Shown: positions 1 to 64,000 of the stretch, one piece after another
Numbering within the stretch: position 1 is the first letter of the stretch
Layout of the letters: every line of letters starts with the position of its first letter
DNA from: an uncultured Litoreibacter sp.
Lineage (GTDB): Bacteria > Pseudomonadota > Alphaproteobacteria > Rhodobacterales > Rhodobacteraceae
Direction of reading: 5' to 3'
NCBI GenBank assembly: GCA_947494645.1
Contig: CANLVO010000001.1
Span: 744,001-808,000, forward strand
Length of the DNA stretch: 64,000 bases
Notes under the pieces: model-generated
What the model was told of the DNA's origin: nothing
Databases searched by the model: none
Seen by the model: the letters and a program-made list of their open reading frames with translations, nothing else
Made by a program: the position numbers and the translations under genes

Positions 1-30
1 TTTGCTCATAGCGGCAGGCTAGGGCGGGGC

Positions 31-453
31 TTACTGCTGCGCAAGCATATCCAACTGCCCGCGCATCTGTTCCATCGGGTAGCCTGCATCGGCCATGGCT
101 TTGAGGATGTCATCGGTGGGCATCTGCCCCGCCTGCGACAGCCCCCACAAGATTGCCGACCGCGTGCCGGAGGCGCAATAGGCCAGCACTTTGCCGCCTT
201 CTTTGTGGCCTTCACGCTGCGCCGCGATCATCTCCATATTGAGCTGCCCGCCCGCCATCGGATTGTTTGTCCAGCCCAGCCCTGCACCCTCTGCGGCCTG
301 CTTGATGAGGTCGGGCTGCTGATCCGGCGCGCTTTCAAAGGCGGGGCGGTTGCAGATGACATGGGTGAAGCCTTGCTCGGCCAAAATGGCCAGATCATCG
401 GCGTCTATCTGCGGGGCCACGGCGAAATCAGGGGTGAGGGGGCGTATGTCCAT
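31..453 (-). CDS. DUF442/TIGR01244-type sulfurtransferase or phosphatase-like protein
   Basis: A 140-residue protein of the DUF442 family, a fold related to dual-specificity phosphatases. The sequence shows a Cys-x5-Arg loop (CASGTRS) late in the protein, which in this family is the thiol active site, and an N-terminal MDIRPLTPDF start typical of the group. Family members are found alone or fused to ETHE1-like MBL domains and are linked to persulfide chemistry. It is the last gene of a four-gene minus-strand run, 4 bp after the YedE-like gene. An alternative ATG seven codons upstream would overlap that gene; the internal ATG is preferred because it matches the family start. Cytoplasmic; sulfur role is inferred from neighbours. 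Confidence 0.8.
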   Translation of the reverse strand: MDIRPLTPDFAVAPQIDADDLAILAEQGFTHVICNRPAFESAPDQQPDLIKQAAEGAGLGWTNNPMAGGQLNMEMIAAQREGHKEGGKVLAYCASGTRSAILWGLSQAGQMPTDDILKAMADAGYPMEQMRGQLDMLAQQ

Positions 454-457
454 GCCT

Positions 458-883
458 TCAGGTTCCTCTTGCAAGCGCCGCTGTCACCCGCGGCTGCGCC
501 ATCATGGCCGCGCACATGGCCACGAAGAACACCAACCCTTGCCAGCCGCCAAAACTGAGCGAGGCCATGGCTGGGCCGGGGCAGAGCCCTGACAGGCCCC
601 AGCCGACGCCGAAAAGCCCTGAGCCAACAGCGAGTTGCGGGGTGATTTTCGCATCTGACGGCGCGGGGATGGGGCCGCCCAAAAGCGCCTCTCGCCTGCG
701 GGCTGCGACGCGCCAGGCGATGGTCATGGGAAGGATCGCGCCTCCCAAGACGAAGGCCAGCGTCGGGTCCCACGCCCCGAACACATCCAGCCAGCCCTGC
801 ACCTTGGCGGTGTCCGTCATGCCCGATGTCAAAAGGCCCAGCCCGAACAGCCCGCCTGCGGCCAGCGCAATCAGCCCGCGCAT
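458..883 (-). CDS. YeeE/YedE family membrane protein, second half-transporter
   Basis: A 141-residue hydrophobic protein with about four predicted membrane spans. It carries the YeeE/YedE signature in which a Cys lies in a membrane segment (GLSGLCPGPAM), the residue proposed to relay thiosulfate or sulfane sulfur in this family. Its ATG overlaps the stop of the preceding YeeE gene by one base, so the two halves are translationally coupled and probably form a heterodimeric channel. The longer open frame that reads upstream through its partner has no membrane-protein character and is a frame shadow. Substrate is inferred from family and neighbours. Confidence 0.85.
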   Translation of the reverse strand: MRGLIALAAGGLFGLGLLTSGMTDTAKVQGWLDVFGAWDPTLAFVLGGAILPMTIAWRVAARRREALLGGPIPAPSDAKITPQLAVGSGLFGVGWGLSGLCPGPAMASLSFGGWQGLVFFVAMCAAMMAQPRVTAALARGT

Positions 884-1311
884 CAGATCACCCCCAGCAT
901 CTGGCGAAACACCAGCACGGTGACGGCGCCTGCCACCAGATAAAACACCGTGGCAGTTATCCCGCGCACTGATAGTCGCGAAATGCCGCAAACCCCATGC
1001 CCCGAGGTGCATCCATTTGCCAGCCGCGTGCCGAACCCCACGCAGAGCCCGGCGGCAATCAGCACCGCAACGTTCGAGGTCAATTGCGTTGGTGGCGCCC
1101 CGCGGAACAGGTGCCACAGCAGGGGCGCGCCGATCAGGCCTGCAAGAAACCACAAGGCTTCCGAGCGTGCCGCCCCTTTGCGGGACCCATCGACAACGCC
1201 GCCCAAAAGGCCGGAGGCCCCCATGATCCGCCCGTTCATCAGCAAGAACACAGCCGCTGCTGTGCCAATCATCAGGCCTCCGACAAGGCCCCATATCCAG
1301 TCAACTGGCAT
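883..1311 (-). CDS. YeeE/YedE family membrane protein, first half-transporter
   Basis: A 142-residue integral membrane protein with four likely spans and the family motif around a Cys (GTRLANGCTSGHGVCGISRLS). This NGCTSGHG segment is the conserved cysteine region of YeeE/YedE sulfur-compound transporters. It follows the MBL-fold gene by about 44 bp and precedes the second half-transporter with a one-base overlap. The order MBL protein, YeeE, YedE, DUF442 resembles BigR/SqrR-regulated sulfide-detoxification operons known from other alphaproteobacteria; no ArsR-type regulator is seen inside this window. Confidence 0.88.
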   Translation of the reverse strand: MPVDWIWGLVGGLMIGTAAAVFLLMNGRIMGASGLLGGVVDGSRKGAARSEALWFLAGLIGAPLLWHLFRGAPPTQLTSNVAVLIAAGLCVGFGTRLANGCTSGHGVCGISRLSVRGITATVFYLVAGAVTVLVFRQMLGVI

Positions 1312-1355
1312 CTTTCATCTTCCCATGTTCAAAAATATCCGCCCCGCAGGGCCGC

Positions 1356-2225
1356 TCACAACCCGTCGACCGGCACTTTCAGGAACACCTTCCCGTCGTC
1401 ATCCGGCTCGGGCATGTTGCCTGCGCGCATGTTGACCTGCAGGGACGGGATGATCAGTTTGGGCATGCCCAGCGTCGCGTCGCGGCCTTCGCGTAAGGCA
1501 ACAAAATCCTCGCGGCTGACGCCCCCGCCGATATGCACGTTGCTGGCCTTTTCCGCCGCGACCGAGGTTTCCCACGCGAACTCGTCGCGGCCCGGCGCCT
1601 TGTAGTCGTGACAGACAAATATCCGCGTCTCGTCGGGCAAGGACAGAATCTTCTGGATCGAGTCGTAAAGATCGCCCGCTGACCCGCCCGGAAAGTCGCA
1701 ACGTGCCGTGCCGAAATCGGGCATGAACAGCGTGTCGCCCACAAAAGCCGCGTCGCCGATGACATAGGTCATGCATGCGGGCGTGTGGCCCGGCGTGTGC
1801 AGCACGTCGCCGCGTAGCTGGCCGATATGGAAGCTGTCGCCTTCCTTGAAGAGTTGGTCAAATTGCGAGCCGTCGCGCTGAAATGCGGTGCCCTCGTTGA
1901 AGACCTTGCCGAACTCTTCCTGCACGGTGGTAATCGCCGAGCCGATGCCGATTTTGCCGCCCAGCGCCTCTTGCAGATAGGGCGCGGCGGACAGATGGTC
2001 GGCATGGACATGGGTTTCCAACAGCCAGTCGACCGACCAGTCTTTGTTTTTGACAAAGGCGATGACCTCATCGGCAGAGCGGGTATCCGTGCGCCCGGAC
2101 GCGTAGTCAAAGTCCAGAACGCTGTCGATAATCGCGCATGCCGACCCGTTCGGGTCGCGCACCACATAGGACGCGGTGTTGGTGGCTTCGTCGAAAAAGG
2201 CGTGAACTTCGGGCTGCATGTCCAT
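1356..2225 (-). CDS. ETHE1/Blh-like MBL-fold persulfide dioxygenase or hydrolase
   Basis: A 289-residue metallo-beta-lactamase fold protein. The metal-binding motif THVHADH is at about residues 66-72, followed by HTPGHTPA and a late CHDY histidine. The GTARCDFPGG segment matches persulfide dioxygenases (ETHE1, Blh, SdoA), which oxidise glutathione persulfide to sulfite. The ATG at 2225 is preceded by a strong AGGAGGA ribosome site; an open frame continues upstream but lacks family similarity. First gene of the minus-strand sulfur module with two YeeE/YedE proteins and a DUF442 protein, supporting sulfide or persulfide detoxification. The exact substrate is inferred. Confidence 0.85.
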   Translation of the reverse strand: MDMQPEVHAFFDEATNTASYVVRDPNGSACAIIDSVLDFDYASGRTDTRSADEVIAFVKNKDWSVDWLLETHVHADHLSAAPYLQEALGGKIGIGSAITTVQEEFGKVFNEGTAFQRDGSQFDQLFKEGDSFHIGQLRGDVLHTPGHTPACMTYVIGDAAFVGDTLFMPDFGTARCDFPGGSAGDLYDSIQKILSLPDETRIFVCHDYKAPGRDEFAWETSVAAEKASNVHIGGGVSREDFVALREGRDATLGMPKLIIPSLQVNMRAGNMPEPDDDGKVFLKVPVDGL

Positions 2226-2284
2226 GACGCTGTCCTCCTGCGACCAGTTTTCGCAGAATGATAGTCCCGGTCCACTCACGATTG

Positions 2285-3520
2285 CTAGATTTTTTCCTGC
2301 GTATAGTGTCGCAGCTCGGCGCGGGCCACCTGCCTGCGATGCACGGCATCGGGTCCATCCGCAAGGCGCAACGTGCGCAGATGTGCCCATTGACGGGCGA
2401 GCGGAGTATCTTGGCTGATGCCCTGCGCTCCGAACATCTGGACGGCCTGATCGGTGACCTCTAGTGCCACGCGTGGGGCCTCAACCTTGATCTGGCTGAT
2501 CCACGGGGCTGCGGCGCGGGGGTCGCCCTGATCCATCATCCATGCGGCTTTCAGGCACAAGAGGCGCGCCTGTTCGATCTGCATCCGGGCATTGGCGATA
2601 TGGTCAAAATTCGCGCCCAGCTGGGCCAGCGGTTTGCCAAAAGCCTCGCGGTCAAGCGAGCGGCGGCACATCAGCTCAAGCGCGCGTTCGGCCATGCCGA
2701 TGGCGCGCATGGCGTGGTGGATGCGACCCGGCCCAAGGCGGCCTTGCGAGATCTCGAACCCGCGCCCCTGGCCAAGCAACATGTTGGCGGCAGGAACGCG
2801 GACATCAGTGAAGCGGATATGCATATGGCCATGCGGGGCCTCGTCGTCGCCGTAGACCTGCATCGCACGGAGCTTCTCAATGCCGGGCGTATCCGCGGGC
2901 ACCACGATCATCGAATGTTGCTGGTGGCGCGGGCCGTCCCGGGTGCTGCGGACCATGACGATATAGACGGCGCAGCGCGGGTCGCCTGCGCCGGTGGCCC
3001 ACCATTTCTCGCCGTTGAGAACGTAATCGTCGCCGTCGCGCACGCAGCTGAGCGAAATATTCGTGGCATCCGAGGAGGCCACGTCGGGCTCCGTCATCAG
3101 ATAGGCCGACCGGATCTTGCCTGCCAGCAGCGGGGCCAGCCAGCGCTCCTGCATCTCAGGCGTTCCGTATTTCTGGAACACCTCCATATTGCCCGTATCC
3201 GGCGCGTTGCAGTTGAAGCTTTCAGGGGCCAGATGCGCCCGGCCCATTTGTTCGGCGAAATAGGCATATTCAACAGTGCTGAGCTGATGGCCCTCATGCG
3301 ATGACCAGAGGTTCCACAGACCGCGCGTGCGCGCTTTCTCTTTCAGCCCCTCGAGAATTTCGGTCTGCCGCGGGGAGTGCTGCCAGCGGTCGCCGACCTC
3401 GACCTCGCGAAAATACTCGGCATCGAGAGGCGCAATCTCGTCGCGGACCATGGCGGTGACACCCTCCAACAACGTGGCGGCGTGGGGGCTGAGGCCAAGC
3501 ATCATGGCGCGTTCCTTCAT
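2285..3520 (-). CDS. acyl-CoA dehydrogenase, ACAD10/11 type
   Basis: A 411-residue flavin acyl-CoA dehydrogenase. The FAD/substrate segment MTEPDVASSD lies near residue 140 and the C-terminal segment contains FGKPLAQLGANFDHIA and LRLADGPDAVH. The ADGPD-x-VH ending replaces the usual YEGT motif and is the form I know from the ACAD10/ACAD11 group, which dehydrates phosphorylated 4-hydroxyacyl-CoAs. The start ATG follows a GGTGG-type site and excludes a long upstream frame that is only the antisense of the kinase gene. It is divergent, 75 bp apart, from an APH-like kinase. In ACAD10/11 the two domains are fused; here they are split genes. Confidence 0.88.
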   Translation of the reverse strand: MKERAMMLGLSPHAATLLEGVTAMVRDEIAPLDAEYFREVEVGDRWQHSPRQTEILEGLKEKARTRGLWNLWSSHEGHQLSTVEYAYFAEQMGRAHLAPESFNCNAPDTGNMEVFQKYGTPEMQERWLAPLLAGKIRSAYLMTEPDVASSDATNISLSCVRDGDDYVLNGEKWWATGAGDPRCAVYIVMVRSTRDGPRHQQHSMIVVPADTPGIEKLRAMQVYGDDEAPHGHMHIRFTDVRVPAANMLLGQGRGFEISQGRLGPGRIHHAMRAIGMAERALELMCRRSLDREAFGKPLAQLGANFDHIANARMQIEQARLLCLKAAWMMDQGDPRAAAPWISQIKVEAPRVALEVTDQAVQMFGAQGISQDTPLARQWAHLRTLRLADGPDAVHRRQVARAELRHYTQEKI

Positions 3521-3595
3521 GGTGGTAGCGGGTCGGGCCAGCCTATGGTCGCCTCGCCGCTTGTCAATTGCTGACGCAAAGGTAAAGTCAGAACC

Positions 3596-4633
3596 ATGGG
3601 TGGTTTGGGTGACATCGACGCGGGGGCGCTGGCCCCGTATCTGGCTGAGGCCGTGCCTGAGCTGGACGGCGTCGTGGCGTTGGAGAAATTCGCCACGGGG
3701 CAATCGAACCCGACCTACAAACTTCAAAGCCGCAATGGAACCTACGTGCTGCGGGCCAAGCCGCCGGGCGCATTGCTGAAATCTGCCCATCAGGTGGAGC
3801 GCGAATACAAGGTCATGGCCGCCCTGCAAGATAGCGCCGTCCCCGTGCCGCGCATGGTGCATTTGGCCGAGGACGCAGCATCGCCCTTCGGGCGTGCGTT
3901 TTTCATCATGGAGATGGTGGCAGGGCCGATTTACTGGGACCCGGCGGTCCCGGAGGTGGACACCGCGCGGCGTGCGGGGATTTACGACGCGATGAACCAG
4001 ACGCTGGCCGCCTTGCATGACGTGGTGCCGGGCGAGGTGGGATTGTCCGAATTTGGCAAGCCGGGGCAGTATTTTGCCCGGCAGACCGACCGATGGTCGC
4101 AGCAATACCGCGCCTCCAAGCTGGAAGAGAGCGCCGACATGGAGCGGCTGATGGCGTGGCTTGCCGAGGCCATGCCCGCCGAGGACGGGCAGGTCTCGCT
4201 CGTGCATGGCGACTTCCGGCTGGACAACATGATCTTTGAGGCGGAGGCCCCGGAAGTTGCGGCTCTTTTGGATTGGGAGCTGTCGACGCTGGGTCATCCG
4301 CTGGCCGATCTGGCCTATCAATGCATGCAATGGCGGTTGCCGCATCAAGGCGGCATGCGGGGCTTGGGCGGGTTGGACCGCGCGGATCGGGGCATCCCGT
4401 CCGAGGCGGATTATGTGGCGCGCTATTGCGAGCGGCGAGGCATCGCGGAGCCTGACAATTGGGCGTTCTATCTTGCGTTCTCCTTCTTCCGGCTGGCGGC
4501 GATTTTGACGGGCGTCGTGCGTCGGGCCCATGACGGCAACGCCTCGAACCCCGAGACGGCGCGCAGCTATGCCGCGGCCATTCCTTTGTTGGCGGGCGCC
4601 GCCTGCGCATTGATTGATGAGGGGCCGCGATGA
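3596..4633 (+). CDS. APH-family kinase, probable 4-hydroxyacyl-CoA kinase (LvaA/ACAD11-like)
   Basis: A 345-residue aminoglycoside-phosphotransferase-fold protein. It has the kinase catalytic loop HGDFRLDN at about 203-210 and the metal-binding LLDWELSTLGHP at about 223-234. Proteins of this type occur as the N-terminal domain of ACAD10/11 and as LvaA in levulinate catabolism, where they phosphorylate the 4-hydroxy group of an acyl-CoA. It is divergent from an ACAD10/11-like dehydrogenase and overlaps the following FadB-like gene by 4 bp. A role in 4-hydroxy fatty acid degradation is inferred from this context; antibiotic resistance is unlikely. Confidence 0.82.
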   Translation: MGGLGDIDAGALAPYLAEAVPELDGVVALEKFATGQSNPTYKLQSRNGTYVLRAKPPGALLKSAHQVEREYKVMAALQDSAVPVPRMVHLAEDAASPFGRAFFIMEMVAGPIYWDPAVPEVDTARRAGIYDAMNQTLAALHDVVPGEVGLSEFGKPGQYFARQTDRWSQQYRASKLEESADMERLMAWLAEAMPAEDGQVSLVHGDFRLDNMIFEAEAPEVAALLDWELSTLGHPLADLAYQCMQWRLPHQGGMRGLGGLDRADRGIPSEADYVARYCERRGIAEPDNWAFYLAFSFFRLAAILTGVVRRAHDGNASNPETARSYAAAIPLLAGAACALIDEGPR

Positions 4634-6702
4634 CCCACCCTGTCCGGCTTGACCGCCACGGATCCCTTGGGTTGATCGTGATCAACAACCCGCCTGTCAA
4701 TGCGCTAAGCGCCGCTGTGCGCCAGGGTATCGAGGCCCGGCTGCAGGAGGTTCTTGGCGATGACAGCCTGAGCGCCGTTCTGCTGGTGGCGGATGGGCGC
4801 ACCTTTCCGGCGGGCGCGGACATCACGGAGTTCTCCAAACCGCCGCAAGCGCCGCTTTTGCCAGAGCTGTGCAACATGATCGAGGCCAGCCCGAAGCCGG
4901 TTGTGGTGGCGCTGCATGGCACGGTGCTGGGCGGCGGGCTGGAACTGGCCATGGCCGCGCATTACCGGGTGGCTGACGAAAATACTTTGCTGGGCCTGCC
5001 CGAGGTGAAGCTGGGCATCTTGCCCGGCGCTGGTGGCACGCAGCGCACGCCGCGTCTGGTGGGGATCAAAGTGGCGCTCGACATGATGCTGAGCGGCCTG
5101 CCGATCAAAGCGGCGGACGCGGAACGGTTGGGCCTGATCGACGAGATAAGCCCGATGACGACCTTGCGCGGCGACGCTGCTGATCTGGCGAGCGAGGTCG
5201 GCGAGGTGCGGCGCACGCGCGATGCGCGCTCGCAGTTTCTCGATGGCGCGACCTGTATGGCCGACATTGCCGCGCGCCGCTCGGTGCCTGACCGGCCATT
5301 GGCCTCGCGCAAGATTATCGACTGCGTCGAGGCGGCCTTGCTGGTGCCGTTTGAGGTCGGGGTCGAGATGGAGCGGGACGCCTTTGTGGAATGCCTCGCC
5401 TCGGACGCCTCAGCCGGGCTGCGGCACGCGTTTTTCGCCGAGCGCAGCGCGGGGAAGTTCCCGGAGTTGTTAAGTGCTGTGCCCAAGCAGGTCGACACGG
5501 TCGGCGTGGTGGGGGGCGGCCTGATGGGCAGCGGTATCGCGATTGCCTGCCTTGATGCAGGCTTTGCGGTGACTGTCGTCGAGCAGGGAGAGGACGGCGT
5601 GACCGGCGCCTTGAACCGGATTGGTGCGCTGTACGAGAAGGGCCTGGCCAAGGGGCAAATGGGCGAAGGCGCGCTGACGGACCTGAACCTCACCACCGAA
5701 ATGGAGGCTCTTGGCAGTGCCGACATCATCATCGAATGCGCCAGTGAGGATGAAGAGATAAAGCAGGGCATCTTCGCCAAGCTGGGGCAGGTGGCCAAGC
5801 CCGATGCGGTGCTGGCCAGCAATACCTCCTACCTTGATCTGGAGCCCCTGACCCGTGCGTCGGGCCGGGCGGCGGATGTGGTGGCGATGCATTTCTTTGC
5901 GCCGGCCCACCGGATGGCGCTTGTCGAGATCGGCGTGCCAGAGACAGCAAACGCGCAGGCGATGGCCACAACGCATGCGCTGGCCAAGGCGCTTGGCAAG
6001 ACCCCGGTGCGCAGTGCGGCGGCTCCGGGGTTGATCGGCAACCAGATGCTGACCGCCTACCGCGCAACGGCGGACCGGCTGCTGTTGCGCGGTGCGCAGC
6101 CCGCGCAGGTTGATGCGGCGATGCGCAGCTTCGGGATGCCGATGGGGCCTTATGAGGCGCAGGACTATTCGGGGCTGGATATCGCCTGGGCGCGGCGCAA
6201 GGCGATGAAAACCCCTGATCTTGAAGCGCTGCTGCTGCCCGACATTCTGTGTGAGGCAGGACAGTTCGGGCGCAAGGCGGGCAAGGGGTATTACGTCTAT
6301 GACAGCGAGGGGAAGCGCGGCGCGGCGAACCCGGAGATGCTGACCATGCTGTTAGGCGAGCGGCGGATGCGCCCGATGGCAAAGCTGGCGCTGACGCCAG
6401 AGCTGATCCAGGATCACCTGATCGCCGCTTTGATCAATGCAGGCGCTGGGTTGCTGGAGGCAGGTACCGCCGCGCGGCCTAGCGATATTGACGTGGTGAT
6501 GGTGCATGGTTTTGGCTTCCCGCGCCACAAAGGTGGACCGATGCATCAGGCCGATATGCTCAGCACATTTGAGGTGGCCCGCCGGATCACAGAATATGCG
6601 CAAACCGACCCGGCGCATTGGCGCATTTCTCCGCTTCTTGCCCGTTTGGCCGCCGAGCGGATGCGATTTTCGCAGTATCAAGACGCCGGGATGCAAAAAT
6701 AA
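4630..6702 (+). CDS. FadB/FadJ-like enoyl-CoA hydratase / 3-hydroxyacyl-CoA dehydrogenase
   Basis: A 690-residue fused beta-oxidation enzyme. The N-terminal crotonase domain (about 1-190) has both catalytic glutamates in GGGLELAMAAH and LPEVKLGILPGAGGTQR. The 3-hydroxyacyl-CoA dehydrogenase part starts with the NAD-binding GVVGGGLMGSGIA at about residue 295 and keeps the catalytic His in AMHFFAPAHRM. Two C-terminal helical domains follow. It hydrates trans-2-enoyl-CoA and oxidises the L-3-hydroxy product. It starts inside the end of the kinase gene (4 bp overlap), so both are one operon. No thiolase partner is present here. Confidence 0.92.
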   Translation: MTHPVRLDRHGSLGLIVINNPPVNALSAAVRQGIEARLQEVLGDDSLSAVLLVADGRTFPAGADITEFSKPPQAPLLPELCNMIEASPKPVVVALHGTVLGGGLELAMAAHYRVADENTLLGLPEVKLGILPGAGGTQRTPRLVGIKVALDMMLSGLPIKAADAERLGLIDEISPMTTLRGDAADLASEVGEVRRTRDARSQFLDGATCMADIAARRSVPDRPLASRKIIDCVEAALLVPFEVGVEMERDAFVECLASDASAGLRHAFFAERSAGKFPELLSAVPKQVDTVGVVGGGLMGSGIAIACLDAGFAVTVVEQGEDGVTGALNRIGALYEKGLAKGQMGEGALTDLNLTTEMEALGSADIIIECASEDEEIKQGIFAKLGQVAKPDAVLASNTSYLDLEPLTRASGRAADVVAMHFFAPAHRMALVEIGVPETANAQAMATTHALAKALGKTPVRSAAAPGLIGNQMLTAYRATADRLLLRGAQPAQVDAAMRSFGMPMGPYEAQDYSGLDIAWARRKAMKTPDLEALLLPDILCEAGQFGRKAGKGYYVYDSEGKRGAANPEMLTMLLGERRMRPMAKLALTPELIQDHLIAALINAGAGLLEAGTAARPSDIDVVMVHGFGFPRHKGGPMHQADMLSTFEVARRITEYAQTDPAHWRISPLLARLAAERMRFSQYQDAGMQK

Positions 6703-6747
6703 TCTTGCAAAGCCCGGCAGGGATTGCGAACGTACGGCATCTGCTAC

Positions 6748-6761
6748 AGAATACGTATTCT
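6748..6761. promoter_or_regulatory. 14 bp perfect palindrome before the ABC operon
   Basis: AGAATACGTATTCT is a perfect palindrome located 80 bp upstream of the solute-binding protein start, in the only non-coding gap before this transporter operon. Its size and position fit a dimeric repressor or activator site, for example LacI or ROK type. No regulator gene is adjacent, so the cognate protein is unknown. Confidence 0.5.
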
Positions 6762-6840
6762 CTTGAGGTAATTGCGTGTTTTCAGGCGAAGTACAACGAA
6801 GCGGCGCAGAGGTTTTCGCGCCGCACACAGGGAGAACCAC

Positions 6841-8094
6841 ATGAAACATCTCAAAATTGCACTGCTCAGCGGCGTTGCGGCGTTCGCGCTTGCCTCCACT
6901 GCCTATGCGGATGGCCATGCCTGCGATATCGGCGAAGGCCGCGTCAGCATCATTGGCAACGAATTCCCGGCGATCCAGACTTTGGGTGCGGGTGCTGCGG
7001 CATGTGCCTCGGACTCTGCTGAGGTCACGGCCAACCTGACCAAAGAGCACAAGAACATCCAAGTGCCCGGCATGACCAACAACCCGGCGGAATACACTGT
7101 CGCGATCATCTCGAACGGTTCCATCGCGCCGCTGATGACCGACAACCTGATCCGCCCGCTGGACGATCTGATCGCAGCCCACGCGCCTGACCTGCCCAAC
7201 CAGCAGAAGATCACGCTGGACGGCAAGGTGATGGCTGTGGCCTTCATGGCGAACGCGCAGCACATGGTCTACCGCTCCGACATTCTGGCAGAAGCCGGTC
7301 TTGAAGCGCCGAAATCCTACGAGGACGTGCTGGCGAACGCCAAAGTCCTGCGTGAGAAAGGCATCATGGAAAACCCGGTTGGCGGCGCATATTCCGCAGG
7401 TTGGGGCATCGGCCAAGAGTTCAACAACATGTTCATCGGGCATGGCGGCGAATTCTTCAAAGCTGGCACCGCCGAAGCGAACATCAACAACGAGAAGGGC
7501 GTCGCCACTCTCGAAATGATGAAGGCGCTGTCCGAGTACATGAACCCCGACTTCCTTGCGCTGAACAACAACGAGATTTCCGCTGAGTGGAAAGCTGGCA
7601 ACGTGGCCATGCTGCAAATGTGGGGCTCGCGGACACCTGCGCTGCTGGACCCTGAAGGCTCCGTGGAAGGTGTGGCCGAGAACACGGCTTTGACCGGCCC
7701 AATGATGGTTGGCGACAGCGGCACACCTGCAACTACCCTGTGGTGGGACGGCTGGACCATCGCGTCCAACGTGTCTGACGCAGACGCAGAGGCTTCGTTC
7801 AAAGCGATGATGGCATCGATTGATCCATCCATCCTTGAGCAGGAAGGCGTGAACGAGCAGGCTGTTTGGTTGATCGAAGGCTACGAGCCAACCAACCTGT
7901 CTGAGGGCGTGTTCCAGACCATCAAGTCCGGCGCCACACCTTACCCAACGCTGCCTTACATCGGCTTGCTGCACACCGCACTGGGTGCAGAGCTGCCTGA
8001 CTTCATGCAGGGCAAAGAATCTGCAGAGCAGACGCTGGCTGACGTCGAAGCGGCTTATACCGCTGCGGCCAAAGAAGCAGGCTTCCTGCAATAA
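6841..8094 (+). CDS. ABC transporter periplasmic solute-binding protein, carbohydrate type
   Basis: A 417-residue exported binding protein of the extracellular solute-binding family 1. A Sec signal peptide ends near residue 23 (AYA-DG). The mature part shows NEFPAIQTLG near the N terminus and a W-rich ligand region including MLQMWGSR and TTLWWDGW, typical of sugar or sugar-derivative binders. The ATG follows CAGGGAGAACC; an in-frame upstream ATG at 6772 would put 23 charged residues before the signal peptide and is rejected. First gene of a four-gene operon with two permeases and a MalK-like ATPase. Substrate cannot be told from sequence. Confidence 0.9.
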   Translation: MKHLKIALLSGVAAFALASTAYADGHACDIGEGRVSIIGNEFPAIQTLGAGAAACASDSAEVTANLTKEHKNIQVPGMTNNPAEYTVAIISNGSIAPLMTDNLIRPLDDLIAAHAPDLPNQQKITLDGKVMAVAFMANAQHMVYRSDILAEAGLEAPKSYEDVLANAKVLREKGIMENPVGGAYSAGWGIGQEFNNMFIGHGGEFFKAGTAEANINNEKGVATLEMMKALSEYMNPDFLALNNNEISAEWKAGNVAMLQMWGSRTPALLDPEGSVEGVAENTALTGPMMVGDSGTPATTLWWDGWTIASNVSDADAEASFKAMMASIDPSILEQEGVNEQAVWLIEGYEPTNLSEGVFQTIKSGATPYPTLPYIGLLHTALGAELPDFMQGKESAEQTLADVEAAYTAAAKEAGFLQ

Positions 8095-8101
8095 AACGAC
8101 C

Positions 8102-8133
8102 TTGGCGCGGGGGCTTTCGGGCTCCCGCGCCAA
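8102..8133 (+). terminator. stem-loop between binding protein and permease genes
   Basis: A 10 bp perfect stem (TTGGCGCGGG / CCCGCGCCAA) begins 7 bp after the binding-protein stop. There is no run of T after it, so it is more likely an mRNA-stabilising or attenuating hairpin that raises binding-protein levels relative to the permeases than a full terminator. The same arrangement occurs after two other binding-protein genes in this window. Confidence 0.7.
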
Positions 8134-8181
8134 ACACATATGATTGCTATCTCACTTACGTGAGGGTCGGGGGACACGGCA

Positions 8182-9207
8182 TTGAAACATAAGACATTCT
8201 TCTGGTTCTTTTTGCCCACCGGGCTGGCCATGTTGCTGTTCATTTTCCTGCCGATCGTCTCTGTTATCAGCCAGTCTTTGCATGTGCCCGTCGACGCCGT
8301 TCTGGTGACGGTCGAGGAATGCGGGCCGTTCGGCTGCAAACCTTCCACCACGATTGACCAAGAGGCCACGCAATTGCTGCGCGATGCCAACCCGTTGGGA
8401 CAATGGGCGGGCTTGGAAATCTACTTTGACCGTAGCCACCTTGCCGTGGCCGAGGTCGGGGAATTATGGCGTAATTCAGAGAGTTGGGGCGCGTTCTTCA
8501 ACCGCCTTGGCAACCTGCCATTCTACCGCGCCATGGCCTTCACGCTGACCTACACATTCGTGGCCACCCCGCTGCTGATCATCTTCGGCCTGATGATCGC
8601 GCTTGCGGTAAATACGCTAAGCAGCTGGATCAAGGGCCTTGTCATCTTCTTCTCGCTGCTGCCTTTCATCGTGACGCCGCTTGTCGGATCGCTGATCCTG
8701 TTCTGGATGATCGACGCAAGGGGAGTCGTCGGCTCCTTCATACAATGGGTGTTCAATGACCCCACGCTGAGCCTCAAGGCCTCCACGCCGCTGACTTGGA
8801 TCACGCTCATTGTCTACGGCATCTGGCACTCCGCCCCCTTTGCCTTCGTGATCTTCTATGCCGGCCTGCAAACGCTGCCGCAGGACACGCTGGAATCAGC
8901 CGTGATCGACGGCGCATCCCGCTGGCAGCGCATACGCTACGTTGTGATCCCGCATCTGACGCCGCTGGTGACCTTCGTGGCGCTAATTCAGCTCATGGAC
9001 AACTTCCGGGTGTTCGAGCCCATCGTGGGGTTCAACGCCGAGGCGCATGCCACGTCGCTCAGTTGGATCATCTACAATGACCTCAGCGGGGAGCAGCGAT
9101 TGCTGACCTCGGCTGCGAGTACCTCGGTGCTGACGATCCTGTGCGTTGCCATCCTTCTGAGCCCTGTGCTGGTGCGCACATGGCGTGACTTCAACGGGAA
9201 GACCTAA
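8182..9207 (+). CDS. ABC transporter permease, MalF/UgpA type
   Basis: A 341-residue inner-membrane permease. TM1 is near residues 8-30, then a long periplasmic segment (about 30-110) precedes the remaining five spans, as in MalF-type proteins. The EAA loop that docks with the ATPase is ESAVIDGASRWQRIRYVVIPHL-like near residue 240. The start codon is TTG at 8182: no in-frame ATG gives a full first membrane segment. It lies 87 bp after the binding protein and 3 bp before the next permease. Confidence 0.88.
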   Translation: MKHKTFFWFFLPTGLAMLLFIFLPIVSVISQSLHVPVDAVLVTVEECGPFGCKPSTTIDQEATQLLRDANPLGQWAGLEIYFDRSHLAVAEVGELWRNSESWGAFFNRLGNLPFYRAMAFTLTYTFVATPLLIIFGLMIALAVNTLSSWIKGLVIFFSLLPFIVTPLVGSLILFWMIDARGVVGSFIQWVFNDPTLSLKASTPLTWITLIVYGIWHSAPFAFVIFYAGLQTLPQDTLESAVIDGASRWQRIRYVVIPHLTPLVTFVALIQLMDNFRVFEPIVGFNAEAHATSLSWIIYNDLSGEQRLLTSAASTSVLTILCVAILLSPVLVRTWRDFNGKT

Positions 9208-9210
9208 GCC

Positions 9211-10104
9211 ATGTCAGAAACAGCAGTCTCCCAAGCGCAGTCCCGCTCCTTCATCCTGAACATCGTGATCTGGATCTTCGTCGCCTTCTGGCTGATCCTT
9301 GCCGCGTTCCCGTTCATCTGGACCCTCTGGGGGTCGTTCAAGGTCGAGCTGGACTTTTTCTCTTTGCAGGACTGGACCAACGCGCTGTTTGGCCCGCAAA
9401 CGCAGGCGGTGCACGGCTCGCCTTTCACGGGTGAGGGTTATCACGGCGCCTGGGTGCAGGAGGAGTTCTGGCGGGCGGTGCTGAACACCTCCATCGTGTG
9501 TTTCTGCGTGGTCTGCATATCGCTGACCTTCGGCACGCTGGGCGGCTACGCGCTGTCGCGCTCTGGTTTCCGGTATACGTTCTGGCTGCTGATGATCGCG
9601 CTGATCTTCCGCGCCATGCCGCCAATCACGCTTGTCTCGGGCTATTTGCAGCCGTTCTTTGCATGGAACGTCTGGGGCATACTGCCCACGTCGATCATCG
9701 TGCTGGTGGCGATCAACCAGCCGTTTACGCTGTGGATGCTGCATAGCTTCTTTACCAAGATCCCGATGGATCTGGACGAAAGCGCCAAGGTCGATGGCTG
9801 CACGCAATTCCAAGCCTTCCGATATGTGATCATCCCGGTGATGTGGCCGGGCGTGATAACCACGGGGCTGTTCTCCTTCCTGTTGGCCTATAACGACTTC
9901 GCGGTGACCGCGATGCTGCTGGCCAAGGAAAACCAGACCATGGTGCCCAAGATCGCGGGCTTCCTCGGCACCACGCAGACCGAGGGCAACGTCATGTTCG
10001 CCGTCGCCGCCGTGGTCTCGGCCACAGCGCCGCTTTTCGTGCTGGTGCTTTTCTTCCAACGTCAAATTGTCAGCGGCTTGACCGCAGGCGCCGTGAAAGG
10101 CTGA
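9211..10104 (+). CDS. ABC transporter permease, MalG/UgpE type
   Basis: A 297-residue inner-membrane protein with six predicted spans and an EAA loop (ESAKVDGCTQFQAF) near residue 190, where the Gly is conserved. It pairs with the MalF-type permease 3 bp upstream to form the channel and contacts the ATPase encoded 4 bp downstream. The protein contains a longer extracytoplasmic loop after TM1 carrying HGSPFTGEGYHGAW. Carbohydrate-family transporter; substrate unknown. Confidence 0.88.
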   Translation: MSETAVSQAQSRSFILNIVIWIFVAFWLILAAFPFIWTLWGSFKVELDFFSLQDWTNALFGPQTQAVHGSPFTGEGYHGAWVQEEFWRAVLNTSIVCFCVVCISLTFGTLGGYALSRSGFRYTFWLLMIALIFRAMPPITLVSGYLQPFFAWNVWGILPTSIIVLVAINQPFTLWMLHSFFTKIPMDLDESAKVDGCTQFQAFRYVIIPVMWPGVITTGLFSFLLAYNDFAVTAMLLAKENQTMVPKIAGFLGTTQTEGNVMFAVAAVVSATAPLFVLVLFFQRQIVSGLTAGAVKG

Positions 10105-10108
10105 TCCC

Positions 10109-11155
10109 ATGGCTCAGATTGTCCTCAAGAATATCAACAAGCGCTGGGGCAGCTTCGTGGGGGTGAAGGATTTCGACCTGACCATCCCCGACAAGGAGTT
10201 CCTGGTGCTGCTCGGCCCCTCGGGCTGCGGCAAGACCACCACCATGCGCATGATCGCAGGGCTGGAGGACCCGACCGAGGGGGAGATTTATATCGGCGAC
10301 CGGATGGTCAACAATGTCGACCCCAAGGACCGCGATATCTCCATGGTGTTCCAGTCCTACGGGCTGTACCCGAACATGACGGTCTACGAGAACATCCGCT
10401 TCCCGCTGAAGGTCCGCAAAGTGCCGGAATCCGAGCATCACGACCGGGTCATGAAGGCCTCGGCGATGGTGGAGCTGGATGATTTTCTGGACCGCAAACC
10501 CGCCGCGTTGTCCGGCGGGCAACGTCAGCGTGTGGCGCTCGCCCGTGCCATTGTCCGTAAGGCGCAGGTGTTCCTGATGGACGAGCCACTGTCAAACCTC
10601 GACGCCAAGCTGCGCGTCTCAACCCGTGCGCAGATCAAGAACCTCAGCCACGAGCTGCAGGCCACCACCATCTACGTGACCCACGACCAGATCGAGGCGA
10701 TGACCCTGGCAGACCGCGTCGTGGTCATGGAGAAGGGCGTGGTGCAGCAGGTCGGCACGCCGACGGATATTTACGACAACCCGGCCAACACGTTTGTGGC
10801 GAGCTTCATCGGCAACCCTGCGATGAACCTTGTGGAAGGCGAGCTGAAGGGTGGCACATTTACGGCCAAGAATATCGAGGTCAAAGGCCTCAGCGGCCCG
10901 GACGGCGCAGTAACATTGGGGTTCCGTGCGGAGGATGCCTCCGTCGCCAACGCGGGTGCAGGACAGATCACAGCGCCGGTCTATTCAATGGAGCTGTTGG
11001 GAGACGCAACCATGGTCACCGTACGCTCAGGTCAGGCCCTGATGGCGGTGAAAGCCGACAAGGAATTCCGTGCGGAGATCGGTGACAGTTTCTCAGCCTC
11101 AGTACCAGCAAGCATTTGTCACCTGTTCAGTACGCAGACAGGTGAGCGGTTATAG
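10109..11155 (+). CDS. ABC transporter ATP-binding protein, MalK/UgpC type
   Basis: A 348-residue ATPase. Walker A GPSGCGKT is at 36-43, the Q-loop FQSYGLYP near 81-88, the signature LSGGQ at 134-138 and Walker B VFLMDEP at 154-160, followed by the H-loop THDQ. A C-terminal TOBE/OB regulatory region (from about 240) matches the MalK/UgpC subfamily that energises carbohydrate importers. Last gene of the transporter operon. The region after it is intergenic with a small gene on the other strand. Confidence 0.93.
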   Translation: MAQIVLKNINKRWGSFVGVKDFDLTIPDKEFLVLLGPSGCGKTTTMRMIAGLEDPTEGEIYIGDRMVNNVDPKDRDISMVFQSYGLYPNMTVYENIRFPLKVRKVPESEHHDRVMKASAMVELDDFLDRKPAALSGGQRQRVALARAIVRKAQVFLMDEPLSNLDAKLRVSTRAQIKNLSHELQATTIYVTHDQIEAMTLADRVVVMEKGVVQQVGTPTDIYDNPANTFVASFIGNPAMNLVEGELKGGTFTAKNIEVKGLSGPDGAVTLGFRAEDASVANAGAGQITAPVYSMELLGDATMVTVRSGQALMAVKADKEFRAEIGDSFSASVPASICHLFSTQTGERL

Positions 11156-11191
11156 GGCAGTAGACGCTTTATAGAGAGGGCTGCGGGGGCG

Positions 11192-11278
11192 CTACTTTAG
11201 CGCGATGACGATCAGGTAGGCTGCAATGCCACCCGTCAAGATGATCACTGCCAATGGAAGCCATTGTTCGTAGGGCAT
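11192..11278 (-). CDS. 28-residue single-span membrane protein
   Basis: A short open frame reads MPYEQWLPLAVIILTGGIAA and continues YLIVIALK before a TAG stop. It consists of a short polar N terminus, one 18-20 residue hydrophobic segment with an internal TGG, and a terminal Lys. A GGAG ribosome site sits 6 bp before the ATG. It lies alone between the ABC ATPase and a GNAT gene, convergent with the former. The organisation (start signal, one membrane helix, positive end) resembles small subunits or regulators of membrane complexes. I do not recognise the family. Coding status is inferred from the ribosome site and hydrophobicity. Confidence 0.6.
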   Translation of the reverse strand: MPYEQWLPLAVIILTGGIAAYLIVIALK

Positions 11279-11524
11279 ATTTTTCTCCAACTACTCTTTG
11301 TACTCGCTACGGCCCGGTTAGGGCGTTCTTACACATTTGTCAGTTATCGGTATGAAAGAATGGCACGGCAAAAGTAAGGAGAACCTTACCGGATATCGGA
11401 AACACTGCGTTTCTGATCCCGGTAAATTGATCTCTATTTGGCCGCAATTGAAAGGGGGGATCTGGTCGTTTTGCATGGCCCAATCACTCTTGTTGCAGCG
11501 CAGCATAGTGGTCATACTCGCGGC

Positions 11525-12013
11525 ATGATCATTCGTCCCGCTACCGCCTCAGACCATGCCGCCATCTGGACCCTTTTGGAGCCGGTTTTCTCTGCAGGCC
11601 AGACTTATGCGGTACCCAGAGATATCTCCCAAAGGGCGGCAATTGACCTTTGGTGTACCAAGCCCGCGGCCACTTTTGTGGCAGAGGAGGGTGGGGAACT
11701 ACTGGGGACATTCTACATCAAAACCAACGCCCAGGGCGGGGGTGCGCATGTGTGCAACTGTGGCTATATCACGGCCCAAGCCGCGCAGGGTCGGGGCATC
11801 GCGCGGGCAATGTGTGAACGCTCCCAGATCGAGGCGGCAGAGCTTGGCTACAAGGCGATGCAATTCAACCTTGTCCTAGCGTCAAATACGGCCGCCGTGG
11901 CGCTGTGGCACAAGCTGGGGTTCGAGACCGTCGGCCTGCTGCCGCGTGCCTTTGACCACCCGCAGCTGGGCTTTGTGCACGCGCATGTCATGTATAAGGA
12001 ACTCGACGTCTAG
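11525..12013 (+). CDS. GNAT family N-acetyltransferase
   Basis: A 162-residue acetyltransferase. The start MIIRPATASD is the usual GNAT beginning, and the acetyl-CoA binding loop is the segment AAQGRGIARAM near residues 86-96 (Q/R-x2-G-x-G/A). The C-terminal NTAAVALWHKLGFETVGLLPRAF is the standard beta5-alpha4 ending with the conserved HKLGF. The substrate is unknown. An upstream in-frame ATG at 11438 adds 29 residues without family similarity, so the ATG at 11525 is chosen. Stand-alone gene, convergent with the membrane protein downstream. Confidence 0.88.
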   Translation: MIIRPATASDHAAIWTLLEPVFSAGQTYAVPRDISQRAAIDLWCTKPAATFVAEEGGELLGTFYIKTNAQGGGAHVCNCGYITAQAAQGRGIARAMCERSQIEAAELGYKAMQFNLVLASNTAAVALWHKLGFETVGLLPRAFDHPQLGFVHAHVMYKELDV

Positions 12014-12034
12014 GCCCGCTGGTTTCGCGCGGGC
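12014..12034. terminator. stem-loop between convergent genes
   Basis: GCCCGC and GCGGGC form a 6 bp stem around a 9 base loop directly after the GNAT stop and 6 bp before the stop of the convergent membrane-protein gene. Lacking a T tract it is only a weak candidate, but the position fits a shared bidirectional terminator. Confidence 0.45.
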
Positions 12035-12040
12035 AGGGGC

Positions 12041-12256
12041 TTAGCCCAGCATGATCCCTACAACGACAATGATCAGCCCGAGCGCCGACAGCAAAAGCGC
12101 GGCCAGGTTGAGCGGTACGGTGCCCTCAAGCACGCCGCGCAATTCGTCCTCTGGCAGGTTGGCTTTGCGCGCCTTGCCCACCCGGAGGATGCAGACCATC
12201 AAAAGCGCCAGCCCCAGCAGAGTAATCACTGCCCCGGCGGGGATAAGATAAGCCAT
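12041..12256 (-). CDS. small two-span membrane protein
   Basis: A 71-residue protein with two hydrophobic segments (about 5-25 and 48-70) joined by a charged loop containing RVGKARKANLPEDELRG. An AAAGGA ribosome site precedes the ATG by 8 bp. The pattern is common among conserved Rhodobacteraceae hypothetical membrane proteins, but I cannot name a function. It is divergent from the gapR-like gene, with about 120 bp between starts. Confidence 0.75.
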   Translation of the reverse strand: MAYLIPAGAVITLLGLALLMVCILRVGKARKANLPEDELRGVLEGTVPLNLAALLLSALGLIIVVVGIMLG

Positions 12257-12378
12257 GATATCAATCCTTTAGGCGGCGTTCTTGCCCGGTTTCGGCCAGC
12301 TGAGCAATCTGCGCTTGAAGCTGGTTCGTGGCACTTGTATCTCAGGGCCCAACCCATATTCAAGGAAGGTCTCTTGCG

Positions 12379-12639
12379 ATGTCTGATAGCTCTGTTGTCG
12401 ATTCAACCTACCGCGTGACCGCCGACGAGCTGCGCCAATTTGTCGAGCGTTACGAACGGCTTGAGATGGAGAAAAAGGATCTCGCCGACGCCCAGAAAGA
12501 GGTGATGGCAGAGGCCAAAGGCCGCGGCTATGACACGAAGGTGCTGCGCAAGCTGGTGGCGATGCGCAAACGCGACCCGCAGGATATCTCTGAAGAAGAG
12601 GCGGTGCTTGAGCTGTACAAGGAAGCGCTGGGCATGTGA
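12379..12639 (+). CDS. gapR: GapR-like nucleoid-associated protein (DUF2312)
   Basis: An 86-residue DUF2312 protein. It shows the conserved helix ADELRQFVERYERLE-x-EKKDLADAQKE, then AKGRGYDTKVLRKLVAMRKRDP and a C-terminal EEAVLELYKEALG. The family includes Caulobacter GapR, a tetrameric clamp that binds overtwisted AT-rich DNA ahead of replication and transcription forks and helps gyrase and topoisomerase IV. Length and motif order match the family fully. The ATG at 12379 is used because the protein start matches GapR; an in-frame upstream start adds residues without similarity. Confidence 0.9.
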   Translation: MSDSSVVDSTYRVTADELRQFVERYERLEMEKKDLADAQKEVMAEAKGRGYDTKVLRKLVAMRKRDPQDISEEEAVLELYKEALGM

Positions 12640-12671
12640 GCCGGACCTTTGGGCTTTGAGGTTAAGGCCCT

Positions 12672-13547
12672 TTAGGGTTCAATGAACGTCACGCCCGGCA
12701 GTTGCCGGATCAAAGTGAGGTCCCGCTCATAGAGCGTCGAGAGCCGCGCGACATACTCTTCTGTCCAGCCGGGCAGGTCTATCTCCTCCTCCAACGCGTC
12801 CGAGATGGAGTATTTGTCGAGGAAGGCCTCAACGATTTTGCGCCGCTGCTGCTCCGTTTTTGGCGGGTGCGTTTCGAGATAGGATTGCAGCCGGCCCGCG
12901 CCCGGTGGGCTCATCAACCCGTTGATAAAGTCGTCGCGCCCTTCCAGCACCGTATCTGCGTCATGGCCAGAGAGCGCCTGCAGCACCGTGTTCCAGATCA
13001 GCGGCGTATCTTCGTTGCACCAGACTGTCACGGGACAATCGGGGACGGCCTCACGCAGCCGGGCGATCATGTTTGACCACCGCAGGGTCAGCGCGTCGCT
13101 GCCTTCCATAAACGCATCGAAATTCGTCTCTTGCGCCCGCTCAAAGGCCGCAGGGATAAAGCTGGCCGGGTCGCGGATGGCGAAATAGAACTGCACGTCA
13201 CAATCAGCAAAAAGCGCCCGCAGACGTGGCGCGCGATACGCGACAGTGGTGTAAAGCGTATTGGCCTCGACTGCGCGGCCGGGCACGCCGAGAAAGCTGT
13301 CATGGCTCAGCACGATGCGCTGCGCGTGGTCATCATCCACCATCGCATCAATCAGGGTCTGCTGCGTTTCAGGGGAGGGAGCCGTGTCCTTGAGCACTTG
13401 CAACATCTCGCGGATCACCGGCCGATAACGCCCGATCTCGGGCACAAGAATACCTTCGGAGGCCAGCTGATTGGTGTTCTTTTGCAAGCACTTCAGCAAC
13501 CGATCCTCATCGGTGCAATGCAGGCCCAGATGCAGGGCGATCTCCAT
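12672..13547 (-). CDS. sulfotransferase-like protein of unknown function
   Basis: A 291-residue protein. The N terminus MEIALHLGLHCTDEDRLLKCL has the layout of the P-loop of sulfotransferase-like proteins (LHLGxHKTGTT-x-LQ), but the PAPS-binding KTGTT is replaced by CTDED, so nucleotide binding is doubtful. Later segments such as VLSHDSFLG and YFAIRDPASFIPAAFER, with VWCNEDTPLIWN, match this group. The start at 13547 is chosen because the upstream frame lacks similarity. It lies between gapR and tRNA-Thr. Function unknown; perhaps surface carbohydrate modification or a non-catalytic relative. Confidence 0.7.
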   Translation of the reverse strand: MEIALHLGLHCTDEDRLLKCLQKNTNQLASEGILVPEIGRYRPVIREMLQVLKDTAPSPETQQTLIDAMVDDDHAQRIVLSHDSFLGVPGRAVEANTLYTTVAYRAPRLRALFADCDVQFYFAIRDPASFIPAAFERAQETNFDAFMEGSDALTLRWSNMIARLREAVPDCPVTVWCNEDTPLIWNTVLQALSGHDADTVLEGRDDFINGLMSPPGAGRLQSYLETHPPKTEQQRRKIVEAFLDKYSISDALEEEIDLPGWTEEYVARLSTLYERDLTLIRQLPGVTFIEP

Positions 13548-13736
13548 AGCGTTGCGTCTCCGAAGCGGGCATTTGAACGTGGCCCCTTCGGTCATAGCGA
13601 GCGGCAGCGCCCCGCGCAAACGGCTTTCGGGACGAGGCCCGATAGCACCGCGGGCGCGGCTACGCGACATGTTCTTTCATCAAGCGCATTTTCCAGCTTG
13701 CCAGCCCGCCCCCGACAGCGCTATAGCACCGCCAAC

Positions 13737-13812
13737 GCCCCTATAGCTCAGCTGGTAGAGCAACTGATTTGTAATCAGTAGGTCCGCGGTTCGAGTCCGT
13801 GTGGGGGCACCA
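13737..13812 (+). tRNA. tRNA-Thr (anticodon TGT)
   Basis: A 76-base cloverleaf. The acceptor stem pairs GCCCCTA with TGGGGGC, the D arm contains AGCTCAGCTGGTAGAGC, the anticodon stem-loop CTGATTTGTAATCAG presents TGT, and the T arm is CGCGGTTCGAGTCCGTG. The CCA end is encoded. Its 3' end (13794-13812) is the left attachment site of the integrative element that follows; the element therefore restored a complete tRNA gene. Confidence 0.97.
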
Positions 13813-13813
13813 T
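13794..13813 (+). repeat. attL: left copy of 20 bp attachment repeat
   Basis: AGTCCGTGTGGGGGCACCAT covers the T-arm end, acceptor strand and CCA of tRNA-Thr plus one base. An identical copy lies at 20709-20728. The integrase gene begins about 90 bp further in. Use of a tRNA 3' end as the recombination core is the usual habit of tyrosine integrases. Confidence 0.92.
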
Positions 13814-13832
13814 AAAAGCCACTTGAGGGCTT

Positions 13833-13900
13833 TGTTTTTCAAGGATATCAGGCACTTCGCGCCCATCCCGAGACACAAAACGGGACACAAATGGGACACA
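13833..13900. promoter_or_regulatory. left arm-type integrase site candidates
   Basis: Just inside attL lie TGTTTTTCAAGGATA (13833-13847), GAGACACAAA (13870-13879), GGGACACAAA (13882-13891) and GGGACACA (13893-13900). Near-identical strings occur inside attR, the first in inverted orientation (20662-20677), the others as GAGACACAAA (20610-20619) and GGGACACA (20633-20640). Shared end sequences outside the core fit arm sites of a lambda-type integrase or an excisionase. The left set also overlaps the integrase promoter. Confidence 0.55.
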
Positions 13901-13904
13901 TGCG

Positions 13905-15260
13905 ATGGTGGTAATGTTGAAACTCAAATACGTAGATAACCTGCCGGGAGGCCGCAAACGCTTTCGGAAGCGCCATTCTAAGGCCGCCATGGGGGTCTTG
14001 GGGGAGGAGTTTTTTCAGGTTCCCATGAAGGCGCGTGAAGGTGCTGCCCTTGTTGCCGAGCAAGAAACACTACTCGCAGAATATGAGAAGATCGAAAAGA
14101 AAGCCAAATTGAGGGCTGCGGGTCAGGGCGCGCTATCGCCTCTTGAACACTGGCGTGAAGCGGTTGCCGAAGTCACGGCCATGAAGGACGCCATAGTTGG
14201 CGGCCTCAGCGAGGACGACAAGCAAGCCGTCTTGGCAGATGACCTTCATCGCCGTGGCGCTGACCCAATCATGGTTCAAGCCTTAATGACCCCTAATGCG
14301 GAAGAGCCTCCGGCGTCCCTTCAAGATGCAAAAGAGATGTATCGCAAGTTGCGAGTGGATGGGTCTAGAGGGCGCTACAAGCGAAACCAGTTGGAACGCG
14401 TGTGTGGGCGCGTTGAAAAGGCGCTTGGTCCGCTGGGCAAGCTGGCCTTGGTAGACCTTAAGAGAGCGCACGGGCGTAAGCTGGAAGACACCTACAAGAG
14501 CGAACGGAAGAAAGATGGCTCCCCGCTCGCGCCTGCTTCTGTGGAACGTGAACTCAACATGCTTGTGGCGATGGTGAACCTTGCCATCGTTGAGTTTGAC
14601 TTAGAGGGCAAAGCAAAGAACCCCTTCATTGGTCTCAATACAGCCGACCCTGACGCGCCACCGGAAAGCGAGGGCCGTAAGCGCGACCCTCTCCCTAACG
14701 ACGTTATCTTAAAGATGCGGGAGCGCCTGAAAGAGAATGTAAGAGAACCTGCGCTGGGGCTTATCTGGCGACTTTTGCAAGGCACGGGTTGCCGAGTATC
14801 GGAGGTTGCTGGTCTGCGCGTCGAAGATGTTAGGATTGATGGTCCGTATCCTCACATTTGGGTCGAGTGGCACGAAGAGAGGCGAGTAAAGACCAAGGTT
14901 TCCATCCGAGCGGTTCCCCTTGTCGGTGACGCATTGTTGGCCGCTAGGGAAGCGGTAAAGCTGGCCGATGGGGAGCGAATGCTTTTCTCAAGGTATGCCC
15001 ATGAAGGGGGATATGAAGCGGTCTCTCAGGCGCTGATGAAGCATCTGAGGCAGGTCACAAGGGACAAGCGTCACGTCCTGCACTCCCTCCGGCACAACAT
15101 GAAAGACTGGCTTGTTCTGGCTGGCGTTCCCGAGAGAGTGGAGCATCGTCTTCTCGGACACTCACTGGGTGGTGAAGGTGACCGGGTCTATGGAGGAGAT
15201 GAGGCTAAGTTGAAAACAGCCACGGAAGCGATGGAAAAGGCGATTGATCTGGCCCCCTAG
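13905..15260 (+). CDS. int: tyrosine recombinase/integrase
   Basis: A 451-residue site-specific recombinase. The catalytic domain (about 265-445) shows Arg in GTGCRVSEVAGLRVEDV, Lys in the KTKVSIRAVPL beta-hairpin region, HSLRHNMKD (His-x2-Arg), LLGHS and the nucleophile Tyr in RVYGG. The N-terminal 140 residues are charged and helical and may bind arm sites; a core-binding domain is near 150-250. It lies 92 bp after the tRNA 3' end in which the element is integrated. Start ATG at 13905, with a second ATG three codons later also possible. Confidence 0.93.
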   Translation: MVVMLKLKYVDNLPGGRKRFRKRHSKAAMGVLGEEFFQVPMKAREGAALVAEQETLLAEYEKIEKKAKLRAAGQGALSPLEHWREAVAEVTAMKDAIVGGLSEDDKQAVLADDLHRRGADPIMVQALMTPNAEEPPASLQDAKEMYRKLRVDGSRGRYKRNQLERVCGRVEKALGPLGKLALVDLKRAHGRKLEDTYKSERKKDGSPLAPASVERELNMLVAMVNLAIVEFDLEGKAKNPFIGLNTADPDAPPESEGRKRDPLPNDVILKMRERLKENVREPALGLIWRLLQGTGCRVSEVAGLRVEDVRIDGPYPHIWVEWHEERRVKTKVSIRAVPLVGDALLAAREAVKLADGERMLFSRYAHEGGYEAVSQALMKHLRQVTRDKRHVLHSLRHNMKDWLVLAGVPERVEHRLLGHSLGGEGDRVYGGDEAKLKTATEAMEKAIDLAP

Positions 15261-15286
15261 CGTTCATTTCTCTCGTCAGAAAGTTG

Positions 15287-15314
15287 CCCCGCCACCTCCT
15301 GAAAGGCAGCGGGG
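15287..15314. terminator. stem-loop after integrase
   Basis: CCCCGC (15287-15292) and GCGGGG (15309-15314) form a 6 bp GC stem between the integrase stop and the stop of the convergent 83-residue gene. The position fits a terminator for both, but there is no T run. Confidence 0.4.
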
Positions 15315-15325
15315 ACGTAGTCAGG

Positions 15326-15577
15326 TCATGCTAAGTCTTCGTTAGAGAGCCATCGCTGGGGTTCACTCTTGGACCCGCCTTGCGGTGTCTTCTTGGCCCG
15401 CCTGTAGGCTTCCTGAGAGGCCCGATCAGCGGCTCTCTTGCGCATAGCCTGCCCAGCCACGTCGACGGCGTTGGGGATGCTGGGAGAAGCGAAGTGAGCG
15501 CCTGAGGCTTGGTTGCACTTGGGGTTGAAACCACCGCTTTCGCCTTCGGTGATCTTGGGTTTGTAAATCTCGGCCAT
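15326..15577 (-). CDS. small hypothetical protein of the element
   Basis: An 83-residue, basic, hydrophilic protein starting MAEIYKPKITEGESGGFNP. The middle is rich in Ala, Arg and Lys (AMRKRAADRASQEAYRRAKK), perhaps a helical nucleic-acid or packaging interaction segment. AAGGAG lies 10 bp before the ATG. It is the last gene of the main minus-strand run of the element. No family recognised. The strong ribosome site and tight arrangement resemble phage gene clusters. Confidence 0.65.
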   Translation of the reverse strand: MAEIYKPKITEGESGGFNPKCNQASGAHFASPSIPNAVDVAGQAMRKRAADRASQEAYRRAKKTPQGGSKSEPQRWLSNEDLA

Positions 15578-15650
15578 GATGCTCTTGGCTCCTTTTCTTT
15601 GTGAGAGAAGTGCCCCCGAGCGATGATGCTCAGGGACACTTGAGGGCGGG

Positions 15651-16619
15651 TTAGATAAACCGGATGATCTGCTGCTTCACGGCCACGTCGAAGGACACGA
15701 GGGTGCCGTCAATGACGACCTTCAATCCCTCTGGGGTGTCCTGATAGTCGAACCCGGCCTCGGTCAACGCAGCGCGGGTTTCCTCTGGCATGAACTTGTC
15801 GGCGCTCTCATAGAACGAGGATTTCAATTCCTTGAGACCCGAGGTGTCGTTGGTCATGACCAGAGCGCGCGACGCTTCCATGAGCTTCTGTGCCATCGCC
15901 GGATGGGAGTTGGCCCACTGTCCGAAGGCTTCGTCGTCAATGCCGCCTTCACCGAGGATGTCGGCACCAGCTTCATAGAAGCCGCCATGTGCCGCTTGCC
16001 AGAGCGCGTTCACCTCTGAGGCTTCCATGCCCATCTGTCCAGCCATGCGGGTCAGCGTGTTTGCGTCCACCTCACCGTGCATGAGGATACCGTCCACGGC
16101 CTTGGTGATGTCACCGGGCATTGCGGTTGTGGCAATCTTCGTCAGAGCGTCGGTGGTCTCTGTGGATAGGCTAAAGTCCGTGGTGCCCTCAGAGGCTTGC
16201 TTAAGGGTCTCCTCAGAGGGGGCCTTAGCGCGTGCCTCAGCGGCGGGATTGCGTAAGGCCTCGGGCATTGCCTTGTCCGTGAAAGACCCATCCTGATTGC
16301 GGATGAGGTAGCCAGCCGCGACGGCGGCGTTGATGGTGGTGGTCATGCCGCCGATGCTGACGATGTCGTTGCCGTGGGGAGAGCGCCCGATGATCTGCCC
16401 GCCGTGGTCAGCTTTGACAGTGTCCATAATGGACGATGGCTGGGCAGCGTCTTGACCCATCGTGTGGGTCACTGGTGAGTGATGTTGCACGGGGCCTGTG
16501 CCGTTGATCTCAAGCCCGCCGGTGCCGACGACTGCGTGAGGGGTGACCTTCTCATCCTTGTTGATGAGGGCCGATGTGTTTTGTTCCGGTGTTCCGGATA
16601 CAGTTGTCCAGTCAGTCAT
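15651..16619 (-). CDS. acidic hypothetical protein of the element
   Basis: A 322-residue, acidic protein of unknown family. The first 75 residues are Thr, His and Gly rich and probably disordered. The region from about 120 is predicted mostly helical with many Ala, Glu and Met residues (SEVNALWQAAHGGFYEAGADILGE-like). The C terminus is DGTLVSFDVAVKQQIIRFI. It has no signal peptide or membrane segment. Size, acidity and the disordered-plus-helical layout recall phage scaffold or internal virion proteins, but I see no decisive motif. It lies 73 bp upstream of the 83-residue gene in the same direction. Confidence 0.65.
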   Translation of the reverse strand: MTDWTTVSGTPEQNTSALINKDEKVTPHAVVGTGGLEINGTGPVQHHSPVTHTMGQDAAQPSSIMDTVKADHGGQIIGRSPHGNDIVSIGGMTTTINAAVAAGYLIRNQDGSFTDKAMPEALRNPAAEARAKAPSEETLKQASEGTTDFSLSTETTDALTKIATTAMPGDITKAVDGILMHGEVDANTLTRMAGQMGMEASEVNALWQAAHGGFYEAGADILGEGGIDDEAFGQWANSHPAMAQKLMEASRALVMTNDTSGLKELKSSFYESADKFMPEETRAALTEAGFDYQDTPEGLKVVIDGTLVSFDVAVKQQIIRFI

Positions 16620-16654
16620 TGTGTTCTTCTTTCACGTTCGATTTGTAGAGAGGC

Positions 16655-17038
16655 TCAGGCGGATGTGCCGCCGAAGTCCTCGTGGTTGATGATGGTTTCG
16701 AGGCCGGTCGCCATCAGGGCCGCCAAAACTTCCGCCTTTGAAATTTCCTTGCCGGTGGCCTTGAGGTGCCTCTTCTGCAGGAGACTTAGGGTTGCCAATT
16801 GGTCGATGCGGATGCGGGTCGTGGTCCAAGTGGGCCGGTCTTGCCAAGGGTATTTGCTTGAGGCCAAGCGCTGTCGGTTGATCTCGTTCAGCATGTGGCC
16901 TTCTTCTGCGGTCATGAATGCTACCGGCGAGACTAGGGACTTGATGCGTTCTCGCAGATAGCGGGACCAACGGCGGCGGTTTCGGTCTCCAACTGCCGTG
17001 GCTTTAGACCCCGTGGGTCGTGTGTAGATGTCGGTCAT
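16655..17038 (-). CDS. small basic hypothetical protein of the element
   Basis: A 127-residue basic protein. It begins MTDIYTRPTGSKATA, has an Arg-rich stretch near 19-33 (RNRRRWSRYLRERIKS) and a Trp pair in YPWQDRPTWTTTRIRIDQLA. The C-terminal half (KEISKAEVLAALMATGLETII) looks like a short ribbon-helix-helix or helical dimer segment, so DNA binding is possible. An AAAGGA ribosome site precedes the ATG. Located between the 322-residue protein and the ParB-like gene, same strand. No family recognised. Confidence 0.62.
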   Translation of the reverse strand: MTDIYTRPTGSKATAVGDRNRRRWSRYLRERIKSLVSPVAFMTAEEGHMLNEINRQRLASSKYPWQDRPTWTTTRIRIDQLATLSLLQKRHLKATGKEISKAEVLAALMATGLETIINHEDFGGTSA

Positions 17039-17049
17039 AAGTTTCCTTT

Positions 17050-17098
17050 GAGAATAACAAGCCCCCGCCGGGAGGTCCGACAGGGGCGGTGAAAAGTG
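17050..17098 (-). terminator. stem-loop upstream of the 127-residue gene
   Basis: On the minus strand GCCCCTGTCGG and CCGGCGGGGGC form a GC-rich hairpin with a short loop followed by TTGTTATT. It lies after the ParB-like gene and before the 127-residue gene on that strand, so it may end or attenuate transcription coming from the ParB-like gene. Confidence 0.5.
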
Positions 17099-17101
17099 TG
17101 A

Positions 17102-17207
17102 GGGTGGTCAACCAGACCATACAACGTGACCACCCTGAGGCCCCTTCAGGTGCCCGTGCAGGCTCCCTCAGCGGGTGTCCGGTGGTTCAGCATGGTTGGG
17201 GTGGTCA
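17102..17207. repeat. three GGGTGGTCA repeats
   Basis: GGGTGGTCA occurs at 17102-17110 and 17199-17207 and inverted (TGACCACCC) at 17127-17135, in the 227 bp non-coding gap downstream of the ParB-like gene. The copy at 17199 belongs to a small inverted repeat GGTCA-ATA-TGACC. Clustered repeats of this size next to a ParB-like DNA-binding gene suggest operators or binding iterons. No replication gene is near. Confidence 0.5.
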
Positions 17208-17265
17208 ATATGACCCCCCTGCGGGATGACCCTGAAGGTGCCCCCGGTGGTTTCTGTTTGGTGTC

Positions 17266-18009
17266 CTAGAAGTCGTCGTTCGCCATGGCGTCTTCCCAAT
17301 CATCGATACACCGTATGGCTTCCACGAGATCGTCCTTCGTGAAGGCTTCTATGAGCGCCGTGGAGAAAAGCCTGAAGTTGTGCCTCTGGGATTTCCCTGC
17401 GGCCTGCCTGAGCTTGCGCTTCATGACAGTGGCCCTTTGTCGGAACTCTTCCTCAGACATCTCTTCAGGGTGCCACTCAGCGGTCTCTTTATCGACCATC
17501 CAGTTGCCGCTCACGTCGGTCTTTCCGGTCTCTTCAAGTTCCCGCCATCGGCTTCGCATGGTGCCCACCGTCGTGCGCGAGACCCCGGTGGCCTCCACGG
17601 TCTCCTTCTTGGACACTTCAGGGAACTCTCTAACGATCTTCCACGCCGCGTTGACGCGCTCCATAGCGGTTAGGCAGCGGGACACCTTTCGGTTCGCCAT
17701 GAGGGCAGCCATGAAAGCGTCCTTTTGGTTCCCTTCAATGATCACGCAAGGGATACCTTCGTTGGTGCCCGGAAAGGCTTCCTCAAAGGCGGTGAGACGG
17801 TGCATGCCGTCAACGAGGACATATTCGTGGTTCGCTTCCGAGGCATCGGAACGGGTCACTTTACGGACGGTGATTGGGTCCACCGTAACGCCGTTGCGAT
17901 AGAGGTTTCTGAGAGTGCGGACATGGGTCTCATCAATTCCGGTGGCGCGGATATTGAGGCCATCGTCGAAGCCGATCTCTCTGGGGAGAAGGCAAGTCTG
18001 GTCGTGCAT
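17266..18009 (-). CDS. ParB-like nuclease-domain protein
   Basis: A 247-residue protein with a ParB N-terminal-like domain. The motif YVLVDGMHRLTAF (about residues 72-84) is the G-x-H/R-R loop that binds CTP or nucleotides in ParB/Srx-fold proteins. MANRKVSR and ERVNAAWKIVREFPEVSKKETVEATGVSRTTVGTMRSRW follow, the latter resembling a helix-turn-helix. The C terminus is acidic. A GAAAGGAAAC ribosome site fixes the start at 18009; an in-frame ATG at 18042 is less likely. Such proteins occur on phages and plasmids as transcriptional or partition-like factors. Its role here is unknown. Confidence 0.8.
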   Translation of the reverse strand: MHDQTCLLPREIGFDDGLNIRATGIDETHVRTLRNLYRNGVTVDPITVRKVTRSDASEANHEYVLVDGMHRLTAFEEAFPGTNEGIPCVIIEGNQKDAFMAALMANRKVSRCLTAMERVNAAWKIVREFPEVSKKETVEATGVSRTTVGTMRSRWRELEETGKTDVSGNWMVDKETAEWHPEEMSEEEFRQRATVMKRKLRQAAGKSQRHNFRLFSTALIEAFTKDDLVEAIRCIDDWEDAMANDDF

Positions 18010-18218
18010 GGTCGTTTCCTTTCTACATGCGCGTAAGTTCATTTGTGATTTGGGGGGCGCTCATGCTCAGAGCGCTGGGGGCTTGGTCGCTGGTCTGTAA
18101 CAACTTGCGAAAAACATTGGTCGCACCCCATGACACACAGACGCTTCCACACGTTTCCCTCCCGGCAACCGTTAAGGCCGCCGAGAAGGTCTCGTGAAAG
18201 AAGTCAACATCACAGGTG

Positions 18219-18325
18219 CCTAAGAGAGGCCGTCCCGTCGTCGCTTAGCCACGGCGAAGGCCATTCCTTACCCGCTTTTCAGCAGCCGCTTCGCTGTGAC
18301 CGCTCGGGGTCAGCGCTCTCTTAGG
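18219..18325 (-). ncRNA. candidate multibranched structured RNA
   Basis: CCTAAGAGAG (18219-18228) and CTCTCTTAGG (18316-18325) form a perfect 10 bp closing stem. On the minus strand the enclosed 87 bases contain TGACC-CCGAGC-GGTCA and CCGT-ACGG hairpins, and a further CGAGA/TCTCG hairpin lies outside the stem. The segment lies in the otherwise gene-free 456 bp gap (18010-18465) upstream of the ParB-like gene, same strand. It could be a 5' leader, a small RNA or an origin-like structure. No coding frame above 20 codons with a plausible ribosome site is seen here. Confidence 0.4.
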
Positions 18326-18465
18326 GCCAAGGTGTGGGATTTTTGAGTATGCGAACGCTCGCGGCACTCGCACGACCACTTCCTTATGGCATAGTTGCGG
18401 GCTAATTGAGGAGAGATCATCGGACGGCTGACCGCACCGTTGGCTCCTTACCTCTTGTTTCGGGG

Positions 18466-19038
18466 TTATTTGATTTCAGGCGCTTTGGCGTCGTCGAGAA
18501 TGCGGTAGACGCTGGACTTACCGATGCCGAGGGTCTCCGCGATCTTGAGCGGCTTCATGCCTTCGTCAGCCAGCCTACGGATATCGTCGGTCTTGGCCTT
18601 GGCGGTCGGTTTGCGGCCTGTGTATTTGCCTGCGGCCTTCGCCTTGGCGATGCCCTCTCGCTGTCTCTCCAACATGATCGACCGTTCGAACTCCGCCACA
18701 CTCCCCAACACGGTCAACATGAGCTTGCCCGTAGCGGTGCCCGTGTCGATGCCCATAGAGAGGATGCGGAGGGATGCGCCCTTGGCCGTGACGGCCTCCA
18801 AGACCTCCAACAGATGCGCAACTGAACGGGCAAGACGATCTAGCTTGGTCACCACCAGCGTGTCCCCTTCGCGGATGTAGTCCAGCGCCTCGGCCAGCTT
18901 CTCGCGTGCCTTGGTGTCCACCGACGACACTTGCTCCGTGAAGACCTTCTCGCAGCCTGCGGCCTCAAGTTCTCTCTGCTGTGCCTCCAAGCCTGCCTTT
19001 TGGTCGAGGGTAGATGTGCGGGCGTATCCGATGATCAT
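18466..19038 (-). CDS. serine recombinase (resolvase/invertase family)
   Basis: A 190-residue small serine recombinase. The nucleophile Ser9 is in MIIGYARTSTLDQ, catalytic Arg residues are in KLDRLARS (about 65-72), and GKLMLTVLGSVAEFERSIMLERQREGI is the long E helix. A C-terminal helix-turn-helix follows (MKPLKIAETLGIGKSSVYRIL). Length matches resolvases and invertases. Upstream of its start is a cluster of TTTGGGAA half-sites fitting a res site. Start at 19038, as the sequence MIIGYARTST is the family start. It may resolve multimers or invert DNA. Confidence 0.93.
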   Translation of the reverse strand: MIIGYARTSTLDQKAGLEAQQRELEAAGCEKVFTEQVSSVDTKAREKLAEALDYIREGDTLVVTKLDRLARSVAHLLEVLEAVTAKGASLRILSMGIDTGTATGKLMLTVLGSVAEFERSIMLERQREGIAKAKAAGKYTGRKPTAKAKTDDIRRLADEGMKPLKIAETLGIGKSSVYRILDDAKAPEIK

Positions 19039-19069
19039 GGTCAATCCTTCCAACTGGTCTCTTAGACTA

Positions 19070-19163
19070 TTTGGGAAAATATTCCCAAAACATCAAGACC
19101 ATTCTTTTGGGAAAAGATCAGACACGCCCACATTGTTCCCACGAGGCCTTGGTCTATTGGGAA
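19070..19163. promoter_or_regulatory. res-like cluster of recombinase half-sites
   Basis: A perfect inverted repeat TTTGGGAA-AATA-TTCCCAAA occupies 19070-19089, 31 bp upstream of the serine recombinase start. A further exact TTTGGGAA is at 19106-19113, and near copies are at 19136-19143 (TTCCCACG) and 19156-19163 (ATTGGGAA). This multi-half-site arrangement is what resolvase res sites look like, and it would also let the recombinase repress its own promoter. Confidence 0.65.
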
Positions 19164-19324
19164 TGACTGACGGTGCGCCGATAGTTGGTCAGGACGATGG
19201 TGGCATATGGCAGTTCTACAGCGATCTCTCCCGGTCCCTCTCGGGTGACCTTAAACGCGTGCCGGTCGGGTTCACGCAGGGCGAGGATGGAGAAGCGGCC
19301 AAGGCGGATGTCGAAGATGATCAT
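19154..19324 (-). CDS. 56-residue hypothetical protein upstream of the recombinase
   Basis: An open frame of 57 codons starts MIIFDIRLGRFSILALREPD and ends RRTVSHSQ. It uses GAAAGGA 8 bp before the ATG, has balanced composition and alternating hydrophobic residues in its first 16 positions, predicting a beta strand, then TIVLTNYRRT. It points toward the serine recombinase gene and overlaps the outer half-site of the res-like cluster. It looks like a small phage-type gene; no family recognised. Confidence 0.55.
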   Translation of the reverse strand: MIIFDIRLGRFSILALREPDRHAFKVTREGPGEIAVELPYATIVLTNYRRTVSHSQ

Positions 19325-19440
19325 GAAGGCGTCCTTTCGGGAATGCTAATGGCAGCACCAAGGTGGTGCAGGACCAACATGGCCATCCCAGAGAAACACT
19401 TCAAGCCATTGATTTTATTGCATTAGTGGAGCAACTCCGC

Positions 19441-19494
19441 AGGTGGAGCTAAGTGGGTCGTGAAGGTGCCCCCACCGGGGGAAATGCTCCACCT
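19441..19494. repeat. inverted repeat AGGTGGAGC in gene-poor gap
   Basis: AGGTGGAGC (19441-19449) and GCTCCACCT (19486-19494) are perfect inverted repeats around an inner GC hairpin CCCCC-ACC-GGGGG. A third copy GTGGAGC is just upstream. The 290 bp stretch 19325-19614 holds this structure and the upstream region of the DUF2971 gene, and I see no gene in it. It may be an attenuator or binding site. Confidence 0.45.
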
Positions 19495-19614
19495 CTTCTA
19501 TATATCTTGGACTGTCAGATTTTTGCGGTGAATTGGTTTTGACCTCGCGTTGCTATGGCATGGCGCGGGAATGGACGCTAAGCTGATCTAAAAGTATTAG
19601 GCGAGTATTGAGCA

Positions 19615-20568
19615 ATGGAAATTGACCCTGACGATTTAAAGTTCGCGCAAATATTTCATGCCGAGGTGTTAGAGGCGCAGCTTTCTGTGGTCGCGAAGAA
19701 TAGCCGATTTGTTCATTACACCTCCGCCGACACGGCCATTAAAATAATCGGCAACAGCGAACTTTGGCTGCGAAACGCCGCAGTGATGAACGATTACTCT
19801 GAAATAAGTCATGGGCTAGAACTCATCCACCACGGCTTCAACTCGCCCGAAGGCGAAGATTTCAAGGCAGCAGTTGATGGTATCTTTCCTGAAACTCGTA
19901 TGCGCGTGTCAGAACTGGTGGATGGATGGGCGGCAGACTGGCGTTTGGAAACGTATATTTCCTGCCTATCGCTGCATGAAGACCATGAAGACGAACTCGG
20001 TCGTCTTTCGATGTGGAGGGCTTATGGAGATGTCGCTTTGGTGGTCAACAACACGCCTATGGTTGCCGTTACCGATAAACTCGGCGTGTTCTCGATACCG
20101 GTGATGTATCTTGACCTTCCGGCATTTAGGGCGCGCCTAAAATCAATCTCAGAGAAGATCAAAAAGGAGGAAGCATTCCTAAGAGGCGCGGGTGAGGAAA
20201 GCCTAACGAACTATCTCTTCCATTTCTTTCTGAATGTCGCGCTTGGCACCAAGCACCCCGGATTTGCAGAGGAAAAGGAATGGAGGATTTTTTATCGCCC
20301 AGCCGAACGAACAAGCGAAGCATTGGAACGCAGGCTAGTTGTTATCGGCGGCATACCCCAAGATGTGTGGGTCTTACATCTAGAGGATGACCCCGAGAAA
20401 GGGCTGCACTCTGCCGATATCCCTAAGCTCCTTAACAGGGTAATCATCGGGCCAACGGAGCATCCTTACGTCAGCGTTCAGGCCTTTCGCCGATTGCTTG
20501 AAAAGGTCGGTGTCGAGAACACTGAAGAGAAGGTTACGGCGTCAACTATTCCTCTCAGAAGCCAATAG
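19615..20568 (+). CDS. DUF2971 domain protein, cargo of the element
   Basis: A 317-residue cytoplasmic protein. It shows the DUF2971 pattern: FVHYTSADTAIKII (residues about 30-43) with LWLRNAAVMNDYSEISHG, then YISCLSLHEDHEDELGRLSMWRAYGD in the middle and EKEWRIFYRP near 220. Function of the family is not established; members are frequent in mobile and defence-type gene neighbourhoods. This gene is monocistronic, on the plus strand, at the attR end, the usual place for cargo. Lower GC than the flanking chromosome suggests recent transfer. A possible enzyme role, such as ADP-ribosyltransferase-like, is speculation. Confidence 0.8.
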   Translation: MEIDPDDLKFAQIFHAEVLEAQLSVVAKNSRFVHYTSADTAIKIIGNSELWLRNAAVMNDYSEISHGLELIHHGFNSPEGEDFKAAVDGIFPETRMRVSELVDGWAADWRLETYISCLSLHEDHEDELGRLSMWRAYGDVALVVNNTPMVAVTDKLGVFSIPVMYLDLPAFRARLKSISEKIKKEEAFLRGAGEESLTNYLFHFFLNVALGTKHPGFAEEKEWRIFYRPAERTSEALERRLVVIGGIPQDVWVLHLEDDPEKGLHSADIPKLLNRVIIGPTEHPYVSVQAFRRLLEKVGVENTEEKVTASTIPLRSQ

Positions 20569-20597
20569 GCGTTTTCTTCACCTGATGGTGGACTTCA

Positions 20598-20613
20598 TCT
20601 CACTGATGTGAGA
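20598..20613 (+). terminator. hairpin after the DUF2971 gene
   Basis: TCTCAC-TGAT-GTGAGA is a perfect 6 bp stem with a 4 base loop about 30 bp after the DUF2971 stop. There is no clear T tract. It overlaps the start of the right arm-type repeats, so it could also be part of the integrase binding region. Confidence 0.4.
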
Positions 20614-20677
20614 CACAAATAATGCACGTTTCGGGACACACCGCTTGAAAGCTGGTCTGGTTATCCCTTGAAAAACA
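20610..20677. promoter_or_regulatory. right arm-type integrase site candidates
   Basis: GAGACACAAA (20610-20619), GGGACACA (20633-20640) and TATCCCTTGAAAAACA (20662-20677, the reverse complement of the left TGTTTTTCAAGG string with one extra G) mirror the strings inside attL. Together with the left set they mark both element ends independently of the 20 bp core. Confidence 0.55.
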
Positions 20678-20708
20678 TTGCCTTAGGGCCGGTCTTGTTT
20701 CGACAGAC

Positions 20709-20728
20709 AGTCCGTGTGGGGGCACCAT
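20709..20728 (+). repeat. attR: right copy of 20 bp attachment repeat
   Basis: AGTCCGTGTGGGGGCACCAT here is identical to the tRNA-Thr end at 13794-13813, while the bases on either side differ (GAC before, TTC after). No tRNA precedes it, so it is the displaced 3' fragment of the original target site. Confidence 0.92.
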
Positions 20729-20839
20729 TTCACCTCAGTTGAAGTTTTGGCGCTCTTCGTTGAGCCCTGATTTATAGGCATTTCTTGCGAGTGACAGTGC
20801 GAGTTGAACGGTGTCATCGCCCGCCTAAGAGCACTGCAC

Positions 20840-20965
20840 AGTTGACTCAACTTCAATCCCGCTCAATGCTTCACGAATTCGTGGGGGATTTCTGTAAATT
20901 TTTTTGACTGTCATACGGCGGTTACCTTTGTTCCTCCATAAGCACTTTTGTGACCACTCTGTGAT
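20840..20965 (+). promoter_or_regulatory. ugp upstream region with two Pho-box-like repeats
   Basis: The 257 bp between attR and ugpB has no gene. It contains CTGTCAT-ACGG-CGGTTAC (20908-20925) and TTGTGAC-CACT-CTGTGAT (20948-20965), each pair having 11 bp half-site spacing like the alphaproteobacterial PhoB consensus CTGTCAT-N4-CTGTCAT. Upstream are palindromes AGTTGA-C-TCAACT (20840-20852) and CACGAATTCGTG (20872-20883), possible sites for a second regulator. This is consistent with phosphate-starvation control of a glycerol-3-phosphate uptake operon. Confidence 0.5.
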
Positions 20966-20985
20966 CCTTAGAAAGGGGCGATACT

Positions 20986-22269
20986 ATGAAATTCTTAACA
21001 CTGATGACGACGGGGCTTTTGACCGTCGCGGCGCCGGTTTCGGCCGCCACCGACATTCAGTTTTGGCACGCGATGGGCGGGCGACTGGGCGAGGTCGTCG
21101 AGGAAATTGCGGCGAAATACAATGCCAGCCAGGAAGAGTACAACCTGGTGCCGACCTACAAGGGCGGCTACGAGGACACGATGACCGCAGGGATCGCGGC
21201 CTTCCGCGCTCAGCAGCAGCCAAACATCATTCAGATTTTTGACGCAGGCGCGGCGACCATCATCAATGCCAAGGGTGCGACCGTGCCTGTGGCCGAGTTG
21301 ATGTCTGACTTCAATGCGGAAGACTATATCGAGGGCGTGCGCAACTTCTATGCCGACAGCGATGGCAACATGATCGGCATGCCGTTCAACTCCTCCACGC
21401 CGCTGCTGTATTGGAACAAGGATATCTTCGCGGAAGTGGGCCTAGATACGCCCCCTGCGACCTGGGAAGAGTTCGAAGCGATGGCGCCGAAGTTCAAGGA
21501 TGCCGGGTATCAGGCGCTTGCGCAAAGCCACAGCCCATGGATTTTCTCGGAGAACTTCCACTCGCGTCACAACCTGCAGCTTGCCACCGGCAACAATGGG
21601 TATGACAGCACCGATGTGGAGATCCTGTACAACAACGACCATCTGAAAATGCACTGGGGCAAGGTCAAGGAATGGCTGGACGCTGGCTATTACGGCTTCT
21701 ACGGCCGCGGTTGGGGCGACAACCAGGATGCGTTTGTACAAAAGAAAGTCGCCATGTGGCTGGGGTCCTCCGGGTCGTTCGGCGGTCTGGCCAACTCCGC
21801 GGAGTTCGAGTTTGGCGCGGCTGAGCTGCCATACTGGAAATCCATCACCGAGGAGCCTTATGGCACCTTTATCGGCGGCGCTGCCCTGTTTGCCATGGCT
21901 GGCAAGCCCGACGAGGAGAACGCTGGTGTTGCAGACTTCATGTCCTTCCTGACCAGCCCGGAAATGCAGTATTTCTGGCACAAGGAAACCGGCTACGTTC
22001 CGATCACCAATGCGGCTTATGAGCTGGCCAAATCGGATGGCTATTACGAAAGCACACCGGACGCCGAGGTGGGCATCACCCAGCTGACACAGCGTGCCGG
22101 TGAGTGGACCAAAGGCTACCGCCTTGGCTTCTACGTGCAAATCCGTGAGGCGATGTACAAGCAATACGACAACATCTTCTCGGGGGCCTCGACCGTGGAT
22201 GCAGCATTTGACGCGATGGAAGAAGAGAGCAACGCGCTGCTCGACCGCTTCGACGCCTCGATGAACTAA
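20986..22269 (+). CDS. ugpB: sn-glycerol-3-phosphate-type periplasmic binding protein UgpB
   Basis: A 427-residue exported binding protein. A signal peptide of about 20 residues (APVSA) precedes mature TDIQFWHAMGGRLGEVVEEIAAKYNAS. PTYKGGYEDTMTAGIAAFR, PFNSSTPLLYWNKD, GSSGSFGGLAN, TFIGGAALFAMAG and FTKGYR-type ending (TKGYRLGFYVQIREAM) match UgpB closely along the whole length. It binds glycerol-3-phosphate or glycerophosphodiesters in the periplasm and delivers them to UgpAEC. An AGAAAGGGG ribosome site precedes the ATG. The Pho-box-like repeats upstream fit the known regulation. Confidence 0.9.
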   Translation: MKFLTLMTTGLLTVAAPVSAATDIQFWHAMGGRLGEVVEEIAAKYNASQEEYNLVPTYKGGYEDTMTAGIAAFRAQQQPNIIQIFDAGAATIINAKGATVPVAELMSDFNAEDYIEGVRNFYADSDGNMIGMPFNSSTPLLYWNKDIFAEVGLDTPPATWEEFEAMAPKFKDAGYQALAQSHSPWIFSENFHSRHNLQLATGNNGYDSTDVEILYNNDHLKMHWGKVKEWLDAGYYGFYGRGWGDNQDAFVQKKVAMWLGSSGSFGGLANSAEFEFGAAELPYWKSITEEPYGTFIGGAALFAMAGKPDEENAGVADFMSFLTSPEMQYFWHKETGYVPITNAAYELAKSDGYYESTPDAEVGITQLTQRAGEWTKGYRLGFYVQIREAMYKQYDNIFSGASTVDAAFDAMEEESNALLDRFDASMN

Positions 22270-22276
22270 GACCTCT

Positions 22277-22307
22277 TTGGCCAGCGGGGATGTCCCTCGC
22301 TGGCCAA
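22277..22307 (+). terminator. stem-loop after ugpB
   Basis: TTGGCCAGCG (22277-22286) and CGCTGGCCAA (22298-22307) form a perfect 10 bp stem 7 bp after the ugpB stop, with additional GGGA/TCCC pairing in the loop. No T tract follows, so it probably stabilises the binding-protein message or partially attenuates the downstream genes. Confidence 0.7.
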
Positions 22308-22333
22308 TTCTTTGACCCCGAAAGCCCTGCAAT

Positions 22334-23212
22334 ATGAAGCGCGTTCAATACGAACACAGCCCGATTCCCTATTTATTCGTGGCGCCGCAGATCATCATCA
22401 TCGTGATCTTCTTCCTCTGGCCCGCCGCGCAAGCCGTCTACCAATCCTTCCTGCTTGAGGACGCTTTTGGCCTGTCCTCGCAGTTCGTTTGGTTCCGCAA
22501 CTACTCTGACACCATCCTGTCCGGCGCATGGCTTCAGGCCGCGTGGTTCACGATGATCTTCTCCTTCCTTGTGACCTTCCTGTCCTTGGGGCTGGCCTTG
22601 CTGCTGGCCGTAAAAGCCAACGAGGTCATCCAAGGGGCCAGCACCTACAAGACGCTGCTGATGTGGGCCTACGCAATTGCACCGCCCGTAGCGGGGCTAA
22701 TGGGCAACCTGATGTTCAACCCGCTGATTGGCGATCTCTACGGGTTCATGAACGCGGTGGGCTTTGATTTCGACCACAAGCTGGACCCGGTGGATGCGGG
22801 CTTTGTGGTGGTGCTGATTTCGGTGTGGAAACAGGTCAGCGTGAATTTCATCTTCTTCCTATCGGGGCTGCAGGGCATCCCCAAATCGGTGCAGGAAGCC
22901 GCGCTGATGGATTGCAAAAGCTCCTTCCGCCGGTTCTGGACCATCACCTTCCCGCTGCTGGCGCCGACTACGTTTTTCCTGATGGTGATCAATATCACCT
23001 ACGCGTTTTTCGAGACCTTCGGGATCATCGACACGACGACCCAAGGTGCGCCGGGCGGGGCCACGACGACGCTGGTGTTCAAAGTGTTCCAAGACGGTTT
23101 CCGTGGGGCCGACATCGGCGGGTCTTCTGCCCAATCCGTGGTGCTGATGCTGCTGGTGCTGGCGCTGACGGTGATCCAGTTCCGCTTCATTGAGAAGAAG
23201 GTGCATTACTGA
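22334..23212 (+). CDS. ugpA: glycerol-3-phosphate ABC permease UgpA
   Basis: A 292-residue integral membrane protein with six spans. The start MKRVQYEHSPIPYLFVAPQ is like UgpA, and the EAA loop reads EAALMDCKSSFRRF near residue 194. It forms the channel with UgpE, whose ATG overlaps its stop by one base. It is the second gene of the operon, 64 bp after ugpB and beyond the hairpin. Confidence 0.9.
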   Translation: MKRVQYEHSPIPYLFVAPQIIIIVIFFLWPAAQAVYQSFLLEDAFGLSSQFVWFRNYSDTILSGAWLQAAWFTMIFSFLVTFLSLGLALLLAVKANEVIQGASTYKTLLMWAYAIAPPVAGLMGNLMFNPLIGDLYGFMNAVGFDFDHKLDPVDAGFVVVLISVWKQVSVNFIFFLSGLQGIPKSVQEAALMDCKSSFRRFWTITFPLLAPTTFFLMVINITYAFFETFGIIDTTTQGAPGGATTTLVFKVFQDGFRGADIGGSSAQSVVLMLLVLALTVIQFRFIEKKVHY

Positions 23213-24057
23213 TGAACCGGTCTTCTATCGCCACTCACCTGATCCTGATCTGCGGCGCGCTCTTTATGACGCTGCCGGTCTGGGTCGCCTTTGCCACATC
23301 CACCCACGCGCCGGAGACCATCCTGCGCGAAGGGCTGCAAATCTGGCCCGGCGGGCATTTCCTTGAGACCTATAACGAGGTGTTGTTCGTCGAAGGCGGG
23401 GTGATGAAGAAGGTCACCGCCACGACCATGCTGAAAAACAGCCTGATCCTTGGCATCGGGTTCGCGGTGGGCAAGGTCGTGATCTCTATGCTGGCGGCTT
23501 ACGCCATCGTCTACTTCCGCTTCCGGCTCGCCGTGCCGCTGTTCTGGATCATCTTCATGACGTTACTGCTGCCTTTGGAGGTTCGGATCATCCCGTCCTA
23601 CAAGGTGGTCGCCGATATGGGGATGCTGGACACCCATGCAGGGTTGATCATCCCGTTGATCGCGTCTGCCACGGGGACGTTCTTCTTTCGGCAGTTCTTC
23701 CGCTCCGTTCCGGATGAATTGCTGGAGGCCGCACGGCTGGACGGGGCCACGTCTTGGGGCTTCTTCATCGACATTCTGGTGCCGCTGTCCAAGACGATGA
23801 TCGCCGCCATCCTGATCATCATGTTTGTTGTTGGCTGGAACCAGTATCTGTGGCCGCTGATCATGACCACCAAGGAGGAGAACTACACCTTGGTGATCGG
23901 CATCAAACAAATCTATCAGGTGCTGAACGAAGGCGGCGAGCTGCCGCAATTCCAAAAGGCCTTCGCGCTGACCATTCTGGCGACCCTGCCGCCGGTGCTG
24001 GTGGTGCTGATCTTCCAAAACTGGTTCGTTAAGGGCCTCGTAGAAAGCGAGAAATAA
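23212..24057 (+). CDS. ugpE: glycerol-3-phosphate ABC permease UgpE
   Basis: A 281-residue permease with six membrane spans. The family segment [21 protein letters not shown] follows TM1, as in UgpE, and the EAA loop is [14 protein letters not shown] near residue 178. The C terminus [15 protein letters not shown] is typical. It overlaps ugpA and ugpC by one base each, so expression is coupled. Confidence 0.92.
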
Positions 24058-25133
24058 TGTCGGGTGTTCAACTTAAATTCGTCCGCAAAACCTATCCCAA
24101 CGGGGCAGAGGCCATTCGCGGCGTCGACATGGATATCAAGTCGGGCGAGATGATTGTGTTCGTTGGCCCGTCAGGCTGCGGCAAGTCCACTTTGCTGCGG
24201 ATGGTGGCGGGTTTGGAAAGCATCTCAGGTGGGGACATCTCCATCGGGGACCGGGTGATCAATGACGTCTCCCCGTCTGAGCGGGACGTGGCGATGGTGT
24301 TTCAGAACTACGCTCTCTATCCACACATGTCGGTGCGCGGGAACATGTCTTACGGGCTGAAGAACCGGAAGCTGGACAAGGCGGAGATCGAGAAACGGGT
24401 CAATGAAGCGGCAAAGATGTTGAAGATCGACCAGTTCCTCGACCGCCAGCCCAACCAGCTGTCCGGCGGCCAACGTCAACGCGTTGCGATGGGCCGCGCG
24501 ATTGTGCGTAACCCGCAAGTGTTCCTGTTTGACGAGCCGCTTTCCAACCTTGATGCCAAGCTGCGTGTGCAGATGCGGATCGAGATCAAGCGGCTGCAAC
24601 GGCGCATGAACGTGACCTCGATCTATGTGACCCATGACCAGACCGAGGCGATGACCTTGGCGGACCGTTTGGCCGTGATCAATGACGGTCTGGTCGAACA
24701 AATGGGCGCGCCGATGGAGCTGTACTCCAATCCGAAAACCCTGTTCGTGGCGTCCTTCATCGGGGCCCCGCAGATCAACCTGATCCCGGTAACGTTTGAC
24801 GGCAAAACGCTGAATAACGGCTCGCTGAAGCTCGCCGGCTTCAAAGACCTGCCGGAGAACACTGATCTGGTGCTGGGCGTGAGGCCTGATGTGATGACCC
24901 AAACCACCAAAGGTCAGCTTGATATGCGCGTCGATCTGGTGGAGCAACATGGCGGCGAGAACCTCGTCTACGGCGCCCTGCAAGGGGCGGTCAACGACGA
25001 GGGCGAGGAGCTGGAGATTTGTCTAAAGGGCGACAAGGCATTGCTTCCCGATCTCGACGCGGCGCTGCGACTGAGCTTTGATCCCGCGACCGCCTTCGTG
25101 TTCCGCAAGAATACGGGCGAGCGGCTGCTATGA
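24057..25133 (+). CDS. ugpC: glycerol-3-phosphate ABC ATPase UgpC
   Basis: A 358-residue ATPase. Walker A GPSGCGKS is at 37-44, the Q-loop at [12 protein letters not shown], signature LSGGQRQR near 135, Walker [15 protein letters not shown] near 155, then a TOBE domain from about 240. The order and C-terminal region match UgpC/MalK proteins. It energises UgpAE. The next gene begins 4 bp inside its end. Confidence 0.92.
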
Positions 25134-25915
25134 GCGCGGACCGGCTCGACGCGGCGAAGGCAATCGCCCGAGAGGCCGGAACTATGGCATTGGATTTCTT
25201 CAAGGACCTCTCCGCTTTGGATATTAAATCCAAAGGGGCGCAGGACATGGTGTCCAATGCGGATCTGGAGGTAGAAACCTTCGTCCGTGCCCGGCTCGCC
25301 GAAGCCTTTCCGGAGGACGGGATTGTCGGCGAAGAACACGGTGATGTGGCGTCCTCATCCGGCTGGACCTGGGTCATCGACCCGATTGATGGCACCGCGA
25401 ATTTCGTGGCCGGCATCCCGCAATGGTGCGTTATTCTGGCCTGTGTGAAAGACGACCAAACCCAGCTTGGCGCGATCTATGAGCCCTGCAACAACGAGAT
25501 GTTTTGGGGCGCGCGTGGCAAGGGTGCTTACGTCAACGATGCCAAGTTGGCCATTGCGAGCACGACGGGCCTGAATGACGGCAGTGTCGGCGTCGGCATG
25601 AATGGCCGCACGGAAACGCATATGGCGTCCAACCTGATCGCGGACCTGTCGGAACGCGGCGGCATTTTCTTTCGCAACGCGTCGGGTGGCCTGATGCTGT
25701 CATACGTCGCGGCAGGGCGTCTCATTGGCTATACCGAGCCGCATATGAATGCGTGGGACTGCCTCGCAGGCCAGCTGTTCATCGCAGAGGCAGGCGGCCG
25801 TGTCGAACACCAAAGCGCAGGGCAAATGTTAGAGACCGGCGGGCGGGTCATCGCCGGGTCTCCGGACATTTTTGACGAACTACTCGCGATGTCAGAGACC
25901 GCTTTCAAAGCGTGA
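25130..25915 (+). CDS. inositol monophosphatase family protein
   Basis: A 261-residue Mg-dependent phosphatase of the IMPase/SuhB family. Metal ligands appear in GEEHGD (about residues 65-70), [13 protein letters not shown] (about 82-94) and [18 protein letters not shown] (about 204-221). It hydrolyses small phosphate monoesters such as inositol phosphate or other polyol phosphates. It overlaps ugpC by 4 bp and the next permease by 4 bp, which places it in the ugp operon. Context suggests it acts on a phosphorylated polyol brought in by the transporter, for example glycerol phosphate or inositol phosphate. Confidence 0.88.
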
Positions 25916-26754
25916 CATCCGCCCGGAAACACCTTCTGCAGCAGTTGGGAAATCATGTGATCCTGCTCGCTGGCGTGGCGTTCCTTATCCTGCCCATCGC
26001 CATCATGTTTGCCTCGTCGACCCATGACACCGCCACTTTGGTGGGAGAGGGATTAAAGCTGATCCCGGGGTCCCGAGGGGTCGAGAACTACACCCAAGTG
26101 CTGAGCCTGCAGGCCGGGTTCACCGACCAGATCACCGCGCTTGATATGATGAGGAACTCTTTCATCATCGCGCTGGGCGTGGCTGGCCTGACCACCTTAG
26201 TGTCGCTCTGTGGGGCTTATGCGCTGGTCTATTTCCGGCTGCCACTGGCTGGGTTTCTGTTCTGGTTGACACTTGCTACGCTGCTGCTGCCGCTCGAAAG
26301 CCGGTTCATCACAACCTTTCTGGTTACCGACGCGCTGGGCTTGATCAACACCCATCTGGGCATGGTGTTGCCGACCTTGGCTCTGGCGCTCGGCACGTTG
26401 TTCTTCCGGCAATTGTTTCTCAGCATTCCCGACGAGTACCTCGAGGCCGCCAAGCTCGACGGGGCAGGGCCGGTGCGGTTCTTTGTCGACTTCATCCTGC
26501 CTTTGTCCTGGAAACGCGGCGGGGCGATCTTTGTGGTGACCTTCATGATCGGGTGGAACCAGTATCTTTGGCCGCTGATGATCAGCACCGACGAGAGCCG
26601 CTACACTTTGGTCCGCGGGATCCGGCTGATCGGGCAGGAAAGCGGGACAGGCATGGCGCTGATCATGCTGTCGATCTTGCCGCCACTCATCCTCGTGCTG
26701 ATCTTCCAGCGCTGGTTCTTTCAGGCCTTGGCCGACGAGAAAAATGCCTTCTAG
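25912..26754 (+). CDS. second UgpE-like ABC permease
   Basis: A 280-residue six-span permease, clearly a relative of the UgpE at 23212: [20 protein letters not shown], then FASSTHDTATLVGEGLKLIPGSRGVEN, and an EAA loop EAAKLDGAGPVRFF near residue 180. It uses a GTG start (25912) that overlaps the phosphatase stop by 4 bp. No second UgpA or binding protein accompanies it, so it may replace UgpE in an alternative complex or be a leftover of a duplication. Confidence 0.85.
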   Translation: MTSARKHLLQQLGNHVILLAGVAFLILPIAIMFASSTHDTATLVGEGLKLIPGSRGVENYTQVLSLQAGFTDQITALDMMRNSFIIALGVAGLTTLVSLCGAYALVYFRLPLAGFLFWLTLATLLLPLESRFITTFLVTDALGLINTHLGMVLPTLALALGTLFFRQLFLSIPDEYLEAAKLDGAGPVRFFVDFILPLSWKRGGAIFVVTFMIGWNQYLWPLMISTDESRYTLVRGIRLIGQESGTGMALIMLSILPPLILVLIFQRWFFQALADEKNAF

Positions 26755-27934
26755 CGCGCCCATCACCGGGCAGGCCAAGGCGGCGCTGCTGTTGTTGCTG
26801 ACGGGTGTGAGTTGTAACGCGGCCACAATCCCCTTCATGAGCGTCTACATCGTGGAGACCCTCGGCATGGAGCCGTGGTTTATCAGCGTTTATGCCTCGA
26901 TCACGCTGACGCTGACAGTGCTGATCAACAGGCAATATGGAGAGTGGATCGACGCGGGCGTTCCGGTTGCCCGTTTGGTCTTGGCGTCCATTTTGGCGTT
27001 TATAGCGGCGGTGCTCTCCATCCTGATCGTCCCGAATTTCTGGGTGCTCGTTCTGTTCGGCGGCCCGTGCTTTGCTGTGTCCAATGCGGCTGTGTCGACC
27101 ATGTATAGCTACGGCAGGTTGCTGGCTGAGAAAGAGGGTTTGGATGTTCCTCGATACAATTCCTACCTCCGCGCTATGACTTCGCTGGGTTGGATGTTGG
27201 CACCAGCGGCCAGCTTCTACATTGCCAGCTTATCCAGCGCATCCGCTGTGTTCTGGTTGGCGTTGGTTTTAGGCGGCCTTTGGGGGCTGCTCTGGCTGGT
27301 GGCGATGCCAAAAACCTTTTCGTCAGGGCAGGGTGGGTCCGACCTCCCCGAGATCAAGAGTGCCGTTCCCACGAACCGGAAGCTTTGGATGGCGGCGGCT
27401 GTGTGTCTTGCTTTCGCAATGGCGCATTCGATGTCGATGAGTGCGCTGCCGCTGTTTTACATCCGTGAGGCGGGACTGCCGACCTATGCGCCGGGTGTCT
27501 CGCTCTCGGTCAAAACCCTGGTCGAAATTGCGGCCATTCTGGCCTCGCCTTGGATCATGACGCGGCTTGGGTCACGCAACGCGCTGCGTTTCGCTGCCGT
27601 CTTGGCCATCGCCGCTTTCTTTGTTCTCGCCCGGGTCGAGACGCTGCCGCAGTTGGTCGTCGGGGCTGCTCTGGAGGGGCTTTATTACGGTCTCTTCGCC
27701 GCGGTGGGGCTGAGCTACGTGCAGGACTTCGCAAAGGGGCGCATGGCGCGGGCGACGTCGCTCTACATGAACAGCTTGTTTCTGGGAGGGCTGATCGCCA
27801 GCCCGTTGATGGGGCTAACGGCACAGTTTGTCAGCTTCGAAATGGCCATCCAGTTGTCCACAGTTTGGGCCGTGCTGGCCTTCGCGCTTTTGACAGCGAG
27901 CGGGCATAATAAAGGCGAGCGGTCACGCCCATGA
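26744..27934 (+). CDS. MFS transporter
   Basis: A 396-residue integral membrane protein with twelve predicted spans and a central cytoplasmic loop near residue 190-205. Sequences such as INRQYGEWIDAGVPVARLVLAS between the second and third spans are MFS-like, and the overall pattern is close to sugar-efflux or sugar-phosphate transporters. It starts 11 bp before the end of the permease gene and is the last gene of the ugp-containing run, 66 bp before the GntR regulator. Substrate unknown. Confidence 0.82.
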   Translation: MPSSAPITGQAKAALLLLLTGVSCNAATIPFMSVYIVETLGMEPWFISVYASITLTLTVLINRQYGEWIDAGVPVARLVLASILAFIAAVLSILIVPNFWVLVLFGGPCFAVSNAAVSTMYSYGRLLAEKEGLDVPRYNSYLRAMTSLGWMLAPAASFYIASLSSASAVFWLALVLGGLWGLLWLVAMPKTFSSGQGGSDLPEIKSAVPTNRKLWMAAAVCLAFAMAHSMSMSALPLFYIREAGLPTYAPGVSLSVKTLVEIAAILASPWIMTRLGSRNALRFAAVLAIAAFFVLARVETLPQLVVGAALEGLYYGLFAAVGLSYVQDFAKGRMARATSLYMNSLFLGGLIASPLMGLTAQFVSFEMAIQLSTVWAVLAFALLTASGHNKGERSRP

Positions 27935-27954
27935 AATAGGTGTCACAACGATTG

Positions 27955-27989
27955 ACTCACTTTGTATACATTTATTATACAAAGTGAGT
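27955..27989. promoter_or_regulatory. 14 bp inverted-repeat operator before gntR
   Basis: ACTCACTTTGTATA (27955-27968) and TATACAAAGTGAGT (27976-27989) are perfect inverted repeats around CATTTAT, 11 bp before the GntR-family gene. The TTGTATA...TATACAA core is typical of FadR/GntR operators. The site straddles the probable promoter and fits autoregulation and control of the downstream dapA-like, aldehyde dehydrogenase and mttB-like genes. Confidence 0.8.
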
Positions 27990-28000
27990 TGGGAGACATC

Positions 28001-28705
28001 ATGGCCAAACTCAAAAAGACGAAATGTGCCGCGGATTTGCGGGCGCGGATACTCAGGCAGGAGCTTGCCCCAGGGTGCGATCTGGACGAGGTGAGCCTGG
28101 CCGCCGAGTACGGCATTTCACGCACGCCGCTTCGGGAAGTGTTTCACCGGCTGGCCGCCGAAGGGTATATTCGCATCGAGGAAAACCGGGGCGGCAAGGT
28201 GGCCTCCATGGACTTTCCGGTGCTGCGGGTGTTTTTCCAAACCGCGCCGTTGGTCTATTCGTCAATTGCTCGCCAAGCTGCTGAGAACCGTACCAGCGTG
28301 CAGGTAGCCGGGCTGAAAGACACGCAGTTGGCCTTTACCAAAGCCGCCCGCGCAGGCGACGCGGCGCAGTCGGGGCTGTTGAACCACGCGTTTCACGAGC
28401 AAATCGGCGAGATGGCGCAGAACCCCTATCTGTTCGCAGCGCTGATGCGGATGCTGATTGACCATACGCGGCTGGGTCAGACGTTTTTTGCACCGCAATC
28501 CTCCGAGGACCAAGCGCGGGTCAAAAAGGCGATCGAGCAGCATGACGCGATGATTTCCGCGATAGAGGCGCAAGAGCCCTCGCTGGCGATCGATCTGACC
28601 CTGCAGCATTGGGAATTGTCACGCGACCAGCTTGAGAAATTCGTCCGCCCAGACCCGTTGCCGATTGATGTGATCTCCATGAAAGACAGACCCCGTGCAG
28701 TTTGA
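28001..28705 (+). CDS. GntR-family (FadR subfamily) regulator
   Basis: A 234-residue regulator. The winged-helix N terminus contains LAAEYGISRTPLREVFHRLAAEGYIRIEENRGGKVA (about 37-72), a standard GntR HTH, and the C-terminal FCD-like ligand domain contains HAFHEQIGEMAQNPYL and HDAMISAIEAQEP. The FCD metal-binding His pattern is partly visible. Start at 28001 after GGGAGA; an upstream in-frame ATG would lie inside the operator. It overlaps the dapA-like gene by 11 bp and precedes a five-gene catabolic operon, so it is probably its local repressor. Confidence 0.92.
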   Translation: MAKLKKTKCAADLRARILRQELAPGCDLDEVSLAAEYGISRTPLREVFHRLAAEGYIRIEENRGGKVASMDFPVLRVFFQTAPLVYSSIARQAAENRTSVQVAGLKDTQLAFTKAARAGDAAQSGLLNHAFHEQIGEMAQNPYLFAALMRMLIDHTRLGQTFFAPQSSEDQARVKKAIEQHDAMISAIEAQEPSLAIDLTLQHWELSRDQLEKFVRPDPLPIDVISMKDRPRAV

Positions 28706-29603
28706 AGGTATCTACACCCCGCTCGTGACACCCTATCATGACGACTTCTCCGTCAATGAAGAGGCGCTGGCCCAAACCGTTGAGCAGCTGATCGCCGCAG
28801 GCGTGCATGGCATCATCGTCGCGGGCTCGACCGGGGAATACTACGCCCAGACAGAGGAAGAACGCCTTTGGATGATGAAGCGCTGTTTCGAGCTGATCGC
28901 AGGGCGGGTGCCGATGATCGTGGGCACCGGGGCCATTCGCACCGAAGACAGCGTTCGCTTTGCAGAGGCCGCCAAAGCGGTCGGCGCCGACGCCTTGCTG
29001 GTGGCCACACCGCCTTACGCCTACCCGACCGGGCGCGAGATTGCGCTGCATGCTTTGGCGATTGACCGGGCGGCGAACCTGCCGGTGATGCTCTACAACT
29101 ATCCGGGCCGCATGTCCGTCAATATGGATGAGGAGACCCTCGACCGGCTCGGTCGCTCCCCCAATTTCTGCGCCATCAAGGAAAGCTCGGGTGACGTGAA
29201 CCGGCTGCACATGCTCGCGCGGGACTACCCCCATATCGCGCTGAGCTGCGGTATGGATGACCAAGCTCTGGAGTTCTTTGCATGGGGTGCGCGGTCTTGG
29301 GTCTGCGCGGGCTCGAACTTTGCGCCGGAGGCGCATATCGCGCTCTATCAGGCCTGCGCGGTGGAGGGCGATTTCACCAAGGGCCGGGCCATCATGTCGG
29401 CGATGCTGCCGTTGATGAGCGTGCTCGAGCAAGGGGGCAAATTTGTGCAATGCATCAAATACGGCCTCACCCTGCGCGGCATCGATGCGGGGCCGCCGCG
29501 CAGGCCGCTGCAACCCCTGAACAAGGATGACAAGCGCCAGCTGGCCGAGGTGATCCGCACCATGAACACCACCATTTCGCGCATCACGGGAGACGCAGCA
29601 TGA
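28695..29603 (+). CDS. DapA-family lyase/aldolase
   Basis: A 302-residue TIM-barrel enzyme of the dihydrodipicolinate synthase/N-acetylneuraminate lyase family. The Schiff-base Lys is in CAIKESSGD (about residue 163), the catalytic Tyr in LYNYPGRMSVNM, and the substrate carboxylate motif is GSTGEYYAQTEEER. The start is GTG at 28695, 11 bp inside the regulator gene. Beside aldehyde dehydrogenase this family often makes 2-oxoglutarate semialdehyde from hydroxyproline- or sugar-derived intermediates. Here it likely splits or dehydrates an intermediate of the operon pathway. Lysine synthesis is unlikely. Confidence 0.85.
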   Translation: MQFEGIYTPLVTPYHDDFSVNEEALAQTVEQLIAAGVHGIIVAGSTGEYYAQTEEERLWMMKRCFELIAGRVPMIVGTGAIRTEDSVRFAEAAKAVGADALLVATPPYAYPTGREIALHALAIDRAANLPVMLYNYPGRMSVNMDEETLDRLGRSPNFCAIKESSGDVNRLHMLARDYPHIALSCGMDDQALEFFAWGARSWVCAGSNFAPEAHIALYQACAVEGDFTKGRAIMSAMLPLMSVLEQGGKFVQCIKYGLTLRGIDAGPPRRPLQPLNKDDKRQLAEVIRTMNTTISRITGDAA

Positions 29604-31078
29604 CCGATCTTTTGACCCATGCGGAATATCAGGCCATAGCCCGCGACATGGCGTTCCCGAGAACCGCCTTCATTGACGGAAAATACCGCGCCGGCAGCGG
29701 CAAAAGCTTTGCGACGACGAACCCGGCAACGGGGGAGGTGCTGACAGAGATCGCAGGCTGCGATGCGCAGGACGTGGATTTTGCCGTGTCCAAGGCGCGG
29801 GAGGCGTTTGAACAGGGCCATTGGTCCAAGCTGCACCCTTCAGAGCGCAAGGATGTGCTGATCCGCCTGTGTAAACTGATGACCCGCAACCGCCGCGAGC
29901 TTGCGGTGATGGAGAGCCTGGAAAGCGGCAAGCCGATCCTCGATTGCGAAACCGTCGACGTGCCAGAGACGATCCATTGCATCAAGTGGCACGCCGAAGC
30001 CATCGACAAGATTTATGACCAAACCAGCCCCACGGGCGACGACGCAATATCGATGATCGTGCGTGAGCCCATTGGCGTGGTGGGCGCCGTATTGCCTTGG
30101 AACTTCCCACTGATGATGCTGGGCTGGAAGATCGGTCCAGCGCTGGCGGCGGGGTGCTCGGTGATTGTCAAACCGGCGGAGCAGACCTCGATGACCGCTC
30201 TGCGCGTCGCGGAACTGGCTCATGAGGCAGGTGTGCCGCGCGGCGTGTTGCAAGTCTTGCCCGGGGACGGGCCTTCGGTGGGGGAGCCGCTGGGGCTGCA
30301 TATGGGCGTGGACATGGTCAGCTTTACCGGCTCGACTGAAACCGGGCGTCGTTTCCTGCGCTACGCAGCCGACAGTAATCTCAAGAAGGTCGTTCTGGAA
30401 TGTGGCGGCAAGAACCCGGCGGTGGTGCTGGATGATGCTGAAAACCTCGACCATGTCGCGATGCATGTGGTGAACGCGGCGTTCTGGAACGCCGGGCAGA
30501 ACTGCTCCGCCGCATCGCGGCTGATCGTGCACGCCTCGGTCAAAGCCGAGCTGATGGACAGGATTACCGCCCGTCTGCGCGATTGGAAAACCGGCGACCC
30601 GCTGGACCCTGGCACGCATATCGGTGCGCTGATTGATGCAGAGCACTGCAAGAAGGTACGCAGCTATCTCTATAAAGAGGACCAAGGGCAGGGGGCCTTT
30701 GTGTCGCCCGTGATCTGCGAGGTCAGCAAGGATGACCCCAAGGCCAGAGAAGAGATCTTCGGCCCGGTTCTGTCGGTGATCGAAGTGGCCAGCAATGACG
30801 AAGCCATCGCGGTGGCCAACCAGACCGAATATGGGCTTGCCGCCAGCGTCTTCACCGCAAACACCCGACAGGCGATCCGCGCAGCACGCGACATTCAGGC
30901 GGGCACGGTGACGGTGAATTGCTACGGGGAGGGCGACATTGCCACGCCCTTCGGCGGCTACAAACAGTCGGGCTTTGGCGGGCGCGACAATGGCATCCAC
31001 GCCCATGATCAGTTCACCGAGCTGAAGACCATCTGGATCGACCTGAGCGATCCTGTTGAAGGGGACAATGTCGGATGA
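29600..31078 (+). CDS. NAD(P)-dependent aldehyde dehydrogenase
   Basis: A 492-residue ALDH superfamily enzyme. The NAD-binding segment PWNFPLMMLGWKIGPALAAG is near residue 160, the general base Glu is in LECGGKNPAVVLDD (about 262), and the nucleophile Cys is in GQNCSAASR (about 296). The C-terminal part includes GPVLSVIEV and TPFGGYKQSGFGGRDNG. It oxidises an aldehyde, possibly betaine aldehyde- or semialdehyde-type, to the acid. It overlaps the dapA-like and mttB-like genes by 4 bp each. Confidence 0.92.
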   Translation: MTDLLTHAEYQAIARDMAFPRTAFIDGKYRAGSGKSFATTNPATGEVLTEIAGCDAQDVDFAVSKAREAFEQGHWSKLHPSERKDVLIRLCKLMTRNRRELAVMESLESGKPILDCETVDVPETIHCIKWHAEAIDKIYDQTSPTGDDAISMIVREPIGVVGAVLPWNFPLMMLGWKIGPALAAGCSVIVKPAEQTSMTALRVAELAHEAGVPRGVLQVLPGDGPSVGEPLGLHMGVDMVSFTGSTETGRRFLRYAADSNLKKVVLECGGKNPAVVLDDAENLDHVAMHVVNAAFWNAGQNCSAASRLIVHASVKAELMDRITARLRDWKTGDPLDPGTHIGALIDAEHCKKVRSYLYKEDQGQGAFVSPVICEVSKDDPKAREEIFGPVLSVIEVASNDEAIAVANQTEYGLAASVFTANTRQAIRAARDIQAGTVTVNCYGEGDIATPFGGYKQSGFGGRDNGIHAHDQFTELKTIWIDLSDPVEGDNVG

Positions 31079-32625
31079 GCGTCGATGCGGTCGGAACGGT
31101 GCGCCGCGGGCGCGGCGCACGCAAGGCCCAGCGCCAAACACGCGACGTGACTATGCTGCCCGCGCTCAAGCGTGGCATCCCCTTAATGGAGCCGATGAAC
31201 GCCGAACGGGTGGCACAAATCGACGCGGCTTCGATGGATATTCTGGAAAATGTCGGCGTTGTCTTTCGCGACCCCATTGCGCTGGAAGATTGGAAACGGG
31301 CCGGGGCCGATGTGCGTCGCGAGACGGTACACTTGGACCGTGGCCTCGTGAGCGAGTTGATCAAGACGATCCCGTCGAGCTTCACCTACCACGCCCGCAA
31401 CCCGGCCAATAACCTGCCCTTTGGCGGGGACTACGCGATGTTCGTGCCGATGACCGGCGCGCCTTACCTGCGCGACATGGACGACGTGCGGCGCAACCCG
31501 ACGCTTGAGGATTTGGCCAATTTTCACAAGCTCAGCCACATGCTGCCTGCAATGCATTCCTCGGCGCATCACATTGTCGAGCCCTATGATCACCCGATCA
31601 GCCAGCGGCATTTGCGGATCACCTATTCGTCGATGAAGCACTCCGACAAGACCTTCATGGGGATGACCACCAGCCCGAAAAACGCCGAAGATGTGCTGGA
31701 GATGTGCGCCATCCTGTTTGGCCGCGACTATATGCTGACCCACCCCGTGGTGACCGGCAATTGCAACGGCAACTCGCCTTTGGTTTGGGACGAGACGATG
31801 CTGGGCGCGATGCGAGCCTTCGCGCGGATGAACCAACCGGTGCTGTGCTCTCCATTTGTGCTGGGCGGCGCCAATACGCCAGCGGGCACCGCGCCTACCG
31901 TGGCACAGCTAAATGCCGAGGCGCTGAGCGCCTTGGCCTATACGCAAGTGGTTCAGAAAGGCGCACCAGCGATCTACGGCCACTACCTCGCGACAGTCTC
32001 GATGAAGTCAGGCGCGCCGATGGCAGGCACGCCCGAGATCAGCTTGATGAACATGATGATCGGCCAGATGGCGCGGTTCTACGACATCCCGTGGCGCACC
32101 TCGAACACGCTGGGCGGCTCCAAGACCTTTGACGCGCAGGCAGGCTATGAAAGCGCGAGCACGATGATGGCGGTGCTGATGTCAGGGGCGAATTACATCT
32201 GGCATTCGGCGGGTTGGAACGAGGCGGGGATGCATTGCTCCATGGCCAAATTCGTCGTCGATGCGGAGCAATGCGCGATGGGCTACCGTATGGCGCAAGG
32301 CATCAACTGGGACGGCTTTGACGAGGCGATTGCGGCGGTCCGTGACGTGGGCCCCGGCGGGCATTATCTAGGCCACCCGCATACGCTGGAGAACTTCCAG
32401 GAGGCATTCTTCATGCCGGAGCTGTTCGACAATAACTCGATTGAGCAATGGCAGGCGGACGGGTCTGTCGAGACCAACGAGCGTGCTCTGAAACGCGTGC
32501 GGGAGCTGTTGGACGAATACCAGGAGCCCACGCTGGACGCGGGTGTAAACGAGGCTCTGCTGGACTACATCGCCCGGCGCGAGCGGGAAATCCCGGCGGC
32601 AGACGCACTGAACCAAGACCTCTGA
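31075..32625 (+). CDS. trimethylamine methyltransferase (MttB) family protein, non-pyrrolysine
   Basis: A 516-residue MttB-superfamily TIM-barrel protein (PF06253). It contains FAMTGAPYLRDMDDVRRNPT-like (DMDD-x-RR-P), VLCSPFVLGGANTPAGTAPTVAQ and the C-terminal PGGHYLGHPHTLENFQEAFFMPELFD. There is no in-frame amber codon, so it belongs to the non-pyrrolysine group; known members demethylate glycine betaine, proline betaine or carnitine, passing a methyl to a corrinoid protein. It overlaps the ALDH gene by 4 bp. No corrinoid protein gene is present nearby, so methyl transfer may use another acceptor or the role is different. Confidence 0.88.
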   Translation: MSVDAVGTVRRGRGARKAQRQTRDVTMLPALKRGIPLMEPMNAERVAQIDAASMDILENVGVVFRDPIALEDWKRAGADVRRETVHLDRGLVSELIKTIPSSFTYHARNPANNLPFGGDYAMFVPMTGAPYLRDMDDVRRNPTLEDLANFHKLSHMLPAMHSSAHHIVEPYDHPISQRHLRITYSSMKHSDKTFMGMTTSPKNAEDVLEMCAILFGRDYMLTHPVVTGNCNGNSPLVWDETMLGAMRAFARMNQPVLCSPFVLGGANTPAGTAPTVAQLNAEALSALAYTQVVQKGAPAIYGHYLATVSMKSGAPMAGTPEISLMNMMIGQMARFYDIPWRTSNTLGGSKTFDAQAGYESASTMMAVLMSGANYIWHSAGWNEAGMHCSMAKFVVDAEQCAMGYRMAQGINWDGFDEAIAAVRDVGPGGHYLGHPHTLENFQEAFFMPELFDNNSIEQWQADGSVETNERALKRVRELLDEYQEPTLDAGVNEALLDYIARREREIPAADALNQDL

Positions 32626-32626
32626 T

Positions 32627-33961
32627 ATGACGGCAATCCGCGTCAAGAAGCTGCCCGTGGATCCCGGCCCCGCCGCGTGGAACGCGCTTTTGCCGGAGCG
32701 TACGGCGGCTGTGACGCTGGAAGAGCATATCACCAGCGACTGGCTGGTCATCGGCGCGGGGTTTGCAGGCCTCGCCGCCGCCCGCAGGTTGTCGCAGCTT
32801 TGCCCCACCGATAAGATCACGGTGCTTGACGCGGCCCGCGTGGCCGAAGGGCCTGCCGGGCGCAATTCTGGATTCATGATCGACTTGCCGCATGACCTGT
32901 CCTCGCAAGACTATGGCGGTGCGCTTGAGCATGACCGGCACCTCACAGCTGACAATCGTCACGCGATCTCATTCGCTGCCGAGATGGCGCGGGACTACGG
33001 GTTGGACCAGACGGCCTTTACGCACAGCGGCAAGGTCAACGGCGCGGCGACAGCCAAGGGAGACAAACACAACCGCAGCTACGCAGCACATCTGGAGGCC
33101 TTGGGCGAGCCGTATGACATGCTCGACGCGACGGCGATGGAAGCATTGACCGGCACCAGCTACTACCAAAGCGGGCTCTTCACGCCCGGCACCGCGATGA
33201 TCCAGCCTGCGGCTTTTGTGCGCGGGGTGGCTGCGGGGCTCACCTCGAACCGGGTGCAAATCTTCGAAAACAGCCCTGTCAGGGAGTTGTCGCGGGATGG
33301 CAGCTGGACTGCGAAGACCCCGAACGGGTCGGTCACCGCGCCGAACGTTATCCTGGCGGTGAACGGTCATCTGAACAGCTTTGGCTACCTGCAGAACCGC
33401 CTGATGCATGTGTTCACCTACGCGTCGATGACCCGCGCCTTGACCAATGCCGAGGTGGAAGCGCTTGGCGGCAAGCCGCTTTGGGCGCTGACGCCGGCCG
33501 ATCCCGTAGGCACCACCGTGCGCCGCATTGCAGGGGCCGGCGGCGACAGAATCATCATCCGCAACCGCTTCACCTATGACCCCAGCATGGAGGTTGATGC
33601 GGCACGGATGGCGCAGGTCGCACGCGATCATGACCGGGCCTTTCTGGCGCGCTTCCCGATGCTGCAAGGGGTCGAGATGGAGCACCGCTGGGGCGGCCGA
33701 CTTTGTCTGAGCCGCAACAATGTGGGCGTGCTGGGAGAGCTCGATAAAGGGCTTTTTGCGGCCTGCTGCCAAAACGGGCTCGGCACCACGCGGGGCATGT
33801 TGTCGGGACTGCTCGCGTCGGAGCTCGCGACCGGAACGGCGTCGGACCGGTTGACCAGGGCGCTGACAGCGCCTGCACCAACGCGTCTTCCTCCGTTCAT
33901 GAAGCTTGGCGCGAACGCCTATCTGAAATGGCAAGAGGCCAAGGCGGGGGCCGAATTGTAA
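32627..33961 (+). CDS. FAD-dependent amine/amino-acid oxidoreductase (DAO family)
   Basis: A 444-residue flavoprotein of the DAO family. The FAD Rossmann motif VIGAGFAGLAAARRL is at about 41-55, followed by GRNSGFMIDLPHDLSS, with late GLGTTRGMLSGLLASEL as the second FAD contact. Proteins of this kind oxidise N-methyl glycine derivatives, gamma-glutamyl-amines or betaine breakdown products, making aldehydes and amines. It begins 1 bp after the mttB-like stop, so it takes part in the same pathway. The exact amine is unknown. Confidence 0.87.
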   Translation: MTAIRVKKLPVDPGPAAWNALLPERTAAVTLEEHITSDWLVIGAGFAGLAAARRLSQLCPTDKITVLDAARVAEGPAGRNSGFMIDLPHDLSSQDYGGALEHDRHLTADNRHAISFAAEMARDYGLDQTAFTHSGKVNGAATAKGDKHNRSYAAHLEALGEPYDMLDATAMEALTGTSYYQSGLFTPGTAMIQPAAFVRGVAAGLTSNRVQIFENSPVRELSRDGSWTAKTPNGSVTAPNVILAVNGHLNSFGYLQNRLMHVFTYASMTRALTNAEVEALGGKPLWALTPADPVGTTVRRIAGAGGDRIIIRNRFTYDPSMEVDAARMAQVARDHDRAFLARFPMLQGVEMEHRWGGRLCLSRNNVGVLGELDKGLFAACCQNGLGTTRGMLSGLLASELATGTASDRLTRALTAPAPTRLPPFMKLGANAYLKWQEAKAGAEL

Positions 33962-34026
33962 GACGGCTTTCTCAATGGTCGATGCTTTGCTATGTAGGAT
34001 CAGTTTTTTCTATCACTGAGCCACCT

Positions 34027-34917
34027 ATGATCAAAAGTCAGATTACCCTAAAACAGCTTGAGGCCTTTGCCTTCGTTGTCGACACAGGCACGTTTCGGGC
34101 CGCCGCAGCGGCACTCGGAACCACGCAGCCAAATATCTCCGCGCGGATTGCGGCGTTGGAAGGCGCGTTGAAGACGTCTTTGTTGTCGCGTGACGCAGGC
34201 TCGGTCCGGCTGACGGCGGATGGGGCCAAGTTGATCGGCAAGGCCCGCGATGTGCTATGGGCCGGCGAAGCGTTGATCGAAGAGGCCGGGCGGCAAGAAC
34301 TGATCGAAGAGCGGCTGCGCCTCGGGGTGTCAGAACTGGTCGCTTGCACGTGGTTGCAAAACTTCCTGCGGCTGCTCAAGTCGGCCTATCCGAAATTGCG
34401 GGTCCAGCTCGAGGTCGACCTGACCGCTGTGATCGAGGCGCGGCTCATGGAGGGACATCTTGATCTCGCCATTCAGACCGGCCCCTTCAAGTCAAATGCC
34501 TATGCCGCCAAGGCGCTGGGGCAGGAGCCCTATTGCTGGGTGGCCAGCCCTGATCTGTCGGCGAAACTAGGCAAGGCGCGGTCCTTGCCTGACCTGTTCG
34601 AGCACACGATCCTGACCCATGCCAAAGATACGCAAGCGGGGTACGCCCTTCATCAGCAGGCACGGGAACGGGGGCTGAGCAGTGACCAGATCGTGCATTC
34701 AAGCGCCCTGTCGGCCTGCGTTCCGATGGCGCTCGAGGGTCTGGGGGTCGGGTTGCTGCCCCGCCGTCTGGTGACCCGCGAGATCGCGGCGGGTGAGCTG
34801 CAGGAACTACACTCAGACTGGCTGCCGGATGCCCTGTCTTTCTCAGCCAGATACGCCTCTCAGCGCGCGGCACTTTATGTAAGTAAGGCCGCAGGTCTGG
34901 CGGCGCAGGCGGCCTAG
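34027..34917 (+). CDS. LysR-family regulator before the hyuAB genes
   Basis: A 296-residue LysR-type transcription factor. The helix-turn-helix FAFVVDTGTFRAAAAALGTTQPNISARIAALEGALK (about 12-47) is followed by a substrate-binding domain (about 90-290) containing LRLGVSELVACTWLQNF and LDLAIQTGPF. The ATG at 34027 gives the usual start; a longer frame upstream is not supported. It is transcribed in the same direction as the following HyuA gene, 112 bp away, and probably controls it. Inducer unknown. Confidence 0.9.
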   Translation: MIKSQITLKQLEAFAFVVDTGTFRAAAAALGTTQPNISARIAALEGALKTSLLSRDAGSVRLTADGAKLIGKARDVLWAGEALIEEAGRQELIEERLRLGVSELVACTWLQNFLRLLKSAYPKLRVQLEVDLTAVIEARLMEGHLDLAIQTGPFKSNAYAAKALGQEPYCWVASPDLSAKLGKARSLPDLFEHTILTHAKDTQAGYALHQQARERGLSSDQIVHSSALSACVPMALEGLGVGLLPRRLVTREIAAGELQELHSDWLPDALSFSARYASQRAALYVSKAAGLAAQAA

Positions 34918-35029
34918 CGGATCAGAGGATAAATAAAACTGATCAAGCTGAAAGAATTAATCAATTTGCATTTGAAAACCTGTGGTGGGCAACTGGGTCG
35001 AAGAACAGGACAACGACTCGGAGCGCGCT

Positions 35030-37117
35030 ATGCAGAACAACACCATCCGCCTTGGCGTCGATATCGGCGGGACATTTACCGATGTTGTCATGGAAAAAGA
35101 CGGCACGCTCTTTTCGACCAAGGTTCTGACGACCTACACGGCGCCGGAAGACGCCATTATCGACGGGATGCATCAGGTCTGTGCCAAAGCAGGGGTGAGG
35201 CCCTCAGAGATTGGCCAGATCATCCATGGCACCACGCTGGCGACCAACGCCCTGATCGAGCGGCGCGGGGCCAAGACCGCGCTGATCACCACCGAAGGGT
35301 TTCGCGATGTCATCGAGATGCGCACCGAGTCGCGCTTTGAGCAATATGACCTGAACCTGCAATTGCCCGAGCCGCTCTTGCCGCGTCACATGCGGTTCAC
35401 GGTTGCGGGGCGTGTTGACGCCAACGGGCAGGTGTTGATCGATATTGATCGTGCGGAGGCCGAGGCCGTGGTCGACAAGATCGCCGAGGCCGGGTTCGAA
35501 AGCGTCGCAGTCGGACTCATCCACTCCTACCTGAACCCCGCCCATGAACAGCTGGTGCGCGAGGTTTTGGCAGAGAAACTACCGGATGTGTCGGTCTCCA
35601 TCTCCTCCGAGGTCAGCCCGCAGATGCGCGAATATGAGCGCTTCAACACGGTCGTTGCCAACGCCTATATCAAGCCGCTCATGGCCTCCTACCTGGGCCG
35701 TCTTGAGGACCGTTTGAAAGCCGAGGGCGTCCAGTGCCGTATCTTCCTTATGCATTCGGGCGGCGGCATTATCTCCTTGCAAAACGCGGCGGATTTCCCG
35801 GTGCGGCTGGTTGAAAGCGGCCCCGCAGGCGGCGCTGTCTTTGCGGCCCATATCGCCGCTCGGTATGGTTTGGACAAAGTGCTGAGCTTCGACATGGGCG
35901 GCACCACCGCCAAAATTTGCTTGATCAAAAACCAGACGCCCAAGACCTCCCGCGTTTTTGAAGTGGCTCGTACCTACCGCTTCAAGAAGGGCTCCGGCAT
36001 GCCCATTTCCATCCCGGTGATCGATATGGTCGAGATCGGCGCGGGCGGTGGGTCGCTGGCCCATGTGGACGCGATGCGCCAAATTAGGGTCGGGCCGGAA
36101 AGCGCAGGCTCGGAACCTGGGCCAGCCTGTTATGGCCGCGGCGGGGAGCGCCCCGGTGTGACAGATGCCGACCTCGTTTTGGGCAAGCTGGACCCGGACA
36201 ATTTCGCGGGCGGGACAATCAAGCTGCACCCTGAGCAGTCGAAATCTGCGCTTTCCAACCATGTCGGCAACACGCTCGACATGGACGCAGTGGAAGCCGC
36301 CTTTGGGGTGGCCGAGGTGGTAGACGAGAACATGGCCAACGCCGCGCGGGTCCATGCGGTCGAAAACGGCGAGGACCTGTCCGAATACACCATGATCGCC
36401 TTTGGCGGCGCGGCACCGCTGCATGCCGGACGGCTTTGCGAGAAACTCGGCGTGGACCGCTTGTTGGTGCCTGCGGGCGCAGGCGTAGGCTCTGCCATCG
36501 GGTTTCTGCGGGCTCCGTTCAGTTTCGAGGCCAACCGCTCCGTCTATATGAAGCTCAGCGATTTTGACGGGGACCGGATCAAAGGTCTGCTGGCCGACCT
36601 GCAATCCGAGGCCACCGCCTTCGTGCGCACCTGCGACGCCGAAAGCCCGATCCTGTCGGAATTCAAAGTTTATATGCGCTACACCGGGCAGGGCTGGGAA
36701 ATCCCGATCGAGTTGACGGAGGCGCAGGCGATGAACCCTGACGCCGCCACATTCGAGGCGCGGTTTATCGAGGATTACACCAAGCTTTTCGGCCGACCCG
36801 TTCAAGGCATGGATATCGAGATCACCGTTTGGTCGGTCAACGCAACCACGCCCCCTGAACCCGTCGCACGCATGGACGAGGCAACCGGCACAGGGGCCGC
36901 CAGCACGTCAGAAAGCCGCTCGGTCTTTGATCCGGCCACGGGCAGCTATCTGGACGCGCAAGTGGTGGACCGGTTCGGCATGGACCCGGGCGCGCGCGCA
37001 GACGGCCCCGCGGCCATCGTCGAGGACGAGACCACCATCATCATCCCGGCCAGCCGGGACGCCATCTGCCAGCCGGACGGCTGTATCGACGTGATCACCA
37101 AGGAGGCCGCCCAATGA
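35030..37117 (+). CDS. hydantoinase/oxoprolinase family protein, subunit A
   Basis: A 695-residue HyuA-type ATPase. The ATP-binding motifs of the ASKHA fold are visible: GVDIGGTFTDVVME (about 9-22), the LSFDMGGTTAKICLI (about 284-298) and the C-terminal IAFGGAAPLHAGRLCE. It pairs with a HyuB protein and uses ATP to open cyclic amides such as hydantoins, 5-oxoproline or N-methylhydantoin, or acts in acetone/acetophenone carboxylase-like enzymes. GGAG lies 8 bp before the ATG; a GTG start 48 bp upstream is possible. Overlaps the HyuB gene by 4 bp. Confidence 0.88.
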   Translation: MQNNTIRLGVDIGGTFTDVVMEKDGTLFSTKVLTTYTAPEDAIIDGMHQVCAKAGVRPSEIGQIIHGTTLATNALIERRGAKTALITTEGFRDVIEMRTESRFEQYDLNLQLPEPLLPRHMRFTVAGRVDANGQVLIDIDRAEAEAVVDKIAEAGFESVAVGLIHSYLNPAHEQLVREVLAEKLPDVSVSISSEVSPQMREYERFNTVVANAYIKPLMASYLGRLEDRLKAEGVQCRIFLMHSGGGIISLQNAADFPVRLVESGPAGGAVFAAHIAARYGLDKVLSFDMGGTTAKICLIKNQTPKTSRVFEVARTYRFKKGSGMPISIPVIDMVEIGAGGGSLAHVDAMRQIRVGPESAGSEPGPACYGRGGERPGVTDADLVLGKLDPDNFAGGTIKLHPEQSKSALSNHVGNTLDMDAVEAAFGVAEVVDENMANAARVHAVENGEDLSEYTMIAFGGAAPLHAGRLCEKLGVDRLLVPAGAGVGSAIGFLRAPFSFEANRSVYMKLSDFDGDRIKGLLADLQSEATAFVRTCDAESPILSEFKVYMRYTGQGWEIPIELTEAQAMNPDAATFEARFIEDYTKLFGRPVQGMDIEITVWSVNATTPPEPVARMDEATGTGAASTSESRSVFDPATGSYLDAQVVDRFGMDPGARADGPAAIVEDETTIIIPASRDAICQPDGCIDVITKEAAQ

Positions 37118-38823
37118 CCAAGCAACACTCGAACGTCGCCTATCAGGTCATGTGGAACCGGATGATTTCCGTGGTGGAAGAACAGGCGCAGGCATTGGTC
37201 CGCACCGCTTTCTCGACCTCAGTGCGCGAGGCGGGTGATCTGTCGGCGGGCGTCTATGACACTCACGGCAACATGTTGGCCCAGGCTGTCACTGGTACGC
37301 CAGGACATGTCAACGCCATGGCTGACGCGGTGGCACATTTCATCCGCCGCATCGAGCGGCAGAACATCTTTGAGGGCGATGTCTACATCACCAACGATCC
37401 CTGGGAGGGCACCGGCCATCTGCACGATATCACCATGGTGACCCCGTCTTTCCACAAGGGCGCGCTGGTGGGCTTCTTCGCCTGCACCGCGCATATCGTC
37501 GACATTGGCGGGCGCGGTTTCGGGGCCGATGCGCAATCGGTCTACGAGGAAGGGCTCTACATCCCGATTATGAAATTCGCCGAGCGCGGCACGGTGAATG
37601 AGACGCTGACGCGCATCATCCGGGGCAATGTGCGCGAGCCAGATCAGCTGATTGGCGACGTCTATGCTTTGGCCACCTGCAACGAGATCGGCCACCGCCG
37701 CCTCATTGACATGATGGAGGAGTTTGACCTCGATGATCTGGACGGCATCGCCCACTTCATCCTCGACAATTCCCGCCGCGCCACTATTGAGCGCATCGCC
37801 GCTTTGCCGCAGACCAGCGCCACTGGCGAGATGACCATGGACGGCTTTGACGTGCCGATTACGTTGAAAGTGAAAGTCAGCGTGGAAGGTGATCGGATCA
37901 TCTCGGACTTCACGGGCACCTCCGGCCTCGACAAGAAGGGCATCAACTGCCCGCTGGTCTACACCAAGGCCTATGCCTGCTACGCGCTGAAAGTGGCCAT
38001 CGCGCCGGAGATCCCCAACAACGCGGCCTCGCTCGCCCCGTTCGAGATAGCGGCACCCGAAAACACCATCGTCAACGCGCTGCACCCCGCGCCCGTGGCC
38101 TTGCGCCATATCGTGGGCCACTTTGTCCCCGACGCGATGTTCGATGCATTCGACAAGATCGTCCCCGGACTGGTTCCAGCAGAGGGGGCAGGGTGCTTGT
38201 GTAACTTCCAGGTCTCGATGCGGCCCCGCACAGATGCGCCTGCGCCCAAAACGGCGCGGCGCTCCGAAGTGCTGACGTTCAACTCAGGCGGCTCTGGCGC
38301 ACGGCCTGAACATGACGGCCTCAGCGCGACGGCCTTTCCGTCGGGCGTCATGACGATGCCCATCGAGGCCACAGAACATGCAGGCCCCGTCATCATCTGG
38401 CGCAAGGAGCTGCGCCCCGACAGCGGTGGCGCGGGCAAAACCCGTGGCGGGTTGGGGCAATATATGGAAGTGGGCGCACAGGAAGGGCACGAGTTCGACA
38501 TCCAAGCGATGTTCGACCGCGTGAACCACCCCGCCCGTGGACGGCGAGGCGGCAGCGCCGGGGCGCCGACAACCATCGCCCAGGATGATGGCAGCGCGAT
38601 GAACGGCAAGGGCAAACAGTTTGTGCCACATGGCCGCAAAGTGGTCATGGCCTTCCCCGGCGGCGCGGGCTACGGCGACCCTGCGGAGCGCCCGGCCTCA
38701 CAGATCAAGCGCGACCTCGCACGCGGCTATATCTCCGCGGAGACCGCGGCAGAGGCCTACAAGCTGTCGAAGGCAGACATCGCCGAGGTCGCCGCTGCTG
38801 TGGCCCGCGGCGAAGATATCTAG
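37114..38823 (+). CDS. hydantoinase/oxoprolinase family protein, subunit B
   Basis: A 569-residue HyuB-type subunit. Conserved features include MISVVEEQAQALVRTAFSTSVREAGDLSAGVYD, NDPWEGTGHLHDITMVTP and DFTGTS, followed by a metal-centre region ending in GGAGYGDPAERP. Together with HyuA it forms an ATP-dependent ring-opening enzyme, with the B subunit carrying the amide-binding site. The gene overlaps hyuA by 4 bp. Without a database search the substrate (N-methylhydantoin, oxoproline or another lactam) stays open. Confidence 0.88.
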   Translation: MTKQHSNVAYQVMWNRMISVVEEQAQALVRTAFSTSVREAGDLSAGVYDTHGNMLAQAVTGTPGHVNAMADAVAHFIRRIERQNIFEGDVYITNDPWEGTGHLHDITMVTPSFHKGALVGFFACTAHIVDIGGRGFGADAQSVYEEGLYIPIMKFAERGTVNETLTRIIRGNVREPDQLIGDVYALATCNEIGHRRLIDMMEEFDLDDLDGIAHFILDNSRRATIERIAALPQTSATGEMTMDGFDVPITLKVKVSVEGDRIISDFTGTSGLDKKGINCPLVYTKAYACYALKVAIAPEIPNNAASLAPFEIAAPENTIVNALHPAPVALRHIVGHFVPDAMFDAFDKIVPGLVPAEGAGCLCNFQVSMRPRTDAPAPKTARRSEVLTFNSGGSGARPEHDGLSATAFPSGVMTMPIEATEHAGPVIIWRKELRPDSGGAGKTRGGLGQYMEVGAQEGHEFDIQAMFDRVNHPARGRRGGSAGAPTTIAQDDGSAMNGKGKQFVPHGRKVVMAFPGGAGYGDPAERPASQIKRDLARGYISAETAAEAYKLSKADIAEVAAAVARGEDI

Positions 38824-38869
38824 GCCCGCCTCCTCGGGCGGCGCAACGAATAGCAAAAGGAGCATCCAG

Positions 38870-39571
38870 ATGACTAAAGTTGCAATGATAACCGCCGGTG
38901 GCTCTGGCATGGGCGCAGACAGCGCGCGCGCTTTGGCCGCTGACGGATTCAAGGTCGCCATCCTGTCCTCGTCGGGCAAGGGAGAGGCCTTAGCCAAGGA
39001 GCTTGGCGGTGTCGGTATTACCGGCACCAACAAATCCGTCGAGGACCTGCAAAAGTTGGTCGACGCCGCGATGGATCACTGGGGCCGTATCGACGTGCTG
39101 GTCAACTCCGCAGGTCACGGCCCCCGCGCCCCGGTACTGGAGCTGACAGACGCAGACTGGCACGAGGGCATGGAGGTCTATTTCCTCAACGCGGTCCGCC
39201 CGACCCGGCTTGTCACCCCGATCATGCAAAAACAGGGCGGCGGTGCGATCATCAACATCTCGACTTTCGCGGCGTTTGAGCCGAACCCCGTTTTCCCGAC
39301 CTCTGGCGTGATGCGGGCCGGTTTGGCGGCGTTCTCCAAGCTCTTTGCGGACAAATACGCTGCCGAAAATATCCGCATGAACAACGTGTTACCGGGCTTC
39401 ATTGACAGCCTGCCCGAGAAGGAAGAGTTCCGCGTGATGGTGCCTATGGGCCGCTACGGCAGCTCGCTGAACGAGATCGCCAGCGTGGTGGCGTTTCTGG
39501 CTTCAGAGGGCGGGGCCTATATCACGGGCCAGAACATTCGCGTCGATGGCGGCATCACGCGTTCCGTCTAG
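38870..39571 (+). CDS. SDR-fold protein with altered catalytic site
   Basis: A 233-residue short-chain dehydrogenase/reductase-fold protein. The cofactor loop is TAGGSGMG at about 8-15 and NSAG is present. The usual active-site Tyr-x3-Lys is replaced by SGVMR within PTSGVMRAGLAAFSKLFA, so both catalytic residues are missing, while the Ser in NISTF is kept. AAAAGGAG precedes the ATG. It follows hyuB by 46 bp and converges on the nitroreductase, overlapping its stop by 4 bp. It may bind NAD(P) but act differently from a classical SDR. Confidence 0.85.
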   Translation: MTKVAMITAGGSGMGADSARALAADGFKVAILSSSGKGEALAKELGGVGITGTNKSVEDLQKLVDAAMDHWGRIDVLVNSAGHGPRAPVLELTDADWHEGMEVYFLNAVRPTRLVTPIMQKQGGGAIINISTFAAFEPNPVFPTSGVMRAGLAAFSKLFADKYAAENIRMNNVLPGFIDSLPEKEEFRVMVPMGRYGSSLNEIASVVAFLASEGGAYITGQNIRVDGGITRSV

Positions 39572-40410
39572 GTGAGATCGAACCCCTTGGCGCGGATGAA
39601 GGCCCCGAAATCAGCCCGTTCCGGCTGCGCATACTGCCGCACTTTGTCCTCCGACCAGCCATAGCTGTCGCTGTGGCCAAACTTCTCGGGAGACCGCTGG
39701 CTGGCATAGGGCTGTACGGCAGAGCGGTCCGCGTCATAGGTGGTGACGGCCTCCCGCAGGTCGGGCTCGGTATAGCGATCTTTATGGACCGTGACGTGCA
39801 ACGGCAGGCGCTTTGACACTTCTGGCGCGGTGGCCCGATAGCCAATCGCCAGACCCGCAAACGGGAAGACGTGATCCGGCAGGCCAAGCAGGTCGGATAC
39901 CGCCGAAGCCTCGTTGCGCACAGCGCTGATCGGGCAGCAGCCAAGCCCCGCCGCCTCGGCGGCTGTGACGAAGGCACCTAGCGCAATCGCGGCATCTGCG
40001 GTGGCGTTGAAGAAGGCGTCGCAATGGTCATTGGCAAAGGCGGTCCCATGCCACTCATGCAGCAGCCGCTGCCGCCGGTTATTGCCGCAAAACACCGCAA
40101 GCATCGGCGCGCCAGCGACCCATGCCTGCCCAGAGACCAGCGCGCTGAGTTTCGAGCGTGTCTCTGGCTCGGTCAGCAGGATGATATCGCGCTGCTGCAG
40201 GTCGCTTTTCGTCGGCGAGGCCAGCGCCACGGCACAGAGCGTCTCCAGCAACGCCATCGGCACCGCCCGGTCCGTGAAACGGCGACACGACCCTCGCGCA
40301 GACATCGACCGCAGAACCGGGTTATCGGTCAAAGAGGCGCAGGCCTCCGGCGCGTCGCTATAGCGCTGTTTCAGGGTTTCAACCAGATCAGGAGGGGGGT
40401 GGTGCGCCAT
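39568..40410 (-). CDS. NfsA-like nitroreductase family protein
   Basis: A 280-residue FMN-dependent nitroreductase. RGSCRRFTDRAVP near 39-51 is the FMN-binding start of the fold, then SPTKSDLQQRDIILL, and AAEAAGLGCCPISAVRN is the second FMN contact. The C terminus has a long tail (SYGWSEDKVRQYAQPERADFGAFIRAKGFDLT) present in the NfsA-type group. It reduces nitro or quinone compounds with NAD(P)H. It converges on the SDR gene, is divergent from the sdh-like operon and stands alone on its strand. Confidence 0.85.
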   Translation of the reverse strand: MAHHPPPDLVETLKQRYSDAPEACASLTDNPVLRSMSARGSCRRFTDRAVPMALLETLCAVALASPTKSDLQQRDIILLTEPETRSKLSALVSGQAWVAGAPMLAVFCGNNRRQRLLHEWHGTAFANDHCDAFFNATADAAIALGAFVTAAEAAGLGCCPISAVRNEASAVSDLLGLPDHVFPFAGLAIGYRATAPEVSKRLPLHVTVHKDRYTEPDLREAVTTYDADRSAVQPYASQRSPEKFGHSDSYGWSEDKVRQYAQPERADFGAFIRAKGFDLT

Positions 40411-40439
40411 CTCGTGTTCCCAAACGTCAGGGCACGCGC

Positions 40440-40488
40440 CGTTAGGAACGCTAACGAAAACATAAAGAATTTATCGCGTTCATAAAGC
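40440..40488. promoter_or_regulatory. inverted and direct repeats in the divergent region
   Basis: CGTTAG-GAACG-CTAACG (40440-40456) is a perfect 6 bp inverted repeat, and CATAAAG occurs at about 40462 and 40482, all within the 137 bp between the nitroreductase start and the sdhB-like start. These are candidate regulator sites for either gene. The LysR gene at 45549 is a possible partner but lies at the far end of the operon. Confidence 0.35.
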
Positions 40489-40547
40489 CGTGCTATTGCT
40501 TTAACTATGGCACTGAACCCGCCTGCATGGGAAGGCCCACGGTACAG

Positions 40548-41279
40548 ATGGCTCAAATGACGTTGGACAATTTGAAAGTCACAATCGCGCGGGGAGACGG
40601 ATCTGACGTCCGCCCACAGGTGTTCGACGTGCCGGCCTACGCCAACCAAACCGTGCTCGACGTGGTCTCCTGGGTACAGCAAAATGCGGATCCCACCTTG
40701 AGCTACCGTTTCGCCTGCCGGGTCGGCATGTGCGGCAGCTGCGCGATGATGGTCAACGGCGTGCCGCGCTGGACGTGCCGGACCCATATCTCCAAGGTGC
40801 TGGAGGGCGACGCGGTCACTATCGCACCCCTGCGCAACCTGCCGGTGATCAAGGATCTGGTGGTCGATATGGATCCCTTCTTTGACAAATGGGTCGGGGC
40901 TGAGGGCGTCCACCACGGCGCGCTGACGCGGGACGATCCAATCGCGGAAATCGACGAGGCCAGCGAAACCCGGGTAGAGGCCAATGCAGGGATCGAGTGC
41001 ATCAACTGCTCCGTCTGCTACGCCGCCTGCGACACCGTGGCGGGAAATGCGGACTATCTCGGCCCGGCGGCCTTGCAACGCGCATGGACCCTGTTGAACG
41101 ACGCCAAAGACGAAGGGCGCGCGGCGATCCTTGATGCGGTCTCTGGAAGCGGCGGCTGCCACAACTGCCACTCCATGGGCTCCTGCACGACCTACTGCCC
41201 CAATGATCTTGATCCGATGTCCGCCATCGCAGGCCTCAAACGCGAGACCGCCAAATCGTTTTTCCGGGGGCGGCGCTGA
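40548..41279 (+). CDS. succinate dehydrogenase/fumarate reductase-like iron-sulfur protein
   Basis: A 243-residue electron-transfer subunit. The 2Fe-2S ligands are in FACRVGMCGSCAMMVNG with a later WTCRTH, the 4Fe-4S ligands in CINCSVCYAAC, and the third cluster in GCHNCHSMGSCTTYCPNDLDP, giving the usual cluster set of SdhB/FrdB. A start at 40527 (MGRPTVQ) is an alternative; 40548 is preferred for the GGAAGG upstream. It is first in an operon order B-C-D-A that differs from the usual C-D-A-B housekeeping sdh, so this is a paralogue. Confidence 0.88.
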   Translation: MAQMTLDNLKVTIARGDGSDVRPQVFDVPAYANQTVLDVVSWVQQNADPTLSYRFACRVGMCGSCAMMVNGVPRWTCRTHISKVLEGDAVTIAPLRNLPVIKDLVVDMDPFFDKWVGAEGVHHGALTRDDPIAEIDEASETRVEANAGIECINCSVCYAACDTVAGNADYLGPAALQRAWTLLNDAKDEGRAAILDAVSGSGGCHNCHSMGSCTTYCPNDLDPMSAIAGLKRETAKSFFRGRR

Positions 41280-41641
41280 TGCTGACGCTGCGCCTCTACA
41301 TGCTGCAACGCATCACTGCGCTTCTCATGGCCCCGCTGGTCATAGGTCACCTGGCGGTCATGATCTACGCAATCCAGGGCGGACTAAGCGCGGCTGAGAT
41401 TCTAGGCCGTACCCAAGGCTCGGTAGCGTGGTTTGCGTTCTACGGCACGTTTGTTGCGGCGGTTTCTGTCCATGGAGCCATCGGATTGCGCACCATTGCC
41501 CACGAGTGGGGCGGGGTGCGCGGCTCGGCGCTTGAGGCCGTCATGTGGGGCATTGGCGCAGGCCTGTTCATCTTGGGAGCACGTGCCGTCTGGGCCGTGA
41601 CCTTCGCGCAAGGCTTGGGCGCACAAGGACTGAGCACATGA
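41279..41641 (+). CDS. SdhC/FrdC-like membrane anchor, first
   Basis: A 120-residue membrane protein with three hydrophobic spans. Conserved His residues are in VIGHLAVMIYA and SVHGAIGLRTIAHEW, candidate haem b or quinone-site ligands. It overlaps the iron-sulfur subunit by one base and the second anchor by 4 bp. Together the two anchors would hold the flavoprotein and Fe-S subunits on the membrane and pass electrons to quinone. Confidence 0.78.
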   Translation: MLTLRLYMLQRITALLMAPLVIGHLAVMIYAIQGGLSAAEILGRTQGSVAWFAFYGTFVAAVSVHGAIGLRTIAHEWGGVRGSALEAVMWGIGAGLFILGARAVWAVTFAQGLGAQGLST

Positions 41642-41991
41642 GGGCCGCGCGCGGCATCACCTCACGGGCGCATCCGCTCTGGCTGGCCTATATTCTGCAC
41701 CGCCTCTCCGGGCTTGCACTGGCGCTGTTTCTGCCGCTGCATTTCTGGGTGCTGGCCATGGCCGTCAGCAACCCCGACAGGCTCGACGGGTTCCTCCAAA
41801 TGACCGAAACCGGCACGGTCAAGCTTGCTGAGTTCGGCCTCGTTTTCCTTCTGGCTGTCCACATGTTCGGCGGGCTGCGGCTGATGGCGATGGAGTGGCT
41901 GCCGTGGAGCGCCCCTCAAAAGACGCTCGCCGCGTCGGCCACCGCGCTCTCCTTTTTGATCGCAGGCCTCTTCTTGGTAAAGGCGGTGTAG
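41638..41991 (+). CDS. SdhC-type membrane anchor, second
   Basis: A 117-residue membrane protein with three spans. It contains YILHRLSGLALALFLPLHFWVLA, the family HR-x-SG-x-LALFLP-x-H signature of SdhC cytochrome b subunits, and a second His in LAVHMFGGLRLMAMEW. The ATGA overlap with the first anchor and 3 bp spacing to the flavoprotein show tight coupling. Haem ligation by these His residues is inferred from family. Confidence 0.8.
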   Translation: MRAARGITSRAHPLWLAYILHRLSGLALALFLPLHFWVLAMAVSNPDRLDGFLQMTETGTVKLAEFGLVFLLAVHMFGGLRLMAMEWLPWSAPQKTLAASATALSFLIAGLFLVKAV

Positions 41992-41994
41992 CCC

Positions 41995-43752
41995 ATGGCG
42001 CTGACGGATGTTGAACGGCACGACACGGATATCTTGATCATCGGCACCGGCGGCGCTGGCCTCTTTGCCGCACTCCACGCTCAGCAGACGGCACCAGAAG
42101 GCACCAAGATCACCATCGCCGTGAAAGGCCTGATCGGCAAATGCGGCTGCACCCGCATGGTGCAAGGCGGCTACAACGTGGCATTGGGCGGCGGCGACAC
42201 GGTCGAGCGGCATTTCATGGATACGATCCAGGGCGGCAAATGGCTGCCTAATCAGGACATGGCCTGGCGGCTTTGCGAACAGGCCGTCGTGCGCATCCGG
42301 GAGCTCGAAAACGAGGTTGGCTGCTTCTTTGACCGCAACCCAGACGGCTCCCTGCATCAAAAGGCTTTTGCGGGCCAGACCGCCGATCGTACCGTGCATA
42401 AGGGCGATCTCACGGGGATCGAGATCATCAACCGGCTCATGGAAAAAGTCCTCGCCAGCGGCGTCGAAAAGCTGCAAGAGCACCGCGCCGTGGGGCTGAT
42501 CCCCACCAAGGATGGCAGCGCCTTGGCAGGCGTCTTGATGATCGACATGCGTAGCGGCGCATTCCGTTTGGTCCGCGCCAAAACCGTGCTGATGGCCACG
42601 GGTGGCGGCCCGTCAATGTACAAATACCACACACCCTCAGGCGACAAGACGATGGATGGCCTCGCTATGGCGCTGCGGGCAGGGCTGAAGCTGCGCGACA
42701 TGGAAATGGTACAATTCCACCCCACCGGGCTGTTGGCGGGCGATCACACCCGCATGACCGGCACCGTCCTCGAAGAGGGATTGCGCGGGGCAGGGGGGCA
42801 GTTGATCAATCATGCGGGCCAGCGCTTCATGTTCGACTATGACGGCAAGGGCGAGCGCGCGACGCGCGATGTTGTCAGCCGTGGCATCTATGCCGAGATG
42901 CGCAAGAACAATAACCCCGAGCAAGAGGGCGTGTTTATCTCCATGTCCCATCTGGGCCCTGACACTGTGCGCAAGAAATTCAAGGGCATGGTCACCCGCT
43001 GCGCCGATAGCGGTTTTGATCTGGCCGCAGGCCGCGTCGAGGTCGTGCCCACCGCGCATTACTTCATGGGCGGTGTCGTCGTTGACGTGGATACGCGCAC
43101 GGCGATGGAAGGCCTTTACGTGGCGGGCGAAGATGCAGGCGGCGCGCATGGCTCAAATCGGCTGGGCGGCAACGGGGTGGCGAACTCCACCGTCTATGGC
43201 GGCATCGCAGGCGACGTGATGGGGCACGATATCCGCTCAATGCCCGCCCTGCGCGACCCCGATGAAAGCGTGCTGGCCTCCGAGGTCGCCCGCGCTGTTC
43301 ACCCGCTTGGCCGCAAGCCCGATCTGGTCCTGCCCCTGCGCAAACAGTTGCAGGACGTGATGTGGGAAGAGGTCGGCGTGATGCGCACCGCCGCCGGAAT
43401 GAAACGTGGCCTGTCTGGCATCGCGGACGTCTCTGACGCGCTGATGGATGTTGGTGTGGCCAGCGACAATCTGGCTTTCAATCTAACATGGCATGATTGG
43501 CTGAACCTGCGCTCGCTCTGCGATGTGTCGGAGGTCATCACCAAAGCTGGCATAGCCCGCGAAAACTCCCGCGGCGCGCATTACCGCGAGGATTTCCCCG
43601 ACGATGGCGGGCTGGAGAATAGCGATTTCACCGTGGCCACCCTTTCAAACGGCGTCCAAGTCACTCGCGAACCCGTGGCCTTCACCATCGTGAAACCCGG
43701 CGAAACGGTCCTGCCCGAGGGCGAACCCGAAACGCTGGTGGCGGCGCAATGA
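41995..43752 (+). CDS. SdhA/FrdA-like flavoprotein with altered FAD-attachment motif
   Basis: A 585-residue flavoprotein. The FAD Rossmann motif IIGTGGAGLFAALHAQ is near residue 15. The segment normally carrying the covalently bound FAD His (SHTVAAQGG) reads GCTRMVQGGYN, with Cys in place of His. The substrate-binding motifs HYFMGGVVVD, HPTGLL and GSNRLGGNGVANSTVYGG are present, with Arg in RDVVSRGIYAEM. So it probably oxidises or reduces a dicarboxylate but with non-covalent or differently attached FAD. A housekeeping SDH is unlikely; a substituted succinate or fumarate is possible. Confidence 0.85.
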   Translation: MALTDVERHDTDILIIGTGGAGLFAALHAQQTAPEGTKITIAVKGLIGKCGCTRMVQGGYNVALGGGDTVERHFMDTIQGGKWLPNQDMAWRLCEQAVVRIRELENEVGCFFDRNPDGSLHQKAFAGQTADRTVHKGDLTGIEIINRLMEKVLASGVEKLQEHRAVGLIPTKDGSALAGVLMIDMRSGAFRLVRAKTVLMATGGGPSMYKYHTPSGDKTMDGLAMALRAGLKLRDMEMVQFHPTGLLAGDHTRMTGTVLEEGLRGAGGQLINHAGQRFMFDYDGKGERATRDVVSRGIYAEMRKNNNPEQEGVFISMSHLGPDTVRKKFKGMVTRCADSGFDLAAGRVEVVPTAHYFMGGVVVDVDTRTAMEGLYVAGEDAGGAHGSNRLGGNGVANSTVYGGIAGDVMGHDIRSMPALRDPDESVLASEVARAVHPLGRKPDLVLPLRKQLQDVMWEEVGVMRTAAGMKRGLSGIADVSDALMDVGVASDNLAFNLTWHDWLNLRSLCDVSEVITKAGIARENSRGAHYREDFPDDGGLENSDFTVATLSNGVQVTREPVAFTIVKPGETVLPEGEPETLVAAQ

Positions 43753-43933
43753 GGGTGCACGCCAAACCCAACCGGCACGCATGTGCCAGGCCCGGCCTCT
43801 CCCCAGGGAGGGCCTTTCGCAACAAATGTCACGCAGCGTGCCGCCAGCCAGTTTTGAACTCTGGTTCCGGCCTGGCCCAAAGCCTCCCGAGGCCGGGCCC
43901 GGCCCATCCGCTCGCATATATTGGAGCTGTCCG
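43753..43933 (+). repeat. GC-rich palindromic gap with 11 bp inverted repeat
   Basis: The 181 bp between the flavoprotein and the hydro-lyase alpha gene has GGCCCGGCCTC (43789-43799) and GAGGCCGGGCC (43889-43899) as perfect inverted repeats about 90 bases apart. Small hairpins such as CTCCCC-AGGGAGG lie between them. No open frame here has a ribosome site and family support. It may be a folded intercistronic element or a dispersed palindromic repeat, and may separate expression of the hydro-lyase from the complex. Confidence 0.5.
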
Positions 43934-44890
43934 ATGATCCCCATCTCCCTCATCCAATCCACCGCCGAGACCCTCATGGACAAGGCGGCCATCGAGATTC
44001 CGCAAGACTATCTCGACGGGCTTCAACATGCCGCCAAAACCGAGGACGGCGACCTGTCTTCCTTTGTCCTCAAGGCGATGCTTGAGAATTACGAGGCCGC
44101 CAAGGAAGACCGCCGCGCCATGTGTGGCGACACGGGTGTGCCCCGCTGGTTCGTGAAACTCGGCAATGAGGCGCAGGTGGAAGGCGGCATGGTGGCACTC
44201 GAAGCGGCCCTCAGACGCGCCACGGCCAACGCCACGAACGGCGTGCCGCTCAGACCCAACCGGGTCCATCCTCTTTGGCGCACGGATCACGACAACAACG
44301 TCGGCATCGGCGCACCAGAGATCGAATACGGGTTCGAGCCCGAAGGCGCATGGATTGATCTCATCACGGTTCACAAAGGCGGGCTTTTCGGCACCGATTA
44401 CCGCATGCTTTTCCCCTCGGACGGCATCCAAGGCATCAAGCGGTTTTATCTCGACAGCCTCATGGCTTTCGGCAAACGCGGCCTCGCGTGCCAGCCCGCT
44501 ATCATCGGCATCGGGCTGGGCGGCAGCAAAGATATCTGCATGACACTCGGCAAACGCGCCTCAACGCTCCGCGTTGTTGGCAGCCGCAACTCCGACCCCA
44601 AAATCGCCGAGATGGAGGACGAGTTCAAAGAGCTCGGCAACTCCATCGGCATGGGTGCCATGGGGTTCGTCGGTAAAAACATGGTCATCGATTGCAACAT
44701 CGAGGTGGGCTATTGCCACACCGGAGGCATGCCCATGTCGGTCCACGCCTTCTGCCTCTCGTCGCGCCGCGCGGTGGCCCGCATCCACGCCGATGGCCGG
44801 GTGGAACACCGCACCGACCCCGACTGGTTCACCTCCTATCAACGCCGCGAAACGGTGGATTGGGAACCCGTTAGGGAGGCTGCGCAATGA
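43934..44890 (+). CDS. class I hydro-lyase (fumarase/tartrate dehydratase type), alpha subunit
   Basis: A 318-residue iron-sulfur hydro-lyase subunit. Three Cys that would bind the 4Fe-4S cluster are in MCGDTGVP (about residue 58), GSKDICMTLG (about 201) and GYCHTGGMP (about 260). The family includes two-subunit fumarases, TtdA tartrate dehydratase and mesaconase-type enzymes. The start ATG at 43934 gives the usual MIPISLIQ-type beginning; the longer upstream frame is not protein-like. It overlaps the beta-subunit gene by 4 bp. It adds or removes water at a dicarboxylate made by the flavoprotein complex; which one is inferred only. Confidence 0.88.
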   Translation: MIPISLIQSTAETLMDKAAIEIPQDYLDGLQHAAKTEDGDLSSFVLKAMLENYEAAKEDRRAMCGDTGVPRWFVKLGNEAQVEGGMVALEAALRRATANATNGVPLRPNRVHPLWRTDHDNNVGIGAPEIEYGFEPEGAWIDLITVHKGGLFGTDYRMLFPSDGIQGIKRFYLDSLMAFGKRGLACQPAIIGIGLGGSKDICMTLGKRASTLRVVGSRNSDPKIAEMEDEFKELGNSIGMGAMGFVGKNMVIDCNIEVGYCHTGGMPMSVHAFCLSSRRAVARIHADGRVEHRTDPDWFTSYQRRETVDWEPVREAAQ

Positions 44891-45552
44891 GAATCCGCGA
44901 AATCCGCCTCTCCACCACCCCCACCGATGAGGCCATCGCCGAACTGCGCCTTGGTGACATCGTTTACCTCGATGGCCTGATGTATACCGCCCGCGAAGGT
45001 GTCTACATGCGGGCGCTGGAGGATAAAGCAAATATCCCGATGGAGCTGCCTAGCCAATCCGCTGCAAATTTCCACTGCTCTCCTGCGGCGCGGATTAACC
45101 CCGATGGCAGCTTTGACATGGGCGCGGTGACGGCCACCGCCAGCTTTCGCTTTGCCAAATGGCTGCCCGAATGGATGGCCAAAACCGGGGCCAAGCTGAT
45201 CGTGGGCAAGGGGGGCATGACCTCAAAGGACTACAAGGAGTATTTCGTCCCCAATGGCGCGGTGTATTTGTCCACCGTTGGGTATGGCACCGGGGCGCTG
45301 CTCGGGCGCGGGGTCGAAAAGGTCGAGGCCGTCCATTGGAACGAGGAACTGGGCCTGGCGCAGGCCATGTGGGTGATCAAGTGCAATAAGATGGGGCCCT
45401 TCATTGTGGCCTCCGACATGCAGGGAAACTGCCTGTTCGAGCGCGAGAATGCCAAGATCGCGGAGAACGTGGCGCGGGTCTACGAGGGCACAAAACCGGC
45501 GGTGTTGAAGCGCTACGGCGAGAGCGATGATCGCACGGACGAGGTGATCTAG
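44887..45552 (+). CDS. class I hydro-lyase, beta subunit
   Basis: A 221-residue swivel-domain subunit. It shows LRLGDIVYLDGLMYTARE, GKGGMTSKDYKEYF and VEAVHWNEELGLAQAMWVIKCNKMGPFIVASD, the beta-subunit features of class I fumarase and TtdB. It pairs with the alpha subunit (4 bp overlap) to close the active site. It ends 4 bp inside the convergent LysR gene. Confidence 0.88.
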   Translation: MRIREIRLSTTPTDEAIAELRLGDIVYLDGLMYTAREGVYMRALEDKANIPMELPSQSAANFHCSPAARINPDGSFDMGAVTATASFRFAKWLPEWMAKTGAKLIVGKGGMTSKDYKEYFVPNGAVYLSTVGYGTGALLGRGVEKVEAVHWNEELGLAQAMWVIKCNKMGPFIVASDMQGNCLFERENAKIAENVARVYEGTKPAVLKRYGESDDRTDEVI

Positions 45553-46427
45553 CGCGCGCCCTCGATCACACCCATAAGCGTGTCAAACAGCTCGTCAATC
45601 ATCCGCAGCTTGATCTGGTCGCTGCGGTAGGCCAGCCCCAAAACGCGCATCGGGGCGTCGGAGCCAAGCGGGATATGCTTGACAAGATTGGCGTCCTGCG
45701 GAGGCACCGCGAGGCTCGGCACTATGGAGACACCCAGATTGGCCTGTACCATGCTGGCAATGGCCTCGGGGCTGTCGAGCTCCATCGTCTCGTTCACCCG
45801 GATGCGTTTGGACAACATCCAGTTGTCAATCAATGTCCCCACGACGGCGCTGCGGTTGAAGCGAATAAACGGGCGGCTGCGCAGCAGGTCAATCGGGTCG
45901 CTGCCGGTCTCCTGTCGGGCGGTGATCAGCTCCATCGGTTCTTGCGTCAGCTCGCGAAACTTCAGACCCACCGGCATCAGATGCGGCTTGGTGACGATGG
46001 CCGCGTCCAGATGGCCGCGCTCAATCTCGGTGAGCAACGTGCTGGTCAGCCCGGGCCGAATTCTGAGGCCAACCTCGGGGAACTTCGCCTTCAGCACCGC
46101 CATCGCGCGTGGCGTCAGCCCGGTCAATGTGGTGCGCAAGGCGCCCAGCGTCACCACGCCGCTCAACCCGTCATCGCCCAGCACCGAGGGCACCAGATTG
46201 TCGTAGTCCTGAATGAGCTTACGGGCCTTTCGTACGACCTCATGCGCTACGGGGGTCAGCTCGGGCGTGCGGGTCGAGCGGTTGAACAGCGCAATGCCAA
46301 GATCGGCCTCCAGCGTTTGCATCTGCTGGCTGACGGCGGCGTGTGTCACATGCACCACCTGCGCCGCGGCGCTGAATGTTTTGGTGTCGGCGATGGCAAC
46401 CAATGTGCGCAGCAGGCGGATGGTCAT
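45549..46427 (-). CDS. LysR-family regulator between the hydro-lyase and the TctC operons
   Basis: A 292-residue LysR-type protein. The helix-turn-helix lies at FSAAAQVVHVTHAAVSQQMQTLEADLG (about 17-44), followed by a ligand domain containing LSGVVTLGALRTTLTGLTP and a C-terminal VQANLGVSIVPSLAVP. It is convergent with the hydro-lyase genes and divergent from tctC by 130 bp, a classical LysR arrangement that makes the TctCBA transporter its likely target. The inducer may be a tricarboxylate or dicarboxylate. Confidence 0.9.
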   Translation of the reverse strand: MTIRLLRTLVAIADTKTFSAAAQVVHVTHAAVSQQMQTLEADLGIALFNRSTRTPELTPVAHEVVRKARKLIQDYDNLVPSVLGDDGLSGVVTLGALRTTLTGLTPRAMAVLKAKFPEVGLRIRPGLTSTLLTEIERGHLDAAIVTKPHLMPVGLKFRELTQEPMELITARQETGSDPIDLLRSRPFIRFNRSAVVGTLIDNWMLSKRIRVNETMELDSPEAIASMVQANLGVSIVPSLAVPPQDANLVKHIPLGSDAPMRVLGLAYRSDQIKLRMIDELFDTLMGVIEGAR

Positions 46428-46557
46428 GGGGCAGTCAGTCCGATTGTGAAATGAGCGCTTTCAAAAGCTGTAAGCCAAATTAACTACTATTAAGGAAGGC
46501 TTACCAGTAGAGTTTTCACCAAGCCCCGGTCACCGGAGCAGTTTTAGGGAGGAAGCT

Positions 46558-47535
46558 ATGAAAAAGACGACACTCACGGCCACCATTTTGCTCGGCGCTG
46601 CCTTTGGCGCGACCGCCGCTCTGGCGGAATATCCGGAACGCGCGATCAATATGGTGATCCCGTATGGCGCAGGCGGCGCGACCGATATTTCCGCCCGCAC
46701 GATTGCAGAGCCGCTGGGCGACGCGGTGGGCCAGCCGTTAATCATGGCCAATGTCACCGGCGCTGGCGGGGCCACCGGGTCCGTCGCGGTGCAGAACGCA
46801 AAAGCCGATGGCTACACGATGCTGTTCGCCCGCGTGGGCTCGCATTCCGTGAACCCTGCGATGAAGGCGACGCTGCCCTACACGCTCGATGATTTTCGCT
46901 TCGTCACGGTCTACGAGATCAACCCGGTCGCCTGCGCGGTGACGCCCGCCTCGGGCATCAACTCGATGGATGATCTCGTGGCCAAGGTAAACGAAGGCGG
47001 CGTCAGCTACAGTTCGTCCGGTGTGGGCTCGCTTTTGCATCTGGCAGGCGCGATGGTGCTCAAGGAATTCGGTGTCGAGGACCCGCTGACCGCAGCCACG
47101 CATATCCCGCAAAAGGGCGGCGGCGCGGCGGCGACGGCGGTGCTGAACGGCACAGCGACGTTCCTGTGCACCAACTCTTCGGCGCTTGCGAGCTTTGTCG
47201 CTAATGGCCAGTTGAAGCCGCTGATGGTCACCACGCCGGAACCAGTGGTGGGCTTCGATGCGCCAACTGCCAATGATCTGGGCAAGGAAAAACTGAACAA
47301 GCTGGTTGGCTGGACCGGGATTGCCGGGCCCGATGATCTGCCTGATGATGTCGCAGCCAAGTGGGGTGAGTGGATGGCCACTGCCACGCAAGACGCGAAG
47401 TTCAACGAGACCATGTCCGCGCGCGGCTCGGTCATCGAGTTGATGAATCCGGTCGATGCCAACGCGTTCATCCAGGGCCAGTTCGAGATCTTCCGTGATC
47501 TGGTTGACGAGCTGGGCATGCGGATCGAGGGCTAG
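46558..47535 (+). CDS. TctC-like periplasmic binding protein of a tripartite tricarboxylate transporter
   Basis: A 325-residue exported binding protein. A signal peptide of about 23 residues ends at ALA-EY; the mature start YPERAINMVIPYGAGGATDISART is the Bug/TctC signature, with ANVTGAGGATGS following. Its carboxylate-binding loop region is present. GGGAGGAAGCT precedes the ATG. It captures a carboxylated substrate in the periplasm for TctBA, which follow. A hairpin lies after its stop. Confidence 0.92.
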   Translation: MKKTTLTATILLGAAFGATAALAEYPERAINMVIPYGAGGATDISARTIAEPLGDAVGQPLIMANVTGAGGATGSVAVQNAKADGYTMLFARVGSHSVNPAMKATLPYTLDDFRFVTVYEINPVACAVTPASGINSMDDLVAKVNEGGVSYSSSGVGSLLHLAGAMVLKEFGVEDPLTAATHIPQKGGGAAATAVLNGTATFLCTNSSALASFVANGQLKPLMVTTPEPVVGFDAPTANDLGKEKLNKLVGWTGIAGPDDLPDDVAAKWGEWMATATQDAKFNETMSARGSVIELMNPVDANAFIQGQFEIFRDLVDELGMRIEG

Positions 47536-47562
47536 CGCCTAAGCTTTTCATTGAGACGTTTC

Positions 47563-47591
47563 GTTGCGGCTGCCAAACTGGTGGCCGCAAC
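47563..47591 (+). terminator. stem-loop after tctC-like gene
   Basis: GTTGCGGC (47563-47570) and GCCGCAAC (47584-47591) form a perfect 8 bp stem 27 bp after the binding-protein stop and 20 bp before the tctB-like ATG. It is the third such hairpin after a binding-protein gene in the window, again without a T run, and probably lets the binding protein be made in excess. Confidence 0.6.
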
Positions 47592-47611
47592 TGCATGAGG
47601 GGCCGTTCATC

Positions 47612-48100
47612 ATGTCGCCACAGGTCATCCAAACCCGCCTTGGAATAGGCGCCTGCATCGCTGCGGCGTTTCTGATCTTCGTGGGCATCCCGGGCTGGGT
47701 GTCCTCGCCCTCCAATGTGCAGAACATCGTTCTGGCCCCAACCTTTTGGCCCTACGTCCTATCGGCGATGACGGGGCTCATAGGGCTCGGCCTGATCCTC
47801 GCCGGCCGCCGCACGGGCGGCGCGGCCTCTGACGAGGAGGTCGTGGAAACAGACGGCCTCGGCTGGCCGCGCCTCGTCGCGTTGGCGCTGATCATGGCGC
47901 TGACCATGTATGCCCTGCCACGCCTTGGCATGGTCTGGACCACAATGCTGGTCTTTGCCGCAACAGCCTTCCTGTTTCGCACCCGCCACCGGGTTACGGC
48001 GCTGATCTGCGCCGTGCTGATCCCGCTGGCGCTCTATGCCTTCTTCGCCCATGTCGCGGGTGTCGGCATCCCGCAGGGCAACTTTGTGAGACTGCCATGA
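47612..48100 (+). CDS. TctB-like small membrane subunit
   Basis: A 162-residue membrane protein with four predicted spans, the size and layout of TctB. ATG at 47612 is preferred; an earlier in-frame ATG lies inside the hairpin. It overlaps the TctA gene by 4 bp. Sequence conservation in TctB is low, so identification relies on position between TctC and TctA and hydrophobicity. Confidence 0.82.
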   Translation: MSPQVIQTRLGIGACIAAAFLIFVGIPGWVSSPSNVQNIVLAPTFWPYVLSAMTGLIGLGLILAGRRTGGAASDEEVVETDGLGWPRLVALALIMALTMYALPRLGMVWTTMLVFAATAFLFRTRHRVTALICAVLIPLALYAFFAHVAGVGIPQGNFVRLP

Positions 48101-49584
48101 GCCTTTTTGACAGCCTGATAGCAGGCCTGAGCTTAGTGGCCTCGTTCGAGGCATTCTTCGCCCTTTTTGCGGGCATCTGCATCGGCGTGGTCGGTGGTGC
48201 CATCCCGGGGCTATCGGCCACGATGGCTGTGGCCCTCACCTTGCCTTTCACCTTCTCGCTACAACCGATCACCGGCATCCTGTTGCTGCTGGGCGTCTAC
48301 AAGGGCGGCATCTTTGGCGGCTCCATCCCCGCGATCCTGATCAAAACTCCCGGCACGCCCGCGTCATCCGCCACCATCCTCGACGGCTTTCCTCTGGCCG
48401 AGAAGGGCGAGGCGGGCAGGGCGCTCGGCATGGCGCTCTGGGCGTCGTGCACCGCCGATCTGATCTCCAACCTCGCGCTTATTCTCTTTGCGGGTTGGCT
48501 CGCCTCCTTCGCGCTCAGTTTTGGGCCGCCGGAGTTCTTCGCCCTGATCCTGTTTTCCCTGACCATCATCGCCGGCGTCTCTGGTGAAAGCCTGCTGCGC
48601 GGCGCGCTCTCGGCCATGCTGGGGCTACTGCTCGCAACAGTTGGGCTTGATCTGGTCTATGGCACCAACCGCTTCACCTTCGGCGATCCCAACATGATGG
48701 GCGGCCTGAATTTCATCGCCGTGCTCATCGGTCTGTTTGCAATCCCCGAGATCATCGCCATGGCATGGAACCCGACAGCGCATCTGGGCAAAGCCCGTGC
48801 GCTGGGCAAAACCAAAGTCACGTTCGCCGACTACAAACGCAGCTTCAAGTCCATCGTACGCGGCAGCCTGATCGGCGTCTTTCTTGGCTCCATCCCCGGC
48901 ATCGGCGCGGCCCCTTCGGCCTTCCTCAGCTACTCTGAAGCGCGGCGCAAATCGCCCAACAAGGAAAACTTCGGTAAGGGAGAGATCGAGGGCGTCGCAG
49001 CCTCAGAGGCTGGCAACAACGGCGTCGCGGGCGCAACCCTGATCCCGCTTCTAGCCTTGGGCGTGCCCGGAGACGTCATCACCGCCATTATCATCGGCGC
49101 GTTCATGATCCACGGGCTGCAACCGGGACCCATGATGTTCGTGCTGAATGTTGACATCATCTACGGGCTGTTCATCGGCCTGATCGTCAGCTCGGTCTTT
49201 CTGTTTATCGTGGGCTCGGTGGCCATTAAAGGCTTCAAATTCGTGGCCGATGTGCCCAAGCGTATCCTGATGCCCGCCGTTCTGGTGCTTTGCATCTACG
49301 GCGTCTTCGCGGTGAACAACAACATCTTCGATGTGGGCGTGATGTTCGTTATGGGCTGGGTCGGTTATGTCATGATGCGCCACCATGTCCCCGCAGCGCC
49401 CTTCCTCATCGCCTTCATCCTGGGCCCACTTCTCGAAGACAACTTCCGCCAGGCCATGCTGATGTCGGGCAGCGACCCGATGATCCTGCTGCGCGGCCCG
49501 ATCACATGGTTCTTCTGGGCGCTGACCGTGATCACCATCGTGGCCATCATTCGCGGCATCGCCCGCAAGGCCCCCGCAACTTGA
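48097..49584 (+). CDS. TctA-like large permease subunit
   Basis: A 495-residue permease with about eleven to twelve spans. The family motifs GIVVGGAIPGLSATMAVALTLPFTF-like (GGAIPGLSATMA) and YKGGIFGGSIPAILIKTPGTPASSAT are present near residues 25-90, with VSGESLLRGALSAMLGLLLATVG and GLQPGPMMF following. It is the sodium- or proton-coupled channel of the tripartite tricarboxylate transporter with TctB and TctC. Confidence 0.93.
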   Translation: MSLFDSLIAGLSLVASFEAFFALFAGICIGVVGGAIPGLSATMAVALTLPFTFSLQPITGILLLLGVYKGGIFGGSIPAILIKTPGTPASSATILDGFPLAEKGEAGRALGMALWASCTADLISNLALILFAGWLASFALSFGPPEFFALILFSLTIIAGVSGESLLRGALSAMLGLLLATVGLDLVYGTNRFTFGDPNMMGGLNFIAVLIGLFAIPEIIAMAWNPTAHLGKARALGKTKVTFADYKRSFKSIVRGSLIGVFLGSIPGIGAAPSAFLSYSEARRKSPNKENFGKGEIEGVAASEAGNNGVAGATLIPLLALGVPGDVITAIIIGAFMIHGLQPGPMMFVLNVDIIYGLFIGLIVSSVFLFIVGSVAIKGFKFVADVPKRILMPAVLVLCIYGVFAVNNNIFDVGVMFVMGWVGYVMMRHHVPAAPFLIAFILGPLLEDNFRQAMLMSGSDPMILLRGPITWFFWALTVITIVAIIRGIARKAPAT

Positions 49585-49649
49585 GCCTCGCGCCGGGCGG
49601 CTGAGACGCGTAGGCTCGCGCCAACTGGTCCCTTGGAACGGCGCGTCAC

Positions 49650-50666
49650 GTGATCAATCGCATATCCCTCGCTCTTTGCCTCGCCGCGCTTGGCGTGGCG
49701 GTGTTCATCGTGCTCAACCTGCCGCTGCCATGGCTCTTGGGTCCCATGTTCGCCTGCCTGATCGCGGCGCTCGCGGGCATCAAATTCAAGGGCCCGCCGG
49801 TGATTGGAGATGCGATGCGCACGGTGCTTGGCGTGGCCGTCGGGGCCTCCATCACGCCCGCCGTCGCCGAACGCATTCCCGAGATGGCGCTTTCCCTCGC
49901 GCTGGTGCCACCCTTCATCCTGCTGATCGGGCTGGCGGGGTATCCCTATTTCCGGCGTATCTGCAAATTCGACCCCGTCACCAGCTATTACGGGGCGATG
50001 CCCGGCGGATTGCAGGACATGCTGGTCTTCGGCGAGGAGGCGGGCGGCAATGTCCGTCACCTCTCGCTTATCCACGCCACCCGCGTACTGTTGGTCGTCT
50101 CCGCGCTGCCGGTAGTGCTGACCGTTATCCTCGGGCTCAGCCTCGATCAGCCCATCGGCGCGCCCGCTACGTCATTGCCTCCGCACGAGCTCCTCCTGAT
50201 GGTGGTCATTGCCGGGGCCGGGTGGTGGGGTGCCAAGCGTGTCGGCCTCTTTGGGGCCAGCATTTTAGGCCCAATGATCCTCGCCGCCATTGCCAGCCTC
50301 ACAGGCCTCATCCATTCCCGTCCGCCGATGGAGGCGATTCTCGCCGCGCAGTTCTTCATCGGCCTCAGCGTCGGCGTCAAATACGTGGGCATCACATGGA
50401 CCGAGCTGCGCCGCGTCGTGCTCGCCGCCACCGGCTACACCGCCATTATCGGCCTCATCGCCTTCGTTGTGGCCGAATGCGCCGTGCTGCTGGGTCTCGC
50501 CCCGCAAGCCGAGGCTTTGCTGGCCTTTTCCCCCGGCGGGCAGGCGGAAATGACGGTGCTCGCGATTGTCGCAGGCGCCGATATCGCGTTTGTCGTGACC
50601 CACCACCTGACCCGCATTGTGGTGGTAATCATAGGCGCGCCAATCATCCGAAAATGGCTCACGTAA
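49650..50666 (+). CDS. AbrB-family membrane protein
   Basis: A 338-residue hydrophobic protein of the AbrB (formerly ammonia monooxygenase-like) family. It shows about ten membrane spans in two halves, with GPMFACLIAALAGIKFKGPPVI and YYGAMPGGLQDMLVFGEEAGGNVRHLSLIHATRVLLVV in the first, and FSPGGQAEMTVLAIVAGADIAFVVTHHLTRIVVV in the second. Start is GTG (49650). Its function is not well established, and it follows the Tct operon by 65 bp, a common location in roseobacters, so a transport role is possible. Confidence 0.82.
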   Translation: MINRISLALCLAALGVAVFIVLNLPLPWLLGPMFACLIAALAGIKFKGPPVIGDAMRTVLGVAVGASITPAVAERIPEMALSLALVPPFILLIGLAGYPYFRRICKFDPVTSYYGAMPGGLQDMLVFGEEAGGNVRHLSLIHATRVLLVVSALPVVLTVILGLSLDQPIGAPATSLPPHELLLMVVIAGAGWWGAKRVGLFGASILGPMILAAIASLTGLIHSRPPMEAILAAQFFIGLSVGVKYVGITWTELRRVVLAATGYTAIIGLIAFVVAECAVLLGLAPQAEALLAFSPGGQAEMTVLAIVAGADIAFVVTHHLTRIVVVIIGAPIIRKWLT

Positions 50667-50710
50667 ATCTGTCTTGTTTTGAAAATCGACCTGTACTAGC
50701 GTCCCTGCAT

Positions 50711-50870
50711 CGACGACGGGAGAACCGGCAGCAAGCCGGTGCCGAAGGAGCAACCGCCCCGGAAACTCTCAGGCCAAACGGACCGTCTGCGTAACAAGAC
50801 TCTGGAGAGAGGTGCCACGAAAGGCATCCGCCGAAGGGATAGCGATCTCAGGCGAAGGGACAGAGGGGGC
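50711..50870 (+). promoter_or_regulatory. tandem glycine riboswitch
   Basis: Two aptamers in tandem. Aptamer 1 (about 50711-50787) contains CGGGAGA, GCCGAAGGAGCAA and ACTCTCAGG; aptamer 2 (about 50798-50870) contains GGAGAGA, GCCGAAGGGATAGC and ATCTCAGGCGAAGGGACAGA. These are the conserved glycine-binding motifs. It precedes gcvT by about 45 bp and would switch the glycine cleavage operon on when glycine is high. Confidence 0.95.
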
Positions 50871-50913
50871 ACCAACCGCGCGGGCCGATGGCCGCGCCCC
50901 AATGGTGCCGAGA

Positions 50914-52056
50914 ATGATGCCTGAGACCTCGACTAGCGCGTTACGCACAACCGCCCTGTATGCCCTTCATCTCGAGCTGGGCGCCAAAATGGTGCCCTTC
51001 GCAGGCTATGACATGCCGGTGCAATACCCTCTCGGCGTCATGAAAGAACACCAGCACACCCGCGCCAAGGCAGGGCTGTTTGACGTCAGCCATATGGGGC
51101 AAGTGATCGTGCGCGGCGACAGCTATGATGACGCGGCGCTGGCACTGGAAACCCTGATCCCCGTCGACATCTTGGACCTGGACTTGGACCGCCAACGCTA
51201 CGGGTTTTTCACCAATGACGCGGGCGGCATCGAAGATGATCTGATGCTGGCCAATCGCGGCGATCATGTTTTCGTCGTCGTCAACGCGGCTTGCAAGACC
51301 GCAGATATCGCCCGTATGAAAGCGGCGCTTGAACCGAAGGTACGCGTTACCGAACTGACCGACCGCGCGCTGCTGGCCCTGCAAGGTCCGGCCGCCGAAG
51401 CCGTCCTGTCAATACTCGACCCCAACGCGGCCAAGATGCGTTTCATGGATGTGACGACCCTCAATCTGGACGGCATAGAGGTCTGGACCTCCCGCTCCGG
51501 CTATACAGGCGAGGACGGGTTTGAGATCTCCGTCCCCGAAAAACACGCCGAGACCTTGGCCCGCAAACTCCTCGCCCATGAAGATGTCGAGCCCATCGGC
51601 CTTGGCGCACGCGACGCCTTGCGTCTGGAGGCGGGGCTGTGCCTCTACGGCCATGACATTGACGCAACCACATCCCCTGTCGAAGCTGCCCTGACATGGG
51701 CCATTCAAAAGACCCGCAGACCCGGAGGCGCGCGGGCAGGGGGCTACCCCGGTGCGAAAATCATCGAAGATCACCTGATTAACGGCGCAGCCCGCAAACG
51801 CGTGGGCCTGCTCCCCGAAGGTCGTGCCCCCATGCGCGAGGGCGTCGCGCTTTTCGCCACTGACACCAGCGCAGAGCCTATCGGCACCATCACCTCCGGC
51901 GGCTTCGGCCCGACCTTCGGCGGCCCCGTGGCCATGGGCTACGTGACCCAAGAAAACGCAAAGAATGGCATCGTGATCTACGGGGAGCTGCGCGGCAAAC
52001 GCCTGCCGCTGACCGTAGCCAAACTGCCGTTCATTCCGGCCAATTTCAAACGATAG
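50914..52056 (+). CDS. gcvT: aminomethyltransferase (glycine cleavage T protein)
   Basis: A 380-residue GcvT. Motifs include [12 protein letters not shown] near 30, VSHMGQ near 60, [31 protein letters not shown] and the C-terminal [11 protein letters not shown][10 protein letters not shown]. It uses tetrahydrofolate to release ammonia from the aminomethyl-lipoyl H protein. The start is uncertain between 50902, 50914 and 50917; 50914 gives MMPETS. Directly behind the glycine riboswitch and first of gcvTHP. Confidence 0.95.
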
Positions 52057-52078
52057 AAAGCAAGAGGGAGAGACCAAA

Positions 52079-52438
52079 ATGAAATTCACAGAAGAGCATG
52101 AATGGCTCCGCGAAGAGGGCGACGTGATCGTCGTCGGCATCACGGAACACGCCGCGACGCAACTGGGCGATATCGTCTTCGTCGAACTGCCTGAAGTGGG
52201 CGACACGGTTTCCAAAGATGACGAGATTGTCGTGATCGAAAGCGTCAAAGCGGCCTCCGACATCCTTGCGCCGCTGGATGGCGAAATTGTCGAGGTCAAC
52301 GAGGCCCTCGCCGACGCGCCCGCCACCGTTAACGATGACGCAATGGAGGCTGGCTGGTTTTTCAAGATAAAGCCTTCCGATCTGAGCCCCATGGACGATT
52401 ACATGGACGAGGCCGCCTACAAAAAGCTGATCGACTAA
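52079..52438 (+). CDS. gcvH: glycine cleavage H protein
   Basis: A 119-residue lipoyl carrier. The lipoylated Lys lies in [17 protein letters not shown] near residue 60. The start [21 protein letters not shown] and the end [16 protein letters not shown] are typical. It shuttles the aminomethyl group between GcvP and GcvT, and is 22 bp after gcvT. Confidence 0.97.
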
Positions 52439-52451
52439 AGGGACTTACGCC

Positions 52452-55295
52452 ATGACCTTCACCCCCACCGACTATCTGCCCTACGACTTCGCGAACCGTC
52501 GCCATATCGGGCCATCACCTGCCGAAATGGCGCAGATGCTGCAGGTGGTGGGGGCCAAAGACCTCGACGCGCTGATCGATGACACGCTGCCCGCCAAGAT
52601 CCGCCAGAAAAAGCCGCTGGACTTCGGCAAGGCCAAATCAGAGCGCGAGCTGCTGCACCACATGAAGGTCACGGCCTCCAAAAACAAAGTGCTCACCTCG
52701 CTGATCGGGCAGGGCTACCACGGCACCGTCACGCCCCCCGCGATCCAGCGCAACATCCTCGAAAACCCCGCATGGTACACCGCCTACACCCCCTACCAGC
52801 CGGAGATCAGCCAGGGCCGTCTCGAGGCGCTTCTGAACTTCCAGACCATGGTCTCCGACCTGACCGGTCTGGAGATTGCAAACGCCTCGCTATTGGATGA
52901 GGCCACCGCCTGCGCCGAGGCTATGACCATGGCGAGCCGCGTCGGCAAATCCAAAGCCAAGGCCTTTTTCATCGACGAAAATTGCCACCCGCAAAACATC
53001 TCCGTCATGAAGACCCGCGCCGCCCCGCTTGGGATCGAGATCATCATCGGCAACCCCGACGATCTGGACGCGGCAACTGTGTTTGGCGCGATCTTCCAAT
53101 ACCCCGGCACCCACGGCCATATCCGCGATTTCACCCCTGAAATTGCAGCCCTCCATGCCGAGAAAGCCATCGCGATCATCTCCGCCGACCCCCTCTCGCT
53201 GACGCTCTTGAAAGAGCCCGGCGCGATGGGCGCCGATATCGCCGTCGGCACCACCCAACGCTTCGGCGTGCCCGTGGGGTACGGCGGCCCGCACGCGGCT
53301 TACATGGCCACCAAAGCCAGCTATGCGCGCAACATGCCGGGACGCATCGTCGGTGTGTCCATCGATAGCCACGGCAACCGCGCCTACCGGCTGAGCCTGC
53401 AAACCCGCGAGCAGCATATCCGCCGCGAGAAAGCCACCTCCAACGTTTGTACCGCCCAAGCTCTGCTGGCCGTCATGGCGGGCTTTTACGCCGTGTTCCA
53501 CGGCCCCGAGGGCCTCAAGGCCATCGCGCAACGCATCCACCGCAAAACCGCCCGTCTGGCTGAGGGGCTGCGACAAGCAGGCTTCGACACCCGCCCCCGC
53601 AGCTTCTTTGACACCATCACCGTCGATGTGGGTCCACTGCAATCAGCCGTCCTGAAATCGGCAGTCGACGAAGGCATCAACTTGCGCAAGGTCGGCGACA
53701 CGCAAGTCGGCATCACCCTAGACGAGCGCACCCGCCCCGACACGATCGAGGCCGTCTGGCGCGCCTTCGGCATCACGCGAGAAGACAAAGACTACACCCC
53801 GCATTACCACATGCCCGAAAAGCTGATCCGCAGCTCTGACTTCCTCACCCATCCCGTGTTCCACATGAACCGGGCGGAAACCGAGATGATGCGCTATATG
53901 CGTCGTCTGGCCGACCGTGATCTGGCGCTTGACCGTGCCATGATCCCGCTGGGCTCCTGCACCATGAAGCTCAACTCCGCCGCCGAGATGATGCCAGTCA
54001 CATGGGATGAATTTTCCCTGCTGCACCCTTTCTGCCCCAAAGATCAGGCGGCGGGGTACACTGAGATGATCGACGACCTGTCGGCAAAGCTCTGCGACGT
54101 GACGGGCTATGATGCGATCTCCATGCAGCCTAATTCCGGCGCGCAAGGTGAATATGCGGGTCTGCTGACCATCGCCGCCTATCACCGCGCCAAGGGCGAG
54201 GGCCACCGCAACATCTGCCTCATCCCAATGAGTGCGCATGGCACCAACCCTGCCTCCGCCCAGATGGTTGGCTGGACTGTGGTGCCCGTCAAATCTGCCG
54301 AGAATGGCGACATTGATCTCGACGATTTTCAGAAGAAAGTCGATCAGCACAAAGGTAATCTTGCAGGCTGCATGATCACCTATCCCTCCACCCACGGCGT
54401 GTTCGAGGAAACCGTTATTGACGTCTGCCGCATCACCCATGAGGCAGGCGGGCAGGTCTATATCGACGGGGCCAATATGAACGCCATGGTCGGCCTGTCG
54501 CGCCCCGGCGATCTGGGCGGCGATGTCAGCCATCTCAACTTGCACAAGACCTTTTGCATCCCGCATGGCGGCGGCGGCCCCGGCATGGGGCCCATTGGTG
54601 TGAAAGACCACCTGATCAAGCACTTGCCCGGCGATCCTAATACGGGCGAGGGCGCAGTCAGCGCCGCCCCCTTCGGCTCTCCATCCCTCTTGCCGATCTC
54701 ATGGGCCTATTGCCTGATGATGGGCGGCGAGGGGCTAACGCAGGCCACGCGGGTTGCGATCCTCAACGCCAACTACATCGCCAAACGCCTCGAAGGCGCG
54801 TTCGAAGTGCTTTACAAGGGCCCCACCGGCCGGGTCGCACATGAATGCATTATCGACACGCGCCCCTTCAATGACAGCGCCCATGTCACCGTCGACGACA
54901 TCGCCAAGCGCCTCAGCGATTGCGGCTTCCACGCGCCCACCATGTCATGGCCCGTCGCAGGCACCCTGATGATCGAGCCCACCGAGTCGGAAACCAAAGC
55001 CGAGCTTGACCGGTTCTGCGACGCCATGCTGGGCATAAGGGCAGAGATCAAGGCCATCGAAGACGGCACAATGGACCCAGAAAACAACCCGCTGAAAAAC
55101 GCGCCCCACACGATGGAGGACCTCGTCAAGGACTGGGACCGGCCCTACACACGCGAGACAGGCTGCTTCCCCGTGGGGGCCTTCCGTGTTGATAAATACT
55201 GGCCGCCGGTGGGCCGCGTCGACAATGTCTGGGGCGACCGCAACCTGACCTGCACCTGCCCGCCAATGGAGGACTACGTGGAAGCAGCCGAGTAA
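52452..55295 (+). CDS. gcvP: glycine dehydrogenase (decarboxylating), P protein
   Basis: A 947-residue single-chain P protein (both halves fused). The N-terminal half contains [14 protein letters not shown] and [22 protein letters not shown]. The C-terminal half has [24 protein letters not shown], where the Lys binds PLP, and [17 protein letters not shown]. It decarboxylates glycine and loads lipoyl-GcvH. It ends the riboswitch-controlled operon; gcvH is 13 bp upstream. Confidence 0.98.
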
Positions 55296-55359
55296 CTCGC
55301 TTGCCCTTCGCGCCGGATCTGGTTTCACTGGTGGCAGAACACGCCATCAGGAGGCCCCC

Positions 55360-55650
55360 ATGTTTGCAGTCACAGTCACCTTCACCATCCATGACGGAAA
55401 GATGGAGGCCTTCCTGCCGCTGATCCGCAAGAACGCGCAAGCCTCTGTGGCCAACGAGCCCGGCTGTCAGCAATTCGACGTATGCACCGACCCCGACCGC
55501 CCGGGTCAGGTGTTCCTCTACGAGCTCTACGACGACGAGGCCGCATTCGAGGCGCATCAGCAGATGCCGCATTTCAAGGCCACGGGTCCGGCCGTCGCAG
55601 ACCTCGTTGCGGATAAGGAACTGCGCACATTCAGCACCGTTCAAAGATGA
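55360..55650 (+). CDS. antibiotic biosynthesis monooxygenase (ABM) domain protein
   Basis: A 96-residue ferredoxin-like fold protein of the ABM family. It has VTVTFTIHDGKMEAFLPLIRKNAQASVANEPGCQQFDV and VFLYELYDDEAAFEAHQQMPHF, the two typical blocks around NEPGC and Y-x-DEAAF-x-AH. Members are putative quinol or small-aromatic monooxygenases. It overlaps the MBL hydrolase gene by 4 bp and follows gcvP by 64 bp. Confidence 0.85.
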   Translation: MFAVTVTFTIHDGKMEAFLPLIRKNAQASVANEPGCQQFDVCTDPDRPGQVFLYELYDDEAAFEAHQQMPHFKATGPAVADLVADKELRTFSTVQR

Positions 55651-56441
55651 CAGACTGGCAGGTTCATGCGGTCAAATACGCCGACCGCAACGCCCGCACG
55701 CGGGCCGACAGCTTCATCTTCGACGACAATCACGACGCGCCGCACGCGATGGACTACTTCATCTGGGTATTGCGCCGCGGCGAAGAGGTCATTCTGGTCG
55801 ATACCGGTTATGATCAGCCAGAGGCCGCCTCTCGCGATCGCCCCATCTTGATGGATCCGCGCGAGGCGCTCAAACCGCTGGGGCTCAAGGCCGAAGATAT
55901 CACCCAGCTGATCATCACCCATCTGCACTATGACCACGCAGGCGGGCTGCACCTGTTTCCCAACGCCACGATCCACCTGCAAGCAGCAGAAATGGCCTAT
56001 GCCACCGGCCCCTGCATGTGCCACGGCACGCTGCAAATGCCCTTTACGGCGGATCATATTTGCGAGGCCGTGAAACGTGTCTATTCCGGCCGCTGCATCT
56101 TTCACGATGGCGATGGCGCGGTTGCTGACGGGGTTACGGTGCATTGCTTGGGCGGGCATTCGCGGGGCCTACAAGCGGTCCGCGTCCGCACGGAGGCAGG
56201 CTGGCTTTGCCTCGCCTCGGACGCCACGCATTATTACGAGAACGTCTTCGACAAAAAGCCGTTTCCCATCGTGGTCGACCTCGAAGACATGCTGCGCGGC
56301 TTTGATCGCCTCCACCAGCTCGCCTCCGCCCCCAACTTGATCATCCCCGGCCATGACCCGCTGATCCGCACACTCTTCCCGCAAGACGGCCCCGACCACA
56401 TCTTCCGGCTAGACCAAGGCCCAGACAGCTGGCCTTTCTAG
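55647..56441 (+). CDS. MBL-fold hydrolase, AHL-lactonase-like
   Basis: A 264-residue metallo-beta-lactamase protein. The metal motif HLHYDHAGG lies near 91-99, later GGHSRGLQ and a SDATHYYENVF and a final GHDP. Together with the short N terminus (DYFIWVLRRGEEVILVDTGYD) it is close to the AttM/AiiA-type and related lactonases. It may hydrolyse lactones or other esters. Coupled by a 4 bp overlap to the ABM gene. Whether it quenches homoserine lactones is not shown by sequence. Confidence 0.8.
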   Translation: MTDWQVHAVKYADRNARTRADSFIFDDNHDAPHAMDYFIWVLRRGEEVILVDTGYDQPEAASRDRPILMDPREALKPLGLKAEDITQLIITHLHYDHAGGLHLFPNATIHLQAAEMAYATGPCMCHGTLQMPFTADHICEAVKRVYSGRCIFHDGDGAVADGVTVHCLGGHSRGLQAVRVRTEAGWLCLASDATHYYENVFDKKPFPIVVDLEDMLRGFDRLHQLASAPNLIIPGHDPLIRTLFPQDGPDHIFRLDQGPDSWPF

Positions 56442-56569
56442 CACGCCCCATCTTTCCATGTTCCGACATATTCCCCGCCCACTGCTGGGCGGGCGATGCA
56501 ATCGTCGAGAAGGGAGGCATCCGGTATGGATCAAAAGCGCATCAGTCACAGTTCACAAACCGCCTAAAA

Positions 56570-56585
56570 TTTACCATTTGATAAA
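56570..56585. promoter_or_regulatory. RutR-box-like site before preT
   Basis: TTTACCATTTGATAAA matches the E. coli RutR consensus TTGACCA-N2-TGGTCAA at 11 of 14 fixed positions and is nearly palindromic. It lies 51 bp before the preT start, in the promoter region. A second related site precedes the amidohydrolase gene at 61591 next to a rutR-like gene. Confidence 0.6.
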
Positions 56586-56635
56586 AAAATATTCTGTGCC
56601 ATTCTAAGCCCCGACTTCAGCGAGGGAGGGCAGGG

Positions 56636-57970
56636 ATGTCCAACAGCCAGATGACACCAGGAATAGCGGCTGGCCGCCTGTCACAGGATCAACTTGCCCA
56701 GAATTTCGACGACCTGCACGCGCCTTTCGCCCCGCATAAGGCAGCGGTGGCAGCGGATCGCTGCTATTTTTGCTACGACGCCCCCTGCGTCACCGCATGC
56801 CCGACAGATATCGACATCCCGCTTTTCATCCGCCAGATCCAGACCGGCACGCCGGAGGCAGCGGCCAAGACCATCCTGAACCAGAACATTCTCGGCGGCA
56901 TGTGCGCCCGCGTCTGTCCGACAGAGACGCTTTGCGAACAAGTCTGCGTGCGCGAGGTCTCAGAAGGCAAGCCGGTCGAGATCGGCCGTTTGCAGCGCCA
57001 CGCCACCGACACGTTGATGGAGGCCGGGATCCATCCGTTCAGCCGCGCAGCGCCGACAGGCAAGACCATTGCCGTGGTTGGCGCGGGGCCAGCAGGTCTG
57101 TCCTGTGCGCATCGCCTTGCAATGCACGGCCATGACGTGACGCTCTACGATGCGCGTCCCAAGCCCGGCGGCCTCAACGAATTTGGCATCGCGGCCTATA
57201 AGACCACGGATGACTTTGCAGCCCGCGAGGTCGATTGGCTGATGCAGATCGGTGGCATCACCCTGAACTCTGGTCAGGCTCTTGGCCGGGATTTGGACCT
57301 CGACAGCTTGCAAAAGGATTTTGACGCCGTGTTTTTGGGCGTTGGTTTGGGCGGCGTGAACTCCCTGCGCGCCGCCGGTGAGGAACGGGACGGCGTGTCA
57401 GATGCCGTCTCGTTCATTGCCGAACTGCGTCAGGCGGATGATCTTTCCACGCTTCCCGTGGGCCGCCATGTCGTGGTGATTGGCGGCGGCATGACCGCCG
57501 TGGACGCCGCGGTGCAATCCAAGCTGCTCGGGGCCGAGCACGTCACCATCGCCTACCGCCGCGACCGCGACGCGATGAGCGCCTCACGCTACGAGCAGGA
57601 CCTCGCCGCTTCGCATGGGGTCAACATCATCTTCAACGCCCAGCCAAAAGAGGTGCACGGCAATGGTGCTGCAACAGAGGTCGAGTTTGAATATACGGCA
57701 CTGGTTGACGGCAAGCTGACGGGCACCGGAGAAACCTTTCGCGTGAAGGCCGATCAGGTGTTCAAGGCCATCGGTCAGACCCTCGAGGATGCGCCCGGCG
57801 CAGTGAAAATCGAGCATGGCAAGATTGCAGTCAGTGGCGCGGGCCAAACCTCGCTCAAGGGCGTCTGGGCAGGCGGCGATTGCGCCACCGGCGGCGATGA
57901 CCTGACTGTGACGGCGGTGGCAGAGGGCCGCGACGCGGCAGAAGACATTCACACCACATTGATGGGTTAA
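56636..57970 (+). CDS. preT: dihydropyrimidine dehydrogenase PreT subunit
   Basis: A 444-residue flavin/Fe-S protein. An N-terminal cluster region has CYFCYDAPCVTACPTDIDIP and CARVCPTETLCEQVC (about residues 42-103). The FAD motif AVVGAGPAGLSCAHRLAMHG follows near 147 and a NAD(P) motif VVIGGGMTAVDAAVQSKLLGA near 281. It is the NADH-oxidising half of the PreTA enzyme and passes electrons to PreA. It starts after a GAGGGAGGGCAGGG site, and preA begins 10 bp after its stop. A RutR-like box is upstream. Confidence 0.93.
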   Translation: MSNSQMTPGIAAGRLSQDQLAQNFDDLHAPFAPHKAAVAADRCYFCYDAPCVTACPTDIDIPLFIRQIQTGTPEAAAKTILNQNILGGMCARVCPTETLCEQVCVREVSEGKPVEIGRLQRHATDTLMEAGIHPFSRAAPTGKTIAVVGAGPAGLSCAHRLAMHGHDVTLYDARPKPGGLNEFGIAAYKTTDDFAAREVDWLMQIGGITLNSGQALGRDLDLDSLQKDFDAVFLGVGLGGVNSLRAAGEERDGVSDAVSFIAELRQADDLSTLPVGRHVVVIGGGMTAVDAAVQSKLLGAEHVTIAYRRDRDAMSASRYEQDLAASHGVNIIFNAQPKEVHGNGAATEVEFEYTALVDGKLTGTGETFRVKADQVFKAIGQTLEDAPGAVKIEHGKIAVSGAGQTSLKGVWAGGDCATGGDDLTVTAVAEGRDAAEDIHTTLMG

Positions 57971-57980
57971 GGAGAGCATC

Positions 57981-59285
57981 ATGGCAGACCTGACCAGCAC
58001 ATTCGTAGGCATCAAAAGCCCCAACCCGTTCTGGCTCGCCTCCGCGCCGCCAACGGATAAGGAATACAATGTCCGCCGCGCGTTCGAGGCCGGGTGGGGC
58101 GGGGTCGTGTGGAAGACCCTCGGTGCCGAAGGCCCCCCGGTAGTCAACGTTAACGGGCCGCGATACGGCGCAATTTACGGTGCGGATCGCAGGCTCTTGG
58201 GCCTCAACAACATCGAGCTGATCACCGACCGTCCGCTCCAGCAAAACCTGCGTGAAATCAAAGCCGTCAAGCGCGACTACCCCGACCGCGCCATGGTCGT
58301 CTCCCTCATGGTGCCCTGCGAGGAAGAGGCATGGAAAGCCATCCTCCCTGTGGTGGAGGAAACAGGCGCCGACGGCATCGAGCTGAATTTCGGCTGCCCG
58401 CATGGCATGTCCGAGCGTGGTATGGGCGCGGCGGTGGGGCAGGTGCCCGAATATATCGAAATGGTCGCCCGCTGGTGCAAGCAAAACACCCGTATGCCTG
58501 TCATCGTCAAGCTGACCCCCAACATCACCGACATCCGCAAACCCGCCGAGGCCGCCAAGCGCGGCGGGGCGGATGCGGTTAGCCTGATCAACACGATCAA
58601 CTCGATTACGTCCGTCAATCTTGACACCATGTCGCCGGAGCCCTCCATCGACGGCAAAGGCTCCCATGGCGGCTATTGCGGCCCGGCGGTCAAACCCATC
58701 GCGCTGTCCATGGTCTCCGAGATCGCGCGGCATGGCGAGACCGCGGGCATCCCGATCTCGGGCATCGGCGGGGTCACCACATGGCGCGACGCGGCCGAGT
58801 TCATGGCGCTGGGCTGTGGCAATGTGCAGGTCTGCACCGCCGTGATGACCTACGGCTTCAAGATCGTCTCTGAAATGGTCTCGGGCCTCTCCGACTGGAT
58901 GGACGAGAAGGGCCACACCAGCACCGCCGACTTTATCGGCTCCGCCGTGCCCAACGTCACCGATTGGCAATATCTCAACCTCAACTACGTGGCTAAGGCT
59001 AAGATCAATCAGGACAGCTGCATCTCCTGCGGGCGGTGCTACGCGGCCTGCGAAGATACCTCGCATCAGGCCATTGCCATGTCGCCGGATCGCACCTTCT
59101 CCGTGATCGACGCGGAATGTGTGGCCTGCAACCTGTGCGTGGATGTCTGCCCGGTCGAGGACTGTATCACCATGGAAGCCATGCAGCCCGGCGAAACCGA
59201 TCCGCGTACCGGCAAGGTGGTGGAAAAGGAATACGCCAACTGGACGACGCATCCCAACAATCCGGGCGCAGTGGCGGCGGAATAG
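57981..59285 (+). CDS. preA: NAD-dependent dihydropyrimidine dehydrogenase PreA subunit
   Basis: A 434-residue FMN and Fe-S protein. The catalytic Cys is in NFGCPHGMSERGMGAAVGQ near 138, in a dihydroorotate-dehydrogenase-type barrel, and the C terminus binds two 4Fe-4S clusters in CISCGRCYAACEDTS and CVACNLCVDVCPVEDC. It reduces uracil or thymine to the dihydro form, first step of reductive pyrimidine breakdown. It forms a complex with PreT. Confidence 0.96.
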   Translation: MADLTSTFVGIKSPNPFWLASAPPTDKEYNVRRAFEAGWGGVVWKTLGAEGPPVVNVNGPRYGAIYGADRRLLGLNNIELITDRPLQQNLREIKAVKRDYPDRAMVVSLMVPCEEEAWKAILPVVEETGADGIELNFGCPHGMSERGMGAAVGQVPEYIEMVARWCKQNTRMPVIVKLTPNITDIRKPAEAAKRGGADAVSLINTINSITSVNLDTMSPEPSIDGKGSHGGYCGPAVKPIALSMVSEIARHGETAGIPISGIGGVTTWRDAAEFMALGCGNVQVCTAVMTYGFKIVSEMVSGLSDWMDEKGHTSTADFIGSAVPNVTDWQYLNLNYVAKAKINQDSCISCGRCYAACEDTSHQAIAMSPDRTFSVIDAECVACNLCVDVCPVEDCITMEAMQPGETDPRTGKVVEKEYANWTTHPNNPGAVAAE

Positions 59286-59321
59286 GGGCACGAAAATCCG
59301 CGCCGAAACGCTTGACCTGCA

Positions 59322-59355
59322 CGAAAGTTCCCCAGAAAAATCATGGGGGTTTTCG
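59322..59355 (+). terminator. stem-loop after preA
   Basis: CGAAAGTTCCCC and GGGGGTTTTCG pair over 11 or so bases about 37 bp after the preA stop and before the 100-residue exported-protein gene. The arms are imperfect and the trailing tract is short, so the call is moderate. Confidence 0.55.
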
Positions 59356-59418
59356 GAACCACGTCTGTCTTCACCCGTTGTCTTTCCAGATCGAAAATGA
59401 ACGATGAAGGAGACAACA

Positions 59419-59721
59419 ATGACCAAGACATTTCTGACCACCGCCGCGATGATTGCAGCACTGGCCGCACCCACATTTGCCGACACGCAGAGCGTCGAAG
59501 AGCGTCTGGCTCTCGACGAAGACAGCGCCGCCGAGCGCATCGTGCCAGACCTTGAAGACATCGATTCAGAGGAAGCAAAACTGCTGCTGCGCAAGCAACT
59601 TGACGAAAAGAAAGCAGCCGTGCTTGCCCCTGAGGATAACGGCACAACCGAAGAAGACCTGACCTCCGCCGAGAATAAATTCTCGCAGTCCGAGGACAGC
59701 GCTGCCGAGATCAACGACTAA
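59419..59721 (+). CDS. small exported acidic protein
   Basis: A 100-residue secreted protein. A signal peptide of about 21 residues ends at TFADTQ. The mature part is strongly acidic and repeats a short unit: LALDEDSAAERIV near 31 and SQSEDSAAEIND at the C terminus both carry an EDSAAE core. AAGGAG lies 8 bp before the ATG. The middle has a Lys-rich helix (LLLRKQLDEKKAAV). No family recognised; perhaps a periplasmic ion- or protein-binding small protein. Confidence 0.75.
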   Translation: MTKTFLTTAAMIAALAAPTFADTQSVEERLALDEDSAAERIVPDLEDIDSEEAKLLLRKQLDEKKAAVLAPEDNGTTEEDLTSAENKFSQSEDSAAEIND

Positions 59722-59742
59722 ATACACAAACGTCCAAGACGG

Positions 59743-59764
59743 GGCGGGCCTCAGTTGGCCCGCC
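59743..59764 (+). terminator. stem-loop after the acidic exported protein
   Basis: GGCGGGCC (59743-59750) and GGCCCGCC (59757-59764) form an 8 bp stem with a 6 base loop 22 bp after the stop. The tail TCTGTG is not a clean T tract. Position fits a terminator before the L,D-transpeptidase gene. Confidence 0.6.
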
Positions 59765-59840
59765 TCTGTGCGTTGCGGCCGGACCAAACTGGGCTAGCAT
59801 GCCCGGCAACATCCGGCCCCGCGTGTCACGAGGAGAAACC

Positions 59841-60419
59841 ATGTTCACGAGACGACGATTGATGGCAGGCCTCGGGGCCGCCGCCGCGCTGAGCCATTCG
59901 GCCTTTGCATCCACTCCGCCCACTGCAGAGACATGGGTGGTCCCGCCAGAGCACCAGCCCAAGCAAGTCCGCTTCAGCGGCAATGTGGCCGCCAATGAAA
60001 TTCACGTCCTGCCCACCCGCCGCCAGCTGTTCTGGACCCTGTCTGAGAACGAGGCGATGCAATATGCGGTCGCGATCGGCACGGACGACCAATACGAGCC
60101 CGGCACCTTTTTCGTAGGCCGCAAGGCCGAATGGCCAAGCTGGACGCCCACCCGAAACATGATCCGGCGCTTTCCCGAAAAATACGCGCAGTTTCGCAAC
60201 GGCGTGCCCGGCGGACCCGACAACCCGATGGGCGCGCGTGCGCTCTATCTCTACAACGCAAATGGCGGCGACACGCTTCTACGTATCCATGGCACCCCGC
60301 ATCCGTGGACCATCGGTCAGGCAGCCTCCAACGGCTGCGTGCGCATGGTGAACGAACATGTCACCGCGCTCTATGATCAGGTGCCACGGGGCACCCGCGT
60401 GGTGCTGCACCCGCGCTAG
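59841..60419 (+). CDS. L,D-transpeptidase (YkuD family)
   Basis: A 192-residue exported enzyme. A Tat-like leader MFTRRRLMAGLGAAAAL (residues 1-17) precedes the mature domain. The catalytic motif HGTPHPWTIGQAASNGCVRM, with nucleophile Cys in SNGCVRM, is near residues 150-172. It cross-links peptidoglycan through meso-diaminopimelate residues in the periplasm, or attaches lipoproteins. ATG at 59841 follows AGGAGAAACC; a longer upstream start is not needed. Adjacent to small lipoproteins rather than to the pyrimidine genes. Confidence 0.92.
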   Translation: MFTRRRLMAGLGAAAALSHSAFASTPPTAETWVVPPEHQPKQVRFSGNVAANEIHVLPTRRQLFWTLSENEAMQYAVAIGTDDQYEPGTFFVGRKAEWPSWTPTRNMIRRFPEKYAQFRNGVPGGPDNPMGARALYLYNANGGDTLLRIHGTPHPWTIGQAASNGCVRMVNEHVTALYDQVPRGTRVVLHPR

Positions 60420-60507
60420 GACGGCTGAAATAAAAAAATATCACAAACTTGGGAACCAACCAGCGGCGACGCGGTTGAGTTGTCGGACAAGATAAGGAAC
60501 ATACATC

Positions 60508-60780
60508 ATGAATATCAAGACTTTGGCTATCTCCGGCGCGCTCGTCGCACTTCTTGGCGCATGCGCCCAGCAAGAAGAGCCCGGCGACGACATCGTAGCC
60601 GTATTCGCAAAAGACGGCAGCGTCATCGGCTACCAACGGACCAGCGACGGTGCATCTGTCGATATCGATGGCAATCCGGTTGCGGGCTTCGGCGAAGGCA
60701 ACCCGCGCGGCTTTGGCTCCGGGGCATCTGGTGACCCTTCAGCAGACGGCTCCACCGATACGGATGACGACGAGGACTAA
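60508..60780 (+). CDS. small lipoprotein
   Basis: A 90-residue protein with a lipoprotein signal: LVALLGAC with Cys at about residue 19. The mature part is Gly, Asp and Ser rich, with repeats around GYQRTSDGASVDIDGNPVAGFGEG and an acidic DTDDDED tail. No enzymatic motif. It lies between the L,D-transpeptidase and rutR. The function is unknown; a structural or envelope-linked role is possible. Confidence 0.72.
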   Translation: MNIKTLAISGALVALLGACAQQEEPGDDIVAVFAKDGSVIGYQRTSDGASVDIDGNPVAGFGEGNPRGFGSGASGDPSADGSTDTDDDED

Positions 60781-60805
60781 AGCACCTCAGTCACTCCGTA
60801 GGTTT

Positions 60806-60845
60806 CCGCCTGTCACCCTCCTAACGGGTGGCGGGCGGTTTTCGT
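60806..60845 (+). terminator. Rho-independent terminator after the lipoprotein
   Basis: CCGCC-TGT-CACCC and GGGTG-GCG-GGCGG pair with a short loop, followed by TTTTCGTTT. It lies 25 bp after the lipoprotein stop and before the stop of the convergent rutR-like gene. Confidence 0.8.
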
Positions 60846-60870
60846 TTGGGGTGACCGCGCTTGAAAGTTC

Positions 60871-61494
60871 TCACTCAGGCGTCAGAATTTTCGCAAACAG
60901 CACATCCAGATAGGCCCCGGCGCCCTCAAACGGGTCTTCCTTGCCAAGCACGGCACGGATCTGGACGTCGAAATCGGCGTAGTGCTGCGTCAGCGACCAG
61001 ATCGAGAATATCAGGTGATGCGGGTGCACATCGGCAATCTTGCCCTCTGCCGCCCAGCCGCGGATGACCTCCGCCTTGGCGTCCACCAGCTCTTTCAACT
61101 CACCGCTCAGCGCGGCCTCTATACGCGGCGCGCCTTGCAAAATCTCATTGGCAAACAACCGGCTTTCGCGGGGAAACTGACGGCTCATCTCCAGCTTGCG
61201 GCGGACATACCCCAACAGCTCGGTCACCGGGTCGCCGTCGGCCTGCATCAGCTTCAACGGGTCCAGCCAGGTGGCCAGAAGCCCGGTCAGCAGTTCCGCA
61301 TGGATCGCCTCTTTCGACGGGAAGTAATACAGCAGGTTCGGCTTCGACAACCCCGCCGCCGTAGCGATCTGATCCAGCGTTGATCCACGAAACCCGTAGG
61401 TTGAAAACACCTCCAGCCCCGCATCCAAAATGGCCGCGCGGTTCTTGGTCTGAATGCGCGTCAGCGGCTTGGGCTCGGCGGGGGATGCGGTCAT
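60871..61494 (-). CDS. rutR: TetR-family regulator RutR-like
   Basis: A 207-residue regulator. The HTH at ILDAGLEVFSTYGFRGSTLDQIATAAGLSKPNLLYYFPSKEAIHAELL (about 21-68) is almost identical in pattern to E. coli RutR, and the C-terminal part (SRLFANEILQGAP, HLIFSIWSLTQHYADFDVQI) contains the RutR ligand-pocket segment with conserved Trp and Gln-His-Tyr. RutR senses uracil or thymine and controls pyrimidine catabolism. It is divergent from the amidohydrolase gene, with a RutR-like box in the 170 bp between them. Confidence 0.9.
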   Translation of the reverse strand: MTASPAEPKPLTRIQTKNRAAILDAGLEVFSTYGFRGSTLDQIATAAGLSKPNLLYYFPSKEAIHAELLTGLLATWLDPLKLMQADGDPVTELLGYVRRKLEMSRQFPRESRLFANEILQGAPRIEAALSGELKELVDAKAEVIRGWAAEGKIADVHPHHLIFSIWSLTQHYADFDVQIRAVLGKEDPFEGAGAYLDVLFAKILTPE

Positions 61495-61590
61495 CTTCTT
61501 TGGGTGCCAAAAAACCGGGCATTTGTCTACCGAAAGAGCGCCTTATAGGGGGTTCTCCTTGACTGACCCGGCCCCTCTGATAGCGTTGCT

Positions 61591-61606
61591 TTGACCGGTT
61601 GGTAAA
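61591..61606. promoter_or_regulatory. RutR-box-like site before the amidohydrolase
   Basis: TTGACCGGTTGGTAAA matches the RutR consensus TTGACCA-N2-TGGTCAA at 12 of 14 fixed positions. It sits in the divergent region of rutR and the amidohydrolase gene, 59 bp before the latter, and shares TT-ACC--TTG-TAAA with the site before preT (56570). Confidence 0.65.
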
Positions 61607-61664
61607 ATAATCTACTTGCCGGGAAGGAACAGCGACCAAGAAGATGTCCAAAGGGGAGCAGGGC

Positions 61665-62915
61665 ATGGCAGCACCTGGCGAAAATCTTAAGATTGACGGC
61701 GCGCGGCTGTGGGACAGCCTGATGGAAATGGCCAAGATCGGCCCCGGCGTGGCGGGGGGCAACAACCGCCAGACCCTGACCGACGAAGACGGCGAGGGCA
61801 GGGCGCTGTTTCAGAAATGGTGCGAAGATGCCGGCTGCAAGATGGGGCTCGACCAGATGGGCAACATGTTCGCGAGTCGCGAAGGCACCGACCCTGACGC
61901 GCTGCCGGTCTATGTCGGCTCACATCTCGATACTCAGCCCACCGGGGGCAAATATGACGGCGTGCTGGGCGTGCTCGGCGGGCTGGAGATCATCCGCTCG
62001 CTCAATGATTTAGGGATCAAGACGAAACACCCGATTGTGGTGACAAACTTCACCAACGAGGAAGGCACGCGCTACGCGCCCGCCATGCTGTCTTCTGGTG
62101 TATTTGCAGGTATCCACACCCAAGACTGGGCCTATGAGCGTGAAGACGCGGACGGCAAAAAATTTGGCGACGAATTGAAGCGCATCGGCTGGCGCGGCGA
62201 GGAGGAGGTCGGCACCCGCAAGATGCACGCCTTCTTTGAGCTGCACATTGAGCAGGGCCCGATCCTTGAGGCCGAAGGCAAGGATATCGGCGTCGTCACT
62301 CACGGCCAAGGACTCAGCTGGGTGCAATTCACCATTACTGGTAAGGACAGCCACACCGGCTCCACCCCGATGCCGATGCGCAAGAATGCAGGCCTCGGCA
62401 TGGCCCACATCCTTCAAAAAGTGGACGAGATCGCGCTCAGCCATGCGCCCCATGCGGTCGGCGCGGCGGGCCATATCGACGTCTATCCGAACTCCCGCAA
62501 TGTGATCCCCGGCAAGGTGGTCTTCACCGTCGATTTCCGCTCGCCGGATTTCGACGTGATCAAAGACATGGAGGACCGCCTCGCCGCCGCCGCCAAAGAG
62601 ATTTGCGACGACTTGGGTCTCGGCCTCGAAATGGAAAAAGTCGGCGGCTTCGACCCCGTCACATTTGACGAGGGCTGCGTCACCGCCGTACGCAATGCGG
62701 CGGAGCGGCTGGGCTACAGCCACATGAACCTGATCTCCGGCGCGGGGCACGATGCCTGCTGGATAAACCGGGTTGCGCCAACGGCGATGGTTATGTGCCC
62801 CTGTGTGGACGGCCTCAGCCATAACGAGGCCGAAGAGATCAGCCCAGACTGGGCGGCGGCGGGCACCAATGTGCTGTTCCATGCCGTCGTAGAAACAGCG
62901 GAGATAGTCGGTTGA
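61665..62915 (+). CDS. Zn-dependent N-carbamoyl-beta-alanine amidohydrolase / carbamoylase
   Basis: A 416-residue M20/M28-type amidohydrolase. Metal ligands appear in GSHLDTQPTGGKYDG, TNEEGTRYAPAM, ELHIEQGP and a final SGAGHDACWINRVAPTAMVMCP. This ureidoglycolate/carbamoylase group cleaves N-carbamoyl-beta-alanine or N-carbamoyl amino acids, the third step of reductive pyrimidine breakdown. A start at 61665 with AAGGGGAG upstream is preferred over 61644. The genes that follow overlap or lie close. Confidence 0.9.
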   Translation: MAAPGENLKIDGARLWDSLMEMAKIGPGVAGGNNRQTLTDEDGEGRALFQKWCEDAGCKMGLDQMGNMFASREGTDPDALPVYVGSHLDTQPTGGKYDGVLGVLGGLEIIRSLNDLGIKTKHPIVVTNFTNEEGTRYAPAMLSSGVFAGIHTQDWAYEREDADGKKFGDELKRIGWRGEEEVGTRKMHAFFELHIEQGPILEAEGKDIGVVTHGQGLSWVQFTITGKDSHTGSTPMPMRKNAGLGMAHILQKVDEIALSHAPHAVGAAGHIDVYPNSRNVIPGKVVFTVDFRSPDFDVIKDMEDRLAAAAKEICDDLGLGLEMEKVGGFDPVTFDEGCVTAVRNAAERLGYSHMNLISGAGHDACWINRVAPTAMVMCPCVDGLSHNEAEEISPDWAAAGTNVLFHAVVETAEIVG

Positions 62916-63628
62916 CCAAACTGTCACGCCCCTTGCGCAGCTCGGTTTTGGCCCTTCTCGGGGCGACGCTTTTGGCCGCCTGTGCGCCGCCGCCGGCGCA
63001 AGTGTCGATCAGGCCGGGCATCGGGCAGGACGTGGACCTAGACACGCTGCGCCCCCCTTCCGGCGTCACCTACCGCTACATGGTCGAGATCGAGCAACTG
63101 CCCCTTCCGGTCGAGCTGGTGCTGACCTCCCGGCGGCGGGGCAATGGTCAATATGACTATGTCGGCAACTACATCTACACCTTGCCCAGCGGCGAAGGTC
63201 TTGAAGACGTCACCCGGGTGTTCCGGGAGGCACTTGAGGTGGATGACCTTCAGGTCACGGTGCGCGGCAATCAACTGCTGGTCCCCTACCGCCATACCTC
63301 GGACAACCGGTTCCGCATTGCGGTCTCCACCTATCAGGCACAAAGCCGCCGCACGGTGCCTCATGACTGTTTTGCTACGCTCGGCAGCTGCCAGTTCACG
63401 TCCACGATCAGCGGCGATCCGTTGCAGGTCAAATTTCTCGCCGAGACGTCAGAGGCGGGCGGCGTCTGGACCTCCCGGCTGCGCGCTGATCCAAGCCAGC
63501 GCGTCGCCCGGCAGCTGGCCCGCCAAACTTTGACCTATTCCCTCGACAAAAACGCGGTGCCAATTGATCTGGTGGTGCAGTCCAGCTTGGCGGGCATGCG
63601 CGAAACCACCGTCTTCCGCCGTCAATAG
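62912..63628 (+). CDS. putative lipoprotein
   Basis: A 238-residue exported protein, starting with TTG inside the end of the amidohydrolase gene. The signal peptide has a lipobox LLAAC near residue 24 and a Pro-rich linker (APPPAQ). The mature part has beta-strand character (GVTYRYMVEIEQLPLPVELVLTSRRR) and two Cys (HDCFATLGSC) perhaps forming a disulfide. No function recognised. It sits between the amidohydrolase and dihydropyrimidinase genes, so a link to the pathway is positional only. Confidence 0.68.
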   Translation: MTKLSRPLRSSVLALLGATLLAACAPPPAQVSIRPGIGQDVDLDTLRPPSGVTYRYMVEIEQLPLPVELVLTSRRRGNGQYDYVGNYIYTLPSGEGLEDVTRVFREALEVDDLQVTVRGNQLLVPYRHTSDNRFRIAVSTYQAQSRRTVPHDCFATLGSCQFTSTISGDPLQVKFLAETSEAGGVWTSRLRADPSQRVARQLARQTLTYSLDKNAVPIDLVVQSSLAGMRETTVFRRQ

Positions 63629-63653
63629 ACCCAAGCCCGAAAAGGAGACCTCG

Positions 63654-64000
63654 ATGAGCAAAGTGATCAAAGGCGGCACAATCGTCACCGCTGACCGCCA
63701 ATGGAAAGCGGATGTGCTGGTTGAGGGCGAGAAAATCACGGCCATAGGTGAAAACCTAAAAGGCGACGAGGTGATCGATGCGGATGGCGCCTATGTCATC
63801 CCCGGCGGTATTGACCCGCACACCCATCTCGAAATGCCCTTCATGGGCACCACAGCCGCTGAAACCTTCGAATCTGGTACCTTCGCAGCAGCCGCAGGCG
63901 GCACCACGATGCTGGTTGATTTCTGCCTGCCGGGCGAGGACGGCTCGCTCTTGAACGCCATCGACGAATGGGATCGCAAATCCAAGGACCAGATCTGCTG
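63654..64000 (+). CDS. dihydropyrimidinase/hydantoinase, 5' part (cut by window end)
   Basis: The first 115 residues of a cyclic amidase of the amidohydrolase superfamily. The start MSKVIKGGTIVTADRQWKAD and the Zn-binding GGIDPHTHLEMPF are typical of D-hydantoinase and dihydropyrimidinase, which open dihydrouracil to N-carbamoyl-beta-alanine. AAAAGGAG precedes the ATG. The gene continues beyond the window, so the later metal ligands and the carboxylated Lys are not visible. Confidence 0.9.
   Translation, partial: MSKVIKGGTIVTADRQWKADVLVEGEKITAIGENLKGDEVIDADGAYVIPGGIDPHTHLEMPFMGTTAAETFESGTFAAAAGGTTMLVDFCLPGEDGSLLNAIDEWDRKSKDQIC

Follow-up and report, generated by a model that had tools for sequence, protein, structure and literature searches.

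A split ACAD10/11-type kinase and dehydrogenase pair adjoined by a FadB-type gene in an uncultured Litoreibacter

In the ACAD10/11 system as described in PMC11342911 and PMC12440821, a kinase produces a 4-phosphoacyl-CoA and a dehydrogenase then releases the phosphate with cycling of FAD, leaving a 2-enoyl-CoA. The kinase and the dehydrogenase are a single fused chain in mammalian ACAD10 and ACAD11, and ACAD10 also includes an HAD-like domain. The active-site residues of mouse ACAD11, and mutants of them, have been published (PMC12440821), and bacterial orthologues of both proteins are reported to stand in for the domains of ACAD10 in vitro (PMC11342911). In the lva operon of Pseudomonas putida, the split kinase LvaA and dehydrogenase LvaC are described as acting on 4-hydroxyvaleryl-CoA via a 4-phospho intermediate, and the genes for LvaD, LvaE and the regulator LvaR are linked to them; LvaB is a small partner protein of LvaA.

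The window examined here is a 64,000 bp stretch (contig positions 744,001–808,000) of a 3.44 Mb genome of an uncultured Litoreibacter sp. A preliminary description had placed three genes at 2285–6702, and all three open frames were found. The features of the locus are:

2285..3505, minus strand: acyl-CoA dehydrogenase of the ACAD10/11 (LvaC) type, 406 aa, assigned from Pfam, solved relatives and residue mapping
3506..3595, no strand: putative divergent promoter region, proposed from consensus matches and conservation
3596..4633, plus strand: APH-fold kinase of the LvaA / ACAD10-11 kinase type, 345 aa from the ATG at 3596
4630..6702, plus strand: MFE-1/FadB-type enoyl-CoA hydratase / 3-hydroxyacyl-CoA dehydrogenase, 690 aa

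The mechanically called dehydrogenase frame (2285–4531, 748 aa) is overlong, and the ATG at 3505 was taken as the start. The kinase frame extends from 3578 to 4633. The dehydrogenase and kinase genes diverge from a 90 bp gap, and the ATG of the FadB-like gene overlaps the kinase stop codon (ATGA). Pfam matches are Acyl-CoA_dh_N/M/1 in the dehydrogenase, APH (E 5e-46) in the kinase and ECH_1, 3HCDH_N and 3HCDH in the FadB-like protein. Among the flanking genes scanned, the neighbours include a Blh-type phosphatase, a sulfur transport protein, a metallo-beta-lactamase-fold protein, a sugar-type ABC transporter, GapR and an integrase.

As the kinase and dehydrogenase are encoded by two divergent genes rather than one fused chain, the locus is not classed as ACAD10/11 itself. 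It also has no counterpart of the HAD-like domain of ACAD10, and differs from both mammalian proteins in that a FadB-type enzyme is encoded in the kinase operon. Compared with the published description of lva, where the genes form one operon, the pair is divergent, and no linked LvaD, LvaE or LvaR was found in the flanks scanned. The bacterial LvaA/LvaC orthologues assayed in PMC11342911 and the structural-genomics entries 3dxp and 4hr3 are likewise split members, but come from other organisms.

Against all solved structures, the dehydrogenase was most closely related to 4hr3 and mouse or human ACAD11 (8v3u, 2wbi and 8v3v; E 7e-123 to 5e-117), with the next acyl-CoA dehydrogenase at E 1e-39. 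It is 50.7% identical to mouse ACAD11 (186/367), and no NCBIfam model scored above its cut-off. According to PMC12440821, R626, H634, R637 and D753 of ACAD11 are special to ACAD10/11 and LvaC, and R631 is general. By alignment, R256, R261, H264, R267 and D383 correspond to R626, R631, H634, R637 and D753 of mouse ACAD11; all five residues checked are therefore present, four of them diagnostic. D383 occupies the position where the usual dehydrogenases have Glu, and R256, H264 and R267 (HAMR) match the phosphate-binding Arg626, His634 and Arg637 (HCMR motif). This five-residue set was found in 39/39 related dehydrogenases, the window's included, and in 65 of the 70 dehydrogenases near the kinase loci described below, the other five having the first four residues and the last position outside the alignment. 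None of six other dehydrogenases aligned from the same genome has the set (two further controls, L080 and L081, gave no alignment), nor was it found in eight alignments to other dehydrogenases in family loci. One other dehydrogenase of this genome, L073, has D at the Asp position without the three phosphate-binding residues.

The best solved relatives of the kinase are 3dxp (E 3e-95; 153/318 identical, 48.1%) and ACAD11 (E 3e-68; 122/299 identical to the mouse protein, 40.8%). Again, no NCBIfam model scored above its cut-off. The kinase residues named for ACAD11 in PMC12440821 are D220, N225, R86 and R176, of which Asp220, Asn225 and Arg176 align with D212, N217 and R168 here, in a numbering that includes six extra residues before the Met of the ATG at 3596. 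The published R86 falls on no Arg in the ACAD11 chain numbering used for mapping, and the Arg75-Glu76 pair, in which the Arg adjoins the helix-C Glu, could be placed from its context alone. Thus, the ACAD11 active-site residues that could be mapped are conserved in both proteins, with one kinase Arg number unmapped. The R-E-R-D-N residues are invariant in three sets of relatives (40/40, 80/80 and 18/18). Judged from these alignments, the kinase keeps its catalytic residues.

The two proteins also occur together. In a survey of 149 genera of the family (kinase E to 1e-20, dehydrogenase E to 1e-60), the kinase was found in 88 and the dehydrogenase in 83; 82 have both, six only the kinase, one only the dehydrogenase and 60 neither (Fisher p about 2e-33, with kinship ignored). 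Hence 82 of the 83 genera with the dehydrogenase also carry the kinase, and as 20/20 mostly more distant dehydrogenases (34–56% identity) keep all five residues, ordinary acyl-CoA dehydrogenases do not seem to have inflated this figure. For the 105 kinase matches, the dehydrogenase gene is in tandem before the kinase in 33, divergent in 10, in other adjacent orders in five and one, and within 20 kb in 19; in 37, none was there among the matches listed. The ACAD10/11 reaction, assigned in mammals only recently, is thereby placed in one bacterial family, where about half of the genera sampled have both genes.

A second set, of 80 kinase loci from genome contigs, comprises the best 80 of at least 276 relatives and is thus limited to close ones, the closest named being from Litoreibacter (92% identity in L130). 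A dehydrogenase gene is in reach in 70 of these 80 and divergent in 70/70, across gaps of 65 bp to 3.7 kb, and we conclude that the arrangement is not due to chance. Kinase relatives were also found on 218 of 72,556 plasmid records (E to 1e-30), all with less than 60% identity. These results uphold the split ACAD10/11-like pair of the preliminary description, which rests on the identities to mouse ACAD11, the diagnostic residues and the co-occurrence.

The FadB-like protein shares its domain order (ECH, then 3HCDH_N and 3HCDH) and its hydratase and dehydrogenase residues with peroxisomal multifunctional enzyme type 1 and the FadB-type 6ium, differing in that its gene overlaps that of a kinase. 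Both hydratase glutamates (E105 and E125) and the dehydrogenase residues (GxGxxG at 295–300, H421, E433 and N471) are present, and all catalytic residues are intact. The beta-oxidation enzyme that had been noted alongside the pair is a FadB-like enzyme of the following steps, encoded in the kinase's operon.

We consider it very probable that the locus encodes a split bacterial ACAD10/11 (LvaA/LvaC) system, in which the kinase phosphorylates 4-hydroxyacyl-CoA, the dehydrogenase eliminates the phosphate, and the FadB-like protein hydrates and oxidises the product. We infer these reactions from work on relatives; gene order, families, residues and co-occurrence are what the present analysis adds. 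An unlinked ligase would activate the 4-hydroxy acid, and the kinase would place phosphate on the 4-hydroxyl of the resulting 4-hydroxyacyl-CoA. In the dehydrogenase, Asp383 would take the alpha proton while Arg256, His264 and Arg267 hold the phosphate; hydride would pass to FAD and back with no need of an external electron acceptor, expelling phosphate and giving trans-2-enoyl-CoA. From its family, the FadB-like protein is predicted to add water to the 2-enoyl-CoA and to oxidise the 3-hydroxyl, and thiolases elsewhere in the genome, which has four Thiolase_C matches, would complete the round. Several observations weigh against this reading: no ligase or LvaD-type gene was found in the flanks scanned, kinase and dehydrogenase genes lie apart in many genomes, and the branch of the FadB-like protein in the tree described below is long (1.03). 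As bacterial relatives have already been assayed in print, this is a known pathway and not a new one. The group is marine and includes named strains, in which genetics could identify both the 4-hydroxy acid that is the natural substrate and the enzyme that acts next.

In the 80 kinase loci, the best of at least 276 relatives, a FadB-like gene follows the kinase in 20. Of about 23 linked FadB proteins, five have a decayed dehydrogenase half, and four of these keep the hydratase glutamates. The linked protein of L131 has Arg in place of the dehydrogenase His, and in that of L134 the NAD motif is altered and Asn is replaced by Thr; the dehydrogenase part is largely or almost entirely missing in L136 and L203, and both halves are degenerate in L207. 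At these five loci, the kinase still has its residues and the acyl-CoA dehydrogenase all five of its own. A second MFE-1-like protein is encoded elsewhere in the genomes of L131 (41%) and L136 (43%), none was found in those of L134 and L203, and that of L207 has a 32% protein, a possible MFE-1 relative of ambiguous type. A further FadB-type protein (29–31%) was found in 12/13 genomes, the exception being that of L196 (E to 1e-50). Loss of the dehydrogenase site (His or Asn) was seen in 5/24 linked and 1/37 unlinked (L113) FadB rows (Fisher p about 0.03). As the rows are related, L097 and L165, on contigs of equal length (31,863 bp), are probably one locus (making the count 5/23) and the unlinked L120 is misaligned at the NAD motif, this contrast carries small weight.

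How closely the FadB-like protein belongs to the pair is less clear than the chemistry of the pair itself. It could equally well be the genome's general MFE-1-type beta-oxidation enzyme, lying in the operon by chance, as part of anything more specific; we put the chances at about even that the chemistry is right and that there is no dedicated three-gene module. In a tree of 42 FadB proteins, the four linked to kinases form no clade, requiring four changes for four rows as in shuffles. The matches listed for the window's genome include no second MFE-1-type copy, only a FadB-type protein of 27% identity, and a FadB-like gene adjoins the kinase in at least four of the 149 genomes among the matches listed (this one, G069, G014 and G045, the last across a 710 bp gap). 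The loss of the dehydrogenase half in L134 and L203, whose genomes yielded no second MFE-1, is also a poor fit to an essential dedicated oxidation step. However, the two genes are adjacent in 11/11 Litoreibacter loci fetched, as well as in others, and are separated by 0–72 bp in 17 of the 80 loci; in the window they overlap. L131 and L136, moreover, keep a linked FadB gene that has lost the dehydrogenase site despite a second MFE-1 elsewhere. A FadB recruited as a dedicated paralogue is not supported by the tree, and the word 'dedicated' in the preliminary description went too far.

Its other specific suggestion, a levulinate-like substrate, fares less well. A levulinate (4-oxovalerate) module like that of P. 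putida would account for the relatives of LvaA and LvaC, some family loci also have an acyl-CoA ligase, SDR or histidine phosphatase gene, and the lva cluster of P. citronellolis is described in PMC6692424 as having kinase, histidine phosphatase, LvaC-like and SDR genes. Yet no acyl-CoA ligase, SDR (LvaD-type or other) or regulator was found in the flanking genes scanned here, and the ligase conserved in related loci has no relative in the genome closer than one of 35% identity. A levulinate-specific reading is thus unsupported, and we regard such a module as unlikely. LvaA had moreover been taken for the first step in levulinate use; according to PMC6692424, LvaE and LvaD act before it. It is more improbable still that the kinase serves another substrate, an aminoglycoside or a different hydroxyacyl-CoA, beside an ordinary dehydrogenase. 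APH-fold kinases are diverse, and for neither protein did an NCBIfam model score above its cut-off, but the likeness of the kinase to ACAD11 and 3dxp far exceeds its likeness to the aminoglycoside kinase model, and the dehydrogenase has phosphate-binding residues and co-occurs tightly with the kinase. An antibiotic kinase was rejected on the APH_3p score (42.5 bits, where the cut-off is 205). The chemistry first proposed was mostly right, 'dedicated' and 'levulinate-like' being too specific.

Many Rhizobiales loci have MaoC and SDR genes where others have FadB. In the 67 of the 80 loci with full flanks (13 with short flanks were left out), 15 have FadB without MaoC, 40 have MaoC without FadB, all with an SDR, two have both and 10 neither. 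Among the family loci the pattern is weaker: of the 30 whose flanks are complete (10 of 40 with short flanks left out), three have FadB only, eight MaoC only, one both and 18 neither; a 41st family locus, L071, has no kinase, and gene calling yielded almost nothing in L036, L067 and L068. By record titles, untallied, the split appears to follow Rhodobacterales versus Rhizobiales, and so does not represent many independent exchanges. MaoC together with the SDR, whose role is putative, could hydrate and oxidise the same enoyl-CoA as FadB. The best solved relative of the MaoC protein is Rv0130, which we take to be an R-specific enoyl-CoA hydratase. The PDB matches of one Rhizobiales SDR neighbour were mixed and did not separate a 4-ketoreductase from a 3-hydroxyacyl-CoA dehydrogenase. 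In our literature search on bacterial descriptions, which brought up the two ACAD10/11 papers, work on levulinate and unrelated titles, no FadB or MaoC neighbourhood of the kinase appeared among the entries listed. Both kinds of neighbour fit a product that leaves as 2-enoyl-CoA. Tentatively, the kinase-coupled FadB-type protein may be evolving towards a role as hydratase partner to the dehydrogenase that eliminates phosphate. A neighbouring hydratase (of MFE-1 type here; in many Rhizobiales loci of MaoC type, accompanied by SDR genes) would then receive the 2-enoyl-CoA released. The 3-hydroxyacyl-CoA dehydrogenase half would be expendable, having been decayed or deleted several times with the hydratase residues mostly kept.

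The divergent gap includes a candidate promoter directed towards the kinase, TTGTCA-16-TAAAGT on the plus strand (3561–3588), which ends seven bases before the kinase ATG and was found once in the gap against a mean of 0.0 in shuffles. On the minus strand, the same heptamer reads TTGACAA, and TAGGCT lies 16 bases after TTGACA; in the window this dehydrogenase-ward -10 match is weak (3/6). In a chosen set of 24 short gaps, from which L166, L170 and L193 were left out, GTCAAT is present in 21, against 0.55 expected by plain shuffling, though the sequences are related. The plus-strand pair, with spacing 16 and at least 3/6 matches at -10, was found in 13 of the 24, namely the Litoreibacter set and L142, with 6–8 bases to the ATG. 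These consensus matches and their conservation suggest that the kinase mRNA may be leaderless.

In many of the relative loci L145-L209, the same divergent arrangement of kinase and dehydrogenase genes is flanked by MaoC, SDR and TetR genes and not by FadB; hosts of this form include Mesorhizobium and Aurantimonas, among others. FadB-like proteins whose own dehydrogenase half has decayed or been deleted were found linked to the kinase, each as an open frame at the following coordinates within its locus:

L131:5565-7634, FadB-like, open frame
L134:5535-7583, FadB-like, open frame
L136:5529-7289, FadB-like, open frame
L203:5525-6847, FadB-like, open frame
L207:5512-7491, FadB-like, open frame

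The hydratase glutamates are retained in four of these five proteins.

A second, distant dehydrogenase clade is present within the Rhodobacteraceae (L233-L247 except L241), characterized by the motifs QxRLGPARLTHCMRWLG and RLVDGADEV. Its members carry the same set of phosphate-binding residues (Arg626, His634 and Arg637 of mouse ACAD11), and most have their own kinase close by.

In five Rhodobacteraceae loci (L047, L056, L069, L070 and L072), the kinase gene is adjoined by a histidine phosphatase gene, an assignment made by scanning one of the five and by clustering of the other four with it. The lva cluster of P. citronellolis also contains a histidine phosphatase gene (PMC6692424).

In the window, the dehydrogenase and kinase genes are separated by positions 3506-3595, where the sequence suggests back-to-back promoters that apparently have one -35 heptamer in common. 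The kinase mRNA is probably leaderless. The surroundings of the three genes comprise:

31-2390, next to the dehydrogenase, genes for a Blh-type phosphatase, a sulfur transport protein and a protein of the metallo-beta-lactamase fold
6772-11155, 3' of FadB, an ABC transporter of the sugar type made up of a solute-binding protein, two permeases and an ATPase
13737-15260, tRNA-Thr (tgt), then phage-type integrase

By eye, at least one gene similar to the 31-2390 set lies at the same place in L183, L207, L134 and L136, and the first gene or genes of the transporter likewise follow FadB in L134 and L136. The tRNA-Thr and integrase possibly mark the edge of a mobile island.
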